A model generated the notes under the pieces. The model saw only the letters and a program-made list of their open reading frames with translations. It had not been told where the DNA came from and made no database searches. A stretch of 64,000 nucleotides of DNA from Bacteroidales bacterium (GTDB lineage: Bacteria; Bacteroidota; Bacteroidia; Bacteroidales; P3), in the NCBI GenBank assembly GCA_017439185.1, contig JAFRTM010000023.1:1-64000 (forward strand), given 5' to 3'. A program made the position numbers and the translations under genes. Positions 1 through 64,000 of this stretch are shown here, in pieces (the stretch's first letter is position 1; every line of letters starts with the position of its first letter).

Positions 1-217
1 AAGCTTTCGTAGCAAGATCATGCGGTCCCGCTACTATACGGGGTATTAGTCCGGATTTCTCTGGGTTATCCCCCTGATGAAGGTAGGTTGCATACGCGTT
101 ACGCACCCGTGCGCCGGTCGCCAGCAAGGTATTGCTACCTCCTGCTGCCCCTCGACTTGCATGTGTTAGGCCTGCCGCTAGCGTTCATCCTGAGCCAGGA
201 TCAAACTCTTCATTGTA
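1..217 (-). rRNA. 16S ribosomal RNA, 5' end (partial)
   Basis: Read on the minus strand, this stretch is the start of a 16S rRNA. It carries the universal AGAGTTTGATCCTGGCTCAG primer site (188-207), followed by the GATGAACGCTAGCGGCAGGC helix region and a variable V1 loop. The rest of the gene lies beyond the left edge. The mature 5' end is placed near 217 by analogy with other 16S genes and could be off by a few bases. The variant is typical of Bacteroidales. Confidence 0.97.
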
Positions 218-368
218 AGAATTGCTTGTTTTTAACCTTAAACTCATCTGTGCCGCCCCTTATACCTTTTATATAAGAAGCTTTGACACACGCTATCTCT
301 CTTGTTTCAACTATTTCAATGTTCTCTGCTTTTTTATCAACCGCATTTTTTGAGGCGAAAAGCGACTG

Positions 369-399
369 CAAAAATACGACATTTTTTGAAACTGCCAAA
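369..399 (-). promoter_or_regulatory. rRNA promoter, TTTG-N19-TATTTTTG
   Basis: On the minus strand a TTTG box (396-399) is separated by exactly 19 bases from TATTTTTG (369-376), the Bacteroidota sigma-A consensus. Transcription would start near 362 and make a leader of about 145 nt before the 16S rRNA. The flank between the promoter and the DHFR gene (400-647) is AT-rich and I see nothing else in it. Confidence 0.8.
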
Positions 400-647
400 T
401 TTTTTTGAAAAAAAACTTAATAATTCTTCGTTTCTCTCCTTATTTTCAACTATTTATTTCCTAAAAAAAATTTAGCGACAGCAAATTTCACCCTCAAAAA
501 AGCGTCAATACTTCCTACAAATCTTCAAATTTAAATACCTAATTGGAAATAAAATTGTTAATAAAGTTGCAACGAATTACTAATCAAATATTTACACTAC
601 AGAATAAAACAATCGCCAAAAAACCGCAATCGCTGATTTACAACACC

Positions 648-1151
648 TTACACCCTGACATAATCTATGTACTCATATTGGAGCCCAGACTTCTCGTCTG
701 TCTGTCTTGGCGATATGTTTATTGCACGGAACTCTTGCTCCTTGATTTCCGGAAAGAATGCATCTGCATCGAAATCCTTATACACTTTTGTTACATACAT
801 TTTTGCCACATACGGCAGCAGTTGACTGTAAAGCAACGCCCCTCCTATGAGAAACGTTTCCTGATCCGTCGGTATTGTTTCTATCAGCTGGTCAATTGAA
901 TTAACCACCACAACACCCTCGTATTCAAAATCCGGCGAACTGGTGATCACTATATTTTGACGGTTCGGCAATGGTTTTTTGGGCAGCGACTCAAAAGTCT
1001 TGCGACCCATAATCACCGAATGGCCGGTAGTAAGCGCCTTAAAGCGTTTCAGATCGTCAGAAATATGCCACAGCAGTTGGTTATCCTTGCCGATGGCCCA
1101 GTTTTGTGCCACCGCCACTATAAGCGACAAGTTTGGTATTATATTCTGCAT
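648..1151 (-). CDS. folA: dihydrofolate reductase
   Basis: This 167-residue protein reduces dihydrofolate to tetrahydrofolate with NADPH in the cytoplasm. Visible family signatures are the AIGKDNQLLWHI substrate loop (residues 19-30), the expected catalytic acid at Asp33 in SDDLKRFK, the IMGRKTFESLP cofactor segment, FLIGGALLY, and DADAFFPE near the C terminus. Length fits chromosomal DHFRs. The start is an ATG and there is no alternative nearby. It lies 27 bases downstream of hydF on the same strand and may share its transcript. Thymidylate synthase, a frequent partner, is not in view. Confidence 0.95.
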   Translation of the reverse strand: MQNIIPNLSLIVAVAQNWAIGKDNQLLWHISDDLKRFKALTTGHSVIMGRKTFESLPKKPLPNRQNIVITSSPDFEYEGVVVVNSIDQLIETIPTDQETFLIGGALLYSQLLPYVAKMYVTKVYKDFDADAFFPEIKEQEFRAINISPRQTDEKSGLQYEYIDYVRV

Positions 1152-1178
1152 AATTATATTGTGATTGTGTTTGCGATT

Positions 1179-2390
1179 CTAACGTTCCTGCTTCTTGAAA
1201 ATTTCTATAGACCGGTCAAATATTCCGTTAAGGTAAGCGAGTGTCAGTCCATAGTTGCTGACAGGCACACCAGCGTCGAGCGCCATCTGCAGGCGACTCA
1301 CAAGTTGCCGGTGCGTCACCACACATCCTCCACATTGTATCGCCAACGAATAGTCCGTCATCGGACGCGACGGCAACGCGCTACCTGCAAGCACCTCGAA
1401 CTGCAGATCCTTACCCGTTCTCTTCCTCAAAAGATTGGGAATCTTCACTCGCCCGATATCCTCGCACGTCACGTTATGTGTACACGATTCCATCAGCAAC
1501 ACCCGATCTCCGTCTTTCAGTTGCGAAATTTGCGGAGTCCCCTTCAGGTATTCGTCGAACAATCCCTTCTGCCGTGCCAGCACTACGCTGAAACTCGTAA
1601 GCGGCACCGAGCGAGGGACCATTTCCGCCACGATGGCGAAAGCCTGACTGTCCGTTATCACAAGATCCGGTTTTCCTCCGAGCTTCCCCAGCGTCTGTTC
1701 CAGCTGCTCCGGCTTGCAGAACATCGCCTCTGCGTCATTGTCGAGAATGTCACGCAACACCTGCACCTGCGGAAGTATCATCCTTCCCTCGGGAGCCGAC
1801 GAGTCTATCGGCGTCACCAGCACAACCACCTCTCCTCCCTTCAACACATCGCCAAGCAGCGACGGCATCACGTATGCCGTCTGCGGAAGTGCCTCCTTGA
1901 TCTTCTCGCAGAGCGACAGCCGCGTCCGCTCGTCACGGGTCGACACTTTACAGATACGCTCTGCTCCGTATGTGTCAGCCAGATATTCCAGCAACCTTGC
2001 ATCCGGTTCCACCCTGTCCGTCTGAGTACACACTATCAGAAACGGTATTCCTTCCCTCTGGCAAGCAGCCACCAGCTGCTTCTCCTCAAGGTCGAATATA
2101 TTGTTTGTGAAAAGGATAAGAGCCAAATCCACCGACGGCAGCACCTGAAGTGTCTTCTCCACCCTAAGCCTGCCGAGCGACCCCTCGTCGTCAATTCCTG
2201 CCGTGTCCACCCACACCACCGGGCCTATTCCGCCAATCTCCATCGTCTTCCTCACCGGATCTGTAGTAGTGCCTGCCTCTGCCGACACTATCGATATCGG
2301 TTGTCCCGTCAGGAAATTGATCAGCGAACTCTTGCCATAGTTGCGGCGACCGAAGAGTCCTATGTTAGGTTTTAGCTCGTTGCCTTTCAT
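1179..2390 (-). CDS. hydF: [FeFe]-hydrogenase H-cluster maturation GTPase HydF
   Basis: HydF is the GTPase scaffold on which the 2Fe subcluster of [FeFe] hydrogenase is assembled before transfer to HydA. The N-terminal G domain shows the P-loop GRRNYGKSS (residues 14-22), the switch TTTDPV and the WVDTAG G3 motif. The C-terminal part has the iron-sulfur ligand pattern CTH followed about 45 residues later by CGGC, with Gln where many homologues have His before the CGGC. The first ATG is at 2390; a TTG 18 bases upstream is in frame but less likely. The partners HydE, HydG and HydA are not in this window. Confidence 0.93.
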   Translation of the reverse strand: MKGNELKPNIGLFGRRNYGKSSLINFLTGQPISIVSAEAGTTTDPVRKTMEIGGIGPVVWVDTAGIDDEGSLGRLRVEKTLQVLPSVDLALILFTNNIFDLEEKQLVAACQREGIPFLIVCTQTDRVEPDARLLEYLADTYGAERICKVSTRDERTRLSLCEKIKEALPQTAYVMPSLLGDVLKGGEVVVLVTPIDSSAPEGRMILPQVQVLRDILDNDAEAMFCKPEQLEQTLGKLGGKPDLVITDSQAFAIVAEMVPRSVPLTSFSVVLARQKGLFDEYLKGTPQISQLKDGDRVLLMESCTHNVTCEDIGRVKIPNLLRKRTGKDLQFEVLAGSALPSRPMTDYSLAIQCGGCVVTHRQLVSRLQMALDAGVPVSNYGLTLAYLNGIFDRSIEIFKKQER

Positions 2391-2411
2391 CGTTCTGTTG
2401 TTATGCAAGCA

Positions 2412-2439
2412 AAGGCGTCTCGGAATTCCGGGACGCCTT
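2412..2439. terminator. symmetric hairpin, probable bidirectional terminator
   Basis: A 28-base near-perfect palindrome (AAGGCGTC and GACGCCTT around CGGAATTCCG) sits between the stop of the small secreted protein gene and hydF. Its position suits termination of the minus-strand gene ending at 2475. The U tract is weak on both strands, so the terminator role is inferred. Confidence 0.5.
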
Positions 2440-2474
2440 CTTACTCCTTTTCAGTCTAAGAGACTTTCCAAAAC

Positions 2475-2927
2475 TTATCTCTTGGTAACTTTGAAGTTCT
2501 TCTGAGAATCTTTCTCTGCGAGGATCTGCAGACGATACTCACCGGGCTGATGGTTTTTCATGTCGATGGTAACGGTCGTGCCTTTGATGTCACCTTTGGA
2601 GATAGCCGAGTTGTTGGCATCATAGAGATAGTAGGTGCATTTTTCGATCACTGCGGGAAGAGTAACTTTCAGACGATCGGGTTTCTGATAAACAACCGTG
2701 ATGTTAGCATCGGAAACGGTCACATTGGGAACCTGCATCTGAGAGATGGTGTAGGTGTACTCGGTGGTGCTGGTGGCGGTGGTGCGAACTCCGGTGTTGT
2801 CGCGGCCCTGACGCTGCTGAGAAACCTGAGTGTTGCTGATGGTCTTCTGTTTCTGAACAGGACGCTGAGCGAATACCATGGTGCCACAAAGAACTACTGC
2901 TGCTGCGAATACTAAGAACTTTTTCAT
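2475..2927 (-). CDS. small secreted protein, paralogue of the 3007-3474 gene
   Basis: This is a 150-residue protein with a clear signal peptide (MKKFLVFAAAVVLCGTMVFA, cleavage before Q). A Gln/Thr-rich linker follows, then a beta-rich domain of about 85 residues ending in a HQPGEYRLQI-type strand. That ending resembles DUF3244 and the beta-sandwich tails of secreted Bacteroidota proteins, but I cannot assign a family with confidence. The next gene upstream has the same layout (signal peptide, linker, PGEYR motif, terminal VxKR), so the two are a tandem duplication. The function is unknown and a periplasmic or cell-surface location is expected. Confidence 0.75.
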   Translation of the reverse strand: MKKFLVFAAAVVLCGTMVFAQRPVQKQKTISNTQVSQQRQGRDNTGVRTTATSTTEYTYTISQMQVPNVTVSDANITVVYQKPDRLKVTLPAVIEKCTYYLYDANNSAISKGDIKGTTVTIDMKNHQPGEYRLQILAEKDSQKNFKVTKR

Positions 2928-3006
2928 AATTTTAATTTTTTTAAGGTTAATAATTTTATTGATAATTTTTACTTTATTTTATTTGTTTGTGTTGCTTAAG
3001 CTTTAC

Positions 3007-3474
3007 TTACCTCTTGATAACTTTGAAGTTCATCTCACAACCCTTCGTGTCAACGAACTGCACGCGATACTCGCCAGGTTGGAAGCTCTTCATGTCAATG
3101 ATCTGAGTGTTGCTCTTCACAGGATTCTTGCTGATGGCCATGTCTTTAACGTCATAGACTACATAGCTGCCTTTGAAAGTGCTCTTGTAAGAAGTCGAGA
3201 TAATAGCTTTCAGCTGATCGTTGTTAGCATAGACGAGCTTAATCTTAGCATCTGTGATTCCTTTGGTGTCCGTGGTCATTTCTTTCACAGTGTAAGTGTA
3301 GCCCTTAGCGTCTTTGTTAATCTGATTGTCTTTCACAACAGATTTTCTGTCATTCTGATTGACGGTCTTGCTGTTGGTGTTGATTCTCTGAGGATTTGCG
3401 CTCTTCTGAATCTGGGCGAAAGCCATCGAGCCACAAAGGACTACTGCTGCTGCAAGGGTTAAAATCTTTTTCAT
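3007..3474 (-). CDS. small secreted protein, paralogue of the 2475-2927 gene
   Basis: This 155-residue protein has the signal peptide MKKILTLAAAVVLCGSMAFA, an Asn/Lys-rich linker and a C-terminal beta-sandwich-like domain with SFQPGEYRVQF, closing on FKVIKR. It shares its architecture and many residues with its 80-bp-distant neighbour. The two may be co-transcribed, although an AT-rich gap separates them. The function is unknown. DUF3244 is the closest family by appearance, as a guess only. Confidence 0.75.
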   Translation of the reverse strand: MKKILTLAAAVVLCGSMAFAQIQKSANPQRINTNSKTVNQNDRKSVVKDNQINKDAKGYTYTVKEMTTDTKGITDAKIKLVYANNDQLKAIISTSYKSTFKGSYVVYDVKDMAISKNPVKSNTQIIDMKSFQPGEYRVQFVDTKGCEMNFKVIKR

Positions 3475-3776
3475 AGTGTTTAATTTTTAATTGTTATACT
3501 TTAATTTTACTGTTTTCTCTTTTTTTCGTTCCCGATCCGGCTTCCGTTTTCTCTGCCGTTTCTGTTTATTTGGTATGAGAACTTGCCATTTTATTGCAAC
3601 ATTTTTGAAAAAAATTTTAATATTTTTCATACATCACTGATTATCCATTACTTACAAATTACATTTTTTTTAATTTTTTTTTGCAATTTTGAAAAAGCAA
3701 CACAAAAAAAGCACATTTTCCACTCCATTTTCAACCTCAACATACAATAAACCCCTACACGGAGCAAACATTAATC
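3475..3776. other. AT-rich intergenic region
   Basis: This gap between the secreted protein gene (minus) and the structured repeat holds homopolymeric A/T runs and no open frame of useful length. It should contain the promoter of the minus-strand pair, but no convincing TTTG-N19-TAnnTTTG match is visible close to 3474. Confidence 0.4.
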
Positions 3777-3855
3777 AACGTTATCGAAAAGCGAGAGCAA
3801 TGGAAGCTTGCTTACATTGCCGAGCCAAGATAACGTCTTGCTCGCAAGAGCAAAA
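3777..3855 (+). repeat. three-stem structured repeat, copy 1
   Basis: An outer stem pairs ACGTTATC (3778-3785) with GATAACGT (3829-3836). It encloses an inner hairpin GCAATGgAAGC/GCTTaCATTGC (3797-3820). A third hairpin TTGCTC-GCAA-GAGCAA follows (3838-3853). The constant words GAAAAGCGAGA and CGAGCC flank the inner hairpin. A second copy at 56695-56768 keeps the words and every stem while changing the paired bases on both sides, which argues that the structure is selected. The function is unknown: a small RNA, a REP-like element or a processing site are all possible. The bases from 3856 to 4000 are AT-rich with short TTAACCAA repeats. Confidence 0.7.
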
Positions 3856-4000
3856 CCATTAACCAACCTTTAACCAAATATTAACCAACTATTGACCACA
3901 CCTTTTCTCGAATATGCCTCCTATTTGCCTCGAATCATCCCTTGCTCTGCCTCCAACCGCCACACAATAAAAACACCACTCCAACGTTATATAATAAATA

Positions 4001-5146
4001 ATGAATATGTACGACAACATTCCCATAGCCCTCCAAGCATACGTCGAGCGATACATCCTTCCTCGCTACTCCAATTTCGACCCCGCCCACCGACAGCCCC
4101 ACATCCGCGCCGTCATCGACGAAAGCCTCCACCTCGCCGCACTCAACCACGCCGACCCCTTCCTCGCCTACACCATTGCCGCCTACCACGACCTCGGACT
4201 CGTCGAAGGACGCGAGCGACACCACCTCGTATCCGCTCAGATACTCCTCGCCGACACCACCCTCAGAAACTGGTTCTCCCCTCAGCAGATAGCCCTCATG
4301 GCCCAAGCCATCGAAGACCACCGCGCCTCCTCCTCCCACGAACCCCGCAGCCTCTACGGCAAAATCGTAGCCGAAGCCGACCGCCAAATCGAACCCACCG
4401 ACATCGTCCGCCGCACCATCCAATACGGTCTCGCCCACTACCCACAACTACCACTCGAAGGCCACTGGCAGCGCACACTCGACCACCTCCACGAAAAATA
4501 CGGCCGCCAAGGCTACCTCAAACTCTGGTTTCCCCAGTCCCGCAACGCCACAGGACTCGAAAACCTCCGCCTCCTCATCGACAACACCCCTCGCCTACGC
4601 CACCTCTTCCTCCGCCTCTACAACCTCGAAACCTCCACCGTCACCCCCGCCACCAAAGACGACCTCGACGGCATAATGCAACTTATCGAAAACTCACGGC
4701 AGATAATGCGCCGCAGCGGCAACCACAGCCAATGGGTCAACGGCTACCCCTCTCCCCAAACCATCCTCGACGACATCGCGCGCGAACAATATTATATAAT
4801 AAGACAACACTCACGACTCGTCGGCTCCTTCGCCTTCATCCGCGGCGAAGAGCCCACCTACAAAGAAATCCACGGCGGCAGCTGGTCCGACCCCGACCAA
4901 CCCTACGCCACCATCCACCGCCTCGCCTCCGCCCCCTCCGTAAGCGGCATCGGCAACCTCTGTCTCGACTGGTGCAAACAACAGATCAGCCACCTCCGGG
5001 CCGACACCCACGAAGACAACCCCATCGTACGCCACATCCTCGAACACAACGGCTTCACCTACCGCGGCACCATCCACCTCGCCGACGGCTCGCCCCGCCG
5101 AGCATACCAATGGTCCTCCGCCGACGACGAGCAAAATCCTGCCTAA
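4001..5146 (+). CDS. HD-domain / GNAT acetyltransferase fusion protein
   Basis: This 381-residue protein joins two enzymatic domains. Residues 1 to about 150 look like an HD-superfamily metal-dependent phosphohydrolase (spaced His residues, YHDLGL, EDHR, EADRQIEP). Residues from about 213 to the end look like a GNAT N-acetyltransferase (AREQYYII, LVGSFAFIRG, ATIHRLASAP, a SVSGIGNLCL cofactor-loop equivalent, and the ILEHNGFTYRGT C-terminal strand). No signal peptide is present, so it is probably cytoplasmic. The substrate is not predictable. Codons end in C to an extreme degree, unlike the G-rich gene at 8361. ATG codons at 4001 and 4007 are both usable. Confidence 0.8.
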   Translation: MNMYDNIPIALQAYVERYILPRYSNFDPAHRQPHIRAVIDESLHLAALNHADPFLAYTIAAYHDLGLVEGRERHHLVSAQILLADTTLRNWFSPQQIALMAQAIEDHRASSSHEPRSLYGKIVAEADRQIEPTDIVRRTIQYGLAHYPQLPLEGHWQRTLDHLHEKYGRQGYLKLWFPQSRNATGLENLRLLIDNTPRLRHLFLRLYNLETSTVTPATKDDLDGIMQLIENSRQIMRRSGNHSQWVNGYPSPQTILDDIAREQYYIIRQHSRLVGSFAFIRGEEPTYKEIHGGSWSDPDQPYATIHRLASAPSVSGIGNLCLDWCKQQISHLRADTHEDNPIVRHILEHNGFTYRGTIHLADGSPRRAYQWSSADDEQNPA

Positions 5147-5330
5147 AACAAAGCACAAAATCCGAAGCCCATTTTTCAAAAAATCGCCACTTCCCCACCC
5201 CAAATCCACACCTCTCCGCCGCCGGAACAATCCAAAATCCCAAAATAGCAAAACCCGCCAATCGCCACTGACAATCAACATTTTTAACAAATCCCAATCC
5301 AAAAACAAAAAATATTTTTCCCCATTTTAT

Positions 5331-5360
5331 TTTGTAATTAAAAAAAACTTCGTACCTTTG
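5331..5360 (+). promoter_or_regulatory. tRNA promoter, TTTG-N18-TACCTTTG
   Basis: TTTG (5331-5334) and TACCTTTG (5353-5360) match the Bacteroidota promoter and lie about 35 bases upstream of the first tRNA-Val. The preceding bases (5147-5330) are AC-rich spacer with no visible gene. Confidence 0.75.
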
Positions 5361-5394
5361 CACCCGCTTTTGAGAAATTTGAAATAGAAATTTT

Positions 5395-5469
5395 GATCTG
5401 TTAGCTCAGTTGGTTTAGAGCGCTTGCTTGACAGGCAAGAGGTCAACAGTTCAAATCTGTTACAGATCA
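5395..5469 (+). tRNA. tRNA-Val(GAC)
   Basis: A full cloverleaf can be drawn: acceptor stem GATCTGT/ACAGATC, D arm GCTC/GAGC, anticodon stem CTTGC/GCAAG with loop TTGACAG (anticodon GAC), T arm AACAG/CTGTT with TTCAAAT loop, discriminator A. CCA is not encoded. It reads Val codons GUC and GUU and is 12 bases upstream of a second tRNA-Val, with a shared promoter. Confidence 0.95.
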
Positions 5470-5481
5470 CACCGGAACAAC

Positions 5482-5556
5482 GGTCTGTTAGCTCAGTTGG
5501 TTTAGAGCGCTTCCTTCACACGGAAGAGGTCGACAGTTCGAATCTGCCACAGACCA
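5482..5556 (+). tRNA. tRNA-Val(CAC), integration target
   Basis: The acceptor stem GGTCTGT/ACAGACC, the anticodon stem CTTCC/GGAAG with loop TTCACAC (anticodon CAC, codon GUG), the T arm with TTCGAAT and discriminator A give a complete tRNA. CCA is not encoded. Its last 17 bases plus one downstream base recur at 8092-8109, marking it as the attachment site of the adjoining element. The tRNA itself stays intact. Confidence 0.95.
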
Positions 5557-5557
5557 C
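5540..5557 (+). repeat. attL-like direct repeat (tRNA-Val 3' end)
   Basis: The 18 bases GAATCTGCCACAGACCAC match 8092-8109 exactly. The bases before the two copies differ (c here, a at 8091). A duplicated tRNA 3' end is the usual product of tyrosine-recombinase integration. Confidence 0.85.
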
Positions 5558-5560
5558 TGG

Positions 5561-5587
5561 AAAGCCCCTACTATGGGGCTTTTTTAT
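5561..5587 (+). terminator. Rho-independent terminator after tRNA-Val
   Basis: AAAGCCCC and GGGGCTTT pair around a 6-base loop and run into a T tract. Placed five bases after the tRNA, it ends the tRNA transcript and lies inside the inserted element. Confidence 0.85.
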
Positions 5588-5654
5588 TGCCCAAAAGCCC
5601 CATAAATACTATGTTTTAACAAAACCACCCTAAAAAGGGTCGGGGATAAAAATG

Positions 5655-5704
5655 TACCACTTTTTACCACTTTTTACCACTTTTTATCCCCATTTTATCC
5701 CCAC
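5655..5704 (+). repeat. left-end direct repeats of the element
   Basis: Three tandem TACCACTTTTT units are followed by TATCCCCATTTTATCCCCAC. The second motif recurs near the right end at 8026-8045. Spaced, repeated short sites close to an attachment site resemble arm-type binding sites of tyrosine recombinases; that reading is inferred. Confidence 0.55.
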
Positions 5705-5869
5705 AAAAAAAAATTATGTGTATCTTTGCAAAATCAAACTTGAAATATGAAAATCTGCTACATTGAATAGCCGTCGTTATATGTGATGTTATTGACTTCA
5801 TAATATTTATTATTTAATATGTAACCTTTTTCGTTTTTTTGCGTTTAACATCTTTGTCAATCACGCTTG

Positions 5870-5900
5870 CAAAAGTACAAACATTTTTGAAACTGCCAAA
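5870..5900 (-). promoter_or_regulatory. leftward promoter resembling the rRNA promoter
   Basis: Minus-strand TTTG (5897-5900), N19 and TACTTTTG (5870-5877) form a perfect promoter. The spacer word GCAGTTTCAAAAA is shared with the rRNA promoter at 369-399. It points away from the regulator gene into 5558-5869, where no protein gene longer than a few codons is visible on the minus strand, so it may make a small RNA. A plus-strand TATCTTTG at 5721-5728 precedes a 7-codon ORF (from 5746). Confidence 0.6.
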
Positions 5901-5944
5901 TTTTGGCGAAAATATTTTTCAAAAAATTTTGTATTTTGTTGAAT

Positions 5945-6424
5945 ATGAAAATCTTGAAAATGAAAAAAAAATCTGCGACATCGCCAAATTATGGTGAAAT
6001 TAGTGAAATCGGAGAGCGAATTAGGCAAATTCGCACCGTTTTTTTCGGTGGAGACACTGAGAAAATAGCACAAGTGGCTGGTATTCACTACACTAACATC
6101 GCAAAACTTATTAATGGCGACACTAAATGCTCCATGAAAGTCGCTCAAAATCTGCTAATTGCGATACCTGAGTTATCGGCAGACTGGCTCATCTTGGGCA
6201 ACGGCACTATGCGAAGAGGCGAAAACGCTACCTCTGCCACCACTCCCCAACCTGCCTCAAACGACGCACAGATAAGGCTTCTCCGTGACATCCTCCGTGA
6301 GAAGGACAACAACATCGCCGACCTTAACCGACAACTCGCACAACTCCAAATCCAGCTCCTTCAAGAAAAGGAAAAAGTCTCTTCGCCATTGGCTTCGACA
6401 ACGATGGCCTCTATCTCCAAATAA
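5945..6424 (+). CDS. XRE/Cro-CI-type HTH regulator with coiled-coil tail
   Basis: This protein of about 159 residues has a helix-turn-helix region (IGERIRQIRTVFF, then KIAQVAGIHYTNIAKLINGDTK) and the DWLILGNGTM ending typical of Bacteroidota phage and island regulators. A Ser/Thr/Pro-rich linker and a predicted coiled coil (LLRDILREKDNNIADLNRQL) follow, probably for dimerisation. It most likely binds DNA and controls the element, including the adjoining leftward promoter. ATG at 5945 is chosen; ATG at 5960 is equally possible, and the upstream TTG extension is unlikely. It is the first gene of the element. Confidence 0.8.
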   Translation: MKILKMKKKSATSPNYGEISEIGERIRQIRTVFFGGDTEKIAQVAGIHYTNIAKLINGDTKCSMKVAQNLLIAIPELSADWLILGNGTMRRGENATSATTPQPASNDAQIRLLRDILREKDNNIADLNRQLAQLQIQLLQEKEKVSSPLASTTMASISK

Positions 6425-6439
6425 AACATTACCTGTAAT

Positions 6440-6883
6440 ATGAAAAGGAAATCATCCATAGAAATCCGTGACAGAATAGCAGCAATACTCGCCATTGTTT
6501 TTATTCCCGGTGGGCTTATCGGGCTGCATTATGATGATTCCGATTGGACTCTTTGGGTTACCGTCGTGCCGTTGGGCTACATGATTATCGGCCTCTTTCT
6601 TGACTTCCTGATAAATGGCAATCACTCCACCTACGAAAGCACCGGAAATGCCGTATGCTGTATGTTGATTATAACTAATATCGCAACCATCTTTGCCCAT
6701 AGTGACACCTTGTTTATTGTAGGCCGTTTGCTGGCTTCTTTTGGTGCTTCCATCCTTATTATACGCAGCACCATGAACGTAGAAGAGCGAAACCGGGAAA
6801 CAATAGAAAACATGAGTAAAATAATAGAAGACCTACGCAAAGACAAATATAGAAATTTATCTACAGATGAAGATAAACATTAA
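6440..6883 (+). CDS. small integral membrane protein, element cargo
   Basis: This 147-residue protein has four hydrophobic segments at about residues 12-28, 36-56, 67-84 and 88-106. A charged, soluble C-terminal tail of about 40 residues (VEERNRETIENMSKIIEDLRKDK) could form a coiled coil. It matches no family I recognise. It starts 15 bases after the regulator gene and overlaps the next gene by 17 bases, so the genes are probably co-transcribed and translationally coupled. Confidence 0.65.
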   Translation: MKRKSSIEIRDRIAAILAIVFIPGGLIGLHYDDSDWTLWVTVVPLGYMIIGLFLDFLINGNHSTYESTGNAVCCMLIITNIATIFAHSDTLFIVGRLLASFGASILIIRSTMNVEERNRETIENMSKIIEDLRKDKYRNLSTDEDKH

Positions 6884-7316
6884 ATCATACATACCCATCT
6901 TCCTCATTGGCCTTTCTATTGTGCTATATATTGCAGGTGTCTTTTTTATCAACAGCGACACTGACCCTCTCCTCCGTACTGACATTGCACAACAAAAGGA
7001 ATACACCTACGAAGACAGCGATGGGGAAGAACACGAAGACGTTTCCTTGATTAAGATTCAAGGCATAGGAAAAATTTTATGTTATAGAGACGTTTACAAA
7101 CTATCTGTTACCTTTTGGCTGGTGGCTCTCGTTGTTGGCACTATAACATTCGGCTTCAAAATATCTACTCAAAACGAAATAAAATACATAATATTTACCA
7201 ACTGCATAATAGGAGCAATCCTCATATACATAGCGACAAAGGACAACATCATACCGACAATTTTCTTCTGGTCAGGTATTATCGTCGCATACATATCAAC
7301 ACTTTTTGACGAATAA
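6867..7316 (+). CDS. small membrane protein with extracytoplasmic loop, element cargo
   Basis: This 149-residue protein starts inside the end of the preceding gene. One hydrophobic helix (residues 8-28) is followed by a charged loop of about 45 residues with YEDSDGEEHEDV, then three more helices (about 73-95, 103-120, 125-145). The layout suggests four membrane passes with one acidic loop outside the membrane. No family is recognised. Its overlap with the upstream membrane gene suggests that the two proteins form a complex. Confidence 0.65.
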   Translation: MKINIKSYIPIFLIGLSIVLYIAGVFFINSDTDPLLRTDIAQQKEYTYEDSDGEEHEDVSLIKIQGIGKILCYRDVYKLSVTFWLVALVVGTITFGFKISTQNEIKYIIFTNCIIGAILIYIATKDNIIPTIFFWSGIIVAYISTLFDE

Positions 7317-7345
7317 TTTTCAACAAATAATAAAACAACAATTCT

Positions 7346-7594
7346 ATGAAACACGTTATCTTTTTAACCGCCGCCTTACTTTGCGGCAATCTCTTCTTTA
7401 CTCAACCTAAGACAGCGGACATAACCGCCGAGACCTACGTCTATATCTGCACTGGTCCAAACTCCAAGTGCTACCACCGCACTGCCGACTGCAAAGGACT
7501 AAAAAAGTGTAGCAAAGAAGTAAAGAAAGTTACGCTAACTTACGCAAAAGGAAAACAACGGACACCATGTAGGTTCTGCTACGGCCACAAATAG
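7346..7594 (+). CDS. small secreted Cys-rich protein, element cargo
   Basis: This 82-residue protein has an N-terminal signal-like helix and a compact domain with cysteines at CTGPNSKCYHRTADCKGLKKC and PCRFCYGH. The pattern (KCYHRTADC, a Lys-rich strand, TPCRFC) resembles the small zinc-ribbon-like domain found in some nuclease and phage proteins that read YHxxxC...PCxxC. Metal binding is therefore likely but not proven. The protein is probably exported, as the cysteines lie after the hydrophobic segment. It is the fourth gene of the element cassette, 29 bases after the membrane protein gene. Confidence 0.65.
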   Translation: MKHVIFLTAALLCGNLFFTQPKTADITAETYVYICTGPNSKCYHRTADCKGLKKCSKEVKKVTLTYAKGKQRTPCRFCYGHK

Positions 7595-7632
7595 CCTCCG
7601 GCCTCGCACCAATCCACTCAAACATAAACAAT

Positions 7633-8013
7633 ATGAAACATCCTGCTACCATACTACTGGTCTTAATCTCTATTTTCCTATCGTCCTGTGGAGATAACCA
7701 CTATCACTACCGCAACTACTACGAACTCTCAGACGAAGTAAGCGACGAAATAAAAGAAGAACTATTAGAAAACCTCCGCGAGGACTTGTACTTCGACCTC
7801 TACAACGACATCAGAGATGAGATATACGACAGCCTCCGCCACGAGCTATTAGACAGTCTTGACAACAAGTATGTAAAGAAGAAGCCGTTGCCCGGCAAAA
7901 AAAACGGCCATGCTAAACACGAAGCACACAACACAATTATAGAGAAATGTATTGAAGCCCTCAAACAATTAGGTGACTACCTCGCCCAAAACCATCCCGA
8001 TTTAGTATGGTAA
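7633..8013 (+). CDS. acidic lipoprotein, element cargo
   Basis: This 126-residue protein has a lipoprotein signal (ILLVLISIFLSSC, lipobox LSSC), a His/Tyr-rich start (GDNHYHYRNYYE) and a long acidic helical region (DEIKEELLENLREDLYFDLYNDI) that probably forms a coiled coil. No enzymatic motif is visible and the family is unknown. It is the last gene of the element, ending 79 bases before the right attachment repeat. Confidence 0.65.
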   Translation: MKHPATILLVLISIFLSSCGDNHYHYRNYYELSDEVSDEIKEELLENLREDLYFDLYNDIRDEIYDSLRHELLDSLDNKYVKKKPLPGKKNGHAKHEAHNTIIEKCIEALKQLGDYLAQNHPDLVW

Positions 8014-8091
8014 AAACACCAATCCTATCCCCATTTTATCCCCACCAACAATGTACAACTCTGACAATCAAACAATTAAACCCACCAACAA

Positions 8092-8109
8092 GAATCTGCC
8101 ACAGACCAC
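8092..8109 (+). repeat. attR-like direct repeat
   Basis: This is an exact 18-base copy of 5540-5557 without the remainder of a tRNA gene. It marks the right boundary of the integrated element. The conserved TATCCCC motif copy lies 47 bases to the left. Confidence 0.85.
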
Positions 8110-8110
8110 C

Positions 8111-8140
8111 AAAAAGCACCTTTCCAAGGTGCTTTTTTTT
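8111..8140 (+). terminator. Rho-independent terminator
   Basis: AAAGCACCTT and AAGGTGCTTT pair around TCC, followed by a T tract. It sits one base after attR, so before the insertion it was probably the original terminator of the tRNA-Val genes. It now ends the lipoprotein transcript. Confidence 0.85.
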
Positions 8141-8203
8141 ATTTATACATTATCGCCATTTATCTAAAAATCAAATCGAATGATGACGATTTTTGTAAGA
8201 ACT

Positions 8204-8234
8204 TTTCTTATTTGAAAAACTTTTCGTATCTTTG
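8204..8234 (+). promoter_or_regulatory. promoter of the Tat redox operon
   Basis: TATCTTTG (8227-8234) is a perfect -7 box, with TTTC (8204-8207) 19 bases upstream in place of TTTG. Transcription would begin near 8241, leaving a 5' untranslated region of about 120 bases before the polyferredoxin gene. Confidence 0.6.
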
Positions 8235-8360
8235 CAGTGGATATTTTGTTGTAGTTTGCGGAATAATTGCGGAGGTAGAATATTGTTATATAGATAATTA
8301 AGATAGAATTAACAAATAAGGACAAATTATATAATAAGTATAGAAATAAATTGTATTGTT

Positions 8361-9824
8361 ATGCTGAAAAAGATTAGGATTGTGTTGGCGGCGGTGATGG
8401 CGGTGGGGGTGACGCTTTTGTTTTTGGATGTGAGCGGGGCGCTGCACGGATGGCTCGGATGGATGGCTAAGATACAGCTGCTGCCTGCTGTGTTGGCTTT
8501 GAATGTGGGGGTGATAGTGGGAGTTGTGGCGGTGACGCTGCTGTTGGGGAGGGTTTACTGCTCGGTGGTGTGCCCGTTGGGCGTGATGCAGGACTTGTTT
8601 GCGTGGATAGGCAGCAAGATAAGGAAGAACCGATACAGATACCACAAGGGGGTGGAATGGCTGAGATGGACGGTATTGGGTGTGACGGTAGTGTGCGGCG
8701 TGGCGGGGCTGAACGTGGTGGTGGGGCTGTTGGCGCCATACAGCGCCTACGGGAGGATTGTGACGTCGTTGGGACAGCCTGTGTGGATATGGATCAACAA
8801 TTGGATGGCGGGCATTGCGGAGAGGCACGGGAGTTATGCCATATACAGTGTGGAGATGAGGGCTGTGGTGTGGAGCACTATGGCGGTGGCAGTGGCGACG
8901 CTTGTGGTGGTGGCGGGGCTTTCGCTGTGGAGGGGGCGCCTGTGGTGCAACAGTGTGTGTCCTGTGGGCACGGTGTTGGGACTGCTGTCGCGGTGGAGCC
9001 TGATGAAGCCTGTGATCGACAAGGAGAAGTGTGTAGAATGCGGAGGCTGCGGCAAGAAATGCAAGGCGGAATGTATAGATACTGCGAATCAGAGGATAGA
9101 TGCGAGCAGGTGTGTGGGGTGTATGAACTGTATGAGCGACTGTAAGGTGGGTGCAATAAAATACCGAGCCACGTGGGGCGGGAAGGCGAAGAAGGAGGAT
9201 GCCGTGGACGGCGGCAGGAGGAAATTCCTCGTGACCACGGCGGCTGTAGGTACTGCGGTGGCGCTGAAAGCGGAGGAGGCTAATATCGACGGCGGGTTGG
9301 CGAAGATAGAGGAGAAGGTGAGCACGAAGCGCAACACGCCGCTGAAACCTGCGGGAGCCAAGGGGATGAAGATTTTCGGCAAGAGGTGCACGGGGTGCCA
9401 ACTGTGTGTGAGCGAGTGTCCGCAGAGGATACTGCTGCCGTCAACGAAGTTGGAGACGCTGATGCAGCCTGAGATGAGTTATAGGGACGGCTATTGCAGG
9501 GTGGAGTGTGTGAGGTGCTCGGAGGTGTGTCCTACGGGTGCGATAGAGAGGCTGACGGCGGAGGAGAAGTCGGCGATAAGCATAGGTCATGCGGTGGTGG
9601 TGAGGGAGAACTGCCTGTCGGCGAGGGGCGAGAAATGCGGACACTGTGCGGAGGTGTGTCCTGCGGGTGCGGTGCTGATGGTGGAGGAGGCAGGGAGCGG
9701 CTACAGGGTGCCTGCGGTTGACGACGAGCGGTGTATCGGGTGCGGGAAGTGTGAGTATCTGTGTCCTTCGCGTCCGCTGTCGGCGATATATGTGGAAGGT
9801 CGTGAGGTGCATAGGGAGGTGTGA
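8361..9824 (+). CDS. NapH-NapG-like membrane polyferredoxin fusion with internal Tat motif
   Basis: This 487-residue electron-transfer protein has four to five N-terminal membrane helices with the NapH/YccM/NosR-type CSVVCPLG and CNSVCPVG cysteine motifs (about residues 67-205). Two [4Fe-4S] ferredoxin motifs follow (CVECGGCGKKC, CVGCMNCMSDC). At about residue 288 an internal twin-arginine segment (GGRRKFLVTTAAVG) precedes a NapG-like part with four more clusters (CTGCQLC, CVRCSEVC, CGHCAEVC, CIGCGKC). The N-terminal part should pass electrons from the quinone pool to the exported half. The gene leads the operon with a Tat-exported reductase, tatA and tatC. The coding strand is unusually G-rich. 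Confidence 0.85.
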   Translation: MLKKIRIVLAAVMAVGVTLLFLDVSGALHGWLGWMAKIQLLPAVLALNVGVIVGVVAVTLLLGRVYCSVVCPLGVMQDLFAWIGSKIRKNRYRYHKGVEWLRWTVLGVTVVCGVAGLNVVVGLLAPYSAYGRIVTSLGQPVWIWINNWMAGIAERHGSYAIYSVEMRAVVWSTMAVAVATLVVVAGLSLWRGRLWCNSVCPVGTVLGLLSRWSLMKPVIDKEKCVECGGCGKKCKAECIDTANQRIDASRCVGCMNCMSDCKVGAIKYRATWGGKAKKEDAVDGGRRKFLVTTAAVGTAVALKAEEANIDGGLAKIEEKVSTKRNTPLKPAGAKGMKIFGKRCTGCQLCVSECPQRILLPSTKLETLMQPEMSYRDGYCRVECVRCSEVCPTGAIERLTAEEKSAISIGHAVVVRENCLSARGEKCGHCAEVCPAGAVLMVEEAGSGYRVPAVDDERCIGCGKCEYLCPSRPLSAIYVEGREVHREV

Positions 9825-9828
9825 GGAT

Positions 9829-9928
9829 GTTGGATATTGATAAGTTAAATGTTGATATGTTGATAAGTTGATATGTTTTAAGTTTTGAGTTATAAGTTAT
9901 AAGTTCTAAGTTTTGAGTAATTGTAGGT
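9829..9928 (+). repeat. octamer/heptamer intergenic array and shared leader
   Basis: GTTGATAN-type octamers (9836-9882) pass into TAAGTTY heptamers. The array ends in GTTCTAAGTTTTGAGTAATT plus GTAGGT (9903-9928), which recurs exactly, in the same orientation to the next gene, upstream of dnaJ (29484-29509, minus). The following bases up to the aldo/keto reductase also resemble the dnaJ leader. Confidence 0.7.
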
Positions 9929-10009
9929 AGCACACAACTTCGATACAACTTGCACATTGGTTCGACTTTGGTCTTAGTTAGAATTACAAAAAAAGCAAAC
10001 AAAAATACT

Positions 10010-11449
10010 ATGGGAAATAAAGGAACGGATATGGACAGGAGAAAGTTTTTGAAGGTTCTCGGAGGAGGGGCGTTGGCGACGGCGGCGTTGGCGAGCGGAT
10101 GCAAGGGAGAGGAGCGTCAGGGAGCGGAAGGCTATGAGCTCGGCGAGGTGCCGACGGACAAGATGACCTACCGCGAGAACCGCCACGGGGAGAAGGTAAG
10201 CCTGTTGGGTTACGGCTGCATGAGGCTGCCGACCGTGGGTGGCGTGAGTGCGAGGGAAGACGGTGCGGAGATTGACCAAGAGCAGGTGAACCGCCTGACA
10301 GACTATGCGATAGCGCACGGCGTCAACCTCTTCGACACGGCTCCGCCTTACTGCAAGGGGAAGTCGGAGCACGTGATGGGCATTGCGCTGAGACGCCACA
10401 AAAGGGAGGAATACTATGTGAGCAGCAAGATGAGCAACTTCCCGCCTAACACGTGGAGCCGCGAGGAGTCGATAAAGATATACCAAAACACGCTGAAGGA
10501 GTTGCAGATTGACTATATCGACTATATGATGCTGCACTCCATAGGTGGCACGAGCCGCGACCTCGACGGCAACGACCTCGACCCGATGCAGACGTTCGAA
10601 GCGCGGTTCATCGACAACGGCATTCTCGACTTCCTGATGGAGGAGAGGGAGAAGGGCAGAATCAGGAACCTCGGCTTCTCCTACCACGGCGACGTGAGGG
10701 TTTTCGACCGTGCGGTGGCGATGAACGACACGGTGCATTGGGACCACGTGCTGATACAGCACAACTATGTGGATTGGCACCACGAGGAGATAGAGCAGGG
10801 CGGCGACGCCGACTCGGAGTATATGTACAACACCTTGGCTGCGCTCGATATTCCGATGTTCGTGATGGAGCCTTTGAGGGGCGGCACGTTGGCTACGCTC
10901 TACGACGCTGCCACCGAGGAGTTGAAACGCCGAGAGCCTAACGCCACCATTGCGTCGTGGGCTTTCCGCTTTGCGGGCATGCAGCCGAAGATTCTCACCG
11001 TGCTGAGTGGCATGACGTATATGGAGCATCTGCAGGACAACATACGCACCTATTCGCCGCTGAAGCCTCTGAACGAGGAGGAATTAGCTGCATTGGAGGG
11101 CATAGCCCATCAGATGGCGCATTTCCCCACGGTGCCGTGCACGGGCTGCCAATACTGCATGCCTTGCCGCTTCGGCATCGACATACCGAGCATCTTCGCC
11201 CACTACAACAAGTGTGTGAACGAGGGTCACATGGCGCTGAAAGCCGACGAGGACGCCGACCGCCGAGCCTACCGCAAGGCGAGGAGGGAGTTTCTCGTGG
11301 GCTACGACCGCAAGGTGCCGAGGCTCAGACAAGCCGACCACTGCATTGGCTGCGGCGAGTGTGTGCACAAGTGCCCGCAGAAGATTGACATAGCGGCGGA
11401 GATGCGGAGAATCGACGCCTACGCCGAGAAGTTGAAGATTAACAAATAA
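10010..11449 (+). CDS. Tat-exported aldo/keto reductase with C-terminal ferredoxin domain
   Basis: This 479-residue protein begins with a twin-arginine signal (DRRKFLKVLGGGALATAALA) that ends in a lipobox-like ASGC, so it is probably a Tat-exported lipoprotein. Residues of about 60-370 form an aldo/keto reductase barrel (LGYGCMRLP, LFDTAPPYCKGKSEHVMG, YYVSSKMS, YIDYMMLHSIGG, NLGFSYHG). The C-terminal part carries two cysteine clusters (CTGCQYCMPC, CIGCGECVHKC) for [4Fe-4S] centres. The true substrate is unknown. The preceding polyferredoxin is the likely electron donor. The first ATG after the leader is used; a TTG at 9950 would add a poor extension. Confidence 0.88.
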   Translation: MGNKGTDMDRRKFLKVLGGGALATAALASGCKGEERQGAEGYELGEVPTDKMTYRENRHGEKVSLLGYGCMRLPTVGGVSAREDGAEIDQEQVNRLTDYAIAHGVNLFDTAPPYCKGKSEHVMGIALRRHKREEYYVSSKMSNFPPNTWSREESIKIYQNTLKELQIDYIDYMMLHSIGGTSRDLDGNDLDPMQTFEARFIDNGILDFLMEEREKGRIRNLGFSYHGDVRVFDRAVAMNDTVHWDHVLIQHNYVDWHHEEIEQGGDADSEYMYNTLAALDIPMFVMEPLRGGTLATLYDAATEELKRREPNATIASWAFRFAGMQPKILTVLSGMTYMEHLQDNIRTYSPLKPLNEEELAALEGIAHQMAHFPTVPCTGCQYCMPCRFGIDIPSIFAHYNKCVNEGHMALKADEDADRRAYRKARREFLVGYDRKVPRLRQADHCIGCGECVHKCPQKIDIAAEMRRIDAYAEKLKINK

Positions 11450-11461
11450 AACATTACACCT

Positions 11462-11575
11462 ATGAGTGCAACATTTGGAATACTGTTAATCGTGTTGGTT
11501 GCGCTGCTGCTTTTTGTACTGTTCGGTGCATTCGTGGCACTGCTTGTTTACATACTGAAAAAGAATAAAAAGTAA
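11462..11575 (+). CDS. 37-residue TatA-like membrane microprotein
   Basis: This short open frame (MSATFGILLIVLVALLLF, then a second hydrophobic stretch and KKNKK) sits between the reductase and tatA. Bases 11480-11515 match 11635-11670 of tatA at 32 of 36 positions, and both genes start after AACATTA..CTATGA. It therefore looks like a partial duplication of tatA that kept the membrane helix and lost the FGAKK hinge and amphipathic helix. It could be a TatE-like accessory or a regulator of Tat assembly, or it may be decaying. The start is a clear ATG in operon context. Confidence 0.55.
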   Translation: MSATFGILLIVLVALLLFVLFGAFVALLVYILKKNKK

Positions 11576-11595
11576 CTTAATAAAACATTATAACT

Positions 11596-11805
11596 ATGAA
11601 ACTTTTATTGTTTGGAAGTCTTGGAATATGGGAGATACTGCTCATCGTGTTGGTGGTGCTGCTGCTTTTTGGAGCGAAGAAAATCCCTGAACTGATGAAG
11701 AGTATGGGCAAGGGTGTTAAGAACTTCAAAGAGGGGGTGAACGGCGAGACGGGCAAGGAGGAGACGGGCAAGGAAGAGCCTCACAAGTCGGAGGAAGAGA
11801 AGTAG
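11596..11805 (+). CDS. tatA: Sec-independent translocase subunit TatA
   Basis: This 69-residue protein shows the TatA/E plan: a short N terminus (LGIWEILLI), one membrane helix ([10 protein letters not shown]), the conserved [23 protein letters not shown] hinge and amphipathic helix, and a hydrophilic Glu/Lys tail. It forms the pore-like assembly for folded, twin-arginine proteins. It is followed by tatC 12 bases later and preceded by two proteins with twin-arginine motifs, so the operon couples the transporter to its cargo. Confidence 0.95.
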
Positions 11806-11816
11806 TCGGTGATTAG

Positions 11817-12566
11817 ATGACTTTTTGGGAACATCTCGACGAGTTGCGCGGGTGCATATTGAAGGTGGTGATAGCCGCCCTTATAGGCACCGTGGTGGCG
11901 TTCTTTTTCAAGGATGCGCTGTTCTATGCCGTGTTGGCTCCCAAGGGCGAGGATTTCGTCACCTACCGCCTCTTCGACGCCATCTCCAAGCACCACAGCA
12001 GTTTCTACGTGGAACTCATCAACGTGGAACTCACGCAACAGTTCATGACCCACGTGAAGGTGGCTTTGTGGGCGGGCTTGCTGCTTGTGTCGCCCTACGT
12101 GATTTATGTGCTGTTCGGCTTTGTGGCGCCTGCGCTCTACAAGAACGAGCGGCGCTATGCGGTGAGGGCGGTGGCAGGGGGCTACGTGATGTTCCTCGTG
12201 GGCGTGGCGGTGAACTATTTCCTGCTCTTCCCGCTGACGTTCCGCTTCCTCGGCAACTACCAAGTGAGCGACGAGGTGACGAACATGATTTCGCTGACGT
12301 CGTACATCAACATACTGCTGCTGATGAGCCTCGTGATGGGCGTGCTGTTCGAGTTGCCCGTCGTGAGTTGGATATTGGCGAAGGTGGGCATCCTGCGAGC
12401 CGAGCCTATGGCGAAATACAGGAAGCACGCCATCGTGGCGATACTGATATTGGCGGCGATAATAACCCCCACGGGCGACGTGGTGACCCTCTCGGTGGTG
12501 GCGCTGCCCATCTACCTGCTCTACGAGGCAAGCATCCTGATAGTGAGGTGGAGTTATAAGGCTTGA
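11817..12566 (+). CDS. tatC: Sec-independent translocase receptor TatC
   Basis: This is a 249-residue, six-helix membrane protein. Signature segments are MTFWEHLDELRGC (conserved F-x-H-L-x-E-L-R), SPYVIYVLFGFVAPALYKNER and FELPVVSWILAKVGI. The conserved Glu in FELP is present. TatC binds the twin-arginine signal and recruits TatA. It ends the operon. No TatB is visible, as expected for a TatAC system in this phylum. Confidence 0.95.
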   Translation: MTFWEHLDELRGCILKVVIAALIGTVVAFFFKDALFYAVLAPKGEDFVTYRLFDAISKHHSSFYVELINVELTQQFMTHVKVALWAGLLLVSPYVIYVLFGFVAPALYKNERRYAVRAVAGGYVMFLVGVAVNYFLLFPLTFRFLGNYQVSDEVTNMISLTSYINILLLMSLVMGVLFELPVVSWILAKVGILRAEPMAKYRKHAIVAILILAAIITPTGDVVTLSVVALPIYLLYEASILIVRWSYKA

Positions 12567-12750
12567 GCTCTAAGTTCTAAGTTCTAAGTTTTAAGTTCTA
12601 AGTCAACCTATCAACTTTCAACATATCCACTTATCCACATTCAACATATCCACTTATCCACATTCAACATATCAACTTTCAACATATCCACTTATCCACA
12701 TTCAACCTATCAACATTTAACTTATCAACATTCAACCTATCAACATTCAA
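12567..12750 (+). repeat. heptamer then octamer array with three DnaA-box matches
   Basis: About five TAAGTTC heptamers are followed by 8-bp units of the form NTATCMAC mixed with CTTTCAAC and CATTCAAC. The perfect word TTATCCACA occurs at 12631-12639, 12654-12662 and 12692-12700. No gene is present. The array lies between tatC and the adenine deaminase gene and ends two bases before its ATG. Confidence 0.8.
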
Positions 12751-12752
12751 AC

Positions 12753-14432
12753 ATGACAATCGAAGGACATATCTATGATGTGGTGAGCCGACGTGTGATT
12801 GACGGGCGGCTGACGGTGAAAAGGGGCAGGATTGCCTCCGTAGAGCCTTTGGCGAGGGTGGCAGCGGATGCGCCGTGCGTGCTGCCTCCGTTGGTGGATG
12901 CCCATGTGCACATAGAGAGCAGCATGCTGCTGCCCGAGGAGTTTGCGCGTCTTGCCTTGCGCCACGGCACTTTGGCGGCGGTCGCCGACCCTCACGAGAT
13001 TGCCAACGTGCTCGGCGAGGTGGGTGTTGACTTTATGATAGAGCACAGCCGCAAGTTGCCTTTCCAATTCTGCTTTGCGGTGCCGAGTTGCGTGCCCTGC
13101 AGCCCCTTCGAGACGGCGGGCGGCAGGCTCGACTCCGAGGCGGTGGCTCGCCTGATGGCAAGGGACGAGGTCTATGCCCTCGCCGAGGTGATGAACAGCG
13201 TGGGAGTGATAGAGGGCGACCCCGAAGTCCTCGCCAAGATAGCGGCAGCCCGTGCGGCAGCCAAGCCCATCGACGGGCACGCTCCTACCCTCTCGGGCGA
13301 AGGCTTGCGGCTCTATGCTCAGGCAGGCATCACCACCGACCACGAATGCACCACCGTTGCCGAAGCCGAGGAAAAGCTCGCTCTCGGCATCAAGATACTG
13401 CTGCGCCGCGGAAGTGCCGCCGACGACTTCGAGACGCTCTACCCGCTGCTCCACAACCACTCGCAGGACATCATGCTCTGCTCCGACGACAAGCATCCCG
13501 ACTCGCTCCTCCACGGGCATATCAACCTCATGGTGCGTGACGCACTGAAGAAAGGGTGCCCGCTGTGGAACGTGCTGTGGGCTGCATCGGGCGAGCCTAT
13601 ACGCCACTACTCCATACCCCTCGGACTGCTGCAGGAGGGCGACAGCGCCGACTTCATCGTCGTCGACGACCTCAATGACTTTACCGTCCGACAGGTCTTC
13701 CGTAAAGGCAAAGAGGTGAGTCATCCACGCATCCGCCGTCCTTTCTTCAAACCCTCCATTAACAACTTCCGCCACACTACCTTCCTGACTAAAGACGACT
13801 TGGCAATCCCTGCCGAGAAAGGCAAGAAGGTGCGTGTCATAGTAGCCGAAGAGGGCAAGATTCTCACAGGCGAGGCGATAGAAGACATCCCCACCCCTCT
13901 CTTTGACGGCGTGTCGATATTCGATGACCCCATCGATGACGGCTTTGCACATGCCGACCCTGCCGATGACATCCTGAAGATTGCCGTGGTCAACCGCTAC
14001 GACGACAGCGCCCCTGTGCAGGTGGGGTTCATACGTGGTTTTGGACTGAAGCAAGGGGCTCTCGCCTCCACCGTGGCTCACGACAGCCACAACCTTATCG
14101 TGGTGGGCTGCGACGACGACAGTATGGTCTCTGCCGCCAACCAACTCATTATGCGACGAGGTGGCATCGCCGTCAACAACGGAAAGGGATTTGGATCTAC
14201 ACTTTGCCTCTCCCTGCCCGTGGCAGGGCTTATGTCTAACCTTAGCGGCGAGGAGGTGGCGGAACAATACAGCAGCCTCAACTCCATTGCCCACGACATT
14301 GGTTCCCGCTTTGCCGCTCCGTTCATGACTTTGGCGTTCATGGCGCTGCCTGTCATACCGAAACTCAAGATTACCGACAAGGGGCTGTTCGATGCCGAAA
14401 CGTTCAGCTTCACATCGTTGTTCGTCGAATGA
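12753..14432 (+). CDS. ade: adenine deaminase
   Basis: This 559-residue amidohydrolase-family enzyme converts adenine to hypoxanthine and ammonia in purine salvage. Visible motifs are LVDAHVHIESSMLLPEEFA (metal-binding HxH, about residues 49-68), DPHEIANVLG, the DGHAPTLSGEGL lid, and CSDDKHPDSLLHGHI with the catalytic Asp. The C-terminal domain has VAHDSHNLIVVG and the RRGGIAV segment. Length fits the bacterial Ade family. The start follows the repeat array directly, so the promoter or coupling signals must lie within or before the array. Confidence 0.95.
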   Translation: MTIEGHIYDVVSRRVIDGRLTVKRGRIASVEPLARVAADAPCVLPPLVDAHVHIESSMLLPEEFARLALRHGTLAAVADPHEIANVLGEVGVDFMIEHSRKLPFQFCFAVPSCVPCSPFETAGGRLDSEAVARLMARDEVYALAEVMNSVGVIEGDPEVLAKIAAARAAAKPIDGHAPTLSGEGLRLYAQAGITTDHECTTVAEAEEKLALGIKILLRRGSAADDFETLYPLLHNHSQDIMLCSDDKHPDSLLHGHINLMVRDALKKGCPLWNVLWAASGEPIRHYSIPLGLLQEGDSADFIVVDDLNDFTVRQVFRKGKEVSHPRIRRPFFKPSINNFRHTTFLTKDDLAIPAEKGKKVRVIVAEEGKILTGEAIEDIPTPLFDGVSIFDDPIDDGFAHADPADDILKIAVVNRYDDSAPVQVGFIRGFGLKQGALASTVAHDSHNLIVVGCDDDSMVSAANQLIMRRGGIAVNNGKGFGSTLCLSLPVAGLMSNLSGEEVAEQYSSLNSIAHDIGSRFAAPFMTLAFMALPVIPKLKITDKGLFDAETFSFTSLFVE

Positions 14433-15037
14433 AGAAACTGATACTAATCATATTGTTGTCTATGGCTTTTGTCTCTCAAGCCCTTGCACAGGACGATTGC
14501 CGCAAGGCTTTGCAGCGCTACATGAAGACCTATCCCGCCTCCGACCTCTGCGACGTCTACAAGTTCTGTTTCCAAGACGTCTTCGGTCCCGAGCACCTGA
14601 CCCTCGACAGCGCCAAGGCGGCTGCCTACCTGCAGGGCGAGTTGGAGAAGTACTCCACCCTCGGCGGACCCGACTACGAGCCCACGGGCTGCTCGGGCAA
14701 CTACGTCCGTGTCAACCTGCGCCTCGTGCGTCAGGGCAAGATAACCGCCGAACACCTCCTCGACTGCCTCCTGCGCAGCGCCCAAGGCAACACCCCCGTG
14801 GACCTCGACGAGTGGCGCTACCGTTGGAGCGAGATAGAGACCCTGCTCAGCGCCATGGAGCCCCGTCCCAACCACTTTGCCCTCGACTCCGACTCCATAG
14901 AGAAACTCCTCGCACGCGGCGGCTACGTCGTCCACCACTCCTACCCCTACAACTCCACCTACAACTTCCACTACCGCCTCATCAGGCGCGACATCTTCGA
15001 GCAAGAAATCCTTCCAAAATTGAAAATTGAAAATTGA
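14429..15037 (+). CDS. secreted protein of unknown function
   Basis: This 202-residue protein has a signal peptide (MKKLILIILLSMAFVSQALA) and a mature region with paired cysteines (DDCRKAL, SDLCDVYKFCFQDVFGPEHL). It ends in a Tyr-rich stretch (HHSYPYNSTYNFHYRLI). It overlaps the adenine deaminase stop by four bases (ATGA), so translation is coupled. I cannot name the family. Its periplasmic location and operon partner give no clear role. Confidence 0.75.
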   Translation: MKKLILIILLSMAFVSQALAQDDCRKALQRYMKTYPASDLCDVYKFCFQDVFGPEHLTLDSAKAAAYLQGELEKYSTLGGPDYEPTGCSGNYVRVNLRLVRQGKITAEHLLDCLLRSAQGNTPVDLDEWRYRWSEIETLLSAMEPRPNHFALDSDSIEKLLARGGYVVHHSYPYNSTYNFHYRLIRRDIFEQEILPKLKIEN

Positions 15038-15054
15038 AAGCCGAAACCTTATTT

Positions 15055-15238
15055 TTCATCTTATCCACCTATCAACATTAAACATATCAACCTATCAACA
15101 TTTAACATATCCACATTAAACTTATCCACCTATCAACATTAAACATATCCACTTATCCACAAAAAACATATCAACCTATCAACATTTAACATATCCACAT
15201 TAAACTTATCCACCTATCAACATTAAACATATCAACAA
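15055..15238 (+). repeat. octamer array with internal 69-bp duplication
   Basis: Eight-base units NTATCMAC alternate with ATTAAAC, ATTTAAC and AAAAAAC. Bases 15081-15149 are repeated exactly at 15165-15233. One perfect TTATCCACA is at 15153-15161. No gene is present. The array ends a few bases before the permease start. Confidence 0.8.
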
Positions 15239-15244
15239 ACAATC

Positions 15245-16597
15245 ATGTTCCGAAAAGCAATCGATACAAGCGTCAAGGTGGTGCAGCGGTGGCTGCCCGA
15301 GCCTTTCGTCTTCGCCATACTCCTCACCCTCGTGGCAGCCCTGATAGCCATGCCCGTGTGCCGTCAGTCCCCCTTGGAAGTCCTCAGCCATTGGGGCGGA
15401 GGGGTGTGGAACCTCCTCGCCTTCGCCATGCAGATGGCGCTCGTCCTCGTGTGTGGCGCCACCCTCGCCGCAGCCCCCGTGGTCAAGCGCGCCATCGACC
15501 TCCTCGCACGCCTCCCCAAGACCCCTGCCGCCGCCATAGCCTTGGTCACCGCCGTCAGCGCCCTCTGCTGTTGGCTCAATTGGGGCTTCGGGCTCATCGT
15601 AGGCGTCATCTTCGCCAAAGCCATCGCACGCACCCTCCCCAAGGTCGACTACCGCCTGCTCATCGCCTCAGCCTATAGCGGCTTCGTGGTGTGGCACGCA
15701 GGTCTCTCGGGCTCCATCCCTCTCACCATGGCTACCCAAGGGGAAGCCCTCGCCGCCGCCACCAACGGCATCCTCACCTCCCCCGTGCCCGTCTCCGCCA
15801 CCATCCTCCACCCCCTCAACCTCGCCATCGTGCTCGTCGTCATCATTGCCATCACCGTCGTCAACGCACTCATGCACCCCAAGCACGGGGTGGTAAGCAT
15901 AGACCCCTCCCTCCTCGCCGAAGAGCCCCTCCCCCCCAAGACCAAAGCCTCCACCCCCGCCGAACACCTCGAACACTCGCGCCCCCTCGCTTGGGTCATC
16001 TCTCTCATCGGCTTGGGCTATGTCGTCTATAAGCTCGCCTTCCTCCACGGCTCCTTCGACCTCGGCACCGTCATCCTCCTCTTCCTCTTCCTCGGTCTCC
16101 TCCTCCACGGCACACCCCTCGCCTACGTCCGCGCCTTCACCAAGGCTGCCACAGGCGCCGCAGGCATCATACTCCAATTCCCCTTCTACGCAGGCATCAT
16201 GGGCATCATCACAGGCGTCGGCACAAGCGGCATATGCCTCGGCAACGTCATCGCCGACGGCTGCATAGCCATCTCCACCCCCCTCACCTACCCCCTGCTC
16301 ACCTTCCTCTGCGCCGCCGTCCTCAACATGTTCGTGCCCTCGGGCGGAGGACATTGGGCTATTCAGGCTCCCATCATGTTCGCCGCAGGCGCCGACCTCG
16401 GCGTCGATGCAGGACTCACAGGCACCGCCATCGCGTGGGGCGACGCGTGGACCAACCTCATTCAGCCCTTTTGGGCGCTCCCCGCTCTCGCCATCGCAAA
16501 ACTCGACGCCAAGGACATCATGGGCTTCTGCCTCATCGACCTCCTCGTCTCAGGCGTCATCATCTGCGGCGGTCTCCTCCTGTGGGCGGCGCTCTGA
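15245..16597 (+). CDS. atoE: short-chain fatty acid permease, AtoE family
   Basis: This 450-residue inner-membrane transporter has about twelve hydrophobic segments and the AtoE hallmarks: RWLPEPFVFAILLT near the N terminus, GGVWNLLAFAMQMALVLV, NWGFGLIVG, SGFVVWHAGLSGSIPL, QFPFYAGIMGI, and the C-terminal FVPSGGGHWAIQ. The family takes up acetoacetate, butyrate or other short fatty acids. There is no atoDAB or thiolase next to it, so the substrate is open. The coding strand is very C-rich. Its last 48 bases overlap the convergent gene on the other strand. Confidence 0.9.
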   Translation: MFRKAIDTSVKVVQRWLPEPFVFAILLTLVAALIAMPVCRQSPLEVLSHWGGGVWNLLAFAMQMALVLVCGATLAAAPVVKRAIDLLARLPKTPAAAIALVTAVSALCCWLNWGFGLIVGVIFAKAIARTLPKVDYRLLIASAYSGFVVWHAGLSGSIPLTMATQGEALAAATNGILTSPVPVSATILHPLNLAIVLVVIIAITVVNALMHPKHGVVSIDPSLLAEEPLPPKTKASTPAEHLEHSRPLAWVISLIGLGYVVYKLAFLHGSFDLGTVILLFLFLGLLLHGTPLAYVRAFTKAATGAAGIILQFPFYAGIMGIITGVGTSGICLGNVIADGCIAISTPLTYPLLTFLCAAVLNMFVPSGGGHWAIQAPIMFAAGADLGVDAGLTGTAIAWGDAWTNLIQPFWALPALAIAKLDAKDIMGFCLIDLLVSGVIICGGLLLWAAL

Positions 16598-17230
16598 CAC
16601 ACCCTCTCTCTCTCTTTTTCTTTCTCTCTCTTTGAGGGGGACAAACTCCAACCCCAAAGAACGCACAAAATTCCCAAGTTCCCGCAGGTGAGTCTCGTTG
16701 TCGGCGAATGCTTGCTTGATGGTGAGGTAGACATCTTTGTCGGGGTGCTCTTGCAGGTACTGGGCTAAAGGCAGGTTGTCGCTATCCTCCATGTAACGTT
16801 CCAACAGGTAGTTCAACTCTGTCCGTTTCTCCTCTTTATAAGTACCTATATTATAAGTCTCTTTATTATTTTCTTTTTCTTTATTATTTATATTTTCTTT
16901 ATGGGGTTCAATCCGACCACCCCCAGGTTCAATCTGACCCTCCTCAGATTCATTTTGACCCTCCCCAAGTTCATTCTGACCCACACTCCACATCCTTATC
17001 CCCCCGTCCGTCCCCACCACACCAAGCTCCCTCAGCTCCCTTTTCGCACGCTTTACACTGCTCACGCTTACCCCCAGCAGCCCAGCCATATCTTCATTCG
17101 TCAGCAGGCAGCATCCAGCACTCCCGTGCCGCGTAAAACCGTCCACCAACGCATAAACCATCTTCGCCGTCAGCGAAACATCCAGCCCCAGCGCCTCCGC
17201 CGAGACATAAAAACCTTCGATTTTATTCAT
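16550..17230 (-). CDS. helix-turn-helix protein with heptapeptide-repeat linker
   Basis: This 226-residue protein has an N-terminal winged-helix or HTH domain of the type seen in Bacteroidota plasmid and phage replication proteins (LTAKMVYALVDGF, LTNEDMAGLLGVSVSSVKRA). Four linker heptads follow (GQNELGE, GQNESEE, GQIEPGG, GRIEPHK), coded by 21-bp DNA repeats (16907-16980). A helical C-terminal part comes next. The last residues (KERERKREREG) come from a CT microsatellite (16603-16633) and read into the end of atoE, so the natural stop was probably lost by slippage. The DNA target is unknown. Confidence 0.65.
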   Translation of the reverse strand: MNKIEGFYVSAEALGLDVSLTAKMVYALVDGFTRHGSAGCCLLTNEDMAGLLGVSVSSVKRAKRELRELGVVGTDGGIRMWSVGQNELGEGQNESEEGQIEPGGGRIEPHKENINNKEKENNKETYNIGTYKEEKRTELNYLLERYMEDSDNLPLAQYLQEHPDKDVYLTIKQAFADNETHLRELGNFVRSLGLEFVPLKERERKREREGVSERRPQEETAADDDA

Positions 17231-17470
17231 ATTCTTTATTATTTTCTACTAATATACGAAAAAAATATCAAATAGCTGCTTCGTGGTCCATTAATATTTG
17301 CTTCGTGTATTGTTGCACTGAGAAAAATCGAAAAAAATGCATTTTTTTGTACGAAAATTGAAAAAATACCGTGATATTTGTGCGCAAGTTCGAAAATTTC
17401 TGTATATTTATAAATGTAAGCACTTCACAAACGAAGCAAAGAATAAATAATTTATTAAAGTACTTATTTA

Positions 17471-18103
17471 ATGATTAATTCAAATTTTAACACAGAGGAC
17501 TGGGCCGCGATAGCGGACCGCCTCGCAGACGAACTTAAGAAAGGTCTCCTCGGTTATTATGTAACTGCGATTACTGAGCCTAAAATGCGCAAGACCGCCA
17601 ATCCCTACTTCGGTCGTGTCCGCAAGCGCACAACGTACTATTCCCCGATACTCGGCGGGGATTACCGCCGCATCATCGACCGACGCACTCGGCAGTGCAA
17701 TCCCGACTGGTTTAACCGCACCGCAAGCGAACCCTCGCAATCGTTCGACAGCAGCGCGTCGCGCAAACCCTACAATACTTATTACAACGACTTCATCCTG
17801 CAAAGCATCTCAAACCACGACCAGTTCTATCTTTCGCTGGGAAGCCGCCCGACCACGCGCTATTATACGACTTGGCTTGTGGACGGGCGCGAAGCGACGC
17901 CTGAGGAAATAGAAGCTCTCATGCCCTTCCTCTACACCCACAGCGAGGAGGATGCACGTCAGACCCAGCGCGGCATTCCGCCCGAAAAGCAGTACCGCCC
18001 CTGGCAGGTCAAACTGGAAAACATCGTGGAAATACGCCAGGGAGAAAGGGTGATTTATCGGAATGAAAACCTTAATAATCAATTAAATAACGGTAACCAA
18101 TGA
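17471..18103 (+). CDS. unknown protein of an accessory module
   Basis: This 210-residue soluble protein has no signal peptide. It is rich in Tyr, Arg and Thr (KRTTYYSPILGG, NTYYNDFIL, TTRYYTTWLVDG). It overlaps the next small gene by four bases. I do not recognise the family. With the HTH protein on the opposite strand and a DUF6266-like gene downstream, it looks like part of a small horizontally acquired cassette. The 240-bp gap upstream (17231-17470) is AT-rich and should hold the divergent promoters, but no strong consensus match is visible. Confidence 0.6.
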   Translation: MINSNFNTEDWAAIADRLADELKKGLLGYYVTAITEPKMRKTANPYFGRVRKRTTYYSPILGGDYRRIIDRRTRQCNPDWFNRTASEPSQSFDSSASRKPYNTYYNDFILQSISNHDQFYLSLGSRPTTRYYTTWLVDGREATPEEIEALMPFLYTHSEEDARQTQRGIPPEKQYRPWQVKLENIVEIRQGERVIYRNENLNNQLNNGNQ

Positions 18104-18282
18104 AAGAAATATTATTGTATTCGGAGTTCATATACAACACGGCTTGCAATTTAAGGAAGGATGAAAACGGGGACTGGGCGGTTGTGTTTGACGAGGACGG
18201 CGACCAGACTTTGGAGATATGCATCAGCGAGACTCCAGGGCAGCCACCTAAGTTAGAGTCAATCACAGTGTTAAAGGGATAA
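18100..18282 (+). CDS. small unknown protein
   Basis: This 60-residue acidic protein (YNTACNLRKDENGDWAVVFD) starts inside the stop of the preceding gene (ATGA overlap) and is followed directly by a terminator. The coupling supports a real gene. No motif gives a function; its partner is probably the 210-residue protein. Confidence 0.55.
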   Translation: MKEILLYSEFIYNTACNLRKDENGDWAVVFDEDGDQTLEICISETPGQPPKLESITVLKG

Positions 18283-18311
18283 AAAAAGGGCACCCCTTGG
18301 GGTGCCTTTTT
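18283..18311 (+). terminator. Rho-independent terminator
   Basis: GGCACCCC and GGGGTGCC form a stem around TT, flanked by A and T tracts. It ends the two-gene unit 17471-18282. Confidence 0.9.
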
Positions 18312-18401
18312 CCATTTTTTTGTCACTTTTCCAAACTTGTCGATATTTATTATTATAGGGCTTAGAACCCTATTAATAATCATTTAAAAAACAAAAAACG
18401 T

Positions 18402-19043
18402 ATGGCAAAAAACAATGAACTTATCAAATTCCACGGACAAGTGGGAAAGACCCTTGTGGGTTACAAACTGAGGGGCGAGCACATCATCAGAAGTTACGGT
18501 TGCAGTCATCATGACGCCAACACTGCAGCACAACAGGAAGTGAGAGCAAAGTTCACGTTCGTAACACAACTGATTCACAAGATTGGTGGAGTGTATAAGA
18601 CAGGCTATGCAACGGTGGATTCCTCAAGAAGCGAGAGGGGTATGTTCTTCCAGAACCTCTACAATGACGCAGTCACAGGCAACATGAACGACGGTTACAC
18701 TGTAGATTACGAGAAGGTGAAGATAGCCAGAGGATTGCTGTTACCAACCTACTCGATGACCTGCAGTGTATTGGGTGCTCAGCACAAATGCTCGTTTACT
18801 TGGACGGACAACAGCGGTCAGGGCGATGCAGAAGCAACCGACAAAATCTGCATAAACCTCTACAATGCGACCAAAGGCGTAAGCATGCTTTTCGAGGACG
18901 TGGCTACACGTGAGGCGGAGGCATGTCAGGTGCAGTATTCGACCGCATGGGCAGGTGATACCGTCTACAACTACATCTTTTGGAAGAAGGCGGACGGAAG
19001 CTGCAGCGACAGCCAACTCGTGAACTTTTTCGTGGCTGAATAG
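18402..19043 (+). CDS. DUF6266-like protein
   Basis: This 213-residue protein opens with KFHGQVGKTLVGYKLRGEHIIRSYG and continues with QQEVRAKFTFVTQLIHKIG. That is the start pattern (G-x-VG-x-x-VGY, IRS, RAKF) I associate with DUF6266 proteins of Bacteroidota. The remainder is beta-rich with Cys residues. Function is unknown. The family often lies in variable genomic regions, in keeping with the accessory neighbours. It has its own terminator. Confidence 0.7.
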   Translation: MAKNNELIKFHGQVGKTLVGYKLRGEHIIRSYGCSHHDANTAAQQEVRAKFTFVTQLIHKIGGVYKTGYATVDSSRSERGMFFQNLYNDAVTGNMNDGYTVDYEKVKIARGLLLPTYSMTCSVLGAQHKCSFTWTDNSGQGDAEATDKICINLYNATKGVSMLFEDVATREAEACQVQYSTAWAGDTVYNYIFWKKADGSCSDSQLVNFFVAE

Positions 19044-19070
19044 TTGATATGTTGATATGTTTATCCGTTA

Positions 19071-19094
19071 GGGAGCCTTCACGGGCTCCCTTTT
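19071..19094 (+). terminator. Rho-independent terminator
   Basis: GGGAGCC and GGGCTCCC pair around TTCAC and are followed by TTTT. The sequence lies just after the DUF6266-like gene, behind two GTTGATAT octamers (19044-19062). Confidence 0.85.
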
Positions 19095-19101
19095 CTATTG
19101 T

Positions 19102-19136
19102 CTAATCACTAATCACTAATCACTAATCACTATTCA
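19102..19136 (+). repeat. CTAATCA heptamer microsatellite
   Basis: Four perfect CTAATCA units and a fifth diverged unit stand in tandem between the terminator and the lipoprotein promoter. No gene is present. Confidence 0.85.
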
Positions 19137-19236
19137 CGATAAAAAACTTGCCAATTAAAAAAAAACTTCGTATATTTTTTTCTGACGGAAAGAAGATACT
19201 TTGTTTCGGGAATCCAAGAAAAAAATTACATTTTTT

Positions 19237-19267
19237 TTTGCTATTCCGCTCAACTTTCGTATCTTTG
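19237..19267 (+). promoter_or_regulatory. lipoprotein cluster promoter, TTTG-N19-TATCTTTG
   Basis: TTTG (19237-19240) and TATCTTTG (19260-19267) are a perfect consensus match with a 19-base spacer, 22 bases upstream of the first lipoprotein ATG. It probably drives at least the first two lipoprotein genes. Confidence 0.85.
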
Positions 19268-19289
19268 CATTTTCAAATATAAAAGAATA

Positions 19290-20228
19290 ATGAATACAAA
19301 AGTAATAAATACAGTGATTTGCGCCCTGATGGCGGGCATGCTGCTCCTCGTCAGCTGCAGCAAGGAGGGCGTGTACGAACCAAAAAACAGGATTTCCGCC
19401 GTCTATCAGACCGACCGCCACGAGTACCTGCCTGTGTCGCAGGACATGGGGGACACCACTATATACGCATCGGAGAGGCACTTGGCGGAACTGTGGACGT
19501 GGGACGGCGACAACCTCGCCGCCATCTCCTACTACGACACCGCCTCCCGCCTCCTCACCACCCTCCACTGCGAATACTCCGACAACGGCATCTTCGCCAA
19601 GCCGCAACTGACGAAGGTGTGGGACGCCGTGAGACGCAACTACTCCATCTACAAGTACGACGAGAAAGGGAAAGTGCTGCAGCAGATAGAAGCCTACACC
19701 GCCGACAGCGCCTTGGTGGGATACATCACGCTGACCCGCACAGGCGACCACGTGACGCACATAGAGATGGTTCAGACCCTCTACAGCGGCGCTAAGTTCC
19801 CCGTGCAGGCGAGGGGCTACACCTTCACCGCCGACCTCTTTTGGACGGGCGACAACGTGACGCAAGTCAACTACACCTACACCCAAGGCGACGACACCTA
19901 CACCTCCGCCGAGCGCCTGCAGTACGACAAGAAGGAGAACCCCCTGCACGGCAGTTGGGCGCAGATGGTGGGACCCGTGAGCCAAGGCTTGGCGGGCGTG
20001 GGGCACGCCATCACCTCGGGCATGGGACCACGCCTCTGCATCGCCATGCTCTCGAAAAACAACGTCACAAGCCGCGAGACCACAGGCATCGACGGAGCCT
20101 TCTCCTTCGCCTACGAGTATGACGGCGACCGCCCCGTCTCCCGCACCATGATGCGCTCCTACACCTACGAGACCATGACAGAGAACGAGCAGACCGTGCT
20201 CGAATACGAATACCTCCCCGAGGACTAA
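19290..20228 (+). CDS. lipoprotein, tandem paralogue 1
   Basis: This 312-residue protein has a lipoprotein signal (MAGMLLLVSCSKEGVYEPKN; lipidated Cys in LVSC). The mature part is built of beta strands with recurring Tyr/Asp words (SIYKYDEKGKVLQQIEAY, NVTQVNYTYTQGDDTYT, FAYEYDGDRPV), like loosely conserved YD repeats. It shares the KEGVYEP start and internal order with the next two genes. It is probably surface-exposed or on the inner face of the outer membrane. The function is unknown. Confidence 0.75.
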   Translation: MNTKVINTVICALMAGMLLLVSCSKEGVYEPKNRISAVYQTDRHEYLPVSQDMGDTTIYASERHLAELWTWDGDNLAAISYYDTASRLLTTLHCEYSDNGIFAKPQLTKVWDAVRRNYSIYKYDEKGKVLQQIEAYTADSALVGYITLTRTGDHVTHIEMVQTLYSGAKFPVQARGYTFTADLFWTGDNVTQVNYTYTQGDDTYTSAERLQYDKKENPLHGSWAQMVGPVSQGLAGVGHAITSGMGPRLCIAMLSKNNVTSRETTGIDGAFSFAYEYDGDRPVSRTMMRSYTYETMTENEQTVLEYEYLPED

Positions 20229-20258
20229 CGTTTAAACACCTTTTTGAAACGAAAAATT

Positions 20259-21254
20259 ATGAAATATAGAATATTAATAGCGTTGACAGTATTGGCGGCA
20301 GTGACTTTCTCGGGCTGCAAGAAAGAAGGCGTGTACGAGCCCGAGGCTCGCATCAGTTACCGCTTCGACGAAGAATACACACAGTGGCTCGCATGGCTCA
20401 ACGGCAGCCTCGACACCACACGGCAGGACATCCGCCGCCACCTCGCCGAAGCCTACCGTTGGAACGGCGACCTCCTCACCGCCATCGCGTTCTATGACAC
20501 CACCCGCCACACCGACGCTCTCGAGTACTCGCTCACTTTCACCTACGAGAAGAAGCAGGTGCAGAAGGCGGTGGACGCAAGGAACGGCAACTACTCGGTG
20601 TTCGTCTACGACGAAGACAAGGGGAAATACCTGCAGAAGATAGAGACCTACAACCTCGCCGACGACAGCCCCGTGGCGACACTCACCATAGGGCGGGCGG
20701 GCGAGAAAGACCCCCACTACACCCGCCTCGAATATAAATACTACCCGCAGGGCGGCGGCAAGATAGCCGCCGCAGCGGAAGGCTACACCCTCACCATCGA
20801 CCTCGAGTGGGGCGGCGACGAGAACGTCACAGCCGCCACTTACACCTACACCGCCGACGACGGCAAGACCCTCGTACAACACCTCGCCTTCGCCTACGAC
20901 GACAAAGTCAACCCCCTGCACCGCTGCGCACAGCAACTGCTTGCCCCGCGGGACACTCAGTACGGTCGTCGCCTACTCCACAAGTGGCAGGACATAACCT
21001 CCCTCTCAAAGCACAACGTCACCAAGGCGGTGTGCGACTTCACCGAAGAATACTACGCCATCTCGGGCGACCTCGCCACAAGGGACATCCACTACGAGTG
21101 GAACTACAACTACACCTACACCTCGGGCGACGTGCAGGCTCCCATGAGGGTGACAGGCACTTGGGTGGAGAACGAATACGCCGCCGACGGACGCCTCACC
21201 TACCAAGAGAAACACGAGCGCACAAGCGAGTACTTCTACCTCCCCGAGGAATGA
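20259..21254 (+). CDS. lipoprotein, tandem paralogue 2
   Basis: This 331-residue lipoprotein (VTFSGCKKEGVYEPEARI) has the same beta-rich YD-like layout as its neighbours (YSVFVYDEDKGKYLQKIETY, ATYTYTADDGKT). Thirty bases separate it from paralogue 1, so the two are probably co-transcribed. ATG at 20259 is preferred; an in-frame TTG 15 bases upstream is unlikely. The function is unknown. Confidence 0.75.
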   Translation: MKYRILIALTVLAAVTFSGCKKEGVYEPEARISYRFDEEYTQWLAWLNGSLDTTRQDIRRHLAEAYRWNGDLLTAIAFYDTTRHTDALEYSLTFTYEKKQVQKAVDARNGNYSVFVYDEDKGKYLQKIETYNLADDSPVATLTIGRAGEKDPHYTRLEYKYYPQGGGKIAAAAEGYTLTIDLEWGGDENVTAATYTYTADDGKTLVQHLAFAYDDKVNPLHRCAQQLLAPRDTQYGRRLLHKWQDITSLSKHNVTKAVCDFTEEYYAISGDLATRDIHYEWNYNYTYTSGDVQAPMRVTGTWVENEYAADGRLTYQEKHERTSEYFYLPEE

Positions 21255-21256
21255 CG

Positions 21257-21439
21257 GGATGTTGATATGTTGATATGTTGATATGTTTAATGTTGATAGG
21301 TTGATAGGTTGATATGTTGATAAGTTGATATGTTGATATGTTTAATGTTGATAGGTTGATAGGTTGATAGGTTGATAGGTTGATAGGTTGATATGTTGAT
21401 AGGTTGATAGGTTGATAAGTTGATAAGTTAAATGTTGAT
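21257..21439 (+). repeat. GTTGATAN octamer array
   Basis: About twenty 8-bp units GTTGATAT, GTTGATAG and GTTGATAA, broken by GTTTAAT or GTTAAAT, fill the whole gap between lipoprotein paralogues 2 and 3. No gene is present. The orientation is opposite to the arrays at 12.6 and 15.1 kb. Confidence 0.85.
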
Positions 21440-22312
21440 ATGATTAAAAATACGATTTTTCAATTCTCAATTCTCGCCGTGGCGCTGCTGCTCGCAGGGT
21501 GCAGCAAGCAGGAAGGCGTCTACGAGCCCAAAAACAAGATAGCAGCCGTTTACACCTCCACTACCACCGAAGAATACTACAACGACGGCGAAGACCTCAG
21601 CCACCGCAACGAAGTGGCGGAATACAAGGCTGAGGCGTGGCAATGGGACGGGGAGCGCGTGAAGACCATAGCCTACTACGACGCCGACGGTTTCCTCTCC
21701 CGCACCCTCGCCTTCTCCTACGACGAAGACGACCGCCTGCTGAGAACCGAAGGGGTGGAAAGTCGCGACTACGCCATCTACACCTACACCGACAAACACC
21801 TCTCCGCCATCAACGGCTACACCGCCGACGGCACCTTGGCCTACACCATCGAGGTCACCCACGACGGCGACAAGATAACCAAGGTAACCACCACCTACCG
21901 CGACCTCACGAAGAAAGGAGCCCTCGCCGCCCTGCCCCAAGGCATGATACCCGCCGAGATGCGCAGCAAGAAAAGCAGCGACAGCACCGTCGAGACCGCC
22001 GAACTCGAATACAACGGCAAGAACGTGGACAACATACTGCGCACCGACAGCTACGGCGACCGCTACAAGACCTACTACTCCTACGACCGCAAAGACAACC
22101 CCCTCCGCGGCTTCTACGAGAGCCTCGGTCAGGACTTCACCGCCTGCTCCCGAAACAACGTCATACAAGCCCAAGACGCCTACGGACGCAAGATAGAATA
22201 CACCTACACCTACAGCGGCAGGAAACCCACCCAATGCGTAGCCCGCGAGGAAAGCCGCAACGGCAACTACCGCCAAGTGACCACCACAACCACAAGGTGG
22301 GAGTATTTGTAG
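21440..22312 (+). CDS. lipoprotein, tandem paralogue 3
   Basis: This 290-residue lipoprotein (LAVALLLAGCSKQEGVYEPK) is the third member of the family. YD-like strands are clear (RDYAIYTYTDKHLSAINGY, LAYTIEVTHDGDKITKVTT, YSYDRKDNPLRGFY). It lies beyond the octamer array, which contains no visible promoter, so read-through from paralogue 2 or a hidden promoter is needed. The function is unknown. Confidence 0.75.
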   Translation: MIKNTIFQFSILAVALLLAGCSKQEGVYEPKNKIAAVYTSTTTEEYYNDGEDLSHRNEVAEYKAEAWQWDGERVKTIAYYDADGFLSRTLAFSYDEDDRLLRTEGVESRDYAIYTYTDKHLSAINGYTADGTLAYTIEVTHDGDKITKVTTTYRDLTKKGALAALPQGMIPAEMRSKKSSDSTVETAELEYNGKNVDNILRTDSYGDRYKTYYSYDRKDNPLRGFYESLGQDFTACSRNNVIQAQDAYGRKIEYTYTYSGRKPTQCVAREESRNGNYRQVTTTTTRWEYL

Positions 22313-22331
22313 CTATTTAAGACTATACTTC

Positions 22332-23045
22332 TTAGAACTCCAACCGAAAGGCGTTCTTGCGCTTCATCGACTCATACATGCTTTCATTGAAACGGTAGAG
22401 GCGTCCCGCCCTGCCGCGGTGGATTGCCCGCTGAGCCGAATTGGCTTGACGCTCGTTGCCGACCTCCTCGAGGAGCCCCATCTGCAGCATCTTCTTGGTG
22501 AAGTTGCGGCGGTCGAACTTGACGCCCAAGATAGCCTCGTAGAGGCGCTGCAGCTCGGACATAGTAAACTCGTTGCCGAGCAGTCCGAAGCCGACGGGCT
22601 CGAAATGGATGTCCCTGCGGATACGCTGAAGAGCCTGACGCAGGATGTAGTCGTGGTCGAAGGCCAACTGCGGCACTTGGTCGATGGCGTACCAAGCGGC
22701 GTCGGCAGCGTCGTCGCCCGCCTTGACCTCGGTGCGCTTGGCGAGGGCGTAGAACGCCACCGACACCACACGCTCGCGCGGGTCACGATTGACGTCCGAG
22801 AAGACGCCCAACTGACGCAACATGTTTATCTCCAACCCCGTCTCCTCGCGCAACTCCCGTGCGGCACACTCCTCCACGGTCTCGTCCATACGCAGGAAAC
22901 CGCCCGCAAAGGCAAGTTTCCCTTTGAAAGGCTCGGCACCGCGGGTGACGAGGAGCACCTTGAGTTCGTGACCGTCGAAGCCGAAGACCACACAGTCGGC
23001 GGCTATGGCGGCATGGGGGTATTTGTATGTGTATGTTTCTTCCAT
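22332..23045 (-). CDS. NrtR-like NUDIX domain transcriptional regulator
   Basis: This 237-residue protein has a NUDIX domain (about residues 8-145) with an intact box (GFLRMDETVEECAARELREE, then TGL). A C-terminal winged helix follows (about 165-230: FTMSELQRLYEAILG, FDRRNFTKKMLQ, RAGRLYRF). The architecture matches NrtR, which senses ADP-ribose-type ligands and represses NAD or sugar genes. The intact box means hydrolase activity is possible, which most NrtR regulators have lost. The target genes cannot be identified here. Confidence 0.85.
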   Translation of the reverse strand: MEETYTYKYPHAAIAADCVVFGFDGHELKVLLVTRGAEPFKGKLAFAGGFLRMDETVEECAARELREETGLEINMLRQLGVFSDVNRDPRERVVSVAFYALAKRTEVKAGDDAADAAWYAIDQVPQLAFDHDYILRQALQRIRRDIHFEPVGFGLLGNEFTMSELQRLYEAILGVKFDRRNFTKKMLQMGLLEEVGNERQANSAQRAIHRGRAGRLYRFNESMYESMKRKNAFRLEF

Positions 23046-23065
23046 TTCTATCTTTTTTAAGTGAG

Positions 23066-23647
23066 CTAAGCAAGGTTGTGGAGCATGGCGTAGACCGCCA
23101 AACCTGCCACCGAGCGGATGCCCGTCTTGTGGGTGATGTTCTTGCGGTGGGTGTTGACGGTGTGGATGGAGATGCAGAGGCGGTCGGCAATCTCTTTGCT
23201 GCTGAGCCCTTGGGCTATGAGCACGAGCACTTGGGTTTCGCGGTCGCTGAGTTCGTAGTCCTCTTGCTCGGAAGCGTGGGTTCTGATGTCTTGCACTGCT
23301 TCGTCGACGATGGCGGCAATGCGGTTGCGCGCCTCGCGGATGTCTATGGTATGGGGGAAGAGCGAGAGCACCGACGGCTCCACATATTGGTATACCACGG
23401 CGACGAGAGCCATGGAGGGAGCCGCCTGCTGAACGGCGGCGAGGTGGAGTTTCTCGGGATGGGAGAGCAGCGTGGGGTTGAGCAGGAGCAGGTCGGGCTG
23501 CAGGGTTCGCACGCGCTCTTCAAGGATAGTAGCGTCGTGGAGGGGTGCGAGGAGCGAATAGTCACTCCTCTTGGAGAGCAGCGAGGAGAGCCCTTCGACG
23601 ATAATCTCGGAGGGTTCCGCCACGAGGATGTCTATGCGTTTGGTCAC
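23066..23647 (-). CDS. LuxR/NarL-type regulator with degenerate receiver domain
   Basis: This 193-residue protein has an N-terminal receiver-like domain (MTKRIDILVAEPSEIIVEG) in which the phospho-acceptor position reads LLLLNPTLL, so Asn replaces Asp. A complete C-terminal LuxR helix-turn-helix follows (LSDRETQVLVLIAQGLSSKE, then TVNTHRKNI). It probably binds DNA without phosphorylation. Its start overlaps the end of the hemerythrin gene by four bases, so the two proteins are made together and may form a sensing pair. Confidence 0.85.
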   Translation of the reverse strand: MTKRIDILVAEPSEIIVEGLSSLLSKRSDYSLLAPLHDATILEERVRTLQPDLLLLNPTLLSHPEKLHLAAVQQAAPSMALVAVVYQYVEPSVLSLFPHTIDIREARNRIAAIVDEAVQDIRTHASEQEDYELSDRETQVLVLIAQGLSSKEIADRLCISIHTVNTHRKNITHKTGIRSVAGLAVYAMLHNLA

Positions 23648-24324
23648 GACTGCCTCCTTTCGAGATAAGCGATATAGGGGAGCATGACGTGGTCTTCGAT
23701 GAGGGCGTGGCGCTCGAAGTCGGAGGAGAGTTGGAGGAGACCGAAGATAAGTTCGTTGAGTTCCTCGACGGGTGCGTCGGAGGGTATGTATTTGTAGAGA
23801 ATCTGCAGGAGGTCGGAAATCTTCTCGCGGAGGTCGGTGTGGTTATGCGAGAAATGGCGTGAGAGCGACGGTTTGGCGCTGCCGCCCTTCTCGAGACTTT
23901 GGAGGTAGGGGAAAATCTTCTGTTCCTCGAGTGCGAAGTGGTCGGCGATGTCCTGTTTGTAGCCCTCGAAGAAACGGTCGAGCACGGCACCGCAGCGTTC
24001 GCCCGCCCTCTCGCCTACGGCAGCGAGGTGGCGCTGAAGGTGGGGAAGGCGCTCCTCGGTATAGTAGCGGTGGGAAGCCTGCAGGTAGGGCACCAACAGC
24101 CGCATGTCGAGGGAGGCGATGCCCTGCTCGTCGGGCAGAGGCTCGCCCGTGGTGTAGAGGTTGCAGACGAGGAGTACGAAATCGAGCGGCAGACCGTAGG
24201 TCTTGCAGACCTCGGCGACGGTCTTGTCGCCAAAGCCGAAGGAGATGCCGAGGCGCGGCATGAGCAACACCAAGGTGGGGTTGCAGGTTATCATGTCGGC
24301 AAGTCGTGTATGTGCGTTGAACAT
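23644..24324 (-). CDS. hemerythrin-domain protein (YtfE/ScdA-like)
   Basis: This 226-residue protein has an N-terminal stretch resembling the ScdA/YtfE N domain, but with GFGDK where these proteins carry Cys residues. A hemerythrin-like four-helix domain follows, with likely iron ligands in SHRYYTEERLPHLQRH, DHFALEEQKIFPYL, FSHNHTDL and RHALIEDHVMLPY. The family repairs iron-sulfur clusters damaged by nitric oxide or senses oxygen. Translational coupling to the LuxR regulator favours a signalling role here. Confidence 0.85.
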   Translation of the reverse strand: MFNAHTRLADMITCNPTLVLLMPRLGISFGFGDKTVAEVCKTYGLPLDFVLLVCNLYTTGEPLPDEQGIASLDMRLLVPYLQASHRYYTEERLPHLQRHLAAVGERAGERCGAVLDRFFEGYKQDIADHFALEEQKIFPYLQSLEKGGSAKPSLSRHFSHNHTDLREKISDLLQILYKYIPSDAPVEELNELIFGLLQLSSDFERHALIEDHVMLPYIAYLERRQS

Positions 24325-24426
24325 TTGTTTTTATGTTTTTAGTGGGTAATCAGTTGTCAGTGGTTAATATCAACTCTATATCAAAGCCATATCAAAGCCT
24401 ACTTTTCTGTTCTCTATTTCCTAAGA

Positions 24427-26928
24427 CTATTCCCTGTAGTAGACTCTTTTCACCCTCGGGCTGATGGCGGTGAGCATCTCGTAGGTTATGGTGTCGGCGG
24501 CTTGCGACATGGAGTGCAGGAGTTGGGCATCGCCGAAGATGACGACTTCGTCGCCTTCGCTGCAGGGGACATCGGTGACATCGACGAAGCACATGTCCAT
24601 ACAGATGCTGCCTATGATGGGAGCTTCCTTGCCGCCAATCTGCACCTTGCCACGACCGTAGCCGAGATGGCGGTGGAGACCGTCGGCATAGCCTATGGGA
24701 ATGATGGCAATGCGTGACGGGCGTTCGGCGATCCATCGGCGGTTGTAGCCCACACTCTCGCCTTGGGCGATAGGTTTCAACTGCGAAATCTTGGTCTTCA
24801 GGCGGCTCACGAGGTGGATATGCGCCTGTACCTCGGGCTCGGGGCTGATGCCGTAGAGACCTATGCCGAGACGCACCATGTCCATCTGCGCCGCGGGGAA
24901 ACGTGTGATGCCCGACGAGTTGAGGATATGGCAGAGGATGCCTTCGTTGCCGAGGATTGCCTTGAGGCGGTTGCTCCACGTGCGGAAGGTGTCAATCTGA
25001 CTGTTGGTGAAGTCGTCCATGGCAGGGTCTTCGCTGCACGCCAAGTGGGAGAACAGCGACTTGACCCGCAGCACCCCTCCGAGGCTCTTGAGGGCTTTGC
25101 CGAGTTCCTCGATGTCGTCGCCGAGGAAGCCGAGGCGGTGCATTCCCGTGTCGAGTTCTATGTGCACAGGGTAGCGCTCGCCGCCGTAGCCGAGGGCCTG
25201 AACCGTCTCGGCAAACGACCGCAGCACGCGGAAACTGTAGATGTCGGGCTCCAAACGGTATTTCACCATGTCTACAAAACTTTCCTCTTCGGGATTCATC
25301 ACCATTATAGGCAGCCTTATGCCGTTGCGGCGCAGTTCCACCCCTTCGTCGCTGTAGGCTACCGTGAGATAGTCCACATTGGCGAACTGCAGCGTGTTAG
25401 CCACCTCCACCATTCCTGCCCCGTAGCTGCTCGCCTTCACCATCGCCATAAGTTTGGTGCCCGCACTCAGCCGTGACCTGTAGTAGTTGAGGTTGCCAAT
25501 CATAGCGTCGAGGTTCACCTCCATGATGGTCTCGTGGCTCTTGCGCTGAAGTATCTTGGCTATGTTCTCGAAACGGAACACACGGGCACCTTTCAGCAGT
25601 ATCGTCTCGCTGTCGAAGTCGCTCATGTCGTAGCGCAGGAGGAACTCCTCGGTGGAGGCGAAGAACGAGGCTTTCATGCCGCCGAACAGTTCCTTGCACC
25701 TCATCAGGTCGGGACCGATGCCCACGAACTTGCTTATCCCTTTCTGCTGTATGAGCAACGCCACCTGTGCGTAGAGGTCGGTGACGGAGGTGCTCCCCTG
25801 CCGAAAGTCGCTCATGATGAGGGTCTTGTTATAATGCTGACGTTCGTGGCACACGAAGTCGAGGGCTATGGTCAGCGAGTTGAGGTCGAGGCTGTAACTG
25901 TCGTTCACGAGCAGGCAGTTGTTGATGCCCTCGTTCATCTCCAAGCGCATCTCCACAGGGGCGAGGGTCTCGCAACGGCGTGCCACCTCGGCGAGGTCGT
26001 AACCGAGATAGGTCATCAGGGTGATACAGTGCATAGCATTCTCCACCGAGGCATAGTCGCTGAACGGAATGGTCACCTCGGCTTCTGCCGCTTGGGTTTT
26101 CACGGAGAGGCGAGTCTGCATGTTGCCGTACTCTACCCCTTCGAGCACCACGTTGCAATCCGCTTCCCTGCCCCACGAGAAGAACGCCACCGACCGCATG
26201 CACTCCTGCTCGCACATCACGCTGTAGAGGTCGAGGTGGTCGGCGCAATAGATGAGCGCCTTGCAATGGGTGAAGAGTTGCAGTTTCTCGGCAATCTTCT
26301 GTTTGTGGGTGAGGAAGTTCTCCTCGTGAGCCTGCCCAACATTGGTGAACACCCCTATGGTCGGCTCTATCACGTTGCGCAGGTTCTCCATCTCGGCGGG
26401 CTTGCTGATGCCTGCCTCTATCACCGCTATGTCGTCGTCATCCTGTATCTGCCACACCGACAGGGGCACCCCTATCTGCGAGTTGTAACTCTTCGGCGAC
26501 GACGCCACCTTGTGCTCCTCCGAAAGCAGCTGCACCATCCAATCCTTCACCACCGTCTTGCCGTTGCTGCCCGTGATGCCTATCACCTCCATGGCGAACT
26601 GCTCCCTGTGGTGCTTGGCAATCATCTGCAACGCCTTCACTACGTCTTTCACGTACCACATGTTGGCATCGCTGAGGCGGTCGAAGTTGTGGGTAGCCGA
26701 CGACTCGGCAGGCAACACAAAGTTGCGCACTCCCTTGGAGTACAGTTCCTCGACATAGTTGCACCCGCTGTTGAACTTGGTGGGGATGGCGAAGAAGAGG
26801 GTTCCCTCGGCTGCCACAAGTCTGCGGCTGTCGGTGAGCAGTTTGTCGATTGCCGACGACGGCTCGCTCACCTTGCAAGTCGTCGCTTTCACTATCTTCT
26901 TTATTTCCCGTGCTGTGAGTGTTTTCAT
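24427..26928 (-). CDS. murF-alr: bifunctional MurF ligase / alanine racemase
   Basis: This 833-residue fusion serves peptidoglycan precursor synthesis. The N-terminal half is UDP-MurNAc-tripeptide:D-Ala-D-Ala ligase, with the ATP loop GITGSNGKTVVKDW (about residues 117-130) and NDSYSLDLNSL. The C-terminal half, from about residue 467, is a PLP-dependent alanine racemase (MAMVKASSYGAGMVEV with the PLP Lys, SVGYNRRW with the catalytic Tyr, PIGYADGLHR). The fusion links supply of D-Ala to its use and is known from Bacteroidota. It lies 10 bases downstream of the DUF2851 gene, in one operon with dnaJ. Confidence 0.95.
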   Translation of the reverse strand: MKTLTAREIKKIVKATTCKVSEPSSAIDKLLTDSRRLVAAEGTLFFAIPTKFNSGCNYVEELYSKGVRNFVLPAESSATHNFDRLSDANMWYVKDVVKALQMIAKHHREQFAMEVIGITGSNGKTVVKDWMVQLLSEEHKVASSPKSYNSQIGVPLSVWQIQDDDDIAVIEAGISKPAEMENLRNVIEPTIGVFTNVGQAHEENFLTHKQKIAEKLQLFTHCKALIYCADHLDLYSVMCEQECMRSVAFFSWGREADCNVVLEGVEYGNMQTRLSVKTQAAEAEVTIPFSDYASVENAMHCITLMTYLGYDLAEVARRCETLAPVEMRLEMNEGINNCLLVNDSYSLDLNSLTIALDFVCHERQHYNKTLIMSDFRQGSTSVTDLYAQVALLIQQKGISKFVGIGPDLMRCKELFGGMKASFFASTEEFLLRYDMSDFDSETILLKGARVFRFENIAKILQRKSHETIMEVNLDAMIGNLNYYRSRLSAGTKLMAMVKASSYGAGMVEVANTLQFANVDYLTVAYSDEGVELRRNGIRLPIMVMNPEEESFVDMVKYRLEPDIYSFRVLRSFAETVQALGYGGERYPVHIELDTGMHRLGFLGDDIEELGKALKSLGGVLRVKSLFSHLACSEDPAMDDFTNSQIDTFRTWSNRLKAILGNEGILCHILNSSGITRFPAAQMDMVRLGIGLYGISPEPEVQAHIHLVSRLKTKISQLKPIAQGESVGYNRRWIAERPSRIAIIPIGYADGLHRHLGYGRGKVQIGGKEAPIIGSICMDMCFVDVTDVPCSEGDEVVIFGDAQLLHSMSQAADTITYEMLTAISPRVKRVYYRE

Positions 26929-26937
26929 TTCCTTGTC

Positions 26938-28212
26938 TTAGTTTTTTATCAGGCAGAAACCTATCTGACAGTCGAGGCATCGGTGCCCCTTGCAATAGTT
27001 CTCGTAGAGTTGCAGCAGAGCCTGAGTGTCGGCTGCCGTCTTCGCTTTCAGCCCTGCCTCGTCCCACATGCCCACTATGCTGTTACGCTCGGCAGGCAGT
27101 TGCTGCAATATCGCCACCGCCGTGTCTTTCAGGTCTTGCCGCCCGTGTTGCACGCCGTATTCGAACAGCAGCGGCACCCACGCATTGATTATCAAACTCT
27201 CCGCCAACATCTTCCCTGCCCTCTTCCTGCTCGCCTTCGTGGGCTTGTCGAACATGTAGTGGTCAGCCCAATAGTCGGCGGCTTCCACATTGAAAAAGTC
27301 ATAGAGACTCGACGCATCCTTGGTCGCCAACAGTTTCGAGAACAGCGAACTCGACTGCGCCACGAGCGCCGCAAACTCGCTTATCCTCACCGTGGGGAAA
27401 CTGCTCGGGCGCAACCTGAAAAACTTCCACAGGTAACCCGAAATAGGCGTCAGCGAATAGCCTTTCCGCAGTGCCTGATATTCGGTCTGCAGCTGCCTCG
27501 GGTAGTCGTCGTCGAAATACTCTTCCAACAATCCCGCCTGCCCCATCAGCAGGGCTTCTATCTTCAGCGGGTTGTTCTTGTAGCGTGCAAGCAGGTTAAG
27601 CGGCGTAGCCTTGGCAAGCAACTCGAAGGGAAACGAGTTGGCTTTGCCGCCGAAATAGTGGGCGGTGAGCCAATAGCAGGTGGTCTCCCACCCTCCCTTC
27701 GAATCTTCAAGCATCTGCCGCACCATCTGCGACTTCTGTTCCAAACGCTCCACCGCCAAACGCTCTTTGTAGCAGTTCAGGCGGAAGTCGGGCACCCCCG
27801 ACAACCTGTCGCCACAGGCTATCTTTATCTCCGCAGGGGGATTCATCAGGTGCTCGTAGTTGTTCCAAACCACCTCGGGAATAAACCTCCTCAGTTCAAC
27901 CACAGGCGGCTCCTGCCCGTTCTCGGTGCGTATCTCGCAGTCGTGCTCGTACACCACATGCAGCACCACGTTGTTGTAGCCCTTGTCGTCGCTGTGGCGG
28001 TGATGGTTCCAATCCGAAGTCTTCTTGTGCACCTCCACATTGCCTGCCCATTGAACTCCACCAATTATCAGTCGGGCATTCTCGAAATCGGGACCTGCGT
28101 TGCTGTTACGCTCCCCTACCCTCTCCACTATCACCTCCTCGCCTGCCGTTGTCTCCAAACGGCTGTCGAGCAGGCGGTGTTGCCACACATATTGCAGGAA
28201 TGCCTCGTTCAT
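26938..28212 (-). CDS. DUF2851 family protein
   Basis: This 424-residue soluble protein shows the DUF2851 start (EAFLQYVWQHRLLD, RNSNAGPDFENARL, GNVEVHKKTSDWNHHRH), the central ELRRFIPEV and the C-terminal Cys-rich CKGHRCLDCQIG. The first part with GPDF, EVHKKTSDW and VVLHVV resembles restriction-endonuclease-like folds; a nuclease role is an inference. It sits between dnaJ and murF-alr with very short gaps, so it is part of that operon. Confidence 0.88.
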   Translation of the reverse strand: MNEAFLQYVWQHRLLDSRLETTAGEEVIVERVGERNSNAGPDFENARLIIGGVQWAGNVEVHKKTSDWNHHRHSDDKGYNNVVLHVVYEHDCEIRTENGQEPPVVELRRFIPEVVWNNYEHLMNPPAEIKIACGDRLSGVPDFRLNCYKERLAVERLEQKSQMVRQMLEDSKGGWETTCYWLTAHYFGGKANSFPFELLAKATPLNLLARYKNNPLKIEALLMGQAGLLEEYFDDDYPRQLQTEYQALRKGYSLTPISGYLWKFFRLRPSSFPTVRISEFAALVAQSSSLFSKLLATKDASSLYDFFNVEAADYWADHYMFDKPTKASRKRAGKMLAESLIINAWVPLLFEYGVQHGRQDLKDTAVAILQQLPAERNSIVGMWDEAGLKAKTAADTQALLQLYENYCKGHRCLDCQIGFCLIKN

Positions 28213-28227
28213 CGTCTCGGCACCCTA

Positions 28228-29391
28228 TCAGTTGAACAAATCTTTCATCCTGTCGAAAAAGCCACGCTCCTGCTTCGTCGGGTTGGGTTGGAAGTTGGGC
28301 GACTTGTTCAGTTGCTCCAACAGCACCTTCTCCTCCTTTGTGAGGCTCTTCGGCACCCACACGTTCACACACACCATCATATCGCCTCTCCCGTAGCCTT
28401 GCAGCACAGGCAATCCCTTGCCTTTCAGCCTCAGCACCTTGCCGCTCGGCGTCCCCTGCTCCAATTTCACCTTCACCTTGCCGTTCAACGTGGGAATCTC
28501 CAACGAAGCCCCCATCGCCGCATCGGCAAAGGTCACAAAGGCGTTATAATACAAGTTCTGCTCCTGACGCTCGAACAACTCGTGAGGAGCCTCGTCAATC
28601 TGCACTATCAGGTCTCCCGCCACTCCTCCTCGCGGAGCCGCATTGCCCTTGCCGCTCATCGACAACTGCATGCCGTCGCTCACTCCTGCGGGTATCTTTA
28701 TCGTTATCACCTCCTCGGTCTTCACTATTCCGTCGCCGTGACAGTCGGGACACTTGTCCTTTATAGTCCTACCCTCGCCGCCGCACTTCGGACACACCGA
28801 CTGCGTCTGCATCTGCCCCAATATCGTCCTTCTCACCTCCGTCACCACTCCCGTGCCGTGGCAATGCTGACACGTCTCGAAACTGTTGTTCTTCGCTCCG
28901 CTGCCGCCGCAACTCTTGCACGCCACATACTTGTTCACCTTTATCTTCTTCTCCACTCCCTTGTCTATCTCCTCCAACGTCAGCTGCAACTTTATCCTCA
29001 GGTTCGTGCCCTTCATCACCCTCCTCTGCGGTCTTCCCCCGCCGAAACCCGAGAAACCGCCAAAGCCGCCTCCGCCGCCAAAGAAGTCTCCGAATATCGA
29101 GCCAAACTGCGAGAATATGTCGTCCATACTCATACCCTGTCCGCCTCCGAAGCCTCCCTGTCCCTCTACTCCCGCATGTCCAAATTGGTCATACCTCGCC
29201 TTCTTGTCGGGGTCGCTCAGCACACTGTATGCCTCGGCTGCCTCCTTGAACTTCTCCTCCGCCTCCTTGTCGTTCGGATTACGGTCAGGGTGGTACTTCA
29301 TCGCCAACTTCCTGTACGCCTTCTTCAAATCCTCAGCCGACGCATTCTTGTCCACCCCCAAAACCTCATAGTAATCTCTCTTCTGTGCCAT
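28228..29391 (-). CDS. dnaJ: chaperone DnaJ
   Basis: This 387-residue co-chaperone stimulates DnaK. It has the J domain (DYYEVLGV to HPDRNPND, residues 5-70), a Gly/Phe-rich linker, and four zinc motifs ([32 protein letters not shown]). The C-terminal substrate-binding beta domains follow. Length is normal. It follows grpE after 166 bases that hold an octamer array and a leader shared with the aldo/keto reductase gene. No CIRCE element or clear heat-shock promoter is visible. Confidence 0.97.
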
Positions 29392-29429
29392 ATCTGTTTT
29401 TTGTTTCCTTTCTTAGATTTAATACCCTT

Positions 29430-29553
29430 TCATAGCAAGACCAATATCGAACCTATACCGAACCTATACCGAAGTTGCATGCAACCTACAATTACTCAAA
29501 ACTTAGAACATCCAACATATCAACATTCAACATATCAACCTATCAACACTTTA
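29430..29553 (-). repeat. octamer array and leader upstream of dnaJ
   Basis: In the direction of dnaJ, GTTGATAN octamers (29553-29514) lead into a 26-base word (29509-29484) identical to 9903-9928. The 12-base palindrome GTTGCATGCAAC (29474-29485) and two GAACCTATACC-type 11-mers follow, then GGTCTTGC. Bases 9939-9978 ahead of the aldo/keto reductase follow the same order in diverged form. Confidence 0.65.
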
Positions 29554-29557
29554 TATC

Positions 29558-30175
29558 TCAAATCGCCACCACCACCTTCGCATGCCTCAGCACCTTACCG
29601 TTCAGCAGATAGCCCGTCTCCGTCACATCCACCACCGTATTCTTCGCCATCCCCTCCATCGCAGGTATCTGCGTCACCGCCTCGTGCAACTCAGGGTCAA
29701 ACTCCTTCTCCTTGCACTCCATCTTCGTGATCCCCTTCTTCTCCAATAACGCTATAAACTTGTCATAAATCAACTTGAAACCCTCCTTGTCGTTAGACCT
29801 CTCCATCGCCCTCTCCATATCGTCAATCACAGGCAGTATCGCCTTCGCCATCTCCTTGCTCCCGCTCAGTTGCAGCTCCACCATCTGCGCCGACGTCCTG
29901 CGCCTATAGTTCTCATACTCGGCATATAGCCGCTTGTAGCGGTCGTCCAATTCCTGCAACTTCTCGCCCATCTCCTGCACCTTGTCCGCCTCTGCCACCT
30001 CCGTCGCCTCTTCTGCCACCTTCTCTGCCACTTCCTCCTCCCTCTCCTCTTGCTCCACCTCAGGCTGTTGCTCCTGCTTAACCTCTTGGTTCTGTCCGTC
30101 TTTTATCTTTTCTTCCATTGTCTTTCCTTGTTCTTTGTTTTTCTTCTTAAACATATTCATTTCATTTTTATTCAT
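29558..30175 (-). CDS. grpE: nucleotide exchange factor GrpE
   Basis: This 205-residue protein has an acidic, Glu-rich N-terminal tail (about residues 1-65), a long coiled coil (ELDDRYKRLYAEYENYRRRT) and the C-terminal beta domain (EFDPELHEAVTQIP, KNTVVDVTETGYLLNGKVLR, HAKVVV). It releases ADP from DnaK. It lies upstream of dnaJ on the same strand. Start codons at 30175, 30160 and 30154 are all in frame; the first is used. Confidence 0.96.
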   Translation of the reverse strand: MNKNEMNMFKKKNKEQGKTMEEKIKDGQNQEVKQEQQPEVEQEEREEEVAEKVAEEATEVAEADKVQEMGEKLQELDDRYKRLYAEYENYRRRTSAQMVELQLSGSKEMAKAILPVIDDMERAMERSNDKEGFKLIYDKFIALLEKKGITKMECKEKEFDPELHEAVTQIPAMEGMAKNTVVDVTETGYLLNGKVLRHAKVVVAI

Positions 30176-30241
30176 TACAATTTCCGTGCCAAACCCTAAA
30201 AGTCTGCCACGCTTCTGCCAAAGTCTGCCATTTCTGTCATA

Positions 30242-31771
30242 CTACCACACAAAAATGTCCTGCCACTTCTGCGGTCGCCTGTCGCTGTGCCACGCAAAAC
30301 CTTTCAGACGCTTCCACTCCTCAGGCAACATCCCGACAGGATAGGTCGCCATATCGGGATTCTCGAATGCCGCCACCCTCGTGGGCTTCCCGTCCCTGAA
30401 ATAAACCCTCATATTTGTACTCACCCCCGCATTGACACCTATCAGCGACGTGCGGTTCCTCACCGTGTCCTCCTCCGTCAGGTAATAACACATCTGACTG
30501 TTTCCCAACACATCGGCCACATCAGCCTCTCCCTTCTTGAACTTCACCACAACCGTCTTTCCCTTCACTTGGTTAAACTTCTCCGCATCGATCTGCTGCA
30601 CCAACATGGCCTCCTGCAACAACCTCGCCAACTTCATCCCCTCCTTCCCGTGGTATGCCACTATCGTATCAGCCGTGCTCTGCATGCTGTCATACCACAG
30701 CACAGGCTCCTTGAACATCACCACCATCGAGTCCTTCACCCAATAATTCACCGAGTCGCTCATCCCCTGCATCTCACCCCTGAACACCTTGACCCTGTTA
30801 TAAGCCTTTATCAGTTCCGCATCGTTATTCTCCGTATTGAACACATATATCGTGTCCCCGTGCATATACAGCGTGTCCTCCTTCTTCTCCTTCTCAACCT
30901 GTATCACCAACGCCGAATCCGTCACCAACGACAGCCGCCTCTTCCTGTCCGTCTCACCATACATCCCCTTACACGTCACATCGTTCACCGTGTCCCATAT
31001 CACCACATGCCCGAACGCACGCCCGTGCTCCGCCATGTCGTCGTAATACAGCGTGTCGCTCGTCAGCACCTTGCTCCCGTTCGTCACCCTGCTCCCCTTC
31101 ACCGACCGCGAATAACGCGTGTCCGTATTGTACCACCCCCTTTCGCTGTATATCGTCGTCGAGTCGCTGTATATCCATGTCGGACTCACAAACCGCGACT
31201 CCTTTGTCTTCATATTATAAAATAAGGTGTCCGTCACCAACTTGGAACCGCTGTCCAACAGCACCACATCGTCATATATCTCGAAATCCTCCGTGTCCGA
31301 ATGGTAATAACCCTGCCTGCTGTCCAACGTCCGCATCCCGTTCACCGTATGTCCCCACCAACGGTAAGTAGCCACACTCGTATTTCTGTCGTAAGTCAGC
31401 TGCGGCGACTTCAACACCGTCTTCCCGTCCACAAACACCACCGTGTCCGCCCATATATTCACTATCTTCGTCTGACCGTTGTAATACATGCTGTCACCCG
31501 TGATAGTCGTCGTGTCGTCAAGGATTATCTTTATATGCCTGTACGCCGTAAAGTCGTTCTTCTTCGTGTTCAGCAACGCCGAATCGGCAAACAGCCACAT
31601 CCCCTCATGCTCCGCCTTTACCTTCTGATACAAAATCCACACATCGGCATCGCCCGCCTTACGCGAACCCATGCCCGCTTCGTAATTTATCACTTTCTGA
31701 CCCATCGACACACCGCCCCCAAGCAGCACAGCTGCCAACAACACTATTATTTTCAAATACTTAGTAACCAT
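30242..31771 (-). CDS. OstA-like (LptA/LptD N-domain) periplasmic protein
   Basis: This 509-residue protein has a signal peptide (IIVLLAAVLLGGGVSM) and many repeated strands of the OstA type (DNA-like words DSMYYNGQTK, SDTLFYNMKTKESR, TSDTLYYDDMAEHG, GDTIYVFNTEN). Such proteins form a hydrophobic beta-jellyroll that shields lipopolysaccharide during transport across the periplasm. Its length is well above that of proteobacterial LptA and fits the Bacteroidota OstA-like family. A -7 box (TATTTTTG, 31794-31801) lies 23 bases upstream. Confidence 0.82.
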   Translation of the reverse strand: MVTKYLKIIVLLAAVLLGGGVSMGQKVINYEAGMGSRKAGDADVWILYQKVKAEHEGMWLFADSALLNTKKNDFTAYRHIKIILDDTTTITGDSMYYNGQTKIVNIWADTVVFVDGKTVLKSPQLTYDRNTSVATYRWWGHTVNGMRTLDSRQGYYHSDTEDFEIYDDVVLLDSGSKLVTDTLFYNMKTKESRFVSPTWIYSDSTTIYSERGWYNTDTRYSRSVKGSRVTNGSKVLTSDTLYYDDMAEHGRAFGHVVIWDTVNDVTCKGMYGETDRKRRLSLVTDSALVIQVEKEKKEDTLYMHGDTIYVFNTENNDAELIKAYNRVKVFRGEMQGMSDSVNYWVKDSMVVMFKEPVLWYDSMQSTADTIVAYHGKEGMKLARLLQEAMLVQQIDAEKFNQVKGKTVVVKFKKGEADVADVLGNSQMCYYLTEEDTVRNRTSLIGVNAGVSTNMRVYFRDGKPTRVAAFENPDMATYPVGMLPEEWKRLKGFAWHSDRRPQKWQDIFVW

Positions 31772-31801
31772 TACTCAGCAATAATTCACTTTGCAAAAAT
31801 A

Positions 31802-32012
31802 CAAAAAAAATCCAACATATTCACTCTTCCCTAAAACATTTTTTATCACTTGCACAAAACGGCTATGTTCTTGATAGATGGTCTTGTAGTAGTCTATTGG
31901 TTTTGCTCCCCTATTGCTCCCGTACTGTTCCCCTTTTGGATACGGCTAAGTCAACAAGGGGTTTTATATAGGATTCATCCGTTGTTGGCTTTTATTAGAC
32001 AACCAAAACAAA
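31802..32012. other. intergenic, no gene seen
   Basis: This gap between the OstA-like gene start and the subtilase stop contains GCTCCC/GTTCCCC-like words (31905-31937) and a small GTTGT/ACAAC inverted repeat near 31981-32004. No plausible coding frame is visible. Confidence 0.4.
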
Positions 32013-32038
32013 GGGAGCCGCCCGCTTGGGCAGCTCCC
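32013..32038 (-). terminator. hairpin terminator of the subtilase gene
   Basis: GGGAGC and GCTCCC, with an inner GCCC/GGGC pair around GCTT, form a stable hairpin 38 bases after the stop. On the minus strand a T-rich stretch (CTTTGTTTTGG) follows. Confidence 0.7.
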
Positions 32039-32075
32039 TCTCTATTGGTTAGTCCAGCTTAGGGGACTTCGGCGG

Positions 32076-35000
32076 TTAGTGGGTTACCACCACCTTCTGT
32101 TTCACCGTCACTCCGTTCTGCGTAGTGATGGAGAAGACGTAAGTTCCTTCAGCAAACTTGGAGACATCGACCATAGTCTTGTCGGCGTTCACACCCTTCT
32201 GCTCCTCAACCACACGACCTGCCACGTCATAGACCTTCACTGCGCTTATGCTCTCGCAGTCGATCTCGACGTTGGTAGCGGCCGGGTTGGGATAGATAGC
32301 GAAGTTGATTCCGCTGACATTGTCGATACCCTGACCGTCGATAACCACAAGTCTCAAGTTGACGACACTGTCGCAGCCGTTGGCGGCGGTGAAGGTCATC
32401 TGCTTGTTGAGAGTGCGACCTGCGTTGTTGCCTGTCTCGGCAGCGGTAACGTCGAATCCGTTAGCTGTGTAGGCCTCGCCTGCAACCACAGTGTCGGTGA
32501 TGCTCGTCGAAACAGAGTTCTTGATAGTCAGGTGCAGAGTGATGACGTGAGCGCAACCAAACTGATTGGTAGTAGTATACGTTGCGTTGTCGGTGCTCTG
32601 AGTGTAAGTCTGACCGTTCCTATCCCACTGATACGAGTCGCAAGCCTCAGCCGTCTCAGTAGCCTCGGTCGAGTTGTGGATGGTCAGGTTGAGAGTCGTC
32701 ACATCGTCGCAACCAGCTGCGTTGGTGCTTGTCCACTCGTAGCTGCCCGTCTCTGCATAGGTGTAACCGTGCCACTCGTAGGAGTCGCAAGCTTCTTCGC
32801 TGATAACGCTCGAGGTGCTGTGGTTAACCGTCAAGTTCAGGACAGTGGTAGCCAAACATCCGTTGGTACCCATCTGCTGATACTGATAGTTGCCGGTAGT
32901 GGTGTAAGTGGCACCGGTACCGTTAGTCCAAGTATAAGAATCGCAGACAGTCTCACTAACGGTTGTAGTGGTGCTGTTGTTGATTGTCAGGTTGAGAGTG
33001 GTGATCAGCGGGCAACCATTGGTGCCGGTCGAAGAGAACTGATACTCACCGCTTGTGGTGTAGGTTGCGCCTGAGCCATTGGTCCAAGTGTAGGTGTCAC
33101 AAGCCGTAGCAGTAGATGTTGCATAGGTGGTGGTGTTGATGGTCAGATGCAGTGTAACAACACTGTCGCCGCCCATGGCGTTACCACCAGCTATGGTGTA
33201 TTGGTAATCGCCCGAAGAGGTGTATGTACGGCCGTTCAGTTGCCACTGATAAGCGTCACAAGCCGTAGCCGAGACCTCACCGTAGGTAGCACCTGCAGCG
33301 GTTGTGTATACCGTCACGTTGTACGTTCCGGTGCAGCCGGTAGCAGTGTAAGTACCGGTAACGGTGTAAGTGGTCGTACCGGTCGGAGTAACCGTGAACG
33401 GGTTGTTGGTCGAAACCACGTTGCCGTTTGCAGACCAGCTATAGGTGTCGGCACCCGAAGCAGTCAATGTGGTGGACTGACCAGCTGTGATGTTGGTGTT
33501 TCCTGTTACAGTTACCACCGGCGAAGGATTGATAGTCAAGTGCAACCTTGCTATGCTGTCTCCGCCATTGACGTTCTGTCCGACAGGCTGAGTAAACGTA
33601 CCGCTTGTCCTATATGTACCACCGCTGAGATCCCAAGTGTAGCTGCCGCATTCCGTTACGTATATTTCATTATATGTAGCCGAAGCCTGAGACACCTGAA
33701 CCGTTACAGAACCTGTACCCTCGCAACCATTGGCATCAACACCAGTGACGGTATAGGTGGTCGTTGCGTTGAGAGCCGAAGTGGTGTACGGGTTGGAAGT
33801 AGATACGGTATTGCCACCAGTTGCCCAAGTGTAGGTAGTAGCACCCGAAGCGGTGAGCGTAGTGGTCTGACCGATGTAAATCGAGGTGTTACCCGATACA
33901 GTGATTTCCGGCAGCGGGTTGATGGTCAGGTTCAACACGTGAACATTGTTGCCCTCAGCATACTGATAGAAACCGCTGTTGGTATAGGTGTTGCCGTTCC
34001 AGATGTAGGAGCCGCAAGCAGTCCTTACCACAGTGTCAAAGACAGTGCTTGGAGCCGTAACAACCACCGTGACAGTGGTCGAATTGGAGCAGCCGTTAGC
34101 ATCGGTACCCGACACGTTGTAAGTGGTGCTCGTAGCAGGAGCTGCAGTGTAAGTAGCGCTAGTGCTCTCCGTCGAGCCATTGAGAGTCCACACATAGGAT
34201 GTAGCACCAGTGGCGGTAAGAGTGGTTGAATTTCCTGATGTAATAGTGGTAGTACCTTCTATCACGATAGTAGGATTCGGATTAATAGTCAGGTGGAGAG
34301 TGATGACGCTGTCGCCTCCGAGATAGTTGGTCGTATGAGCCTGAATCTCACCGGATGAGGAGTAGGTCATACCCGTACGCCACCAGGTGAACTGACCGCA
34401 TTCTACAGCAGAAGTGTCACCATAGGTGGTAGGAGCCACATTAACGCTGATCATGTGCGAAGCCTCGCCGACGCAGCCGTGAGAGTCGGTACCCCTGACG
34501 GTGTAGGTGGTAGTGCTGTTGAGAGCCGGAGTGGTGTATGGGTTGGACGAGGATACGGTATTGCCACCGTTGATCCATGTGTAGGTGCTGGCACCCGAAG
34601 CAGTAAGAGTAGCCGTCTGACCAGTGTAAACACTTGCCGGACCAGTGATGGTCACATTAGGCAGTGCGTTGATGGTAAGATGCAGCGTAATGATACTGTC
34701 GCCACCGAGAGCGTTGCCGCCTTGGAGCGTGTAAGAATAGTTGCCCGAAGCGGAATATGTATCACCCGTGCGAGCCCAAGTGTATTCACCGCAAGCCGCA
34801 GCGTTGGTGTCGCCATAGGTAGCGGCGGCAGCCGTCACGGTAACGGTCACATCGGCCGAACCGGTGCAAGTGCCATTGTTGCCCTCAACGACATAGTTGG
34901 TCGTCTGAGTAAGGGCGGGAGTGGTGAACGGGTTAGAAGTCGAAACCGTTACGCCGTTCTGCTTCCATGTGTAGGTGTTGGCACCCGAAGCGGTGAGCGT

Positions 35001-38000
35001 GGTGGTCTGACCAGCCGAAATTTCGGTATTACCCGTCACCGAGATAACCGGAGCCGCAACAACGGTCAGATGTAACGTAGCAGTACTGTCACAACCAGCA
35101 GCATTGGTAAGACCGGTAACGTTGTAGTTGCCCGAGGTGCTGTAGTTGTTGCCGTTCCAAGTGTAAGTGCCGCAATTGGTAACAGTTTCCTCGCCACTTG
35201 TAGCCTGGTTGATGGTCAGCGTAAGAGTTACAATGCTGTCGCAGCCGTTAGCAGCAATCAGAGTGTCGCCATACACGCCGCTCTCGGTGTAGGTATTCAG
35301 CCCCCAAGTGAAGGAGCCGCAAGCCGACTCGGTAAGAGCAGTAGTAACCGGCGGACAGTTGATGGTAACCGTCACGCAAGCATTGTTATTAGAAGCGTCT
35401 TGATCTTGCCACTCATAGGTGGTGTTGGTCGGACGTATGCTGTAGCAGAGGTTAGCCACGTCACCGTGGTGATAACCAAGGGCGGTCAGTTCAGCCATTG
35501 TAGCAACTGTGTCGTGGAGGAGATAAGCATCGCCAGCCTCGAAGCCGAATCCCGGGAAGGCATGACCTTCACGGTCGTTATCGTCGATGGTGATGAAAAT
35601 CTTGGTCGAGTCGGTATAGGTAGCTATGCCAAGGTTATAAAAGATATAGAGAGGATCCAAAACCTCGTTAGCACCAATGGTGAGAGCCGTGAGAGTGGTG
35701 GTTGTGTCATCCTCAAACGCCTCAACACCGAGGTCGATATGGGTGTGAGAGCCATTGTAGCAAATCAACGGGAAGATTGCAGCTGTGAATGTATAAACAT
35801 CACCCCAGTTGTCCGTGAATGCTGCCCATTCATTGTCACTTGTCTGCTCCCATGCATAATTGTTAGGAGAATCGCCAATCACGTTAGAGAAGAATCCCAT
35901 ATAGGTACCACTTGACAATGACGAGAAGTCTGCACCGACGAAAACGCTACCCGTCACATCCAGAGGCTCATCAAGTTCCCATGTGTAGAAATTGCTGCCA
36001 TTGAGGGTGCTCATAGGTACAGTCTTGGAGGCGAGGACCGTAGTCGGAGTACCGGTTGAACCATCCCAAATCTTGAACACTACCGAGCCACCGGTGCCAG
36101 AGTTGGTATAAAGGTATTCCACGGAAGTTATATTACCAGTGCCATATACCGGGATGTAGTTGGCCTTGGCTTTATCTCCGTAGTAGTTGTTTCCAAGATA
36201 GTAACCCGAGTCAACTGTGGAGTTACGGTCACAACCATATATATAGAAATGTATAGAGTCTTGCTCCCACACATCGGTGTCACCGTTCCAACCGAACTCA
36301 ACATCGCTATAAAGTGCATATTCGCAACCCTCCTGGTGAGCCATTTGGTTAACAGTAACCGTAGAAGAGCCACCTTCGTAGGAAATGGTGATGGTGCAAG
36401 AACGCTCGTCGCCCATATTCTCAGCCTTCACGAACGAGACGGTTCCTGCATCAGAGCCTGATGTGGTAGATAGTGTAATCCACTCGCAGTCGGTGGATAC
36501 TGTCCAATCGCAGTTGGCATTGATCGAGATATCTTCAACACCCATCAAAGGATCGGTATTGATGACAGTGGGAGTAGGAACAGCCCACGGCTCGTTAGAT
36601 TCGCAGAAATGAGCAGCAACTGCTATATCATAATAATCTTCACTAAGATTGGCTCCTGTATATATAGTGGAACCGCCAGCATAAAACAAGATAGCGTTGT
36701 TATACTCCGCCTGCGTTGCCGCATTACCTGCAACATCAGCGAAAGCGCATCCTATTTCATTGTAATTTGTTCCATTGTACCTATACGTACCACTTTCAGA
36801 TACGCCAGAGAAATCTATTACTACATAATAATTTCCACTTACTTCGACTGGAGTATTAAACTTTACTCCGAAGTTTTCTATATAGTAAAGATTACGTGTT
36901 GGACTAGTTGTTGTATAGTTTGTACCACTGCTTCTTAATGAAGCCATTGTATATGACTTTGTAGCCAACGCTGTTCCCGGTTTTCCAGAACCATTGTCAT
37001 TATACAAACTTATGCTCACAGATCCCGTTGCCGTATTAGTTGTCCACGCATAAGCAAATGTAAGAGAATCAACTGTTCCGACACGGTCATTGGGGAACCG
37101 TTCGCCAAAAAGTATATTGCTATTATTACTACTTAACCTTTGCGTAGTAATATACATCATAAACAAGGAATCGTCAGTAAGGAATTGCTCATTCACATTT
37201 ACGCAGAGGTCAGACTGGTCGTTTTGAACCACTGATATAGTGGTGGTCTGACGGTTGGAGCCTGTCCCCTGAGAGATTGTAAGAGTACCATTGATGGGAG
37301 CGCCTGTCTCGTTGGCACCTGCTGTTATGGTTATCGTTGTGGTTGCGCCACTACCCGAACCCGAAGTCGGGGTAACCGAGAACTGGTTACCTGGGTTGGG
37401 AGTCAACGAAGCAGTCCAGTTGGTCGTGATGTTAGTAGCCGCCGTAATTTCAACAGTCTTAGAACCGCCGCCGCTGGGGATTGTAATAGAAGAAGGATTA
37501 GCACGGAGGTTGGCCGCCAACGATTTTGCGCAGTTTACTGCAGCCTGAGCGTTGATATAGCCGTTGCCATCGATAGCGTTACTACCGCTGGCGAGCGCGG
37601 TAGCAGTGGTTTGCAGGCAATTCTTTACCTGAGCGGGAGTCATGGCGGGGTAAGCCGAGAGCATAAGACCGCAAAGACCAGCCACAGTGGGGCAAGCCAT
37701 AGAAGTACCCTGCATGCCGTCGTAATACTGACCGGAAAGGCCAGACATACCCATGATACGGTTGTACTGGTTGACGCAATATGTAGTGGAGAGGATATTG
37801 TTGGTCATACCATTATTGTAGAATCCGCCAGGAGCTGCAATATCGGCACGGCCGCTACCATATTCCGAGAAGTAGGAGAGTTTTCCACTCTTGTCAACCG
37901 AAGCGACGCTTATAACGCTGCTGTAACCAGCAGGATAGTTGATGGCATTGTTCCCATCGCCGTCGTTACCAGCAGCAGCCACGAGAACTACACCGTTGTT

Positions 38001-38930
38001 GTAGTAGGTTTGATAGGCACGCTGTTCTGAGGTGGAGGAACTTGTACCGCCGTAGGACATACTTACAACGTTGGCGCCATTGTTGACAGCCCAAGCCACA
38101 CCATTGGAGCAGTAGTAGAGCTGATCGTTGTTGTTAGCTGCACGCACGCCCATAAGGGTAAGGCCCGAGCCGGTGGTTCCATCACCACCGCCGATGGAGG
38201 AGATACCGACACTATTGTTGTTCTTAGCCGCCACCATACCGGCACAGTGAGTACCGTGCGACCAGTCGTAGGAGGGGCAGTTGTTGTTGTAGAAGTTGTT
38301 GTAAGAACAAGTGGTGGTCTGGCTAACCGATGTTGGAGGTGCAGAACTTCCTACCGAAGCCGTACCCGTTGCGAAGGAGCACATGTTTGACGACGAGATG
38401 TTGAGGTCAGGATGTGCGCCCCAGACAGCACCGTCAACTACGGCGACCTTGATGCTGGAGCTTGCTACTTGAGCGGCCCAAGCGCCTTCGGCGTTAATCA
38501 TAGTGAGGTTCCACTGATAAGGACCTGCACTGCCCCACGAACCAGAGGAATAGGGGTCGTTGTAGAGGAGCTTAGGCAGTGGCACGCGCTCGGCGTACTC
38601 AACCTCGGGAAGAGCTTCGAGTTCGGCGATGAACTCGTCGATCTTCTGATACTGACTGAATTCGAGACGGATGATACGCTCCAATCCACGGTCGTTGAAG
38701 GCATAGAGCGGACGGGTGATAAGAGTCACACCGTAGCGATTAAACAGCGCGGAGTACTGTTTCATCTCCGAGGGGTTAATGCTCGTGTTTTCATTGACCA
38801 CAAATTGGAAGTCGTAGCTGTCCACGAACTTGAAGTACAGATGCCCATCAATGTAGTTGGGATCCAGCGTTTGTGCCCTAAGCCCCAAGAAGGCGAAGCA
38901 AAGGACAACAGCAAGTAAGAACTTCTTCAT
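32076..38930 (-). CDS. giant S8 subtilisin-like protease with repeats and T9SS sorting tail
   Basis: This 2284-residue secreted protease has a signal peptide (residues 1-19). Its peptidase domain carries the triad Asp166 (AVVDGAV), His225 (SHGTHCAG) and Ser410 (GTSMACP). A BACON-like domain follows (NLRANPSSITIP..., about 475-570). A beta-rich region and a second BACON-like unit come next (about 800-870). Then come Ig/PKD-like repeats with GQTTTLTASGA and NPYTTPAL words, and CDSYTW-type repeats of about 40 residues. The C terminus (FAIYPNPAATNVEI, EGTYVFSI) is a type IX secretion signal. It is expected outside the cell, probably degrading host or food protein. Confidence 0.92.
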   Translation of the reverse strand: MKKFLLAVVLCFAFLGLRAQTLDPNYIDGHLYFKFVDSYDFQFVVNENTSINPSEMKQYSALFNRYGVTLITRPLYAFNDRGLERIIRLEFSQYQKIDEFIAELEALPEVEYAERVPLPKLLYNDPYSSGSWGSAGPYQWNLTMINAEGAWAAQVASSSIKVAVVDGAVWGAHPDLNISSSNMCSFATGTASVGSSAPPTSVSQTTTCSYNNFYNNNCPSYDWSHGTHCAGMVAAKNNNSVGISSIGGGDGTTGSGLTLMGVRAANNNDQLYYCSNGVAWAVNNGANVVSMSYGGTSSSTSEQRAYQTYYNNGVVLVAAAGNDGDGNNAINYPAGYSSVISVASVDKSGKLSYFSEYGSGRADIAAPGGFYNNGMTNNILSTTYCVNQYNRIMGMSGLSGQYYDGMQGTSMACPTVAGLCGLMLSAYPAMTPAQVKNCLQTTATALASGSNAIDGNGYINAQAAVNCAKSLAANLRANPSSITIPSGGGSKTVEITAATNITTNWTASLTPNPGNQFSVTPTSGSGSGATTTITITAGANETGAPINGTLTISQGTGSNRQTTTISVVQNDQSDLCVNVNEQFLTDDSLFMMYITTQRLSSNNSNILFGERFPNDRVGTVDSLTFAYAWTTNTATGSVSISLYNDNGSGKPGTALATKSYTMASLRSSGTNYTTTSPTRNLYYIENFGVKFNTPVEVSGNYYVVIDFSGVSESGTYRYNGTNYNEIGCAFADVAGNAATQAEYNNAILFYAGGSTIYTGANLSEDYYDIAVAAHFCESNEPWAVPTPTVINTDPLMGVEDISINANCDWTVSTDCEWITLSTTSGSDAGTVSFVKAENMGDERSCTITISYEGGSSTVTVNQMAHQEGCEYALYSDVEFGWNGDTDVWEQDSIHFYIYGCDRNSTVDSGYYLGNNYYGDKAKANYIPVYGTGNITSVEYLYTNSGTGGSVVFKIWDGSTGTPTTVLASKTVPMSTLNGSNFYTWELDEPLDVTGSVFVGADFSSLSSGTYMGFFSNVIGDSPNNYAWEQTSDNEWAAFTDNWGDVYTFTAAIFPLICYNGSHTHIDLGVEAFEDDTTTTLTALTIGANEVLDPLYIFYNLGIATYTDSTKIFITIDDNDREGHAFPGFGFEAGDAYLLHDTVATMAELTALGYHHGDVANLCYSIRPTNTTYEWQDQDASNNNACVTVTINCPPVTTALTESACGSFTWGLNTYTESGVYGDTLIAANGCDSIVTLTLTINQATSGEETVTNCGTYTWNGNNYSTSGNYNVTGLTNAAGCDSTATLHLTVVAAPVISVTGNTEISAGQTTTLTASGANTYTWKQNGVTVSTSNPFTTPALTQTTNYVVEGNNGTCTGSADVTVTVTAAAATYGDTNAAACGEYTWARTGDTYSASGNYSYTLQGGNALGGDSIITLHLTINALPNVTITGPASVYTGQTATLTASGASTYTWINGGNTVSSSNPYTTPALNSTTTYTVRGTDSHGCVGEASHMISVNVAPTTYGDTSAVECGQFTWWRTGMTYSSSGEIQAHTTNYLGGDSVITLHLTINPNPTIVIEGTTTITSGNSTTLTATGATSYVWTLNGSTESTSATYTAAPATSTTYNVSGTDANGCSNSTTVTVVVTAPSTVFDTVVRTACGSYIWNGNTYTNSGFYQYAEGNNVHVLNLTINPLPEITVSGNTSIYIGQTTTLTASGATTYTWATGGNTVSTSNPYTTSALNATTTYTVTGVDANGCEGTGSVTVQVSQASATYNEIYVTECGSYTWDLSGGTYRTSGTFTQPVGQNVNGGDSIARLHLTINPSPVVTVTGNTNITAGQSTTLTASGADTYSWSANGNVVSTNNPFTVTPTGTTTYTVTGTYTATGCTGTYNVTVYTTAAGATYGEVSATACDAYQWQLNGRTYTSSGDYQYTIAGGNAMGGDSVVTLHLTINTTTYATSTATACDTYTWTNGSGATYTTSGEYQFSSTGTNGCPLITTLNLTINNSTTTTVSETVCDSYTWTNGTGATYTTTGNYQYQQMGTNGCLATTVLNLTVNHSTSSVISEEACDSYEWHGYTYAETGSYEWTSTNAAGCDDVTTLNLTIHNSTEATETAEACDSYQWDRNGQTYTQSTDNATYTTTNQFGCAHVITLHLTIKNSVSTSITDTVVAGEAYTANGFDVTAAETGNNAGRTLNKQMTFTAANGCDSVVNLRLVVIDGQGIDNVSGINFAIYPNPAATNVEIDCESISAVKVYDVAGRVVEEQKGVNADKTMVDVSKFAEGTYVFSITTQNGVTVKQKVVVTH

Positions 38931-39079
38931 AATTTGTGTTTTTGGATTAATAAAAATATTGTTTACTATAATTTTCTATAAGATGTTAAAATTGCGTTTC
39001 TTTACTTTTACCCTAAAAATATAATTTACAATAACATACAGCGATATTTCGATATAAAAAACATTACGAATACAATAGG

Positions 39080-39111
39080 CAAAGGTAGGAAGATTTTTTG
39101 ATATAAACAAA
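39080..39111 (-). promoter_or_regulatory. subtilase promoter, TTTG-N20-TACCTTTG
   Basis: Minus-strand TTTG (39108-39111) and TACCTTTG (39080-39087) are separated by 20 bases. Transcription would start near 39073, leaving an AT-rich leader of about 140 bases before the ATG at 38930. Confidence 0.65.
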
Positions 39112-39172
39112 CTTTTGTTGAAAAAAGTTTTCAACAGCCTGTCAATTACCTCAAAATTAGAGTTATAGCAAA

Positions 39173-40558
39173 CTACTCCTGCTGAAGAATCCGAAGATTG
39201 GTTTCGGCATCGGTGTAAGTGGGATCAACCTCGAGGCAACGGCGGAACCATTCGGCGGCTTTCTTGTCGTCGGCCATGTAATAGTAAGCCACGCCGATAT
39301 TGTAATAGGCGTCGGCCCGCTTGGGGTTAATCTTGATCACATCGTTGTAGGCGGCGATGGCGTCGGTGTAACGGGCAAGCTGGAGATAAGTGTTGCCGAG
39401 TCCGATGTGAGGTTCGATATACTTCGGGGAAGCCTCGGCCGCTTTCTTGAAATAAGAAATCGCCTCCTCGTAGTCACGGTTTTCGTATTTGATATAAGCT
39501 ATGGCGTTGAGGGCCGTAGCATGTTTTGGATTGAGTTTTATGGCCTTCTGGTAGTAGTTGACGGCGTCGTCCTTCTTGCCGAGGCGATAATAGACAATGC
39601 CGAGAGAGTAATAAGACTGGACATGAGACTCGTCGATGAGAGTGGCGCGCTTGAACCATACGGCGGCGGAGTCGTATTTGTGGAGCTCGTAGTAGGCGAG
39701 ACCCGCGTTGTAATAGGCATCGACATACTTGGGAGCCACGTTGGTTGACTGCTTGAAACTCTTGATAGCCGCCGGATAGTCGCCCGTCTTGGCCTGGGTC
39801 ATGCCCATATCGTTGTAGATGGTGATGAGTTTAGGGTTGACGGCGAGAGCCTTCTTGAAATAGGCGATGGCGTCGTCGGGGAGGTCCGAGCGGTCGTAGG
39901 CGAGGCCGAGAGCATAGTAGGCAGTGCCGTAGTCGGGATTGAGCTGGACGGCACGTTTGAGATACTTGATGCCTTGAGAATACTGACCCTGGTTGCAGTA
40001 GAGGTTTCCGAGGTCGGCATAGGCGACCGCCGAAGTAGAGTCGAGCTCGATGGCCTGGAGATAAGCCTTGCGGGCATCTTCGATGCGTTTGACGCTGCTG
40101 TAGGCAAGACCGAGGTTGACGTAGGCGCCCGCCATCTTAGGATTCAGAGCCAAAGCCTTTTGGCACCAAGAAATGGCCTCGTTGTAGAGCTGCTTGCGAT
40201 TGGCGATGACAGCGAGCGAGTTGTAGGCTTCGGCATAGTTGGAATCGATAGCGATGGTGGCGAGATAAGCCTCCTTGGCCTCGTCGTAGAGACCGAGGTA
40301 ATAGGAGACGACGCCGAGTTCATACTGACAGTTGCGGTTGTCAGGGTAGAGTTTGACCGCCACGCGCATAGTGGCAGCGGCCTGCTCCATCTTGCCCTCC
40401 TTGAGATATTGCTGATAGTCGGCGAGGTATTGCGACGCCGTTTTCTTCTGGGCCATGACGCCCGAAGGGAGCAGGAGCAAGAGAAAAACGAAAGCCAGAA
40501 ACCTCACCGCGGCGGGCGATGGGGTTTCGGGCTTCAGTATGGATTTCAGTGAATTCAC
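39173..40558 (-). CDS. tetratricopeptide repeat protein, secreted
   Basis: This 461-residue protein has a long N-terminal region with a signal sequence (FLAFVFLLLLLPSGVMA). About eleven TPR units of 34 residues follow (for example AEAYNSLAVIANRKQLYNEA, GAYVNLGLAYSSVKRIEDA, ADAYYNIGVAYYYMADDKKA). TPR arrays bind partner proteins, here probably in the periplasm. The gene starts with GTG, overlapping the stop of the TlpA-like gene (GTGA), so the two are translated together. The partner is unknown. Confidence 0.88.
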   Translation of the reverse strand: MNSLKSILKPETPSPAAVRFLAFVFLLLLLPSGVMAQKKTASQYLADYQQYLKEGKMEQAAATMRVAVKLYPDNRNCQYELGVVSYYLGLYDEAKEAYLATIAIDSNYAEAYNSLAVIANRKQLYNEAISWCQKALALNPKMAGAYVNLGLAYSSVKRIEDARKAYLQAIELDSTSAVAYADLGNLYCNQGQYSQGIKYLKRAVQLNPDYGTAYYALGLAYDRSDLPDDAIAYFKKALAVNPKLITIYNDMGMTQAKTGDYPAAIKSFKQSTNVAPKYVDAYYNAGLAYYELHKYDSAAVWFKRATLIDESHVQSYYSLGIVYYRLGKKDDAVNYYQKAIKLNPKHATALNAIAYIKYENRDYEEAISYFKKAAEASPKYIEPHIGLGNTYLQLARYTDAIAAYNDVIKINPKRADAYYNIGVAYYYMADDKKAAEWFRRCLEVDPTYTDAETNLRILQQE

Positions 40559-41670
40559 TGGGCGAGAACCTGTTTGAGAGTTTCCTCGATCTTGTTGCCA
40601 CGGAGGTCGCGAGCGACGATGGTGCCGTTGGCGTCGAGGACCATGATCTGAGGAATGGAGGCGATGCCGTAGGCTTCGGTGCTCTCGGTGCCTTCGGTCA
40701 CAAGGACGTTATAAGGAATATTGAGATCGGTAACAGCCTTGTTCACTGCGCCCGGCTCACGCTCCCAGACATCGACGCCGATGAAGACGACGTCTTTTCC
40801 GTATTTATTGTAGAGAGGTATGAGCGTTTCGGTTATCTCCTGACGGCAGGGCTGGCACCAGGAAGCCCAGAAATCGACGACGGCGACCTTGCCGTTAACG
40901 AGAGCGGCGAGAGAGGAAGCCTCGGAAGAGGAGAGGAGAATTCCGGGAATATCGAGGAAATGCTTGCCAGCCTTGGTCTGCTCGTTGTTCTGCTTCTCCT
41001 TGTAAGCTTTGGCGAGGGGCTCGAAGGAGGAGATGACCGGGTCGGCGTTCTTCATGATGTTGTCGAGTTCTTCGAAAGAGAGAGCCTGAGCCGACATGGC
41101 GAGGAGGACAGCGCCCGAGAGGTCGTGAGAGTGCCGCTCGTAGAAGGCGAGAGCCTGCTTGGAGAGGTAGGCGTAGGCGAGCTGCTGGAGGCTGTCGATT
41201 TTCTGCATGACAGCTTCCTGCTCCGCCTCGGAGGGCTCTTCGGTGAAGGAGTAGAGGCTGTAGATAAGAGTCTGATACTCATCGGTGTATTTTTCCATCT
41301 GCGGGTCGGACATGACGGTGTGGAAGTCGTCGTTGGTGGGAGTACCGGTGACGGACACGCTGTCGAAATCGACGACGATGTTACCCGGCTCGAGGAAGAT
41401 GGGGATGTCAACACCTTCGAGGAAGACAACCTGGAGAGAGTCGGTCTTGCCCTTGAAGACGAGCTTGCAGTCTGTCACGACGGCCGAATCCATCGGGTTT
41501 TCCATATCGAGATGGGAGAAGAGATGGAAAGTCTGTCCGTTGATTTCATCGGCATACTCTTCCGGGAATTGAGCCGTGATGGTGTAGGACTTGTTCTTGC
41601 ACGCGGTGAAAAGCAGTGCTGCCAAAAGGAATGGCAAAATAATGTAACTGTGTGAAAATAAACGTTTCAT
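40555..41670 (-). CDS. TlpA-like thiol-disulfide lipoprotein with DUF4369-like N domain
   Basis: This 371-residue protein has a lipoprotein signal (FLLAALLFTACKNKSYTI). An N-terminal beta domain of the DUF4369 type follows (QTFHLFSHLDMENPMDSAVV, LQVVFLEGVDIPIFLEPG). After a helical middle comes a thioredoxin fold with the active site WASWCQPCRQE. It probably reduces or resolves disulfides in the periplasm. ATG at 41670 is chosen because a perfect promoter ends 30 bases upstream; the longer frame runs through that promoter. Confidence 0.88.
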   Translation of the reverse strand: MKRLFSHSYIILPFLLAALLFTACKNKSYTITAQFPEEYADEINGQTFHLFSHLDMENPMDSAVVTDCKLVFKGKTDSLQVVFLEGVDIPIFLEPGNIVVDFDSVSVTGTPTNDDFHTVMSDPQMEKYTDEYQTLIYSLYSFTEEPSEAEQEAVMQKIDSLQQLAYAYLSKQALAFYERHSHDLSGAVLLAMSAQALSFEELDNIMKNADPVISSFEPLAKAYKEKQNNEQTKAGKHFLDIPGILLSSSEASSLAALVNGKVAVVDFWASWCQPCRQEITETLIPLYNKYGKDVVFIGVDVWEREPGAVNKAVTDLNIPYNVLVTEGTESTEAYGIASIPQIMVLDANGTIVARDLRGNKIEETLKQVLAQ

Positions 41671-41699
41671 ATAGATAATAATGATTAAATTTTCCACTG

Positions 41700-41730
41700 C
41701 AAAGATACGAAGAAAAAAGAGACTGACAAA
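41700..41730 (-). promoter_or_regulatory. TlpA-TPR operon promoter, TTTG-N19-TATCTTTG
   Basis: TTTG (41727-41730) and TATCTTTG (41700-41707) on the minus strand have an exact 19-base spacer. The match fixes the downstream ATG at 41670 as the true start. Confidence 0.85.
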
Positions 41731-41853
41731 ATTTATTTTTTGACAGGTCAAGAGAAAAATTGTTGATAAGTTTTTTGACGATTTTAGGTCAAGGGTAAGT
41801 TCGAGGCATATAGGAGGCATATTCGAGAAAAATCTGTTCCTTACCTGCTCCAT

Positions 41854-41908
41854 ATTTGATTCGTATTTCATTCGTATTTGATTCGTGTTTCATTCGTGTT
41901 TTAACCAT
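41854..41908 (+). repeat. 11-bp tandem repeat (WTTYSATTCGT)
   Basis: Units ATTTGATTCGT, ATTTCATTCGT, ATTTGATTCGT, GTTTCATTCGT and a decayed fifth (GTTTTAACCAT) stand head to tail in the gap between the TlpA operon and guaB. An 11-base period places each unit on nearly the same face of the helix. Confidence 0.85.
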
Positions 41909-42005
41909 GTTTTGGGCAAATTAGAATAATAATTAGTAATCAGCGAGTTAGGAATTGTTGAAAAATTTATTTGTATATTATTATATATAATTCATTTTTT
42001 ATTTG

Positions 42006-42013
42006 TATATTTG
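42006..42013 (+). promoter_or_regulatory. guaB -7 box TATATTTG
   Basis: A perfect -7 box lies 73 bases upstream of guaB. No TTTG is found 19 bases further up (the region is ATAT), so this promoter is partial or uses a factor. Confidence 0.45.
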
Positions 42014-42086
42014 CAATTTCATATTCAAGCAGATAATCTGCATAAAGAATTAATAATAAAGGAATAAACAAAAAAAGTATAATAAT

Positions 42087-43559
42087 ATGTTTACAGACGT
42101 TTCAAAATTTGTTGGCGAGGGATTGACATACGACGATGTGTTGTTGCTGCCCTCATATTCAGAGATACTGCCCCGCGAGGTGACGGTAGGGACCAGGTTT
42201 TCGCGCAACATACGGTTGAACATGCCGTTGGTGAGCGCTGCAATGGACACAGTGACTGAAGCCGAGATGGCCATAGGAATGGCGCAGGAGGGAGGAATCG
42301 GCGTGCTGCACAAGAATATGAGCATAGAGAGGCAGGCCAACGAGGTGCAGAAGGTGAAAAGGAGCGAGAACGGGATGATCGTTGACCCGGTGACGCTGAG
42401 CAAAGAGGCGCTGGTGAAAGACGCGCTGGAGCTGATGCACGAATATGGCATCGGCGGCATTCCCATCGTAGATGAGAACAAAGTGCTGATAGGAATGGTG
42501 ACGAACAGGGATTTGAGATTCGAGAGGAACATGAGCCGACCGCTGAGCGAGATAATGATCACGAAACTGATAACGACGCACGAGGGCACGACATTCGAGG
42601 AGGCGACGGACATACTGCAGCAGCACAAGATAGAGAAGTTGCCGGTGGTGAACGAGAAGGGACAGTTTATCGGCCTTATAACCTATAGAGATATCATAAA
42701 GACCAAAGAGAGACCGAACGCCTGCAAAGACGACAAGGGAAGGCTGAGAGTGGCAGCGGGAGTGGGAATCACGGCAGACATGATGGACAGGGTTGACGCG
42801 CTGGTGAAGGCAGGGGCCGACGCCATAGTGATAGACACGGCCCACGGCCATTCGATAAGGGTGGTAGAGGCGCTGAAGAAGGTGAAAGAGAAATACAAGG
42901 GCATAGATGTGGTGGTTGGCAACATAGCCACCGGCGAGGCTGCGCTGATGCTTGCCGAGGCAGGGGCCGACGCGGTGAAAGTGGGCATAGGCCCCGGAAG
43001 TATCTGCTCGACGAGAATCATCGCCGGCATAGGAGTGCCGCAGCTTACGGCCGTGACCGAAGTGGCCGGAGCGCTGAAGCAGGGCGGCTACGACATCCCG
43101 CTGATTGCCGACGGCGGCATAAGGTACAGCGGCGACATAGTGAAAGCCCTTGCCGGAGGAGCAAGCTCGGTAATGATAGGGTCGCTGGTGGCCGGCGTTG
43201 ACGAGGCACCGGGAGAGACCATCATCTTCGAAGGCAGGAAGTTCAAGTCGTACAGAGGAATGGGAAGCCTGGAAGCCATGCAGAGCGGCTCGAAAGACAG
43301 GTACTTCCAAGACAAGGAGACCGACGTGAAGAAGCTGGTTCCCGAAGGAGTGGTGGGACGCGTGCCCTACAAAGGAACGCTGAACGAGGTGCTGTACCAG
43401 CTGGTCGGCGGACTGAAGGCCGGAATGGGTTATACTGGCTCGAAAGACATACCGACGCTGCAGCAGGCCAAGTTCATACGCATCACGGCAGCCGGCCGCA
43501 CCGAGAGCCATCCGCACGACATAGCCATCACGAGAGAGGCACCCAACTATTCGAGATAA
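42087..43559 (+). CDS. guaB: inosine-5'-monophosphate dehydrogenase
   Basis: This 490-residue enzyme oxidises IMP to XMP in GMP synthesis. It has the start [20 protein letters not shown] and two CBS domains between about residues 95 and 205 ([39 protein letters not shown]). The active-site loop is [14 protein letters not shown] with the catalytic Cys, followed by [12 protein letters not shown] and the flap [12 protein letters not shown]. Length is normal. It heads a plus-strand run with three folding factors and a MoxR ATPase. Confidence 0.97.
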
Positions 43560-43586
43560 AACACCCGAAAACGACTCAGAGAAGAG

Positions 43587-45680
43587 ATGAAAAAACTTTT
43601 GACAATGATAGCCGCGGCAGTGATAGGGCTGACCGCCATGGCGCAGGGGAGCGACCCTGTGATATTCGAGATTGGGAACGAGAAGATACACCAATCAGAA
43701 TTCCTGAAAGAGTTTCTGGCGTCGATAGGCAAAGACCCGTCGGCCCCCAAGACCGCCTGCACCTACGAGAAGAGACAAGCGCTGGAGGAATATGTGCAGT
43801 TGTTCGTCAACTTCCGCACCAAGCTTGCCGACGCCTACGCCGAAGGCTATGACACCATGGCTACGCTGAGACGCGAACTGATGCAGTACCGCAAAGACCT
43901 GGCGGCCCCCTACCTGATGGACTCCGCCACGATGAACGCCATACTGCACGAGGCCTACGAGAGAGACCACTATGTGGTGAGGGCGCAGCACATACTGGTG
44001 CGCTGCAACCAGAACGCCCCGGCGATTGACACGATGAAAGCCTACAAGAGGGCGATGGCGGCATACAACAGGGTGATGGCCGGCGAGGACTTCGGCAAAG
44101 TGGCATGGGAAGAAGAGGAATATTCCAAGAACGGCGGCACGGTAATAGACCCCTTGGCGAAGCCTAACCCCTACGCCGGCGAGCTGGGATACTTCTCCGT
44201 GTTCGACATGATATACCCGTTCGAGAATGCCGTATATAGCATGAATGTGGGAGAAATCTCGAAACCCGTACGCACACGTTTCGGCTACCATATCATAAAA
44301 CTCATGGACCGCCAGCCCCTGCACGGAGAGACCCAGATACAGCACATCTGGATCAGAGGCGACGTGGACAGCGTGGGAGCCAAGAGAAGGATAATGGAAG
44401 CCTACGAGCGCCTGAAAGGAGGCGAGAGTTTCGAGTCGATGGTGAAGAACTACAGCGACGACCGCACCACCCTTGCCGACGACGGAAGACTGCCGGCACT
44501 GGCGGCAAACCGCTTGCCACTGGAATATATGGAGAAGATATCGTCGGGCATGAAAGAGGGAGAATACAGCGAGCCGTTCAAGACACGCTACGGCTGGCAT
44601 ATAGTGAGACTGCTGTCGAAGACGAAGATAGCTCCGTTCGAGGACATGGTGCCGATATACAAGCAGAAACTCACCCGCGACCAACGCAACAACAACCCCA
44701 AGAACAAGTTCATCGAAGAGGCCAAGAAAAAATACGGCGTGGTGGATTACACCCAGCAATATGTGCTGAACAAGAAAGGGAAGCCCACGAAAGAGAAGAA
44801 AGCCTCGACGGCACAGGTGAGAGCCCAAGTGAACGACTCCATATTCGCCAAACGCTGGGAATATAAAGACAGCCTCATCACCGACAACCGTCCGCTGTTC
44901 GCCATAGACGGCAAGGAGTACAACCAGCACGACTTTGCCCAGTATCTGAAGAACAACCAGTCGATAGAGGTGAAGAGAGACTACGACGAGTATATCGAGA
45001 CGCGCTACAACGAGTACATCAACAGCCTGGTGATGCAGCACGCCGACAACCAGCTCGAGAAAGAGAACAAGGAGTTTGCCGAGCTCATAAAAGAATACCG
45101 CAACGGACTTATGATTTTCGCCTACAACGACGACCATATCTGGACCAAAGCCATCGTGGACAGCGCCGGGTTCGAAGCTTTCTACAACGAAGAAAGCAAG
45201 AAGAAAGACATCAACAATCCCGACGACTCGAACTATTTCTGGGACACTCGCGCGCGTACATTGATATTTAATATCACCGACAGCGTGGCCTTGCCGAGCG
45301 CACAAGCCGTGAAACTCATAAAGAAAAACATAGGCAAAGGGCTGTCGCACAACAATATCAACGCCATCCTGGAAAAGAAGGGAGCCAAGAAAGGACTGGG
45401 CAAGGTGACCAGCGAGGTCGGGCTCTACGAGATGGGACGCCAGACGGTGCTGCAACGCAACGAGTGGAGAGTCGGGACCTACGTCCACAGCAAAGACAAA
45501 GGCTACCAGGTAATAGTGGTCCAGAGCGTCATAGACCCGCAGCTCAAGTCCCGTCAGGAGGCACGCGGATACTATATGACCGACTACCAGAACCAGCTGG
45601 AGGAGCAACTGATAAAAGACCTGCGGAAGAAATACAACGTGAAGATACACCAAGATGTTGTTGACGAAACCACATATTAA
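43587..45680 (+). CDS. periplasmic peptidyl-prolyl isomerase with two parvulin domains
   Basis: This 697-residue protein has a signal peptide (MKKLLTMIAAAVIGLTAMA), a SurA/PpiD-like N domain (EIGNEKIHQSEFLKEF), and two rotamase domains. The first spans about residues 135-235 (VVRAQHILVR, GELGYFSVFDMIYPFE, RTRFGYHIIKL). The second is about 245-345 (IQHIWI, SFESMVKNYSDDR, TRYGWHIVRL). A long helical C-terminal part of about 300 residues has no known motif. It should help fold outer-membrane or secreted proteins. It follows guaB by 27 bases. Confidence 0.88.
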   Translation: MKKLLTMIAAAVIGLTAMAQGSDPVIFEIGNEKIHQSEFLKEFLASIGKDPSAPKTACTYEKRQALEEYVQLFVNFRTKLADAYAEGYDTMATLRRELMQYRKDLAAPYLMDSATMNAILHEAYERDHYVVRAQHILVRCNQNAPAIDTMKAYKRAMAAYNRVMAGEDFGKVAWEEEEYSKNGGTVIDPLAKPNPYAGELGYFSVFDMIYPFENAVYSMNVGEISKPVRTRFGYHIIKLMDRQPLHGETQIQHIWIRGDVDSVGAKRRIMEAYERLKGGESFESMVKNYSDDRTTLADDGRLPALAANRLPLEYMEKISSGMKEGEYSEPFKTRYGWHIVRLLSKTKIAPFEDMVPIYKQKLTRDQRNNNPKNKFIEEAKKKYGVVDYTQQYVLNKKGKPTKEKKASTAQVRAQVNDSIFAKRWEYKDSLITDNRPLFAIDGKEYNQHDFAQYLKNNQSIEVKRDYDEYIETRYNEYINSLVMQHADNQLEKENKEFAELIKEYRNGLMIFAYNDDHIWTKAIVDSAGFEAFYNEESKKKDINNPDDSNYFWDTRARTLIFNITDSVALPSAQAVKLIKKNIGKGLSHNNINAILEKKGAKKGLGKVTSEVGLYEMGRQTVLQRNEWRVGTYVHSKDKGYQVIVVQSVIDPQLKSRQEARGYYMTDYQNQLEEQLIKDLRKKYNVKIHQDVVDETTY

Positions 45681-46530
45681 GAAGCTGGCCATAGCGGCGT
45701 TGGCCGTTATCATGCTTCCGATGGCAGAGAGCTGCCATTCGGACGATGACGACGTGGTGGTTGCCGAAGCCTACGGACACCTGCTCTACAGTTCCGACCT
45801 GCAGGAGCTCACCAAGAACATGTCGCCCGAAGACAGTGCCACAGCCGCCGACAACTACATCAACCAATGGATACAGCAGACCGTGGTGCTGGAGCAGGCC
45901 AACAGCAGCATCAAGAAGTCGTTCGAGAAAGAGCTGGAAGCCTACCGCAACAGCCTGCTCATCTACGAATACGAGCAGCAGGTGATAAAAGAGAGGCTGG
46001 ACACGACCGTGTCGGAGAAAGAGCTGTCGGAATACTACTTCGCCAACGAAGAAAACTTCACGTTGCAGACCAGCATCGTGAAATGCATGTATGTGAAGTT
46101 CCCCAAAGACGCCCAGGTGATAAGCGGAGTGAAGAAACTTATGGAGAAGCGCAAGCTGAGCGACGAAGAGATGGACGCCATACAGAAAGACGCGGCAATA
46201 TACGCCATGGACTACAACTTCGATGTCGATACGTGGATGCCTTTCTACAAACTGCAGACACAGGTACCCATCACCACGTACAACGAAGAACTCTTCCTGA
46301 AAAACAACTCCACCATAGAGATTAGCGACAGTTCCTCGACCTGGCTTGTAAAATTCCTGGAATACAGGCTTGCCAAAGAGGTGTCGCCCCTCTCGTTCGA
46401 AAGAGAGCACATAAAAAGCATCATACTCAACAGCCGGAGAATCGACATCATCAAAGAGATGCAGATGGAGCTGCTGCGCGATGCCGAGAAAGAGAACATG
46501 ATAAAGAAATACAAGATACGCCAAATATGA
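45655..46530 (+). CDS. SurA-N-like periplasmic factor lacking a parvulin domain
   Basis: This 291-residue protein starts 26 bases inside the end of the preceding isomerase gene. It has a signal-like segment with a possible lipidated Cys (LPMAESCHSDDDD). Next come a helical SurA/PpiD-type chaperone region (QTVVLEQANSSIKKSFEKEL, VSEKELSEYYFANEENF) and a C-terminal helix. The rotamase signature (QHIL...GYHI) is absent. It is probably a chaperone-only relative in a three-gene folding operon. The lipobox is atypical, so lipidation is uncertain. Confidence 0.75.
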   Translation: MLLTKPHIKKLAIAALAVIMLPMAESCHSDDDDVVVAEAYGHLLYSSDLQELTKNMSPEDSATAADNYINQWIQQTVVLEQANSSIKKSFEKELEAYRNSLLIYEYEQQVIKERLDTTVSEKELSEYYFANEENFTLQTSIVKCMYVKFPKDAQVISGVKKLMEKRKLSDEEMDAIQKDAAIYAMDYNFDVDTWMPFYKLQTQVPITTYNEELFLKNNSTIEISDSSSTWLVKFLEYRLAKEVSPLSFEREHIKSIILNSRRIDIIKEMQMELLRDAEKENMIKKYKIRQI

Positions 46531-47879
46531 AATATGCAAGACATATACTAACCCTCTTGTGCCTACTTGGCATGGTGACGGCGGCAGAGAGCCAGAACGG
46601 CTACGAAGTCGACGGAGTGGTGGCAGTAGTCGGTAAGAACATCATAAAGAAGTCCGACATAGAAAACAGTTTTCTGCAGATACGCATAAAGCAGGGCAGC
46701 GAGAACGGCTACGAAAACCGTTGCCGCATATTGGAGAACATGCTGCTCACCAAGCTCCTTTTGCACAAAGGAGAGGTGGACAGCATAAAGGTGACAAATG
46801 AAGACGTAGAAGCGGAAGTCCAATACTACCTGAAAAACTACGTACGCCAATACGGCAGCCGCGAAGCACTGAGAGAGGCAACCGGCTACACCTACGACGA
46901 GATGCACGACATCTTTGTGGACCAGCTGCGCAACCGCCAGATAAGCCAGAGGGTGGAATACAACCTGACCCAACATGTGACCGTCACCCCACGCGAAGTG
47001 GCCCAGTTCTACGAGAAAGTGAAAGACAGCCTGCCCACCATTCCCGAGAGCTATGAAATCTCGGAAATCACGATAAGCCCCTCCGTGTCGGAAGAGGAAC
47101 GCGACCGAGTGAGGACCGAGCTGGCTCGTCTGAGGGAGCGAGTACTCAACGGAGAGAAATTCTCGATGCTCGCCACGCTCTATTCACAAGACCCCGGTTC
47201 GGCCAACAAAGGCGGCGAGGTGGGATTCTTCACCCGCGGCGACATGGTAGGCGAATTCGAGGCGGCAGCCTTTGCGCTGAAGCCCGGCGAAGTGTCACCC
47301 ATCATAGAGACCAACTTCGGATTTCACATTCTGCAACTCATCGAGCGTAGGGGCAACAGCGTCAACGTGCGCCACATACTTATGATTCCCAAAGTGTCGT
47401 CCGATGACCTTCTGCGAGCCCGTATGAAACTCGACAGCATAGCACAGGAAATCAGGCTGGGCAAGACAGACTTTGCCGCCGCCGCACGGCAATACAGCGA
47501 CGGTAACAGCAAAGAACAGGGAGGAGTGGTGACCCATCCCACTACCGGAAACAACCGTTTCCTGCTCGAAGAGCTGAAAGAGCTCTACCCCGGCATCGGT
47601 TTCGCCGCCATGGAGAGCGGCGACGTGACCAACGCCACTGCGATGAAGACCTCCGACCAACGCGACGCCTACCGCATAGTACGCATCGACCGCAAACTCC
47701 CGCCCCATCAGGCGAACCTCACCGACGACTACGACCGGCTGAGCAATGCGGCCCTGCAAGAGGCCAAAGACAAGAAACTCCTGGAATGGTCGGCCAAGAT
47801 GATCAAGACCACATATATACGCCTCAGCGACGAATATAAAGACTGCGACTTCAAACTCAACTGGAACAAAAGACAATAA
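46527..47879 (+). CDS. SurA-like peptidyl-prolyl isomerase
   Basis: This 450-residue protein has a signal peptide (ILTLLCLLGMVTAAES) and a SurA N domain (VDGVVAVVGKNIIKKSDIEN). Two parvulin domains follow (about residues 175-275: EISEITISPSVSEEE, GEVGFFTRGDMVGEFE, NFGFHILQLIE; and from 282: VRHILMIP, DFAAAARQYSDG). It assists outer-membrane protein folding in the periplasm. It overlaps the preceding gene by four bases (ATGA) and the MoxR gene by one base (TAATG), so the whole group is tightly coupled. Confidence 0.9.
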   Translation: MKYARHILTLLCLLGMVTAAESQNGYEVDGVVAVVGKNIIKKSDIENSFLQIRIKQGSENGYENRCRILENMLLTKLLLHKGEVDSIKVTNEDVEAEVQYYLKNYVRQYGSREALREATGYTYDEMHDIFVDQLRNRQISQRVEYNLTQHVTVTPREVAQFYEKVKDSLPTIPESYEISEITISPSVSEEERDRVRTELARLRERVLNGEKFSMLATLYSQDPGSANKGGEVGFFTRGDMVGEFEAAAFALKPGEVSPIIETNFGFHILQLIERRGNSVNVRHILMIPKVSSDDLLRARMKLDSIAQEIRLGKTDFAAAARQYSDGNSKEQGGVVTHPTTGNNRFLLEELKELYPGIGFAAMESGDVTNATAMKTSDQRDAYRIVRIDRKLPPHQANLTDDYDRLSNAALQEAKDKKLLEWSAKMIKTTYIRLSDEYKDCDFKLNWNKRQ

Positions 47880-48841
47880 TGGAACAGCATAGCGACAAAG
47901 AGACCCTCGACCTATTGGTAGAACGCTACCGCCGGCTCACTGCCGAGATGGGCAAAGTAATTGTTGGACAACAGGAAGCGGTGGAGAGCCTGCTCACCGC
48001 CGTGTTCTCCGACGGCCACTGCCTGCTGGTTGGCGTTCCCGGACTGGCGAAGACCCTTATGGTAAACACCCTGGCGAAGACCCTCGGACTCACCTTCAAC
48101 CGCATACAGTTCACCCCCGACCTTATGCCGTCCGACATCACCGGCAGCGAAATCCTCGACCAAAACCGCGAGTTCCGTTTCATGCGCGGCCCCGTGTTTG
48201 CCAACATAGTGCTCGCCGACGAGATCAACCGTACGCCGCCGAAGACCCAAGCCGCACTGCTCGAAGCGATGCAGGAGCATTCGGTCACCGTGGCCGGCAA
48301 GTGCTACAGGCTTACGCCGCCCTTCTTTGTCCTCGCCACACAAAACCCCATAGAGCAGGAGGGAACCTATCCCCTACCCGAAGCCCAGTTGGACCGTTTT
48401 ATGTTCAACGTAAGGCTCGACTACCCCAGTTTTGACGAAGAGGTGAGGATAGTAAAAGAGACCACCGTCGCTCGCAGCGAGAAACCCGAGGAGGTGCTCA
48501 ACGCCGAAGAGATAGTGGACTGCCAGAAAGCCATACGCCGGATGCCCGTGGTCGACAACGTGTGCGAATATGCGGTGCGACTGGTAGCAGCCACACGCCG
48601 AGAAGACGGGAACGAATATGCCAAGAAATATATATCCTGGGGAGCCGGTCCCCGTGCCTCGCAGTACCTCATCATCGGAGCACGCACCCACGCGGCACTC
48701 CACGGCAAGTACTCCCCCGACATCGAAGACGTGCAGGCTGTGGCCCACGAAGTGTTGCGGCACCGCATAGTCCGCAACTACTACGCCGAAGCCGAAGGCA
48801 TATCCACCGACAATATCATAGACCACCTCATAAACCGATAA
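47879..48841 (+). CDS. MoxR-family AAA+ ATPase
   Basis: This 320-residue cytoplasmic ATPase has a Walker A GVPGLAKTLMV (about residues 57-67), a Walker B IVLADEINRTPPKTQAALLE and the sensor motif FFVLATQNPIEQEGTYPLPE. A helical lid follows. MoxR ATPases usually act with a VWA-domain protein (DUF58 or similar) in metal insertion or stress response. No such partner is next to it. It is instead fused by overlap to the SurA gene, which suggests a link to envelope stress. Confidence 0.92.
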   Translation: MEQHSDKETLDLLVERYRRLTAEMGKVIVGQQEAVESLLTAVFSDGHCLLVGVPGLAKTLMVNTLAKTLGLTFNRIQFTPDLMPSDITGSEILDQNREFRFMRGPVFANIVLADEINRTPPKTQAALLEAMQEHSVTVAGKCYRLTPPFFVLATQNPIEQEGTYPLPEAQLDRFMFNVRLDYPSFDEEVRIVKETTVARSEKPEEVLNAEEIVDCQKAIRRMPVVDNVCEYAVRLVAATRREDGNEYAKKYISWGAGPRASQYLIIGARTHAALHGKYSPDIEDVQAVAHEVLRHRIVRNYYAEAEGISTDNIIDHLINR

Positions 48842-48848
48842 CTCGCCT

Positions 48849-50123
48849 ATGAAACGATTTGCTCTGACACTCCTGGCATTGGCCACCCTGATGGCATCTC
48901 AAGCCCAGACCGGCTTGTATGTGGCAAGTGCCAAGCCCGTGAAAGATATGAAGAAGGTGCTCGACGCCTATCCCGAGACTTTTTATCTGCTCGTGGAGTT
49001 CGACAAAGACACCACCCTCAAACTCTCCGACCTGGACCTGCTCGACTCGGTTTACCGCTACGCGTTCATCAACCGCGAGAATCCCAACTTCTACACCATG
49101 ACAGTGGAAGGTTATGCCACAGGCGACGAATCCATTATGGAGAAGCAGGCCAACGCTGTATACAATTATTTCTGCCATCGGAGTTACTCCCCCTTTCCTG
49201 TTCGAATCAGTTACAACCCCATCCATTGTTCGTGCCACGGCGACACCGTCGAGACCCTCCGCTACGAGGTGCCTTCTACGGTGAGCGTCTTCCGCTGCTC
49301 CGAACTTCCCGAGAGCCGCCTGTTGCTCAACAAGACCATCTCACTCAAAGGAGCGGTGCTCGTCACCTTCCACAACAACCCGCCCGAGGTGATAGGGACC
49401 GGCAACGGATGCTACCTCCCCGCCTCCGACACCACCATACGCAGCTACTACGCCTCCCTCGCCATGCCCAAGGGAGCCGTCTATTCGGTCACAGGCACTA
49501 AAGACACCTGCCCCGACCCTCTCGAGATAAGAATCGAGGAACATCTTGACTACAAAGAACTCGTGGAACGCTATTTCCTCATCCCTCACCGCAAATATAT
49601 CCTGCTGCAACTGGGCTACATAGTCCTCCACAGCAACTTCAACCGCGCCGTCGGCGAATGTGCCGCACCTCTCCCCGACTCCATAATGGTACGGTTCCCC
49701 ATCACCGCCGACCAGTGGGCCGGCAAGATACGCATCTTCGGCAAGAAACTCAACAACAAAGGAGTTCCCGAATATAAAGCCCTCACCACCAAGAAACTCA
49801 AGTCCAAAGACAAGGTCAACATCACCATCCAAGCCGGCATCAACGCGGCGATGCTCGACACCATATACCTCGGCAAACGCATACAGCCCGACGAGATAAG
49901 CACCTATTTCTACCCCGCCATCAGCGAGGTGGAAGAAGGCTCGTTCGCTTTCGGCGGACGACACTACAAAGCCTTCAAGGTCGACAAGCACGGCACCTAC
50001 CAGATAAAGCCCGCCCTGCGGGCGCTCCTCCGCATCATAGAGGCCGACGACGAGGAAGAGGTGGACCAGCCCGCCCCCGCACCGCGCAAACCCAAGAAAG
50101 GCGAGGACGAATCCTTAGATTGA
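48849..50123 (+). CDS. secreted protein of unknown function
   Basis: This 424-residue protein has a signal peptide (MKRFALTLLALATLMASQA) and a predicted periplasmic body with short Cys motifs (HCSCHGD, FRCSEL). It ends in a Pro/Lys/Glu-rich tail (PAPAPRKPKKGEDESLD). It starts seven bases after the MoxR gene and probably ends this operon. No family is recognised. An unusual feature is the acidic low-complexity C terminus. Confidence 0.75.
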   Translation: MKRFALTLLALATLMASQAQTGLYVASAKPVKDMKKVLDAYPETFYLLVEFDKDTTLKLSDLDLLDSVYRYAFINRENPNFYTMTVEGYATGDESIMEKQANAVYNYFCHRSYSPFPVRISYNPIHCSCHGDTVETLRYEVPSTVSVFRCSELPESRLLLNKTISLKGAVLVTFHNNPPEVIGTGNGCYLPASDTTIRSYYASLAMPKGAVYSVTGTKDTCPDPLEIRIEEHLDYKELVERYFLIPHRKYILLQLGYIVLHSNFNRAVGECAAPLPDSIMVRFPITADQWAGKIRIFGKKLNNKGVPEYKALTTKKLKSKDKVNITIQAGINAAMLDTIYLGKRIQPDEISTYFYPAISEVEEGSFAFGGRHYKAFKVDKHGTYQIKPALRALLRIIEADDEEEVDQPAPAPRKPKKGEDESLD

Positions 50124-50167
50124 CACTTTTATCATAATTACAGAAACCCCAAAAGTCAATAATAATC

Positions 50168-50986
50168 ATGCCTTACCTGCAAACCGATGTAACAAAAGTT
50201 ACAACACGAGTGCTGCAAAATATGAAACTCCACGGCGAGAAGATTGCTATGCTTACCGCCTATGACTACTCGATGGCACGCCTCCTCGACGACGCCAAAA
50301 TCGATGTGGTACTGGTAGGAGACTCCGCCGCCAACGTGATGGAAGGCTACCAGACCACCCTGCCCATCACCCTCGAAGAGATGATCGTCTATGGAGCCTC
50401 AGTGGCACGCGCCATCAAGCGCGCCCTCGTGGTCGTCGACATGCCTTTCGGCACCTACCAGGGCAACTCCAAGCTGGCTCTCGCCTCGGCCATTCGCATC
50501 ATGAAAGAGACCGGAGCCGACGCCGTGAAACTCGAAGGAGGCGAAGAGGTGCTCGAGAGCATCCAGCGAATACTCTCGGCAGGAATACCGGTCATGGGAC
50601 ATCTGGGGCTGACGCCTCAGAGCATCAACAAGTTCGGCACCTACGCCGTACGCGCCACCGACCAGGAGGAAGCCGACCGCCTGAAAAAAGACGCGCTCAT
50701 ACTGCAAGAGGCCGGATGCTTCGCCCTCGTGCTGGAAAAGATACCGGCAGCCCTCGCCGCCGAAGTCAGCAACACACTGAAAATTCCGACCATCGGCATC
50801 GGTGCCGGCAGCGCAGTGGACGGGCAGGTGCTGGTATTGCAGGACATGCTCGGCATAACACAACAGTTTACCCCACGCTACCTGCGCACCTACGGCTCTT
50901 TCGGCGCCGACATCTCCAACGCCATACGCCAATACATCACCGACGTGAAAGCCGTCAACTTCCCCAACGAGAAAGAACAATACTAA
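50168..50986 (+). CDS. panB: 3-methyl-2-oxobutanoate hydroxymethyltransferase
   Basis: This 272-residue enzyme makes ketopantoate from ketoisovalerate and methylene-tetrahydrofolate, the first step to pantothenate and coenzyme A. Motifs are [37 protein letters not shown] (metal-binding Asp), [29 protein letters not shown] and [14 protein letters not shown]. Its length is typical. No other pan gene is nearby. The stretch from 50987 to 51120 has no gene, only short GGTTGAGAT-like words. Confidence 0.96.
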
Positions 50987-51120
50987 GCTGTTTTTTCCTT
51001 TCTCAGGGACGTGCATCAGGTGGTGGTTGATATATGGTTGAGCCATGGTTGAGATATGTTTCCTATTACTTGATCTGAGAAGTCTATATCCATTCTAATA
51101 TTTTGTTTTCATTACAATAA

Positions 51121-52170
51121 ATGTCAGTCAGATATACAAAATACATTGTTATGGTGCTTGCGGCGATGGTGCTGCAAGGATGTTCGGGCCACTCGGGCGA
51201 CGGCAAGACGGGCGACAGGGTGGTGAAGGTGTCGGTGATAGAGCTGGCCGACGAGAACTTCGTGGCAGGCACACGGGACTATGTGGGCACCATCGAAGAG
51301 GGTTCATCGGTAGATCTGGGCTTCGCCGCCGCCGGCAGTCTGACAAAGCTTGCCGTGAAAGAGGGTCAGAAAGTCAAGAAAGGGCAGCTTTTGGCTACGA
51401 TCGACAACAGCACAGCCCAGAACTCCTACACGGCAGCCCAAGCCACGCTGAAGCAGGCCGAAGACGCCTACAGCCGAGCCAAGCAGGTGTACGAGAAAGG
51501 GAGCTTGCCCGAGGTGAAATGGGTGGAGATGCAGACCAAGCTGGACCAGGCGCGCTCGGTTGCCGCAGTGGCGGGGAAGAGCGTGAAAGACTGTGCCTTG
51601 TATGCCCCACGCAGCGGAGTGGTGGCGAAGAGGATGGCAGAGGTGGGTGCCATGGTGTCGCCGCTGCAGCCGGTGGTGAGGATTGTGGACATGAGTACGA
51701 TGTGTGCCAAGATGAGCGTGCCCGAGTGCGACATAGCCCACGTGGAAGAGGGCGACACAGTCATCGTGACTGTCAACGCGCTGGAAGGGCGTCAATATGT
51801 AGGAGTAATCACCCAGCGCGATGTCACCGCCGACCTCTTGAGCCATTCCTATATGGTAAAGGTGCGGCTGCTCGGCAAGACGTCAGAGCTGCTGCCCGGC
51901 ATGGTGTGCCGAGTCACGTTGGAGAAGCCCGAGACAAGCGGCACACCAATACGCACGATAATCATCCCCAACCGAGCAGTACAGCTCGACAGCAAAGGCG
52001 AGCGCTACGTGTGGCTGGTGGACGACAGCAACCGAGTGAAGCAGCAGTATGTGGGAATCGGAGACCTCTCGCCTCACGGAGTGGTGGTGAGTTCGGGTCT
52101 TGAAATCGGTGACCGGGTGGTCACCGACGGAACTCAGAAAGTGGCTACAGGAACCAAGGTAGAGTATTAG
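51121..52170 (+). CDS. RND efflux membrane fusion protein
   Basis: This 349-residue periplasmic adaptor has a lipoprotein signal (MVLAAMVLQGCSGHSG). A lipoyl/barrel-sandwich half-motif follows (GSLTKLAVKEGQKVKKGQLL), then a coiled-coil hairpin (AQATLKQAEDAYSRAKQVYE). The second lipoyl half reads LYAPRSGVVAKRMAEVGAMV, before beta-barrel and membrane-proximal domains (LLPGMVCRVTLEK). It bridges the inner-membrane pump and the TolC-like channel encoded by the next two genes. The spacing to the pump gene is six bases. Confidence 0.93.
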   Translation: MSVRYTKYIVMVLAAMVLQGCSGHSGDGKTGDRVVKVSVIELADENFVAGTRDYVGTIEEGSSVDLGFAAAGSLTKLAVKEGQKVKKGQLLATIDNSTAQNSYTAAQATLKQAEDAYSRAKQVYEKGSLPEVKWVEMQTKLDQARSVAAVAGKSVKDCALYAPRSGVVAKRMAEVGAMVSPLQPVVRIVDMSTMCAKMSVPECDIAHVEEGDTVIVTVNALEGRQYVGVITQRDVTADLLSHSYMVKVRLLGKTSELLPGMVCRVTLEKPETSGTPIRTIIIPNRAVQLDSKGERYVWLVDDSNRVKQQYVGIGDLSPHGVVVSSGLEIGDRVVTDGTQKVATGTKVEY

Positions 52171-52176
52171 CAGACA

Positions 52177-55100
52177 ATGAAACGTAACGGATTTCTCGAA
52201 TTGGTGGTAGATAACCCGAAGATAGTCCTGCTTCTGGTAGGCATCCTCGTGGCGTTCGGCATCTATGGCCTCGGGCAGATGAACAAGCAGGAATTTCCCG
52301 AGTTCACGATAAGACAGGGTCTGGTCGCCGCCGTATATCCCGGAGCCTCCACCGAAGAGGTGGATCATCAGGTGACCAAGCCCATCGAGGATTACCTCTA
52401 CACCTTCGTGGAGGTGGACAAAGAGAAGACCTACAGCTACACCAAGGAGGGAGTAGTCTATGTCTACGTGGAGCTGGACAACAGCGTGAACAACCAGACC
52501 GAGGTGTGGAGCAAGATACGCCACGGACTTAAAGACTTCAAAGCCAAGCTGCCTGCCGGCGTCTTGGCGGTAGTGGTAGTCGACGACTTCGGCAACACAT
52601 CGTCGCTGCTCATCACCATGGACTCGAAAGACAAGACCTACCGCGAGATGGAGGGCTACATGAGCCTGCTGAAAAAACGGCTACGCAGTGTAGAGGCCGT
52701 AGGCAACATCAAGTCGTTCGGGGAGCAGAAAGAGGAGATATCGGTATATGTAGACCGCGAGAAGCTTGCCAACTACGGCATAAGCCAGCAGACCCTCTCG
52801 GCGGTGCTTTTCAGTCAGGGGTTTCTCACGGTAGGCGGCACGGTGAGCGACGAAGAGGAAGAGCTGCCGCTACATGTGCAAAGTCCCTACAAGTCGGAAT
52901 ACGAGCTATCGGAGCAGGTGATATTCACGGCACCCACGGGGCAGACCATAAGACTCAAAGACGTGGCACTCATAGAACGCCGCTATGAGACCCCGACAAG
53001 CTATATCACCAAAGACGGCAACCAGGCACTGGTGCTGTCGGTGGAGATGCGGTCGGGCAACAACATAGTGAAGTTCGGCGAAGAGGTGGACAAGGTGCTG
53101 AAAGACTTCCAGCGTACGCTGCCCGACGGAGTGTCCCTCTACCGTATCACCGACCTGCCCCAGGTGGTGGACGACTCTATATGGTCATTCTTCAAAGACC
53201 TGCTGACAGCGATGCTGGTGGTAATAGCGGTGATGTTGCTGCTTTTCCCCCTGCAGTCGGCGCTGATTCCAGCCATAGAAATACCTCTCACCACGGCCGT
53301 CACCTTCTCGGTGATGTACATCATAGGCTACGAGATGAACATCGTGACCCTCGCCTCGCTGATAGTGACGCTCGGCATGATGGTCGACGACTCCATAGTG
53401 ATGGTAGACGGATATATGGACAACATACGCCACGGGCAACAGCCGCGCGAAGCCGCCATCCAGAGCGCCAAGACCTTCTTCCCCTCGCTCGTGGTGGCCA
53501 CGCTCTCTATCTCCGCCATCTTTTTCCCCTACCTCTTCACCATGCACGGCCCCCTCGCCGACTTTGTGAAGTTCTTCCCCACCACCATCACCATCTCGCT
53601 CACCATCTCCCTCGCCCTCGCCATGCTGCTTACCCCGTGGCTGGAGACCAAGATGCTCAAGAACCGTACGATGCCCAGCCGCCGTGGCTTTGCCAAAGTG
53701 CAGAACCATTTCTTCGAGACCTTGGAAGGGGGCTACGAACAATTGCTGCAACAATGTTTCAGACATCCCAAGGTGACGATAGCCGCCGGCGTCGCCAACG
53801 TGCTGCTGGCGGTGGTCCTCTTCCTTGTCATGCCCTTGCAACTGATGCCGAAAGCCGAGCGCGACAGTTTTGCCGTGGAGATATATCTGCCGACCAGCAG
53901 CACCCTGGAGCAGACCGGCGAAGTGTGCAGCCGATTCCAGGAGGTGCTGGAAGCCGATCCCGACATCAAGACCGTCACCACTTTCGTAGGCTCGTCATCG
54001 CCCCGTTTCATGGCAGCCTATTCGCCCAAGATGCCCGCCAAGAACTTCGCCCAGATGATAGTGAAAACCGCCAACCCCAAAACCACGGAAAGGGTGGTGG
54101 AACGCTACAAAGACTCCTATATCGACTCGATGGCCAACGCAACAATAAGGATCAAGCAACTCGACTACCAAGCCGTCGCCAATCCCATAGAGGTACGGTT
54201 GCGAGGAGAGGATGTCGCCGAGTTGATGCAGTATGCCGACACCCTCAAACGCCATCTTACCGAAATCGACGATCTGGTATGGGTACATAGCGATATGGAA
54301 GGCTACCAACCCACCGTGAAGATAGAGCTAAAACCCGACGAAGCCTCGCGACTGGGTGTCACCAAGGCACTACTTTCCTCGAACTTGGCCATGCTCTACG
54401 GCGGAGTGCCGCTCACCACGGTGTGGGAAGACGACTATGGAGTGGCAGTAAAGCTCTACACCAGCGAAGAGAGCGACTCCGTTTCGCTGCCCGACATAGC
54501 CTCCACCCTTGTGCCGACCTCCGTTCCCGGCGTATGGGTACCACTTTCGCAAGTAGCCACCGTCACACCCGACTGGCAGCCCTCGCAGATAGCCCACCGC
54601 AACGGCATGCCGTGCGTCACAGTAGGAGCCGACCTGCGATTCGGAAAGAGCCAGCCCAAGACCATGAAAAAGGTGAAAGCCTATGTCAACAACGATTTCA
54701 AAGAGATACTGCCCGACGACATAGAGCTGACCTATGGCGGACTCGACGCAGTCAACGACGACACCATTGGAGATATAGCCATAGGACTAGTTGCCTCAGT
54801 ACTCATAGTGTTTTTCTTCTTGCTGTTCAACTTCAAGAAGATAAGGCTCACCCTGCTCTCGCTGTGCGGCACACTGCTATGCCTGTTAGGAGCATTTCTG
54901 GGGCTTGCCATCTTCCACTGCGACATAAGCCTCACAGCCATCATCGGCATCGTGAGCCTTATAGGCATCAACGTGCGCAACAACATAGTGATGTTCGACT
55001 ATGCCGAACAGCTGCGCACCGAAGGCAGGTCGGTGCGCGAGGCCGCCTTTGAGGCAGGACGCCGGCGTATGCGTCCTATCTTCCTGACCTCCACCACCAC

Positions 55101-55263
55101 TGCAGTCGGCGTTATACCAATGATAATACACCGCAGCGCTTTGTGGATGCCTATGGGCATAGTCATCTGCTTCGGCATTCTCTTCGCCATCGTGTTCATT
55201 GTCACCGTGATGCCTGTGGCCTATTGGAAACTTTTCGACAACAAATTCAGCAACAACAGATAA
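52177..55263 (+). CDS. RND-family efflux permease (HAE type)
   Basis: This 1028-residue inner-membrane pump has twelve expected helices and two large periplasmic loops. The proton-relay residues are seen in helix 4 (GMMVDDSIVMVDGYMDNI, two Asp). In helix 10 the usual Lys position reads VRNNIVMFDYAEQL, with Arg instead. The second half repeats the fold (GLDAVNDDTIGDIAIGLVAS). Such pumps export drugs, dyes, bile acids or fatty acids using the proton gradient. The substrate cannot be told. It sits in a complete tripartite operon. Confidence 0.94.
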   Translation: MKRNGFLELVVDNPKIVLLLVGILVAFGIYGLGQMNKQEFPEFTIRQGLVAAVYPGASTEEVDHQVTKPIEDYLYTFVEVDKEKTYSYTKEGVVYVYVELDNSVNNQTEVWSKIRHGLKDFKAKLPAGVLAVVVVDDFGNTSSLLITMDSKDKTYREMEGYMSLLKKRLRSVEAVGNIKSFGEQKEEISVYVDREKLANYGISQQTLSAVLFSQGFLTVGGTVSDEEEELPLHVQSPYKSEYELSEQVIFTAPTGQTIRLKDVALIERRYETPTSYITKDGNQALVLSVEMRSGNNIVKFGEEVDKVLKDFQRTLPDGVSLYRITDLPQVVDDSIWSFFKDLLTAMLVVIAVMLLLFPLQSALIPAIEIPLTTAVTFSVMYIIGYEMNIVTLASLIVTLGMMVDDSIVMVDGYMDNIRHGQQPREAAIQSAKTFFPSLVVATLSISAIFFPYLFTMHGPLADFVKFFPTTITISLTISLALAMLLTPWLETKMLKNRTMPSRRGFAKVQNHFFETLEGGYEQLLQQCFRHPKVTIAAGVANVLLAVVLFLVMPLQLMPKAERDSFAVEIYLPTSSTLEQTGEVCSRFQEVLEADPDIKTVTTFVGSSSPRFMAAYSPKMPAKNFAQMIVKTANPKTTERVVERYKDSYIDSMANATIRIKQLDYQAVANPIEVRLRGEDVAELMQYADTLKRHLTEIDDLVWVHSDMEGYQPTVKIELKPDEASRLGVTKALLSSNLAMLYGGVPLTTVWEDDYGVAVKLYTSEESDSVSLPDIASTLVPTSVPGVWVPLSQVATVTPDWQPSQIAHRNGMPCVTVGADLRFGKSQPKTMKKVKAYVNNDFKEILPDDIELTYGGLDAVNDDTIGDIAIGLVASVLIVFFFLLFNFKKIRLTLLSLCGTLLCLLGAFLGLAIFHCDISLTAIIGIVSLIGINVRNNIVMFDYAEQLRTEGRSVREAAFEAGRRRMRPIFLTSTTTAVGVIPMIIHRSALWMPMGIVICFGILFAIVFIVTVMPVAYWKLFDNKFSNNR

Positions 55264-55274
55264 ACGATACTCCT

Positions 55275-56690
55275 ATGCAGCGCTTCCTAATCTTCATCGT
55301 AACACTATTGCTCACAGTCCAGCTGTGTGCCCAGACCCTTACCCTCGATTCCTGCCGAGCCTATGCCCTGAAGAACCAGGCAACCCTCGCCAACGCACGC
55401 CTCGAGCTGCAGTCGGCCAAGGAGACCAAGCGAGCCACCTTTACAAAATATTTCCCCTCGCTCAGTCTCGCCGCTGCCTATTTTCATTCTCGCGACTACC
55501 TCATCGACGTCTCTTCCCAGTCGTCGGGAGCACAAATCGATGCGACAGTGTCATTCGACGGACAAACCATAGACAGCCGAATCTCCAATCTGCAGGCACG
55601 ACTGGATCAAGCAGGAATTGATTTCAACATCCGGTCGGAGATAGACAACTTCATGGACCGCATCTCGGTCGATGCCACCCTGAAGATGCTCGACCACGGT
55701 TTTTTCGCCAACGCGCTGCTCACCCAGCCCATCTTCGCCGGCGGACGTATCGTCAACGGCAACCGGCTGGCGCAACTCGGGGTAGACGTCGCCGAGCTCA
55801 AGCTCCTTATGCGCGAAGACGAGGTGCTGCTCAATGTCGAGCAGTATTACTGGCAAGCCCTCGCCCTGCGGCTGAAAACCGAGACCCTGTCCCAAGCCCT
55901 ATGTCTCCTCGACACCCTCGAGCGCGACGCCTCCACCGGCGTCCAGGCAGGAGTGATAGCCAAAGGAGACCTTCTGAAGGTACGCCTACGCCACAACGAA
56001 CTGCAAGCCGACAGCAACCGGCTGCAGAACGGCTACCGGCTGGCCATGCGCGCCCTTTGCCAATACATAGGAATAGAGTACAACCCATCATATACTCTTG
56101 ACACATCCACCCTTTCGCTATTGACATTGGAGCCGTTGTCCGAAGCCGACACCTCTGTCTCCAACCGTATGGAGTATCGCCTCCTGCAGAAAGCCGAGGA
56201 GGCCGAGCGGCTGCAAACCAAGATACTTGTGGGCGAGTCGCTGCCCCAACTCGCCGTAGGTGCCACCTATGGTGCCAACAACATAGTGGGCGACATCAAG
56301 CACAACGGCATCCTCTTCGCCACCCTTTCCATCCCCCTCTCCGCCTGGTGGGAGACCGGCCACAATATCAAGAAACAGCGAATAGCGCAGCAGATAGCCG
56401 CCAACAACCGCAACAATAACGCCCAGCTGATGCAGCTCCAGCAGCAGCAGTCCTTCGACGAGTTGCAACACGCCTGCCGCCTCCTCCCCCTCCGCCGGCA
56501 GGCCGTCTCCGACGCCGAGGAGAACCTCCAGGAGACCCGCAACTACTACGACGCCGGCCTTGCCCCAGTCAGCGACCTTCTGCAAGCCGAGAGTCTTCTT
56601 TCGCAGGCCCGCAACCAGCTTGCAGACCAACTCATAGACTGCAAAATCAAAGAACTCACCTACCGCCAGCAGACCACCGCCCGCCGGTAA
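55275..56690 (+). CDS. TolC-family outer-membrane channel
   Basis: This 471-residue outer-membrane factor has a signal peptide (FLIFIVTLLLTVQLCA) and two long coiled-coil repeats typical of TolC (LDSCRAYALKNQATLANARL in the first, MEYRLLQKAEEAERLQ and ETRNYYDAGLAPVSDLLQAE in the second). ATG at 55275, 11 bases after the pump gene, is the natural start; the frame extends upstream into the pump gene without meaning. It completes the efflux system. Confidence 0.93.
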   Translation: MQRFLIFIVTLLLTVQLCAQTLTLDSCRAYALKNQATLANARLELQSAKETKRATFTKYFPSLSLAAAYFHSRDYLIDVSSQSSGAQIDATVSFDGQTIDSRISNLQARLDQAGIDFNIRSEIDNFMDRISVDATLKMLDHGFFANALLTQPIFAGGRIVNGNRLAQLGVDVAELKLLMREDEVLLNVEQYYWQALALRLKTETLSQALCLLDTLERDASTGVQAGVIAKGDLLKVRLRHNELQADSNRLQNGYRLAMRALCQYIGIEYNPSYTLDTSTLSLLTLEPLSEADTSVSNRMEYRLLQKAEEAERLQTKILVGESLPQLAVGATYGANNIVGDIKHNGILFATLSIPLSAWWETGHNIKKQRIAQQIAANNRNNNAQLMQLQQQQSFDELQHACRLLPLRRQAVSDAEENLQETRNYYDAGLAPVSDLLQAESLLSQARNQLADQLIDCKIKELTYRQQTTARR

Positions 56691-56694
56691 TTCC

Positions 56695-56768
56695 AACGTT
56701 TCCGAAAAGCGAGAACAGAAGAACTTGTTCTTATGTCGAGCCGAGGAAACGTCTTTTGCGCAGCAAAA
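56695..56768 (+). repeat. three-stem structured repeat, copy 2
   Basis: The outer stem is ACGTTTCC (56696-56703) with GGAAACGT (56745-56752). The inner hairpin is ACAgAAGAAC-TT-GTTCTTaTGT (56715-56736). The third hairpin is TTTTGC-GCA-GCAAAA (56754-56768). The constant words CGAAAAGCGAGA and CGAGCC match copy 1 (3777-3855), and the g/a mismatch of the inner stem is kept. It lies five bases after the tolC-like stop. Confidence 0.7.
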
Positions 56769-56862
56769 AACATATCAACATTAAACCTATCCACATTAAA
56801 CCTATCCACCTATCAACATTAAACTTATCCACATATCAACATTAAACCTATCCACTTTCAAC
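56769..56862 (+). repeat. octamer array after tolC
   Basis: Units of CTATCCAC, ATATCAAC and TTATCCAC alternate with ATTAAAC between the structured repeat and the convergent mutS2 stop. One perfect TTATCCACA occurs at 56825-56833. No gene is present. Confidence 0.8.
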
Positions 56863-56863
56863 T

Positions 56864-59302
56864 TCACTTGAGCTTAACCAACGTTATGCCGTCGCCGCCC
56901 AGCTCTATATGTTCCGAGCCGAACCATTCCACATTCCTGTCGGCTTTGAGATAGTCGCGAATCATAGTTTTCAGTATACCGAAGCCTTTGCCGTGCAAGA
57001 TTTTCAGGTCCCGCTCGCCCAGCAGCTGAGCCTCGTCGAGGAAACGGGTCAGTTCCGCCAACGCCTCCTCCCCTCTCATTCCACGCACATCGAGAGTCGG
57101 GTTGAAGTATTTGCGTTTCTCGTTGATTTCGTCGTATATCGACTGGAACCGGCTGTTCTTGCGGCTCGTCCGGTCCGCCGGTATCGTCTTCTTCTTGCTC
57201 TTCGTCAGGCGGTTTATGGCTATAGTCATCCTCACCGAGTTGCTCTCCACCACCGCTTTCTTGCCCTGCAGGGCCACCACCTGTCCGTATGTCTGTTCCC
57301 CGTCCACCATCACTATGTCGCCCACCTCTATCGGTCCTTCGGCCACCTCCTCCTTCGGTTCCTCCGCCGGTGCCGGCGTGGCCGACCGCTTCCGCCGTTC
57401 CTTGTGGGCAGCCGTCTCCCTCTGCTGTTCTTCCGCCAACGATTCACCCTTCTGCCGTAGACGTTCGCGAGCCTGCTGAGTACGTTCCTTCTCAGCCTGA
57501 GCCGATTTTATGTCGCTTATAGTCTGTTCGACAGCCCTATTGGCATCGGCTACAATCTCTTTTGCCTCGGTGCGGGCCTTGCTCAGAATCTCGTATTTTC
57601 GCGATTCCAGGTTGTCGCTAAGCCTACGGTATTTCTCCACCACCTCGTTGAGCAGCCGGTCCATCTGTTCCAGTTCCGCCTCTTTCTCGGCAAGAGTCCG
57701 TTTTTCCACCTCCAGCTGCTGCACCTGCTGTTCGAAGTTCAGCATCTCACGTCCCGCACGTTCGGCAGCATTGTCGAGGATTTCCTGCGGGAGACCGATA
57801 TTTGTGGCTATCTCGAAAGCGAACGAGCTGCCTGCGTGGCCTATGGCAAGACGGTAAAGCGGTCTCAGGTTCTCGCTGTCGAAGAGCATAGCCCCGTTGA
57901 CAATCCCCTCGTGGCGGTCGGCCATCAGCTTGAGGTCGGCAAAATGGGTAGTCACCACCCCGTAAGCACCTCTCTCGTACAGCTCCTCGAGCACAGCCTC
58001 GGCTATGGCGCATCCCGAACGGGGCTCGGTGCCGCCACCCAGCTCGTCGAGCAGGAACAGAGTCTTGTCGTCAGCGTCGGCCAACAGCTCTTTCATATTC
58101 TGCAGGTGCGACGAATAGGTGCTCAAGTCGCTCTCTATCGACTGCTGGTCTCCGATGTCGATAAACTCCTTGTCGAAGATGCCGAACTCCGACGTCTCGC
58201 GGCAGGGGACGAGCAGTCCGCACTGCATCATATATTGTATCAGACCTATAGCTTTCAAGCACACCGACTTGCCTCCTGCGTTAGGTCCCGAGATGATAAG
58301 AATGCGGTGTTCCCGGTCCATCGTCAAGTCGAACGGCACCACCTCCTTGCCTTCCCTTTGGTGGAACAGCAGCGGATGACGGGCTTCCAGCCATCCGAAC
58401 ATCTGGCGGTCGTTGACCACCGGCATTCCGGCCTTCAGCTCTATCGCCAGCTTAGCTTTAGCCCTGACAAAGTCAATACGGGCAAGCACCCAGTAAGCGT
58501 TTACGAATATGTCTATCGCCGGACGTATCGAGTCGCTTATTCTCAGCAGTATCTTCTGTATCTCATGTTTCTCGGCGAATTCCAGTTCCCTCAAGTCGTT
58601 GTTGAGTTCCACCACCTCGGCAGGTTCGAGGTAAGCCGTCTGGCGTGTCGCCGACTCGTCGTGTATGAGTCCTTTCATCTTGCGGCGGTGGGTGTCGAGC
58701 ATCGGAATCACCATGCGGCCGTTGCGTATGGTCACCTCGCCGTTCTCCGGAGCCCATCCCTCACGCTTGGCTTTCGCCAGCGATCGGCTTATCTGGCTGT
58801 CCACCTCGCCCCTCTTGCGGAAGAGTTCACGCCGTATGTCACGCAAAGTCTCAGTTGCATCGTCGTATATCTCCCCCTTGTCGTCGATGGTCTTGTCTAT
58901 CAGGCGTATTATCTGCCTGTCTATCTCTATATGGCTTGCCAGTTCCGCCAGCTCGGGATTTTTCGCCGCCCGTTCCTCGTCGGCGAAATAGTGCATACAG
59001 GCCTCTATGGTGTGGAGCGACACTTTCATATCGAACAGTTCCGCCTGTTCCATCCTTGTGTTGCCCACCCTCAGGTGCTGCAGCATCGGCGTCATGTCTA
59101 TGAAGTCCTGCGCCGGGAAGCTGTTGTCCATAAGCATTATCTGGCGCATCTCCTCCACCTGCCTGAGGCTGCGGACGATTCGGTCGTATCGCGTCTCGAA
59201 AACCATATCCCTGGCCATCTGTGCCGCCAGCTCGTTGGTACAGAATTCCAGGACCATCTCCCTTATCTTGTCGAAACCTATCTTTGCTTCTATGTTGTTC
59301 AC
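56864..59302 (-). CDS. mutS2: endonuclease MutS2
   Basis: This 812-residue MutS-like ATPase starts with GTG in the expected place (NNIEAKIGFDKIREMVLEF). It has the core helical lever region and an ABC-type ATPase with ISGPNAGGKSVCLKAIGLIQ and LFLLDELGGGTEPRSG. A long coiled-coil region follows. The C-terminal Smr nuclease domain reads LDVRGMRGEEALAEL and ILHGKGFGILK. It limits recombination or rescues collided ribosomes in other bacteria. Family length is normal. Confidence 0.95.
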   Translation of the reverse strand: MNNIEAKIGFDKIREMVLEFCTNELAAQMARDMVFETRYDRIVRSLRQVEEMRQIMLMDNSFPAQDFIDMTPMLQHLRVGNTRMEQAELFDMKVSLHTIEACMHYFADEERAAKNPELAELASHIEIDRQIIRLIDKTIDDKGEIYDDATETLRDIRRELFRKRGEVDSQISRSLAKAKREGWAPENGEVTIRNGRMVIPMLDTHRRKMKGLIHDESATRQTAYLEPAEVVELNNDLRELEFAEKHEIQKILLRISDSIRPAIDIFVNAYWVLARIDFVRAKAKLAIELKAGMPVVNDRQMFGWLEARHPLLFHQREGKEVVPFDLTMDREHRILIISGPNAGGKSVCLKAIGLIQYMMQCGLLVPCRETSEFGIFDKEFIDIGDQQSIESDLSTYSSHLQNMKELLADADDKTLFLLDELGGGTEPRSGCAIAEAVLEELYERGAYGVVTTHFADLKLMADRHEGIVNGAMLFDSENLRPLYRLAIGHAGSSFAFEIATNIGLPQEILDNAAERAGREMLNFEQQVQQLEVEKRTLAEKEAELEQMDRLLNEVVEKYRRLSDNLESRKYEILSKARTEAKEIVADANRAVEQTISDIKSAQAEKERTQQARERLRQKGESLAEEQQRETAAHKERRKRSATPAPAEEPKEEVAEGPIEVGDIVMVDGEQTYGQVVALQGKKAVVESNSVRMTIAINRLTKSKKKTIPADRTSRKNSRFQSIYDEINEKRKYFNPTLDVRGMRGEEALAELTRFLDEAQLLGERDLKILHGKGFGILKTMIRDYLKADRNVEWFGSEHIELGGDGITLVKLK

Positions 59303-59317
59303 CTCTATTATTCTCTT

Positions 59318-60103
59318 TTAATCGAAATCCAGAAAGAAAGGCCAGTGTCTGCGGAATTGCAGCAATTTTCCCTTCTCCAGTGTCGCGCTGGCGGTGGTCT
59401 CCTCCCCTGCCGGGCATTCGGTGATCACCAAACCCTTATAGTCTATCGCCACGCTGTTGCCGGTATAAGGTATCTCTGCGCCGTCGCTCCCCACTCGGTT
59501 CACCCCCACGGCGTAGGCCTGGTTCTCTATGGCGCGGGCTTTCAGCAGGGTCGTCCAAGCCTCGTGGCGGCTTCCCGGCCAGTTGGCGCACACCAGCAGC
59601 AGGTCGTAGTCCATCGCCTCCGTCGCCCCTCCGTTCCTCAGCCATTTGGGGAACCGCAGGTCGTAGCACACGGCCGGCTTCACCCGCCATCCTCGCCATT
59701 CGAACACCACCTTCTCCTTTCCTCGCGCCACCTGACGGTCTTCGCCGCTGACGCGGAAAGTGTGGGCCTTGTCATAATGTCCGCCGGTGCCGTCGGGCGC
59801 CACCCAGTGCAGCCTGTTGTATGTCCTGCCGTCGTGGCTGTCTCTCACCACCCACGTGCCCACCGTCAGGCAGTCGTGCTCCGCCGCCATCTGGCGCATG
59901 AAGCGGTAGGTCTCGCCCCCTTCCTCCTCGGCCAGCTGCCCCATCCCTTCGCCGAAACCGGTGGTGAAAGTCTCCGGCACCACGAAGATGTCCGTCCTTC
60001 CGTCCACCTTTTCCAGTGCGGCCTTCACCTTGGCGCGGTTCTCTTCGGGAGCCTGCCACAGTATATCCTGTTGGTAGTATGTTATCTTCAGTAAGTCGTT
60101 CAT
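59318..60103 (-). CDS. carbon-nitrogen hydrolase (YafV-like omega-amidase)
   Basis: This 261-residue nitrilase-superfamily enzyme shows the catalytic triad: Glu44 (VVPETFTTGF), Lys in HYDKAHTFR and Cys in KPAVCYDLRFP. The motif ANWPGSRHEAWTTLLKARAI is characteristic of the omega-amidase branch, which hydrolyses 2-oxoglutaramate or 2-oxosuccinamate after transamination of glutamine or asparagine. ATG at 60103 overlaps the stop of the LRR gene by four bases. The longer reading frame upstream is an artefact of the overlapping LRR gene. Confidence 0.9.
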   Translation of the reverse strand: MNDLLKITYYQQDILWQAPEENRAKVKAALEKVDGRTDIFVVPETFTTGFGEGMGQLAEEEGGETYRFMRQMAAEHDCLTVGTWVVRDSHDGRTYNRLHWVAPDGTGGHYDKAHTFRVSGEDRQVARGKEKVVFEWRGWRVKPAVCYDLRFPKWLRNGGATEAMDYDLLLVCANWPGSRHEAWTTLLKARAIENQAYAVGVNRVGSDGAEIPYTGNSVAIDYKGLVITECPAGEETTASATLEKGKLLQFRRHWPFFLDFD

Positions 60104-60669
60104 CGGCAGTTGCAACTGATGGTCCATAATTTCTTCACCGAAGGGAGAATCTCGCATATCGCCGTCGCCTGCTCCTCGGAGAGGTAGCATTCGCGCATAT
60201 CCAATATTTTCAAGTTGCCGTCGAGGGTGGCGAAAGTCAGCGGCAGCTCCGTGACCCCCGTCTGCCATATCACAAGACGTTCCAGGTTGTACAGCGCCCC
60301 CATGCTCGGCGGGAGTTCCTGCAGCGGGTTGCGGTTGAGGTCTATACGTCGCAGGTTGGCGAGCTGTCCCATCTCTTCGGGCAGAGTGTGGAGCCAGTTG
60401 CGTTCGAGGTTGAGCACCTCGAGGTTCTGCAACTCCCCTATCTCCGACGGTATGCTGTCTATGAAGTTGCATCCCAAGTCCAGCTCCCTCAGGTTCACGC
60501 ACTTGAACACCTCTTGCGGCACCTTCTTCAGCCGCTTGTAGCGCAACTTCAGCACATACACCTTCTCCGGGTTCTTGATATCCTTCAGCGACTTGTAAAC
60601 CTTGTCGGGCTGAGCGGCTACCGAAGTAGCCATCACTGCCAGTATTATTAACAAAACCACTCTTCTCAT
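60100..60669 (-). CDS. secreted leucine-rich-repeat protein
   Basis: This 189-residue protein has a signal peptide (MRRVVLLIILAVMATSVAA) and about five 23-residue leucine-rich repeats (NLRELDLGCNFIDSIPSEIG, NLEVLNLERNWLHTLPEEMG, NLRRIDLNRNPLQELPPSMG). The C-terminal cap contains Cys residues. Such repeats bind other proteins. It overlaps ribF upstream and the amidase downstream by four bases each, an odd pairing of a secreted binding protein with two metabolic enzymes. Confidence 0.88.
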   Translation of the reverse strand: MRRVVLLIILAVMATSVAAQPDKVYKSLKDIKNPEKVYVLKLRYKRLKKVPQEVFKCVNLRELDLGCNFIDSIPSEIGELQNLEVLNLERNWLHTLPEEMGQLANLRRIDLNRNPLQELPPSMGALYNLERLVIWQTGVTELPLTFATLDGNLKILDMRECYLSEEQATAICEILPSVKKLWTISCNCR

Positions 60670-61604
60670 ACGCCTAAGAGTTTAATTGCCGACAGCCTGT
60701 CCTTGTCGAGTTGTTGCGCGAGTTCTTCGGGTGTCTTAAAATGTATGATATCCCTTATACGCTCTACGAATGCCACGCTCTCCCGCTTGCCGTAGAGGTC
60801 GTCGCAGGCCTCCAGCACGTTCACCTCCAACGTCTTCTCCTCATGTCCGAAGGTGGGCTGACCGCCCCAGTTCGCCATTCCCCTGCATGTCGTCCGGCCA
60901 CTCGTGAGCCTCACCGCATAAACTCCCTCCTTCGGCATCGCCTTGCGGCGGTTCCCTATCTCTATATTCGCCGTGGGAAAACCCAGTCCCCGCCCCACCT
61001 GACGGCCGTGCACCACGGTGCCGGAGACCTCATAGCAATATCCCAGCATCCTGTTCGCCAGGCTTATGTCGCCCCTCTCCAGCGCCTTCCTTATCTGCGT
61101 GCTGCTCACCTCCGTGCGGCCCTCTGCGGTCTCTATGATCTTGGCCTCCGCCCTCACTATCGCGCAACCCTTCTCGAGGGCCAGAGCCTCCAGGCGGTCG
61201 AAGTCGTTGTGCTTCTTGTTCCCGAACATGTTGTCGTAGCCCAGCACCAGAGTTTTCGCCTTCAGCTTCCCCACCAGGAACTCCTCGAAGAACTCGCAGG
61301 CCGAGCGTTGCGCCACCTCGGGGGTGAAATGGACCATCGCCACATGTTCCACGCCGAGGCCCTCCAGCCGCCCCAGTCGCTCCTCCGACGTAGTGAGCAA
61401 GTGGAAGCTGTTGTCGCCGAGCACCTCGCGCGGATGTCTGTCGAAGGTCACCACCACCGGTTCCAGCCCTTTCTCCCTCGCCGTAGCGAGCAACCGCTCC
61501 ACTATCAGCCGATGGCCGACATGCACGCCGTCGAACATCCCGACGGTGCACACCGACCCCCGCTCCGAGGGCCTGAAATCTTCTATGGCAGTTATCTTCA
61601 TCAT
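60666..61604 (-). CDS. ribF: bifunctional riboflavin kinase / FAD synthetase
   Basis: This 312-residue enzyme makes FMN and FAD from riboflavin. The N-terminal FAD synthetase part has VGMFDGVHVGHRLIVERLL and TFDRHPREVLG. The C-terminal flavokinase has HGRQVGRGLGFPTANIEI and GVYAVRL. Two adjacent ATG codons begin the gene (61604 and 61601). It leads a tight minus-strand run with the LRR and amidase genes. Confidence 0.95.
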   Translation of the reverse strand: MMKITAIEDFRPSERGSVCTVGMFDGVHVGHRLIVERLLATAREKGLEPVVVTFDRHPREVLGDNSFHLLTTSEERLGRLEGLGVEHVAMVHFTPEVAQRSACEFFEEFLVGKLKAKTLVLGYDNMFGNKKHNDFDRLEALALEKGCAIVRAEAKIIETAEGRTEVSSTQIRKALERGDISLANRMLGYCYEVSGTVVHGRQVGRGLGFPTANIEIGNRRKAMPKEGVYAVRLTSGRTTCRGMANWGGQPTFGHEEKTLEVNVLEACDDLYGKRESVAFVERIRDIIHFKTPEELAQQLDKDRLSAIKLLGV

Positions 61605-61721
61605 GCAACAGTCCTAACCCTTATATAACGCAATTCCCCGCGTATTATTATATTATGGTGCAAAAAAAGTTTGCCGGGGAGCCTGCATTCTCAACTTCAC
61701 CACGGCCAACAGGACGACCGC

Positions 61722-62266
61722 CTCATATATAAGTACGACGATGGGTAATTCTAAATCGCTATTTGGAGGTTAAAATGGGGGATTTTAGGATTTTTTAACT
61801 TTTTTATTAGTGGTCAGTAGCCAATACTCAGTGGGCAGTTTCTCAATAAGTTATCCTATGCTTATTGTACACACATTGCACTCACATAGCACACACATTT
61901 TGCTTTGCAAGATGTGTGGCGTCGTTCGGCAATGAAAGTGCACTTACATAGCACTCTCATTGCACTCACATAGCACACACATTCGGGAATTCTCTTGGTT
62001 TTGTCTTACTGGGGAGCACTTATATTCTACTTTGGCTCGGTTGTAACCCGTGACTGTGGCGTGGGATAGGTGGGATAGATTTTATAGAACATTTAGATTC
62101 GATAGAGGCTATAAAATTGGATGGGGAAATAGGTCAATACGATTGTTGAAAAATATTTTTTACAGCTAGCAAATATTTGTATGTCAACTTATTAAAGAGA
62201 GATATTTTGTTCTTTATGATGTAAAAGTGCGATTTAAAACGAGGGTCTGTCGTACTTATATATGAG
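61722..62266. repeat. 18-bp inverted repeats bounding 545 bp
   Basis: CTCATATATAAGTACGAC at 61722-61739 and its exact reverse complement at 62249-62266 bound a segment without an open frame. This suits a MITE-like or decayed insertion. No flanking target duplication is evident. Confidence 0.55.
61874..61983 (+). repeat. 26-bp direct repeat pair
   Basis: Two identical 26-base copies begin CATTGCACTCACATAGCACA (61874-61899 and 61958-61983), 84 bases apart. Related words (CACTTACATAGCACTCTC) lie between them, so this is a short degenerate array. Confidence 0.7.
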
Positions 62267-62374
62267 CGGCGAGCATTTTTGAGAGAGAAAACAGACAGAC
62301 GGGAGTCTGCCAGATATGCCATCGAGGCAAGAGTACTTTATTTATCAGAAACAAAGGCGAAGAAGGGGTGTCTC

Positions 62375-62403
62375 GCCTGCAGGGGCAGGCAGTGGGCACC
62401 CAC
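62375..62403. other. two tandem GC-rich hairpins
   Basis: GCCTGC-AGGG-GCAGGC (62375-62390) and GTGGG-CA-CCCAC (62392-62403) stand next to each other, 29 bases after the stop of the minus-strand ATPase gene. They may act as its terminator although no T tract follows. Confidence 0.5.
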
Positions 62404-62431
62404 GTGAAGAGGATTACACACCAAGAAAGTT

Positions 62432-63739
62432 TTACGATTCTGCACAATGCGAAATATACGGCTCCACCATAGAAAGTGGGATATTCTCCATCCATCCCTG
62501 GTCAACGTACTGTTTCATTGAGATTCTCAAACCCTTGAGATTTGGATATTGCACTTGTACGAAGGTCTTTAAAGACTTACTTTTCACATTTTCCTCAGCT
62601 TTCACTTCTGTCGGAATAATCCGGCCTCCACATTGTATTATAAAATCGATTTCCAACTGGGAGTTGTCTTTGCTATAATAATACAATCCAACACCCTCGG
62701 AGGTTTTGATTTGCTCTACCACGTAATTTTCTGAGAACGCCCCCTTGAATTCGCTGAACACGTTATTGCCAAGCAATATGTCTTTGGGCGGAGTCTGCGC
62801 CATCGCCGCCATCAGACCCACGTCGAGCATATATATCTTGAACGCAGACTCCTCGGCATAGAAATTCAACGGGAACTCGGCTTTTTTGCACCTAGTGACC
62901 TTGTACACCAAACCCGCATCGACAAGCCACTGCAGAGCCACCTCAAACTCTGCCGCCCGTGCCCCTTTCTTCAACTTACCAAACACGAATTTTTTGTTTT
63001 CCTTTGCCAACTGTGCAGGAATACTGGACCATATTAAATGTATCCGCTGAACTTCTGATTGAGTATGCTTGCTTATGTCAAAACTGTACGCCTCCAATAT
63101 ATCGTGCTGTATTTTTCGCGTTTCAGTGACGTCTCTTGTCGTCACAAATTCCAGTACGGCCTCCGGCATTCCTCCCACGAAGTAGTATTCGCGCAGCAGG
63201 TTCTCCAGACATTCCCGCTCCAGCTCCACTGTGCGCCAATCTTTCGACAACATTGCATCTGCTATTTTCTCTTTCCCACAGGCCATCAAATACTCCATAA
63301 ACGTCATAGGGTACATATTGAGCATATCCACCTTTCCTACCGGGAAACTTTCACCCTTGTGCATTGTCAAACCCAGCAACGAACCAGCCACCGCCACATG
63401 TAAGCCAGGCCTGTTTTCGCAGAAATATTTTAATGATGCTATGCCGTTTGGCACCTCCTGTATCTCGTCAAAGATAAGCAGGGTCTTACCATCTTCGATA
63501 CTCTTACCGGCATGTCGCTCAATATCAACTATTATCCGTTCAATATCAAAACTGCGAAAAAGGGATTCCGTAAATTCATTGTTGTGACAATTTATGTACA
63601 CCTTATTTTCAAATTCATTATCTCCAAATTGGTTGAGGATATACGTTTTTCCTACCTGCCTAGCACCGAGCAATATCAATGGTTTGTGTTTTTTTGATGC
63701 CTTCCATTGTGATAAATTATTGTAAATCAGTCTTTTCAT
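62432..63739 (-). CDS. DUF4143-family AAA ATPase
   Basis: This 435-residue protein has an N-terminal AAA domain with Walker A ILLGARQVGKTYILNQFG (about residues 22-39) and Walker B LLIFDEIQEV. The DUF4143 C-terminal domain follows (FSENYVVEQIKTSEGVGLYY, DNSQLEIDFIIQ, PTEVKAEENVKSKSL). The last part resembles a restriction-endonuclease-like fold. The family is widespread and often multi-copy in Bacteroidota. The role is unknown; DNA or membrane-linked ATPase functions have been proposed. The gene is preceded by a consensus promoter and 32-bp repeats. Confidence 0.9.
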   Translation of the reverse strand: MKRLIYNNLSQWKASKKHKPLILLGARQVGKTYILNQFGDNEFENKVYINCHNNEFTESLFRSFDIERIIVDIERHAGKSIEDGKTLLIFDEIQEVPNGIASLKYFCENRPGLHVAVAGSLLGLTMHKGESFPVGKVDMLNMYPMTFMEYLMACGKEKIADAMLSKDWRTVELERECLENLLREYYFVGGMPEAVLEFVTTRDVTETRKIQHDILEAYSFDISKHTQSEVQRIHLIWSSIPAQLAKENKKFVFGKLKKGARAAEFEVALQWLVDAGLVYKVTRCKKAEFPLNFYAEESAFKIYMLDVGLMAAMAQTPPKDILLGNNVFSEFKGAFSENYVVEQIKTSEGVGLYYYSKDNSQLEIDFIIQCGGRIIPTEVKAEENVKSKSLKTFVQVQYPNLKGLRISMKQYVDQGWMENIPLSMVEPYISHCAES

Positions 63740-63766
63740 ACAAAAATGATATTATATTTCATTTTG

Positions 63767-63798
63767 CAAATATACACTTTTATGAGGGAATAATCAAA
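63767..63798 (-). promoter_or_regulatory. DUF4143 ATPase promoter, TTTG-N20-TATATTTG
   Basis: TATATTTG (63767-63774) lies 27 bases before the ATG on the minus strand. TTTG (63795-63798), 20 bases upstream, falls within the first 32-bp repeat; the other repeats lack it at that position. Binding at the repeats would thus directly affect this promoter. Confidence 0.7.
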
Positions 63799-63908
63799 AA
63801 AAACTACATTTTTATGAGGGAATAATTAAAAAAATCTACATTTTTATGAGGGAATAATTTGAAAAAACTACATTTTTATGAGGGAATGATTTGAAATTGT
63901 GAGATGTG
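63781..63908 (-). repeat. four 32-bp direct repeats upstream of the ATPase gene
   Basis: TATGAGGGAATAAT occurs at 63781, 63813 and 63845, and with one change (TATGAGGGAATGAT) at 63877, exactly 32 bases apart. The first three units also share CTACATTTT at the end. A spacing of about three helical turns puts each on the same face, as for a cooperative regulator. No spacers or CRISPR genes are present. Confidence 0.8.
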
Positions 63909-63968
63909 AATGTTGAATTGTGAATAATGGTGCCGGTGGGCACGGATTGAAAATATTTTTGAAAATCT

Positions 63969-63999
63969 GTTGTCGTTTACAGAAAAATCATTATCTTTG
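63969..63999 (+). promoter_or_regulatory. promoter for a gene beyond the right edge
   Basis: TATCTTTG (63992-63999) is a perfect -7 box with GTTG 19 bases upstream. It points rightward out of the window. The bases from 63909 to here are AT-rich without a gene. Confidence 0.55.
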
Positions 64000-64000
64000 C

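Follow-up and report, generated by a model that had tools for sequence, protein, structure and literature searches.

A short repeat that stands twice between genes in the DNA of a Bacteroidales bacterium, with stems whose letters differ in a paired way, raises the question of what kind of structure is being kept: a small RNA, a processing site, or a REP-like element with a dedicated transposase, as an earlier note had proposed. That note placed the copies at 3777..3855 and 56695-56768 of the window (the whole stretch analysed, 64 kb long), and the coordinates of all stems were retraced there. Both copies are intergenic, 73-78 bp long and on the + strand. Copy 1 (3778..3855, +) consists of an outer stem, a core hairpin and a third hairpin, scored 92.1 bits (E 8.4e-19) when the window was searched with the covariance model (R1), and lies in a 526-bp gap between genes at 3007-3474 (− strand) and 4001-5146 (+ strand). 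Copy 2 (56696..56768, +; 79.6 bits, E 6.3e-16 in the window search) starts 5 bp past the stop of the gene at 55275-56690 (+), with a convergent gene at 56864-59257 (−) ahead. A weaker third copy was found on the − strand at 61909..61971, with a different outer stem (ATGTG / CACAT) and flanked left and right by a direct repeat of 12 bp, AATGTGTGTGCT; it scored 32.2 bits (E 5.8e-5 within the window), and its genome-wide E value of 0.0019 places it outside the 47 genome matches described below. The window itself begins within a 16S rRNA gene (1-216, −), the 16S match being truncated at its 3' end.

Read on the + strand from the outside inward, the element is made of an 8-bp outer stem, an internal loop of 5 nt on one side and 3 nt on the other, GCGAG facing CGAGC, and an inner hairpin. 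In copy 1 the arms of the outer stem are ACGTTATC (3778..3785, +) and GATAACGT (3829..3836, +), and the core (3791-3825, +) comprises a 5' arm GCGAG (3791..3795, +), a bulged A (3796, +), the inner hairpin GCAATGgAAGC tt GCTTaCATTGC (3797..3820, +) and a 3' arm CGAGC (3821..3825, +). The small third hairpin follows directly 3' of the outer stem in both copies; in copy 1 it is TTGCTC gcaa GAGCAA (3838..3853, +; arms 3838-3843/3848-3853). The corresponding parts of copy 2, all on the + strand, are the outer stem at 56696-56703/56745-56752, the core at 56709-56741 and the third hairpin at 56754-56759/56763-56768. The paired changes between the two copies that had been quoted in the earlier note are real, for example TTGCTC/GAGCAA against TTTTGC/GCAAAA in the third hairpin. 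Its stems stand, but GCGAG and CGAGC, which it had counted among the constant single-strand words, are not loop words: they pair with each other, and form a tandem G.A/A.G step (G3793 A3794 and G3822 A3823 in copy 1) beside the bulged A. Fold prediction works for both strands. On the + strand the predicted fold had z values of −4.6 as RNA and −4.0 as DNA for copy 1, and −1.6 and −3.0 for copy 2; on the complementary strand the values were −3.7 and −2.7 for copy 1 and −2.3 and −2.1 for copy 2, respectively. By these predictions copy 2 by itself is unconvincing as RNA.

The genome that holds the window (2.15 Mb in 28 contigs, 92% complete) gave 21 blastn matches to the repeat, and a covariance model built from 18 copies found 47 matches at E<=1e-3 and 58 at E<=1, some of the latter being fragments of one place. 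Forty-nine own copies were kept for the counts below, namely these 47 and two weaker ones; two other weak matches and fragments of places already counted were excluded. In the 18 clean copies 95.3% of the paired cells pair and double changes occur in 10 of 21 pairs, with 42 double-change cells compared to 13.4 in shuffles (0 of 500 shuffles reached 42); pairing drops to 33-47% when the partner is slid by 1-3 columns. Further pair types showed no excess in these 18 copies (16 compared to 17.1 shuffled). A wider alignment (A4) took 135 matches, from own and related genomes, out of 100 sources chosen to avoid duplicates, and yielded 117 distinct copies. There the share of paired cells that do pair is 94.8%, two-sided changes are seen in 19 of 20 pairs, double-change cells number 434 compared to 119.7 in shuffles, further pair types 56 compared to 41.6, and at most 47% of cells pair after a slide of 1-3 columns. 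Since the A4 copies are related and were aligned by fitting to the model, cells are not independent events, and the weight is placed on effect size, with no p value. These findings bear out the claim of a selected nucleic-acid structure, and the further copies and covarying pairs that the earlier note had proposed to look for are present; its observation was right and understated.

The tandem G.A of the core is almost fixed. Among the 117 copies the G and the A of the 5' arm are kept in 113 and 115, those of the 3' arm in 108 and 114, respectively, and the bulged position is an A in 89. The g/a mismatch of the inner hairpin, said in the earlier note to be kept in both copies, is indeed present in both window copies and common elsewhere, but it is not fixed, and two loci (L014 and L025) are fully paired there. 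The third hairpin lies outside the covariance model and was scored separately: a hairpin of at least 4 bp was present in the match end plus the next 40 nt in 45 of 49 own copies, compared to 40% of shuffled sequences. It begins directly after the outer stem in 29 of the 49, these abutting hairpins having 4-7 bp and diverse stem sequences. The outer stem ends in CGTC in 30 of the 49 own copies and lacks it in 19; the CGT lies within the stem and covaries with its partner, ATGTC, GGGTC, GGAGTC and CACATC being found in its place.

The family is widespread in the order. In a draw of genomes from the order the element occurred in 22 of 149 genomes and 20 of 133 genera, the own genome included, and in a draw of 148 genomes from the phylum the own genome alone matched, the 20 others listed being of the same class; both draws applied a cut-off of E<=1e-4 and stringent filtering, at the cost of weak copies. 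Within the genus 19 of 25 genomes matched and six did not, with 0 to 54 matches per genome. An exact pattern search of a collection of named genomes gave at least 127 matches, at least 54 of them with a well-paired inner stem, in at least 49 loci. Among the matches listed, the carriers were mostly from animal guts by record titles, and the well-paired loci comprised 45 labelled Bacteroidota, two Fibrobacter (L052, L059), one Kaiserbacteria (L105) and one Mesorhizobium (L068). The last, which is GC-rich, was taken as a chance match; the Fibrobacter and Kaiserbacteria loci look real and hint at a wider occurrence.

Recent spread was found in at least one relative, G008. Seven of the nine copies read there are 95-100% identical over 77 nt, with four variable columns, and the likeness stops at the edges of the element. 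Each of the seven sits within a heptamer array of its own, whose word is identical or almost so to the left and right of the element and keeps its phase across it, and the words vary between most sites (AACTCTT, AACCTTG, AACCTAT, AACTCAT and others); when the flanks were joined, the 7-bp period held at 25-34 of 35 positions. Near-identical copies in different arrays show spread of the element in trans. At these copies the in-phase direct repeats of 7 bp may come from arrays that pre-exist. Heptamer arrays occur also in G007 (79% complete), where the model had no match, so that arrays are likelier a target or tolerated place than a product of the element, and duplications of 0 and 7 bp look alike at such sites. 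At one G008 site none of nine orthologous loci in relatives matched the model, and the G008 control did; the gap there is 13-40 nt in most of the loci listed, and two of the relatives (G012, G014) have other heptamer arrays. At a second G008 site the matches to relatives broke at the gap. For copy 2 of the window, none of 19 relatives' loci in which the downstream gene could be aligned matched the model and the own-locus control did, but the other neighbour differs, so this comparison shows little. A clean before-and-after site with a defined target duplication was not found among the sites compared.

Strong direct repeats stand on both sides of 16 of 43 named-genome copies; the rate was 5.6% in mismatched pairs and 6.6% in random windows, the latter being mostly coding; the other 27 of 43 have no strong flanking repeat. 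The 43 loci, one copy each, are nearly all from Bacteroidales and include the two Fibrobacter loci; L068 and copies near contig ends were dropped, and several loci share one genome. Four loci of the collection (L067, L108, L132, L134) are probably the same DNA as in G003, G008, G014 and G086, so that the sets partly overlap. The effect is smaller in the own genome, where strong flanking repeats were found at 22% of copies and, among 705 control windows from intergenic DNA, at 7% (p 5e-4). Tandem arrays of 7- and 8-bp words lie in the window at 21256-21431, 9847-9912, 12566-12597, 15015-15040 and 19101-19137, and among 33 arrays in a genome sample of 464 kb, periods of 7, 8 and 11 were the commonest (8, 6 and 7 arrays, respectively). 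In G012 (L384) and G008 (L298), heptamer arrays face each other as inverted repeats about a short central stretch.

Copies also occur within one another and within other elements. Eight of the own matches lie within a further copy, near one and the same position in its core, and tandem arrays of the element with periods of 67-92 bp were seen in several genomes. In G003 the module lies within larger inverted-repeat elements and is present, absent or inverted among their copies; G021 and G017 hold it in a second kind of larger inverted-repeat carrier. The presence of the element inside these carriers indicates that hitchhiking accounts for part of the spread. The G003 carriers (L273-L292) are MITE-like: their ends, GGTAACCTCTAA...TTAGAGGTTACC, are inverted, and some copies are flanked by what look like target repeats of 4 bp (TAAA, TTGA); in the G021 carrier (L309, L310), CCCAAATCGGTCATTAGG and CCTAATGACCGATTTGGG stand around the copies of L310.

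A dedicated Y1 transposase was considered as the mover and the link was not supported: the Y1 profile (PF01797) had no match in the own genome and the element was absent within about 1.5 kb of the Y1 genes at all 42 Y1 loci searched (30 of them one per genome and 12 more, some overlapping). The survey behind these loci found a Y1 match in 30 of 41 genomes. Among 12 element-bearing genomes outside the genus, chosen by hand from the 21 other matching genomes of the order draw, four had a Y1 match; G086, 99% complete and with 26 element matches, had none. The part of the earlier note's proposal that concerned a REP-like element is upheld for dispersal and recent spread; its dedicated transposase was not found in these searches. 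Six Y1 loci of the genus were searched for repeats. Five (L247, L248, L250, L253, L254) carry their own tandem hairpin arrays with a period of about 50-58 bp, mostly CCCCTACGGGG-like palindromes, and the sixth (L249) has another palindrome; the hairpin arrays are a separate REP family. An all-against-all BLASTP comparison of 821 neighbouring ORFs of at least 80 aa revealed no gene that recurs widely, the largest cluster (8 loci) looking like a translated carrier element and the rest spanning at most 5 loci. Phages and plasmids gave no blastn match at E<=0.01, and among viral contigs the pattern occurred in 20 loci, only one of them (L348) with a well-paired stem. Neither the Y1 profile nor the recurrent-neighbour comparison identified a moving enzyme.

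Whether the structure works as RNA or as DNA bears on the first of the rival explanations, a structured RNA, either a small RNA family or an mRNA processing or 3'-end element. It would fit the predicted RNA fold of copy 1, the strong covariation in 117 copies and those loops of the third hairpin, in a mixed set, that are GNRA tetraloops and suit RNA also. Selection as RNA would, however, be expected to raise G.U above A.C. The 117 copies have 2036 Watson-Crick, 37 G.T and 28 A.C pairs among 2187 cells, so covariation is nearly pure Watson-Crick and G.U, at 1.7%, is not clearly above A.C. In contrast, the acceptor and T stems of 32 distinct tRNAs from own, same-order and Bacteroidales-labelled loci gave 353, 25 and 2 of 384 cells, respectively (Fisher p 1.4e-6 for the G.T share and 6e-4 for G.T:A.C; this set supersedes a wider one, partly from other phyla, with 352/26/2). 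tRNAs are a demanding control and the element's pairs are not independent; the contrast is still clear. The copies also lack a preference for the sense strand: 47 of the 49 own copies lie outside called genes (by a simple ORF caller, nested copies included), and of 32 that could be scored on both sides, tandem gaps hold 14 antisense (--) and 8 sense (++) copies, convergent gaps (+-) 7 and divergent ones (-+) 3. Tandem arrays and nesting of copies speak against an RNA as well. The element (window and 19 loci) did not reach an Rfam 15 gathering score, a further search giving only GcvB with 10.5 bits and E 3.8; an Acido-Lenti-1 RNA match of 48.1 bits was seen at 2387-2432 of locus L042, about 0.8 kb from an element copy. 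We read the element as a DNA-level hairpin, not a small RNA, and regard the small RNA or processing site of the earlier note as quite unlikely. Paired changes could also be mutational, with imperfect palindromes templating their own repair and the structure unselected, which would likewise yield Watson-Crick changes only. Mismatches should be lost under drift or such repair. Each of the four positions of the tandem G.A, however, is unchanged in 108-115 of the 117 copies, and we hold this explanation to be highly improbable.

With a DNA hairpin as the preferred reading, two further rivals concern its role. It might be a host site, a protein-bound or replication-related hairpin (for nucleoid, primosome, topology or promoter) spread by conversion, which agrees with a conserved core and variable stems. 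CAAAnnTA, which we take to be the reverse of the Bacteroidetes −7 promoter box, abuts 14 of the 23 copies taken as the 5'-most of their array in G086, G200, G146 and G139 (L400-L419), compared to a background of 2.2% of windows and 0 of 49 own copies; this adjacency, which would suit a host site, may reflect either insertion beside promoters or a portable promoter. A host site is nevertheless hard to reconcile with so patchy an occurrence, in 22 of 149 genomes of the order and with six of 25 same-genus genomes lacking a match and 0-54 matches per genome, or with the lack of a replication-strand rule: a hand tally of own copies in stretches whose GC skew reaches 0.05 or more had 15 of 20 following one strand, and the trend was not repeated in 46 other loci (24 to 22). 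We consider a host site unlikely, if still credible. The element could instead be the REP of a Y1 (RAYT) transposase that was lost from the genome or is missing from an assembly that is 92% complete, and its size, intergenic dispersal and arrays fit such an origin. Against it stand the 42 Y1 loci without the element, the genus Y1 loci with repeats of their own, the element-rich and nearly complete G086, and a GT[AG]G foot absent in all 49 copies, and it is judged very unlikely.

No description of the family was found in the openly licensed literature searched, in agreement with the earlier note, and the element was compared with known systems. REP and REPIN sequences with RAYT (TnpA-REP) are likewise short, palindromic, intergenic, multicopy, found in arrays, gene-free and recently spread in trans; in contrast to them the element has no GT[AG]G foot and no RAYT link in the loci searched, and is a two-part structure with a tandem G.A and free stem sequence. 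MITEs are also non-autonomous and intergenic, and the element occurs inside MITE-like carriers (G003, G021/G017), but apart from the hairpin arms the element itself showed no terminal inverted repeat, and no fixed duplication was seen. Integron attC sites act in single-stranded, folded form, with a bulge that is conserved and a stem that varies. The element too would be a folded strand with conserved bulge and variable stem, but the RYYYAAC...GTTRRRY pair is present in 0 of 49 own copies, and copies are scattered or in tandem with no gene cassettes between them where read. CGTC-tagged REPs are described as having no known dedicated transposase, an unpaired terminal CGTC, a stem of 8-9 bp, a loop of 4-5 nt and a CCA tail (PMC3733652). 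The element resembles them in having no known dedicated transposase and in the CGTC at the outer-stem end of many own copies, and differs in that its CGT is paired in the outer stem and is preceded by a large second structure, and in that the hairpins abutting the outer stem have 4-7 bp. The element is kept apart from the REP/RAYT and CGTC families because their defining features were looked for and are lacking. Heptamer arrays of the TAACTGA type occur in intergenic DNA (PMC4679880); many element copies have broadly similar intergenic heptamer arrays around them, but with other words, and such arrays occur also without the element, as in G007.

We favour, with moderate confidence, a family of mobile DNA elements of REP-like type, about 75-80 bp long and devoid of genes, that would work as a folded single DNA strand and be spread in trans by some enzyme that is not the Y1 REP transposase. 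The folded strand, with outer stem, bulged core hairpin and small hairpin after it, would probably be the + strand shown here, because the kept G.A step reads C.T on the other strand; the predicted folding of the complementary strand too is a point against a single + strand working form. A tandem G.A step pairs well in DNA when GA follows a pyrimidine and precedes a purine. Stem letters would drift freely while pairing holds, and the bulge and G.A step would stay, probably as what a protein reads. The element would be moved to intergenic sites, often short tandem repeat arrays. A stronger version, in which it belongs to a class of mobile single-strand DNA hairpins that a non-Y1 enzyme reads through the bulge and tandem G.A and inserts in phase into heptamer arrays, the folded shape alone counting, is tentative and rather doubtful.

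REP-like repeats with no known transposase are an open question, stated as such for the CGTC REPs in PMC3733652. The present family has a strong structural signature that is open to test. Its copies are almost identical in one relative, and some genomes rich in the element gave no match to the usual enzyme, so that its mover can be sought. Counts of G.T against A.C with a tRNA control can separate DNA from RNA hairpins, and DNA hairpins of this kind are a trap for RNA-family discovery. The element behaves like a REP, and what the locus holds is a real, orphan family of REP-like DNA hairpins.
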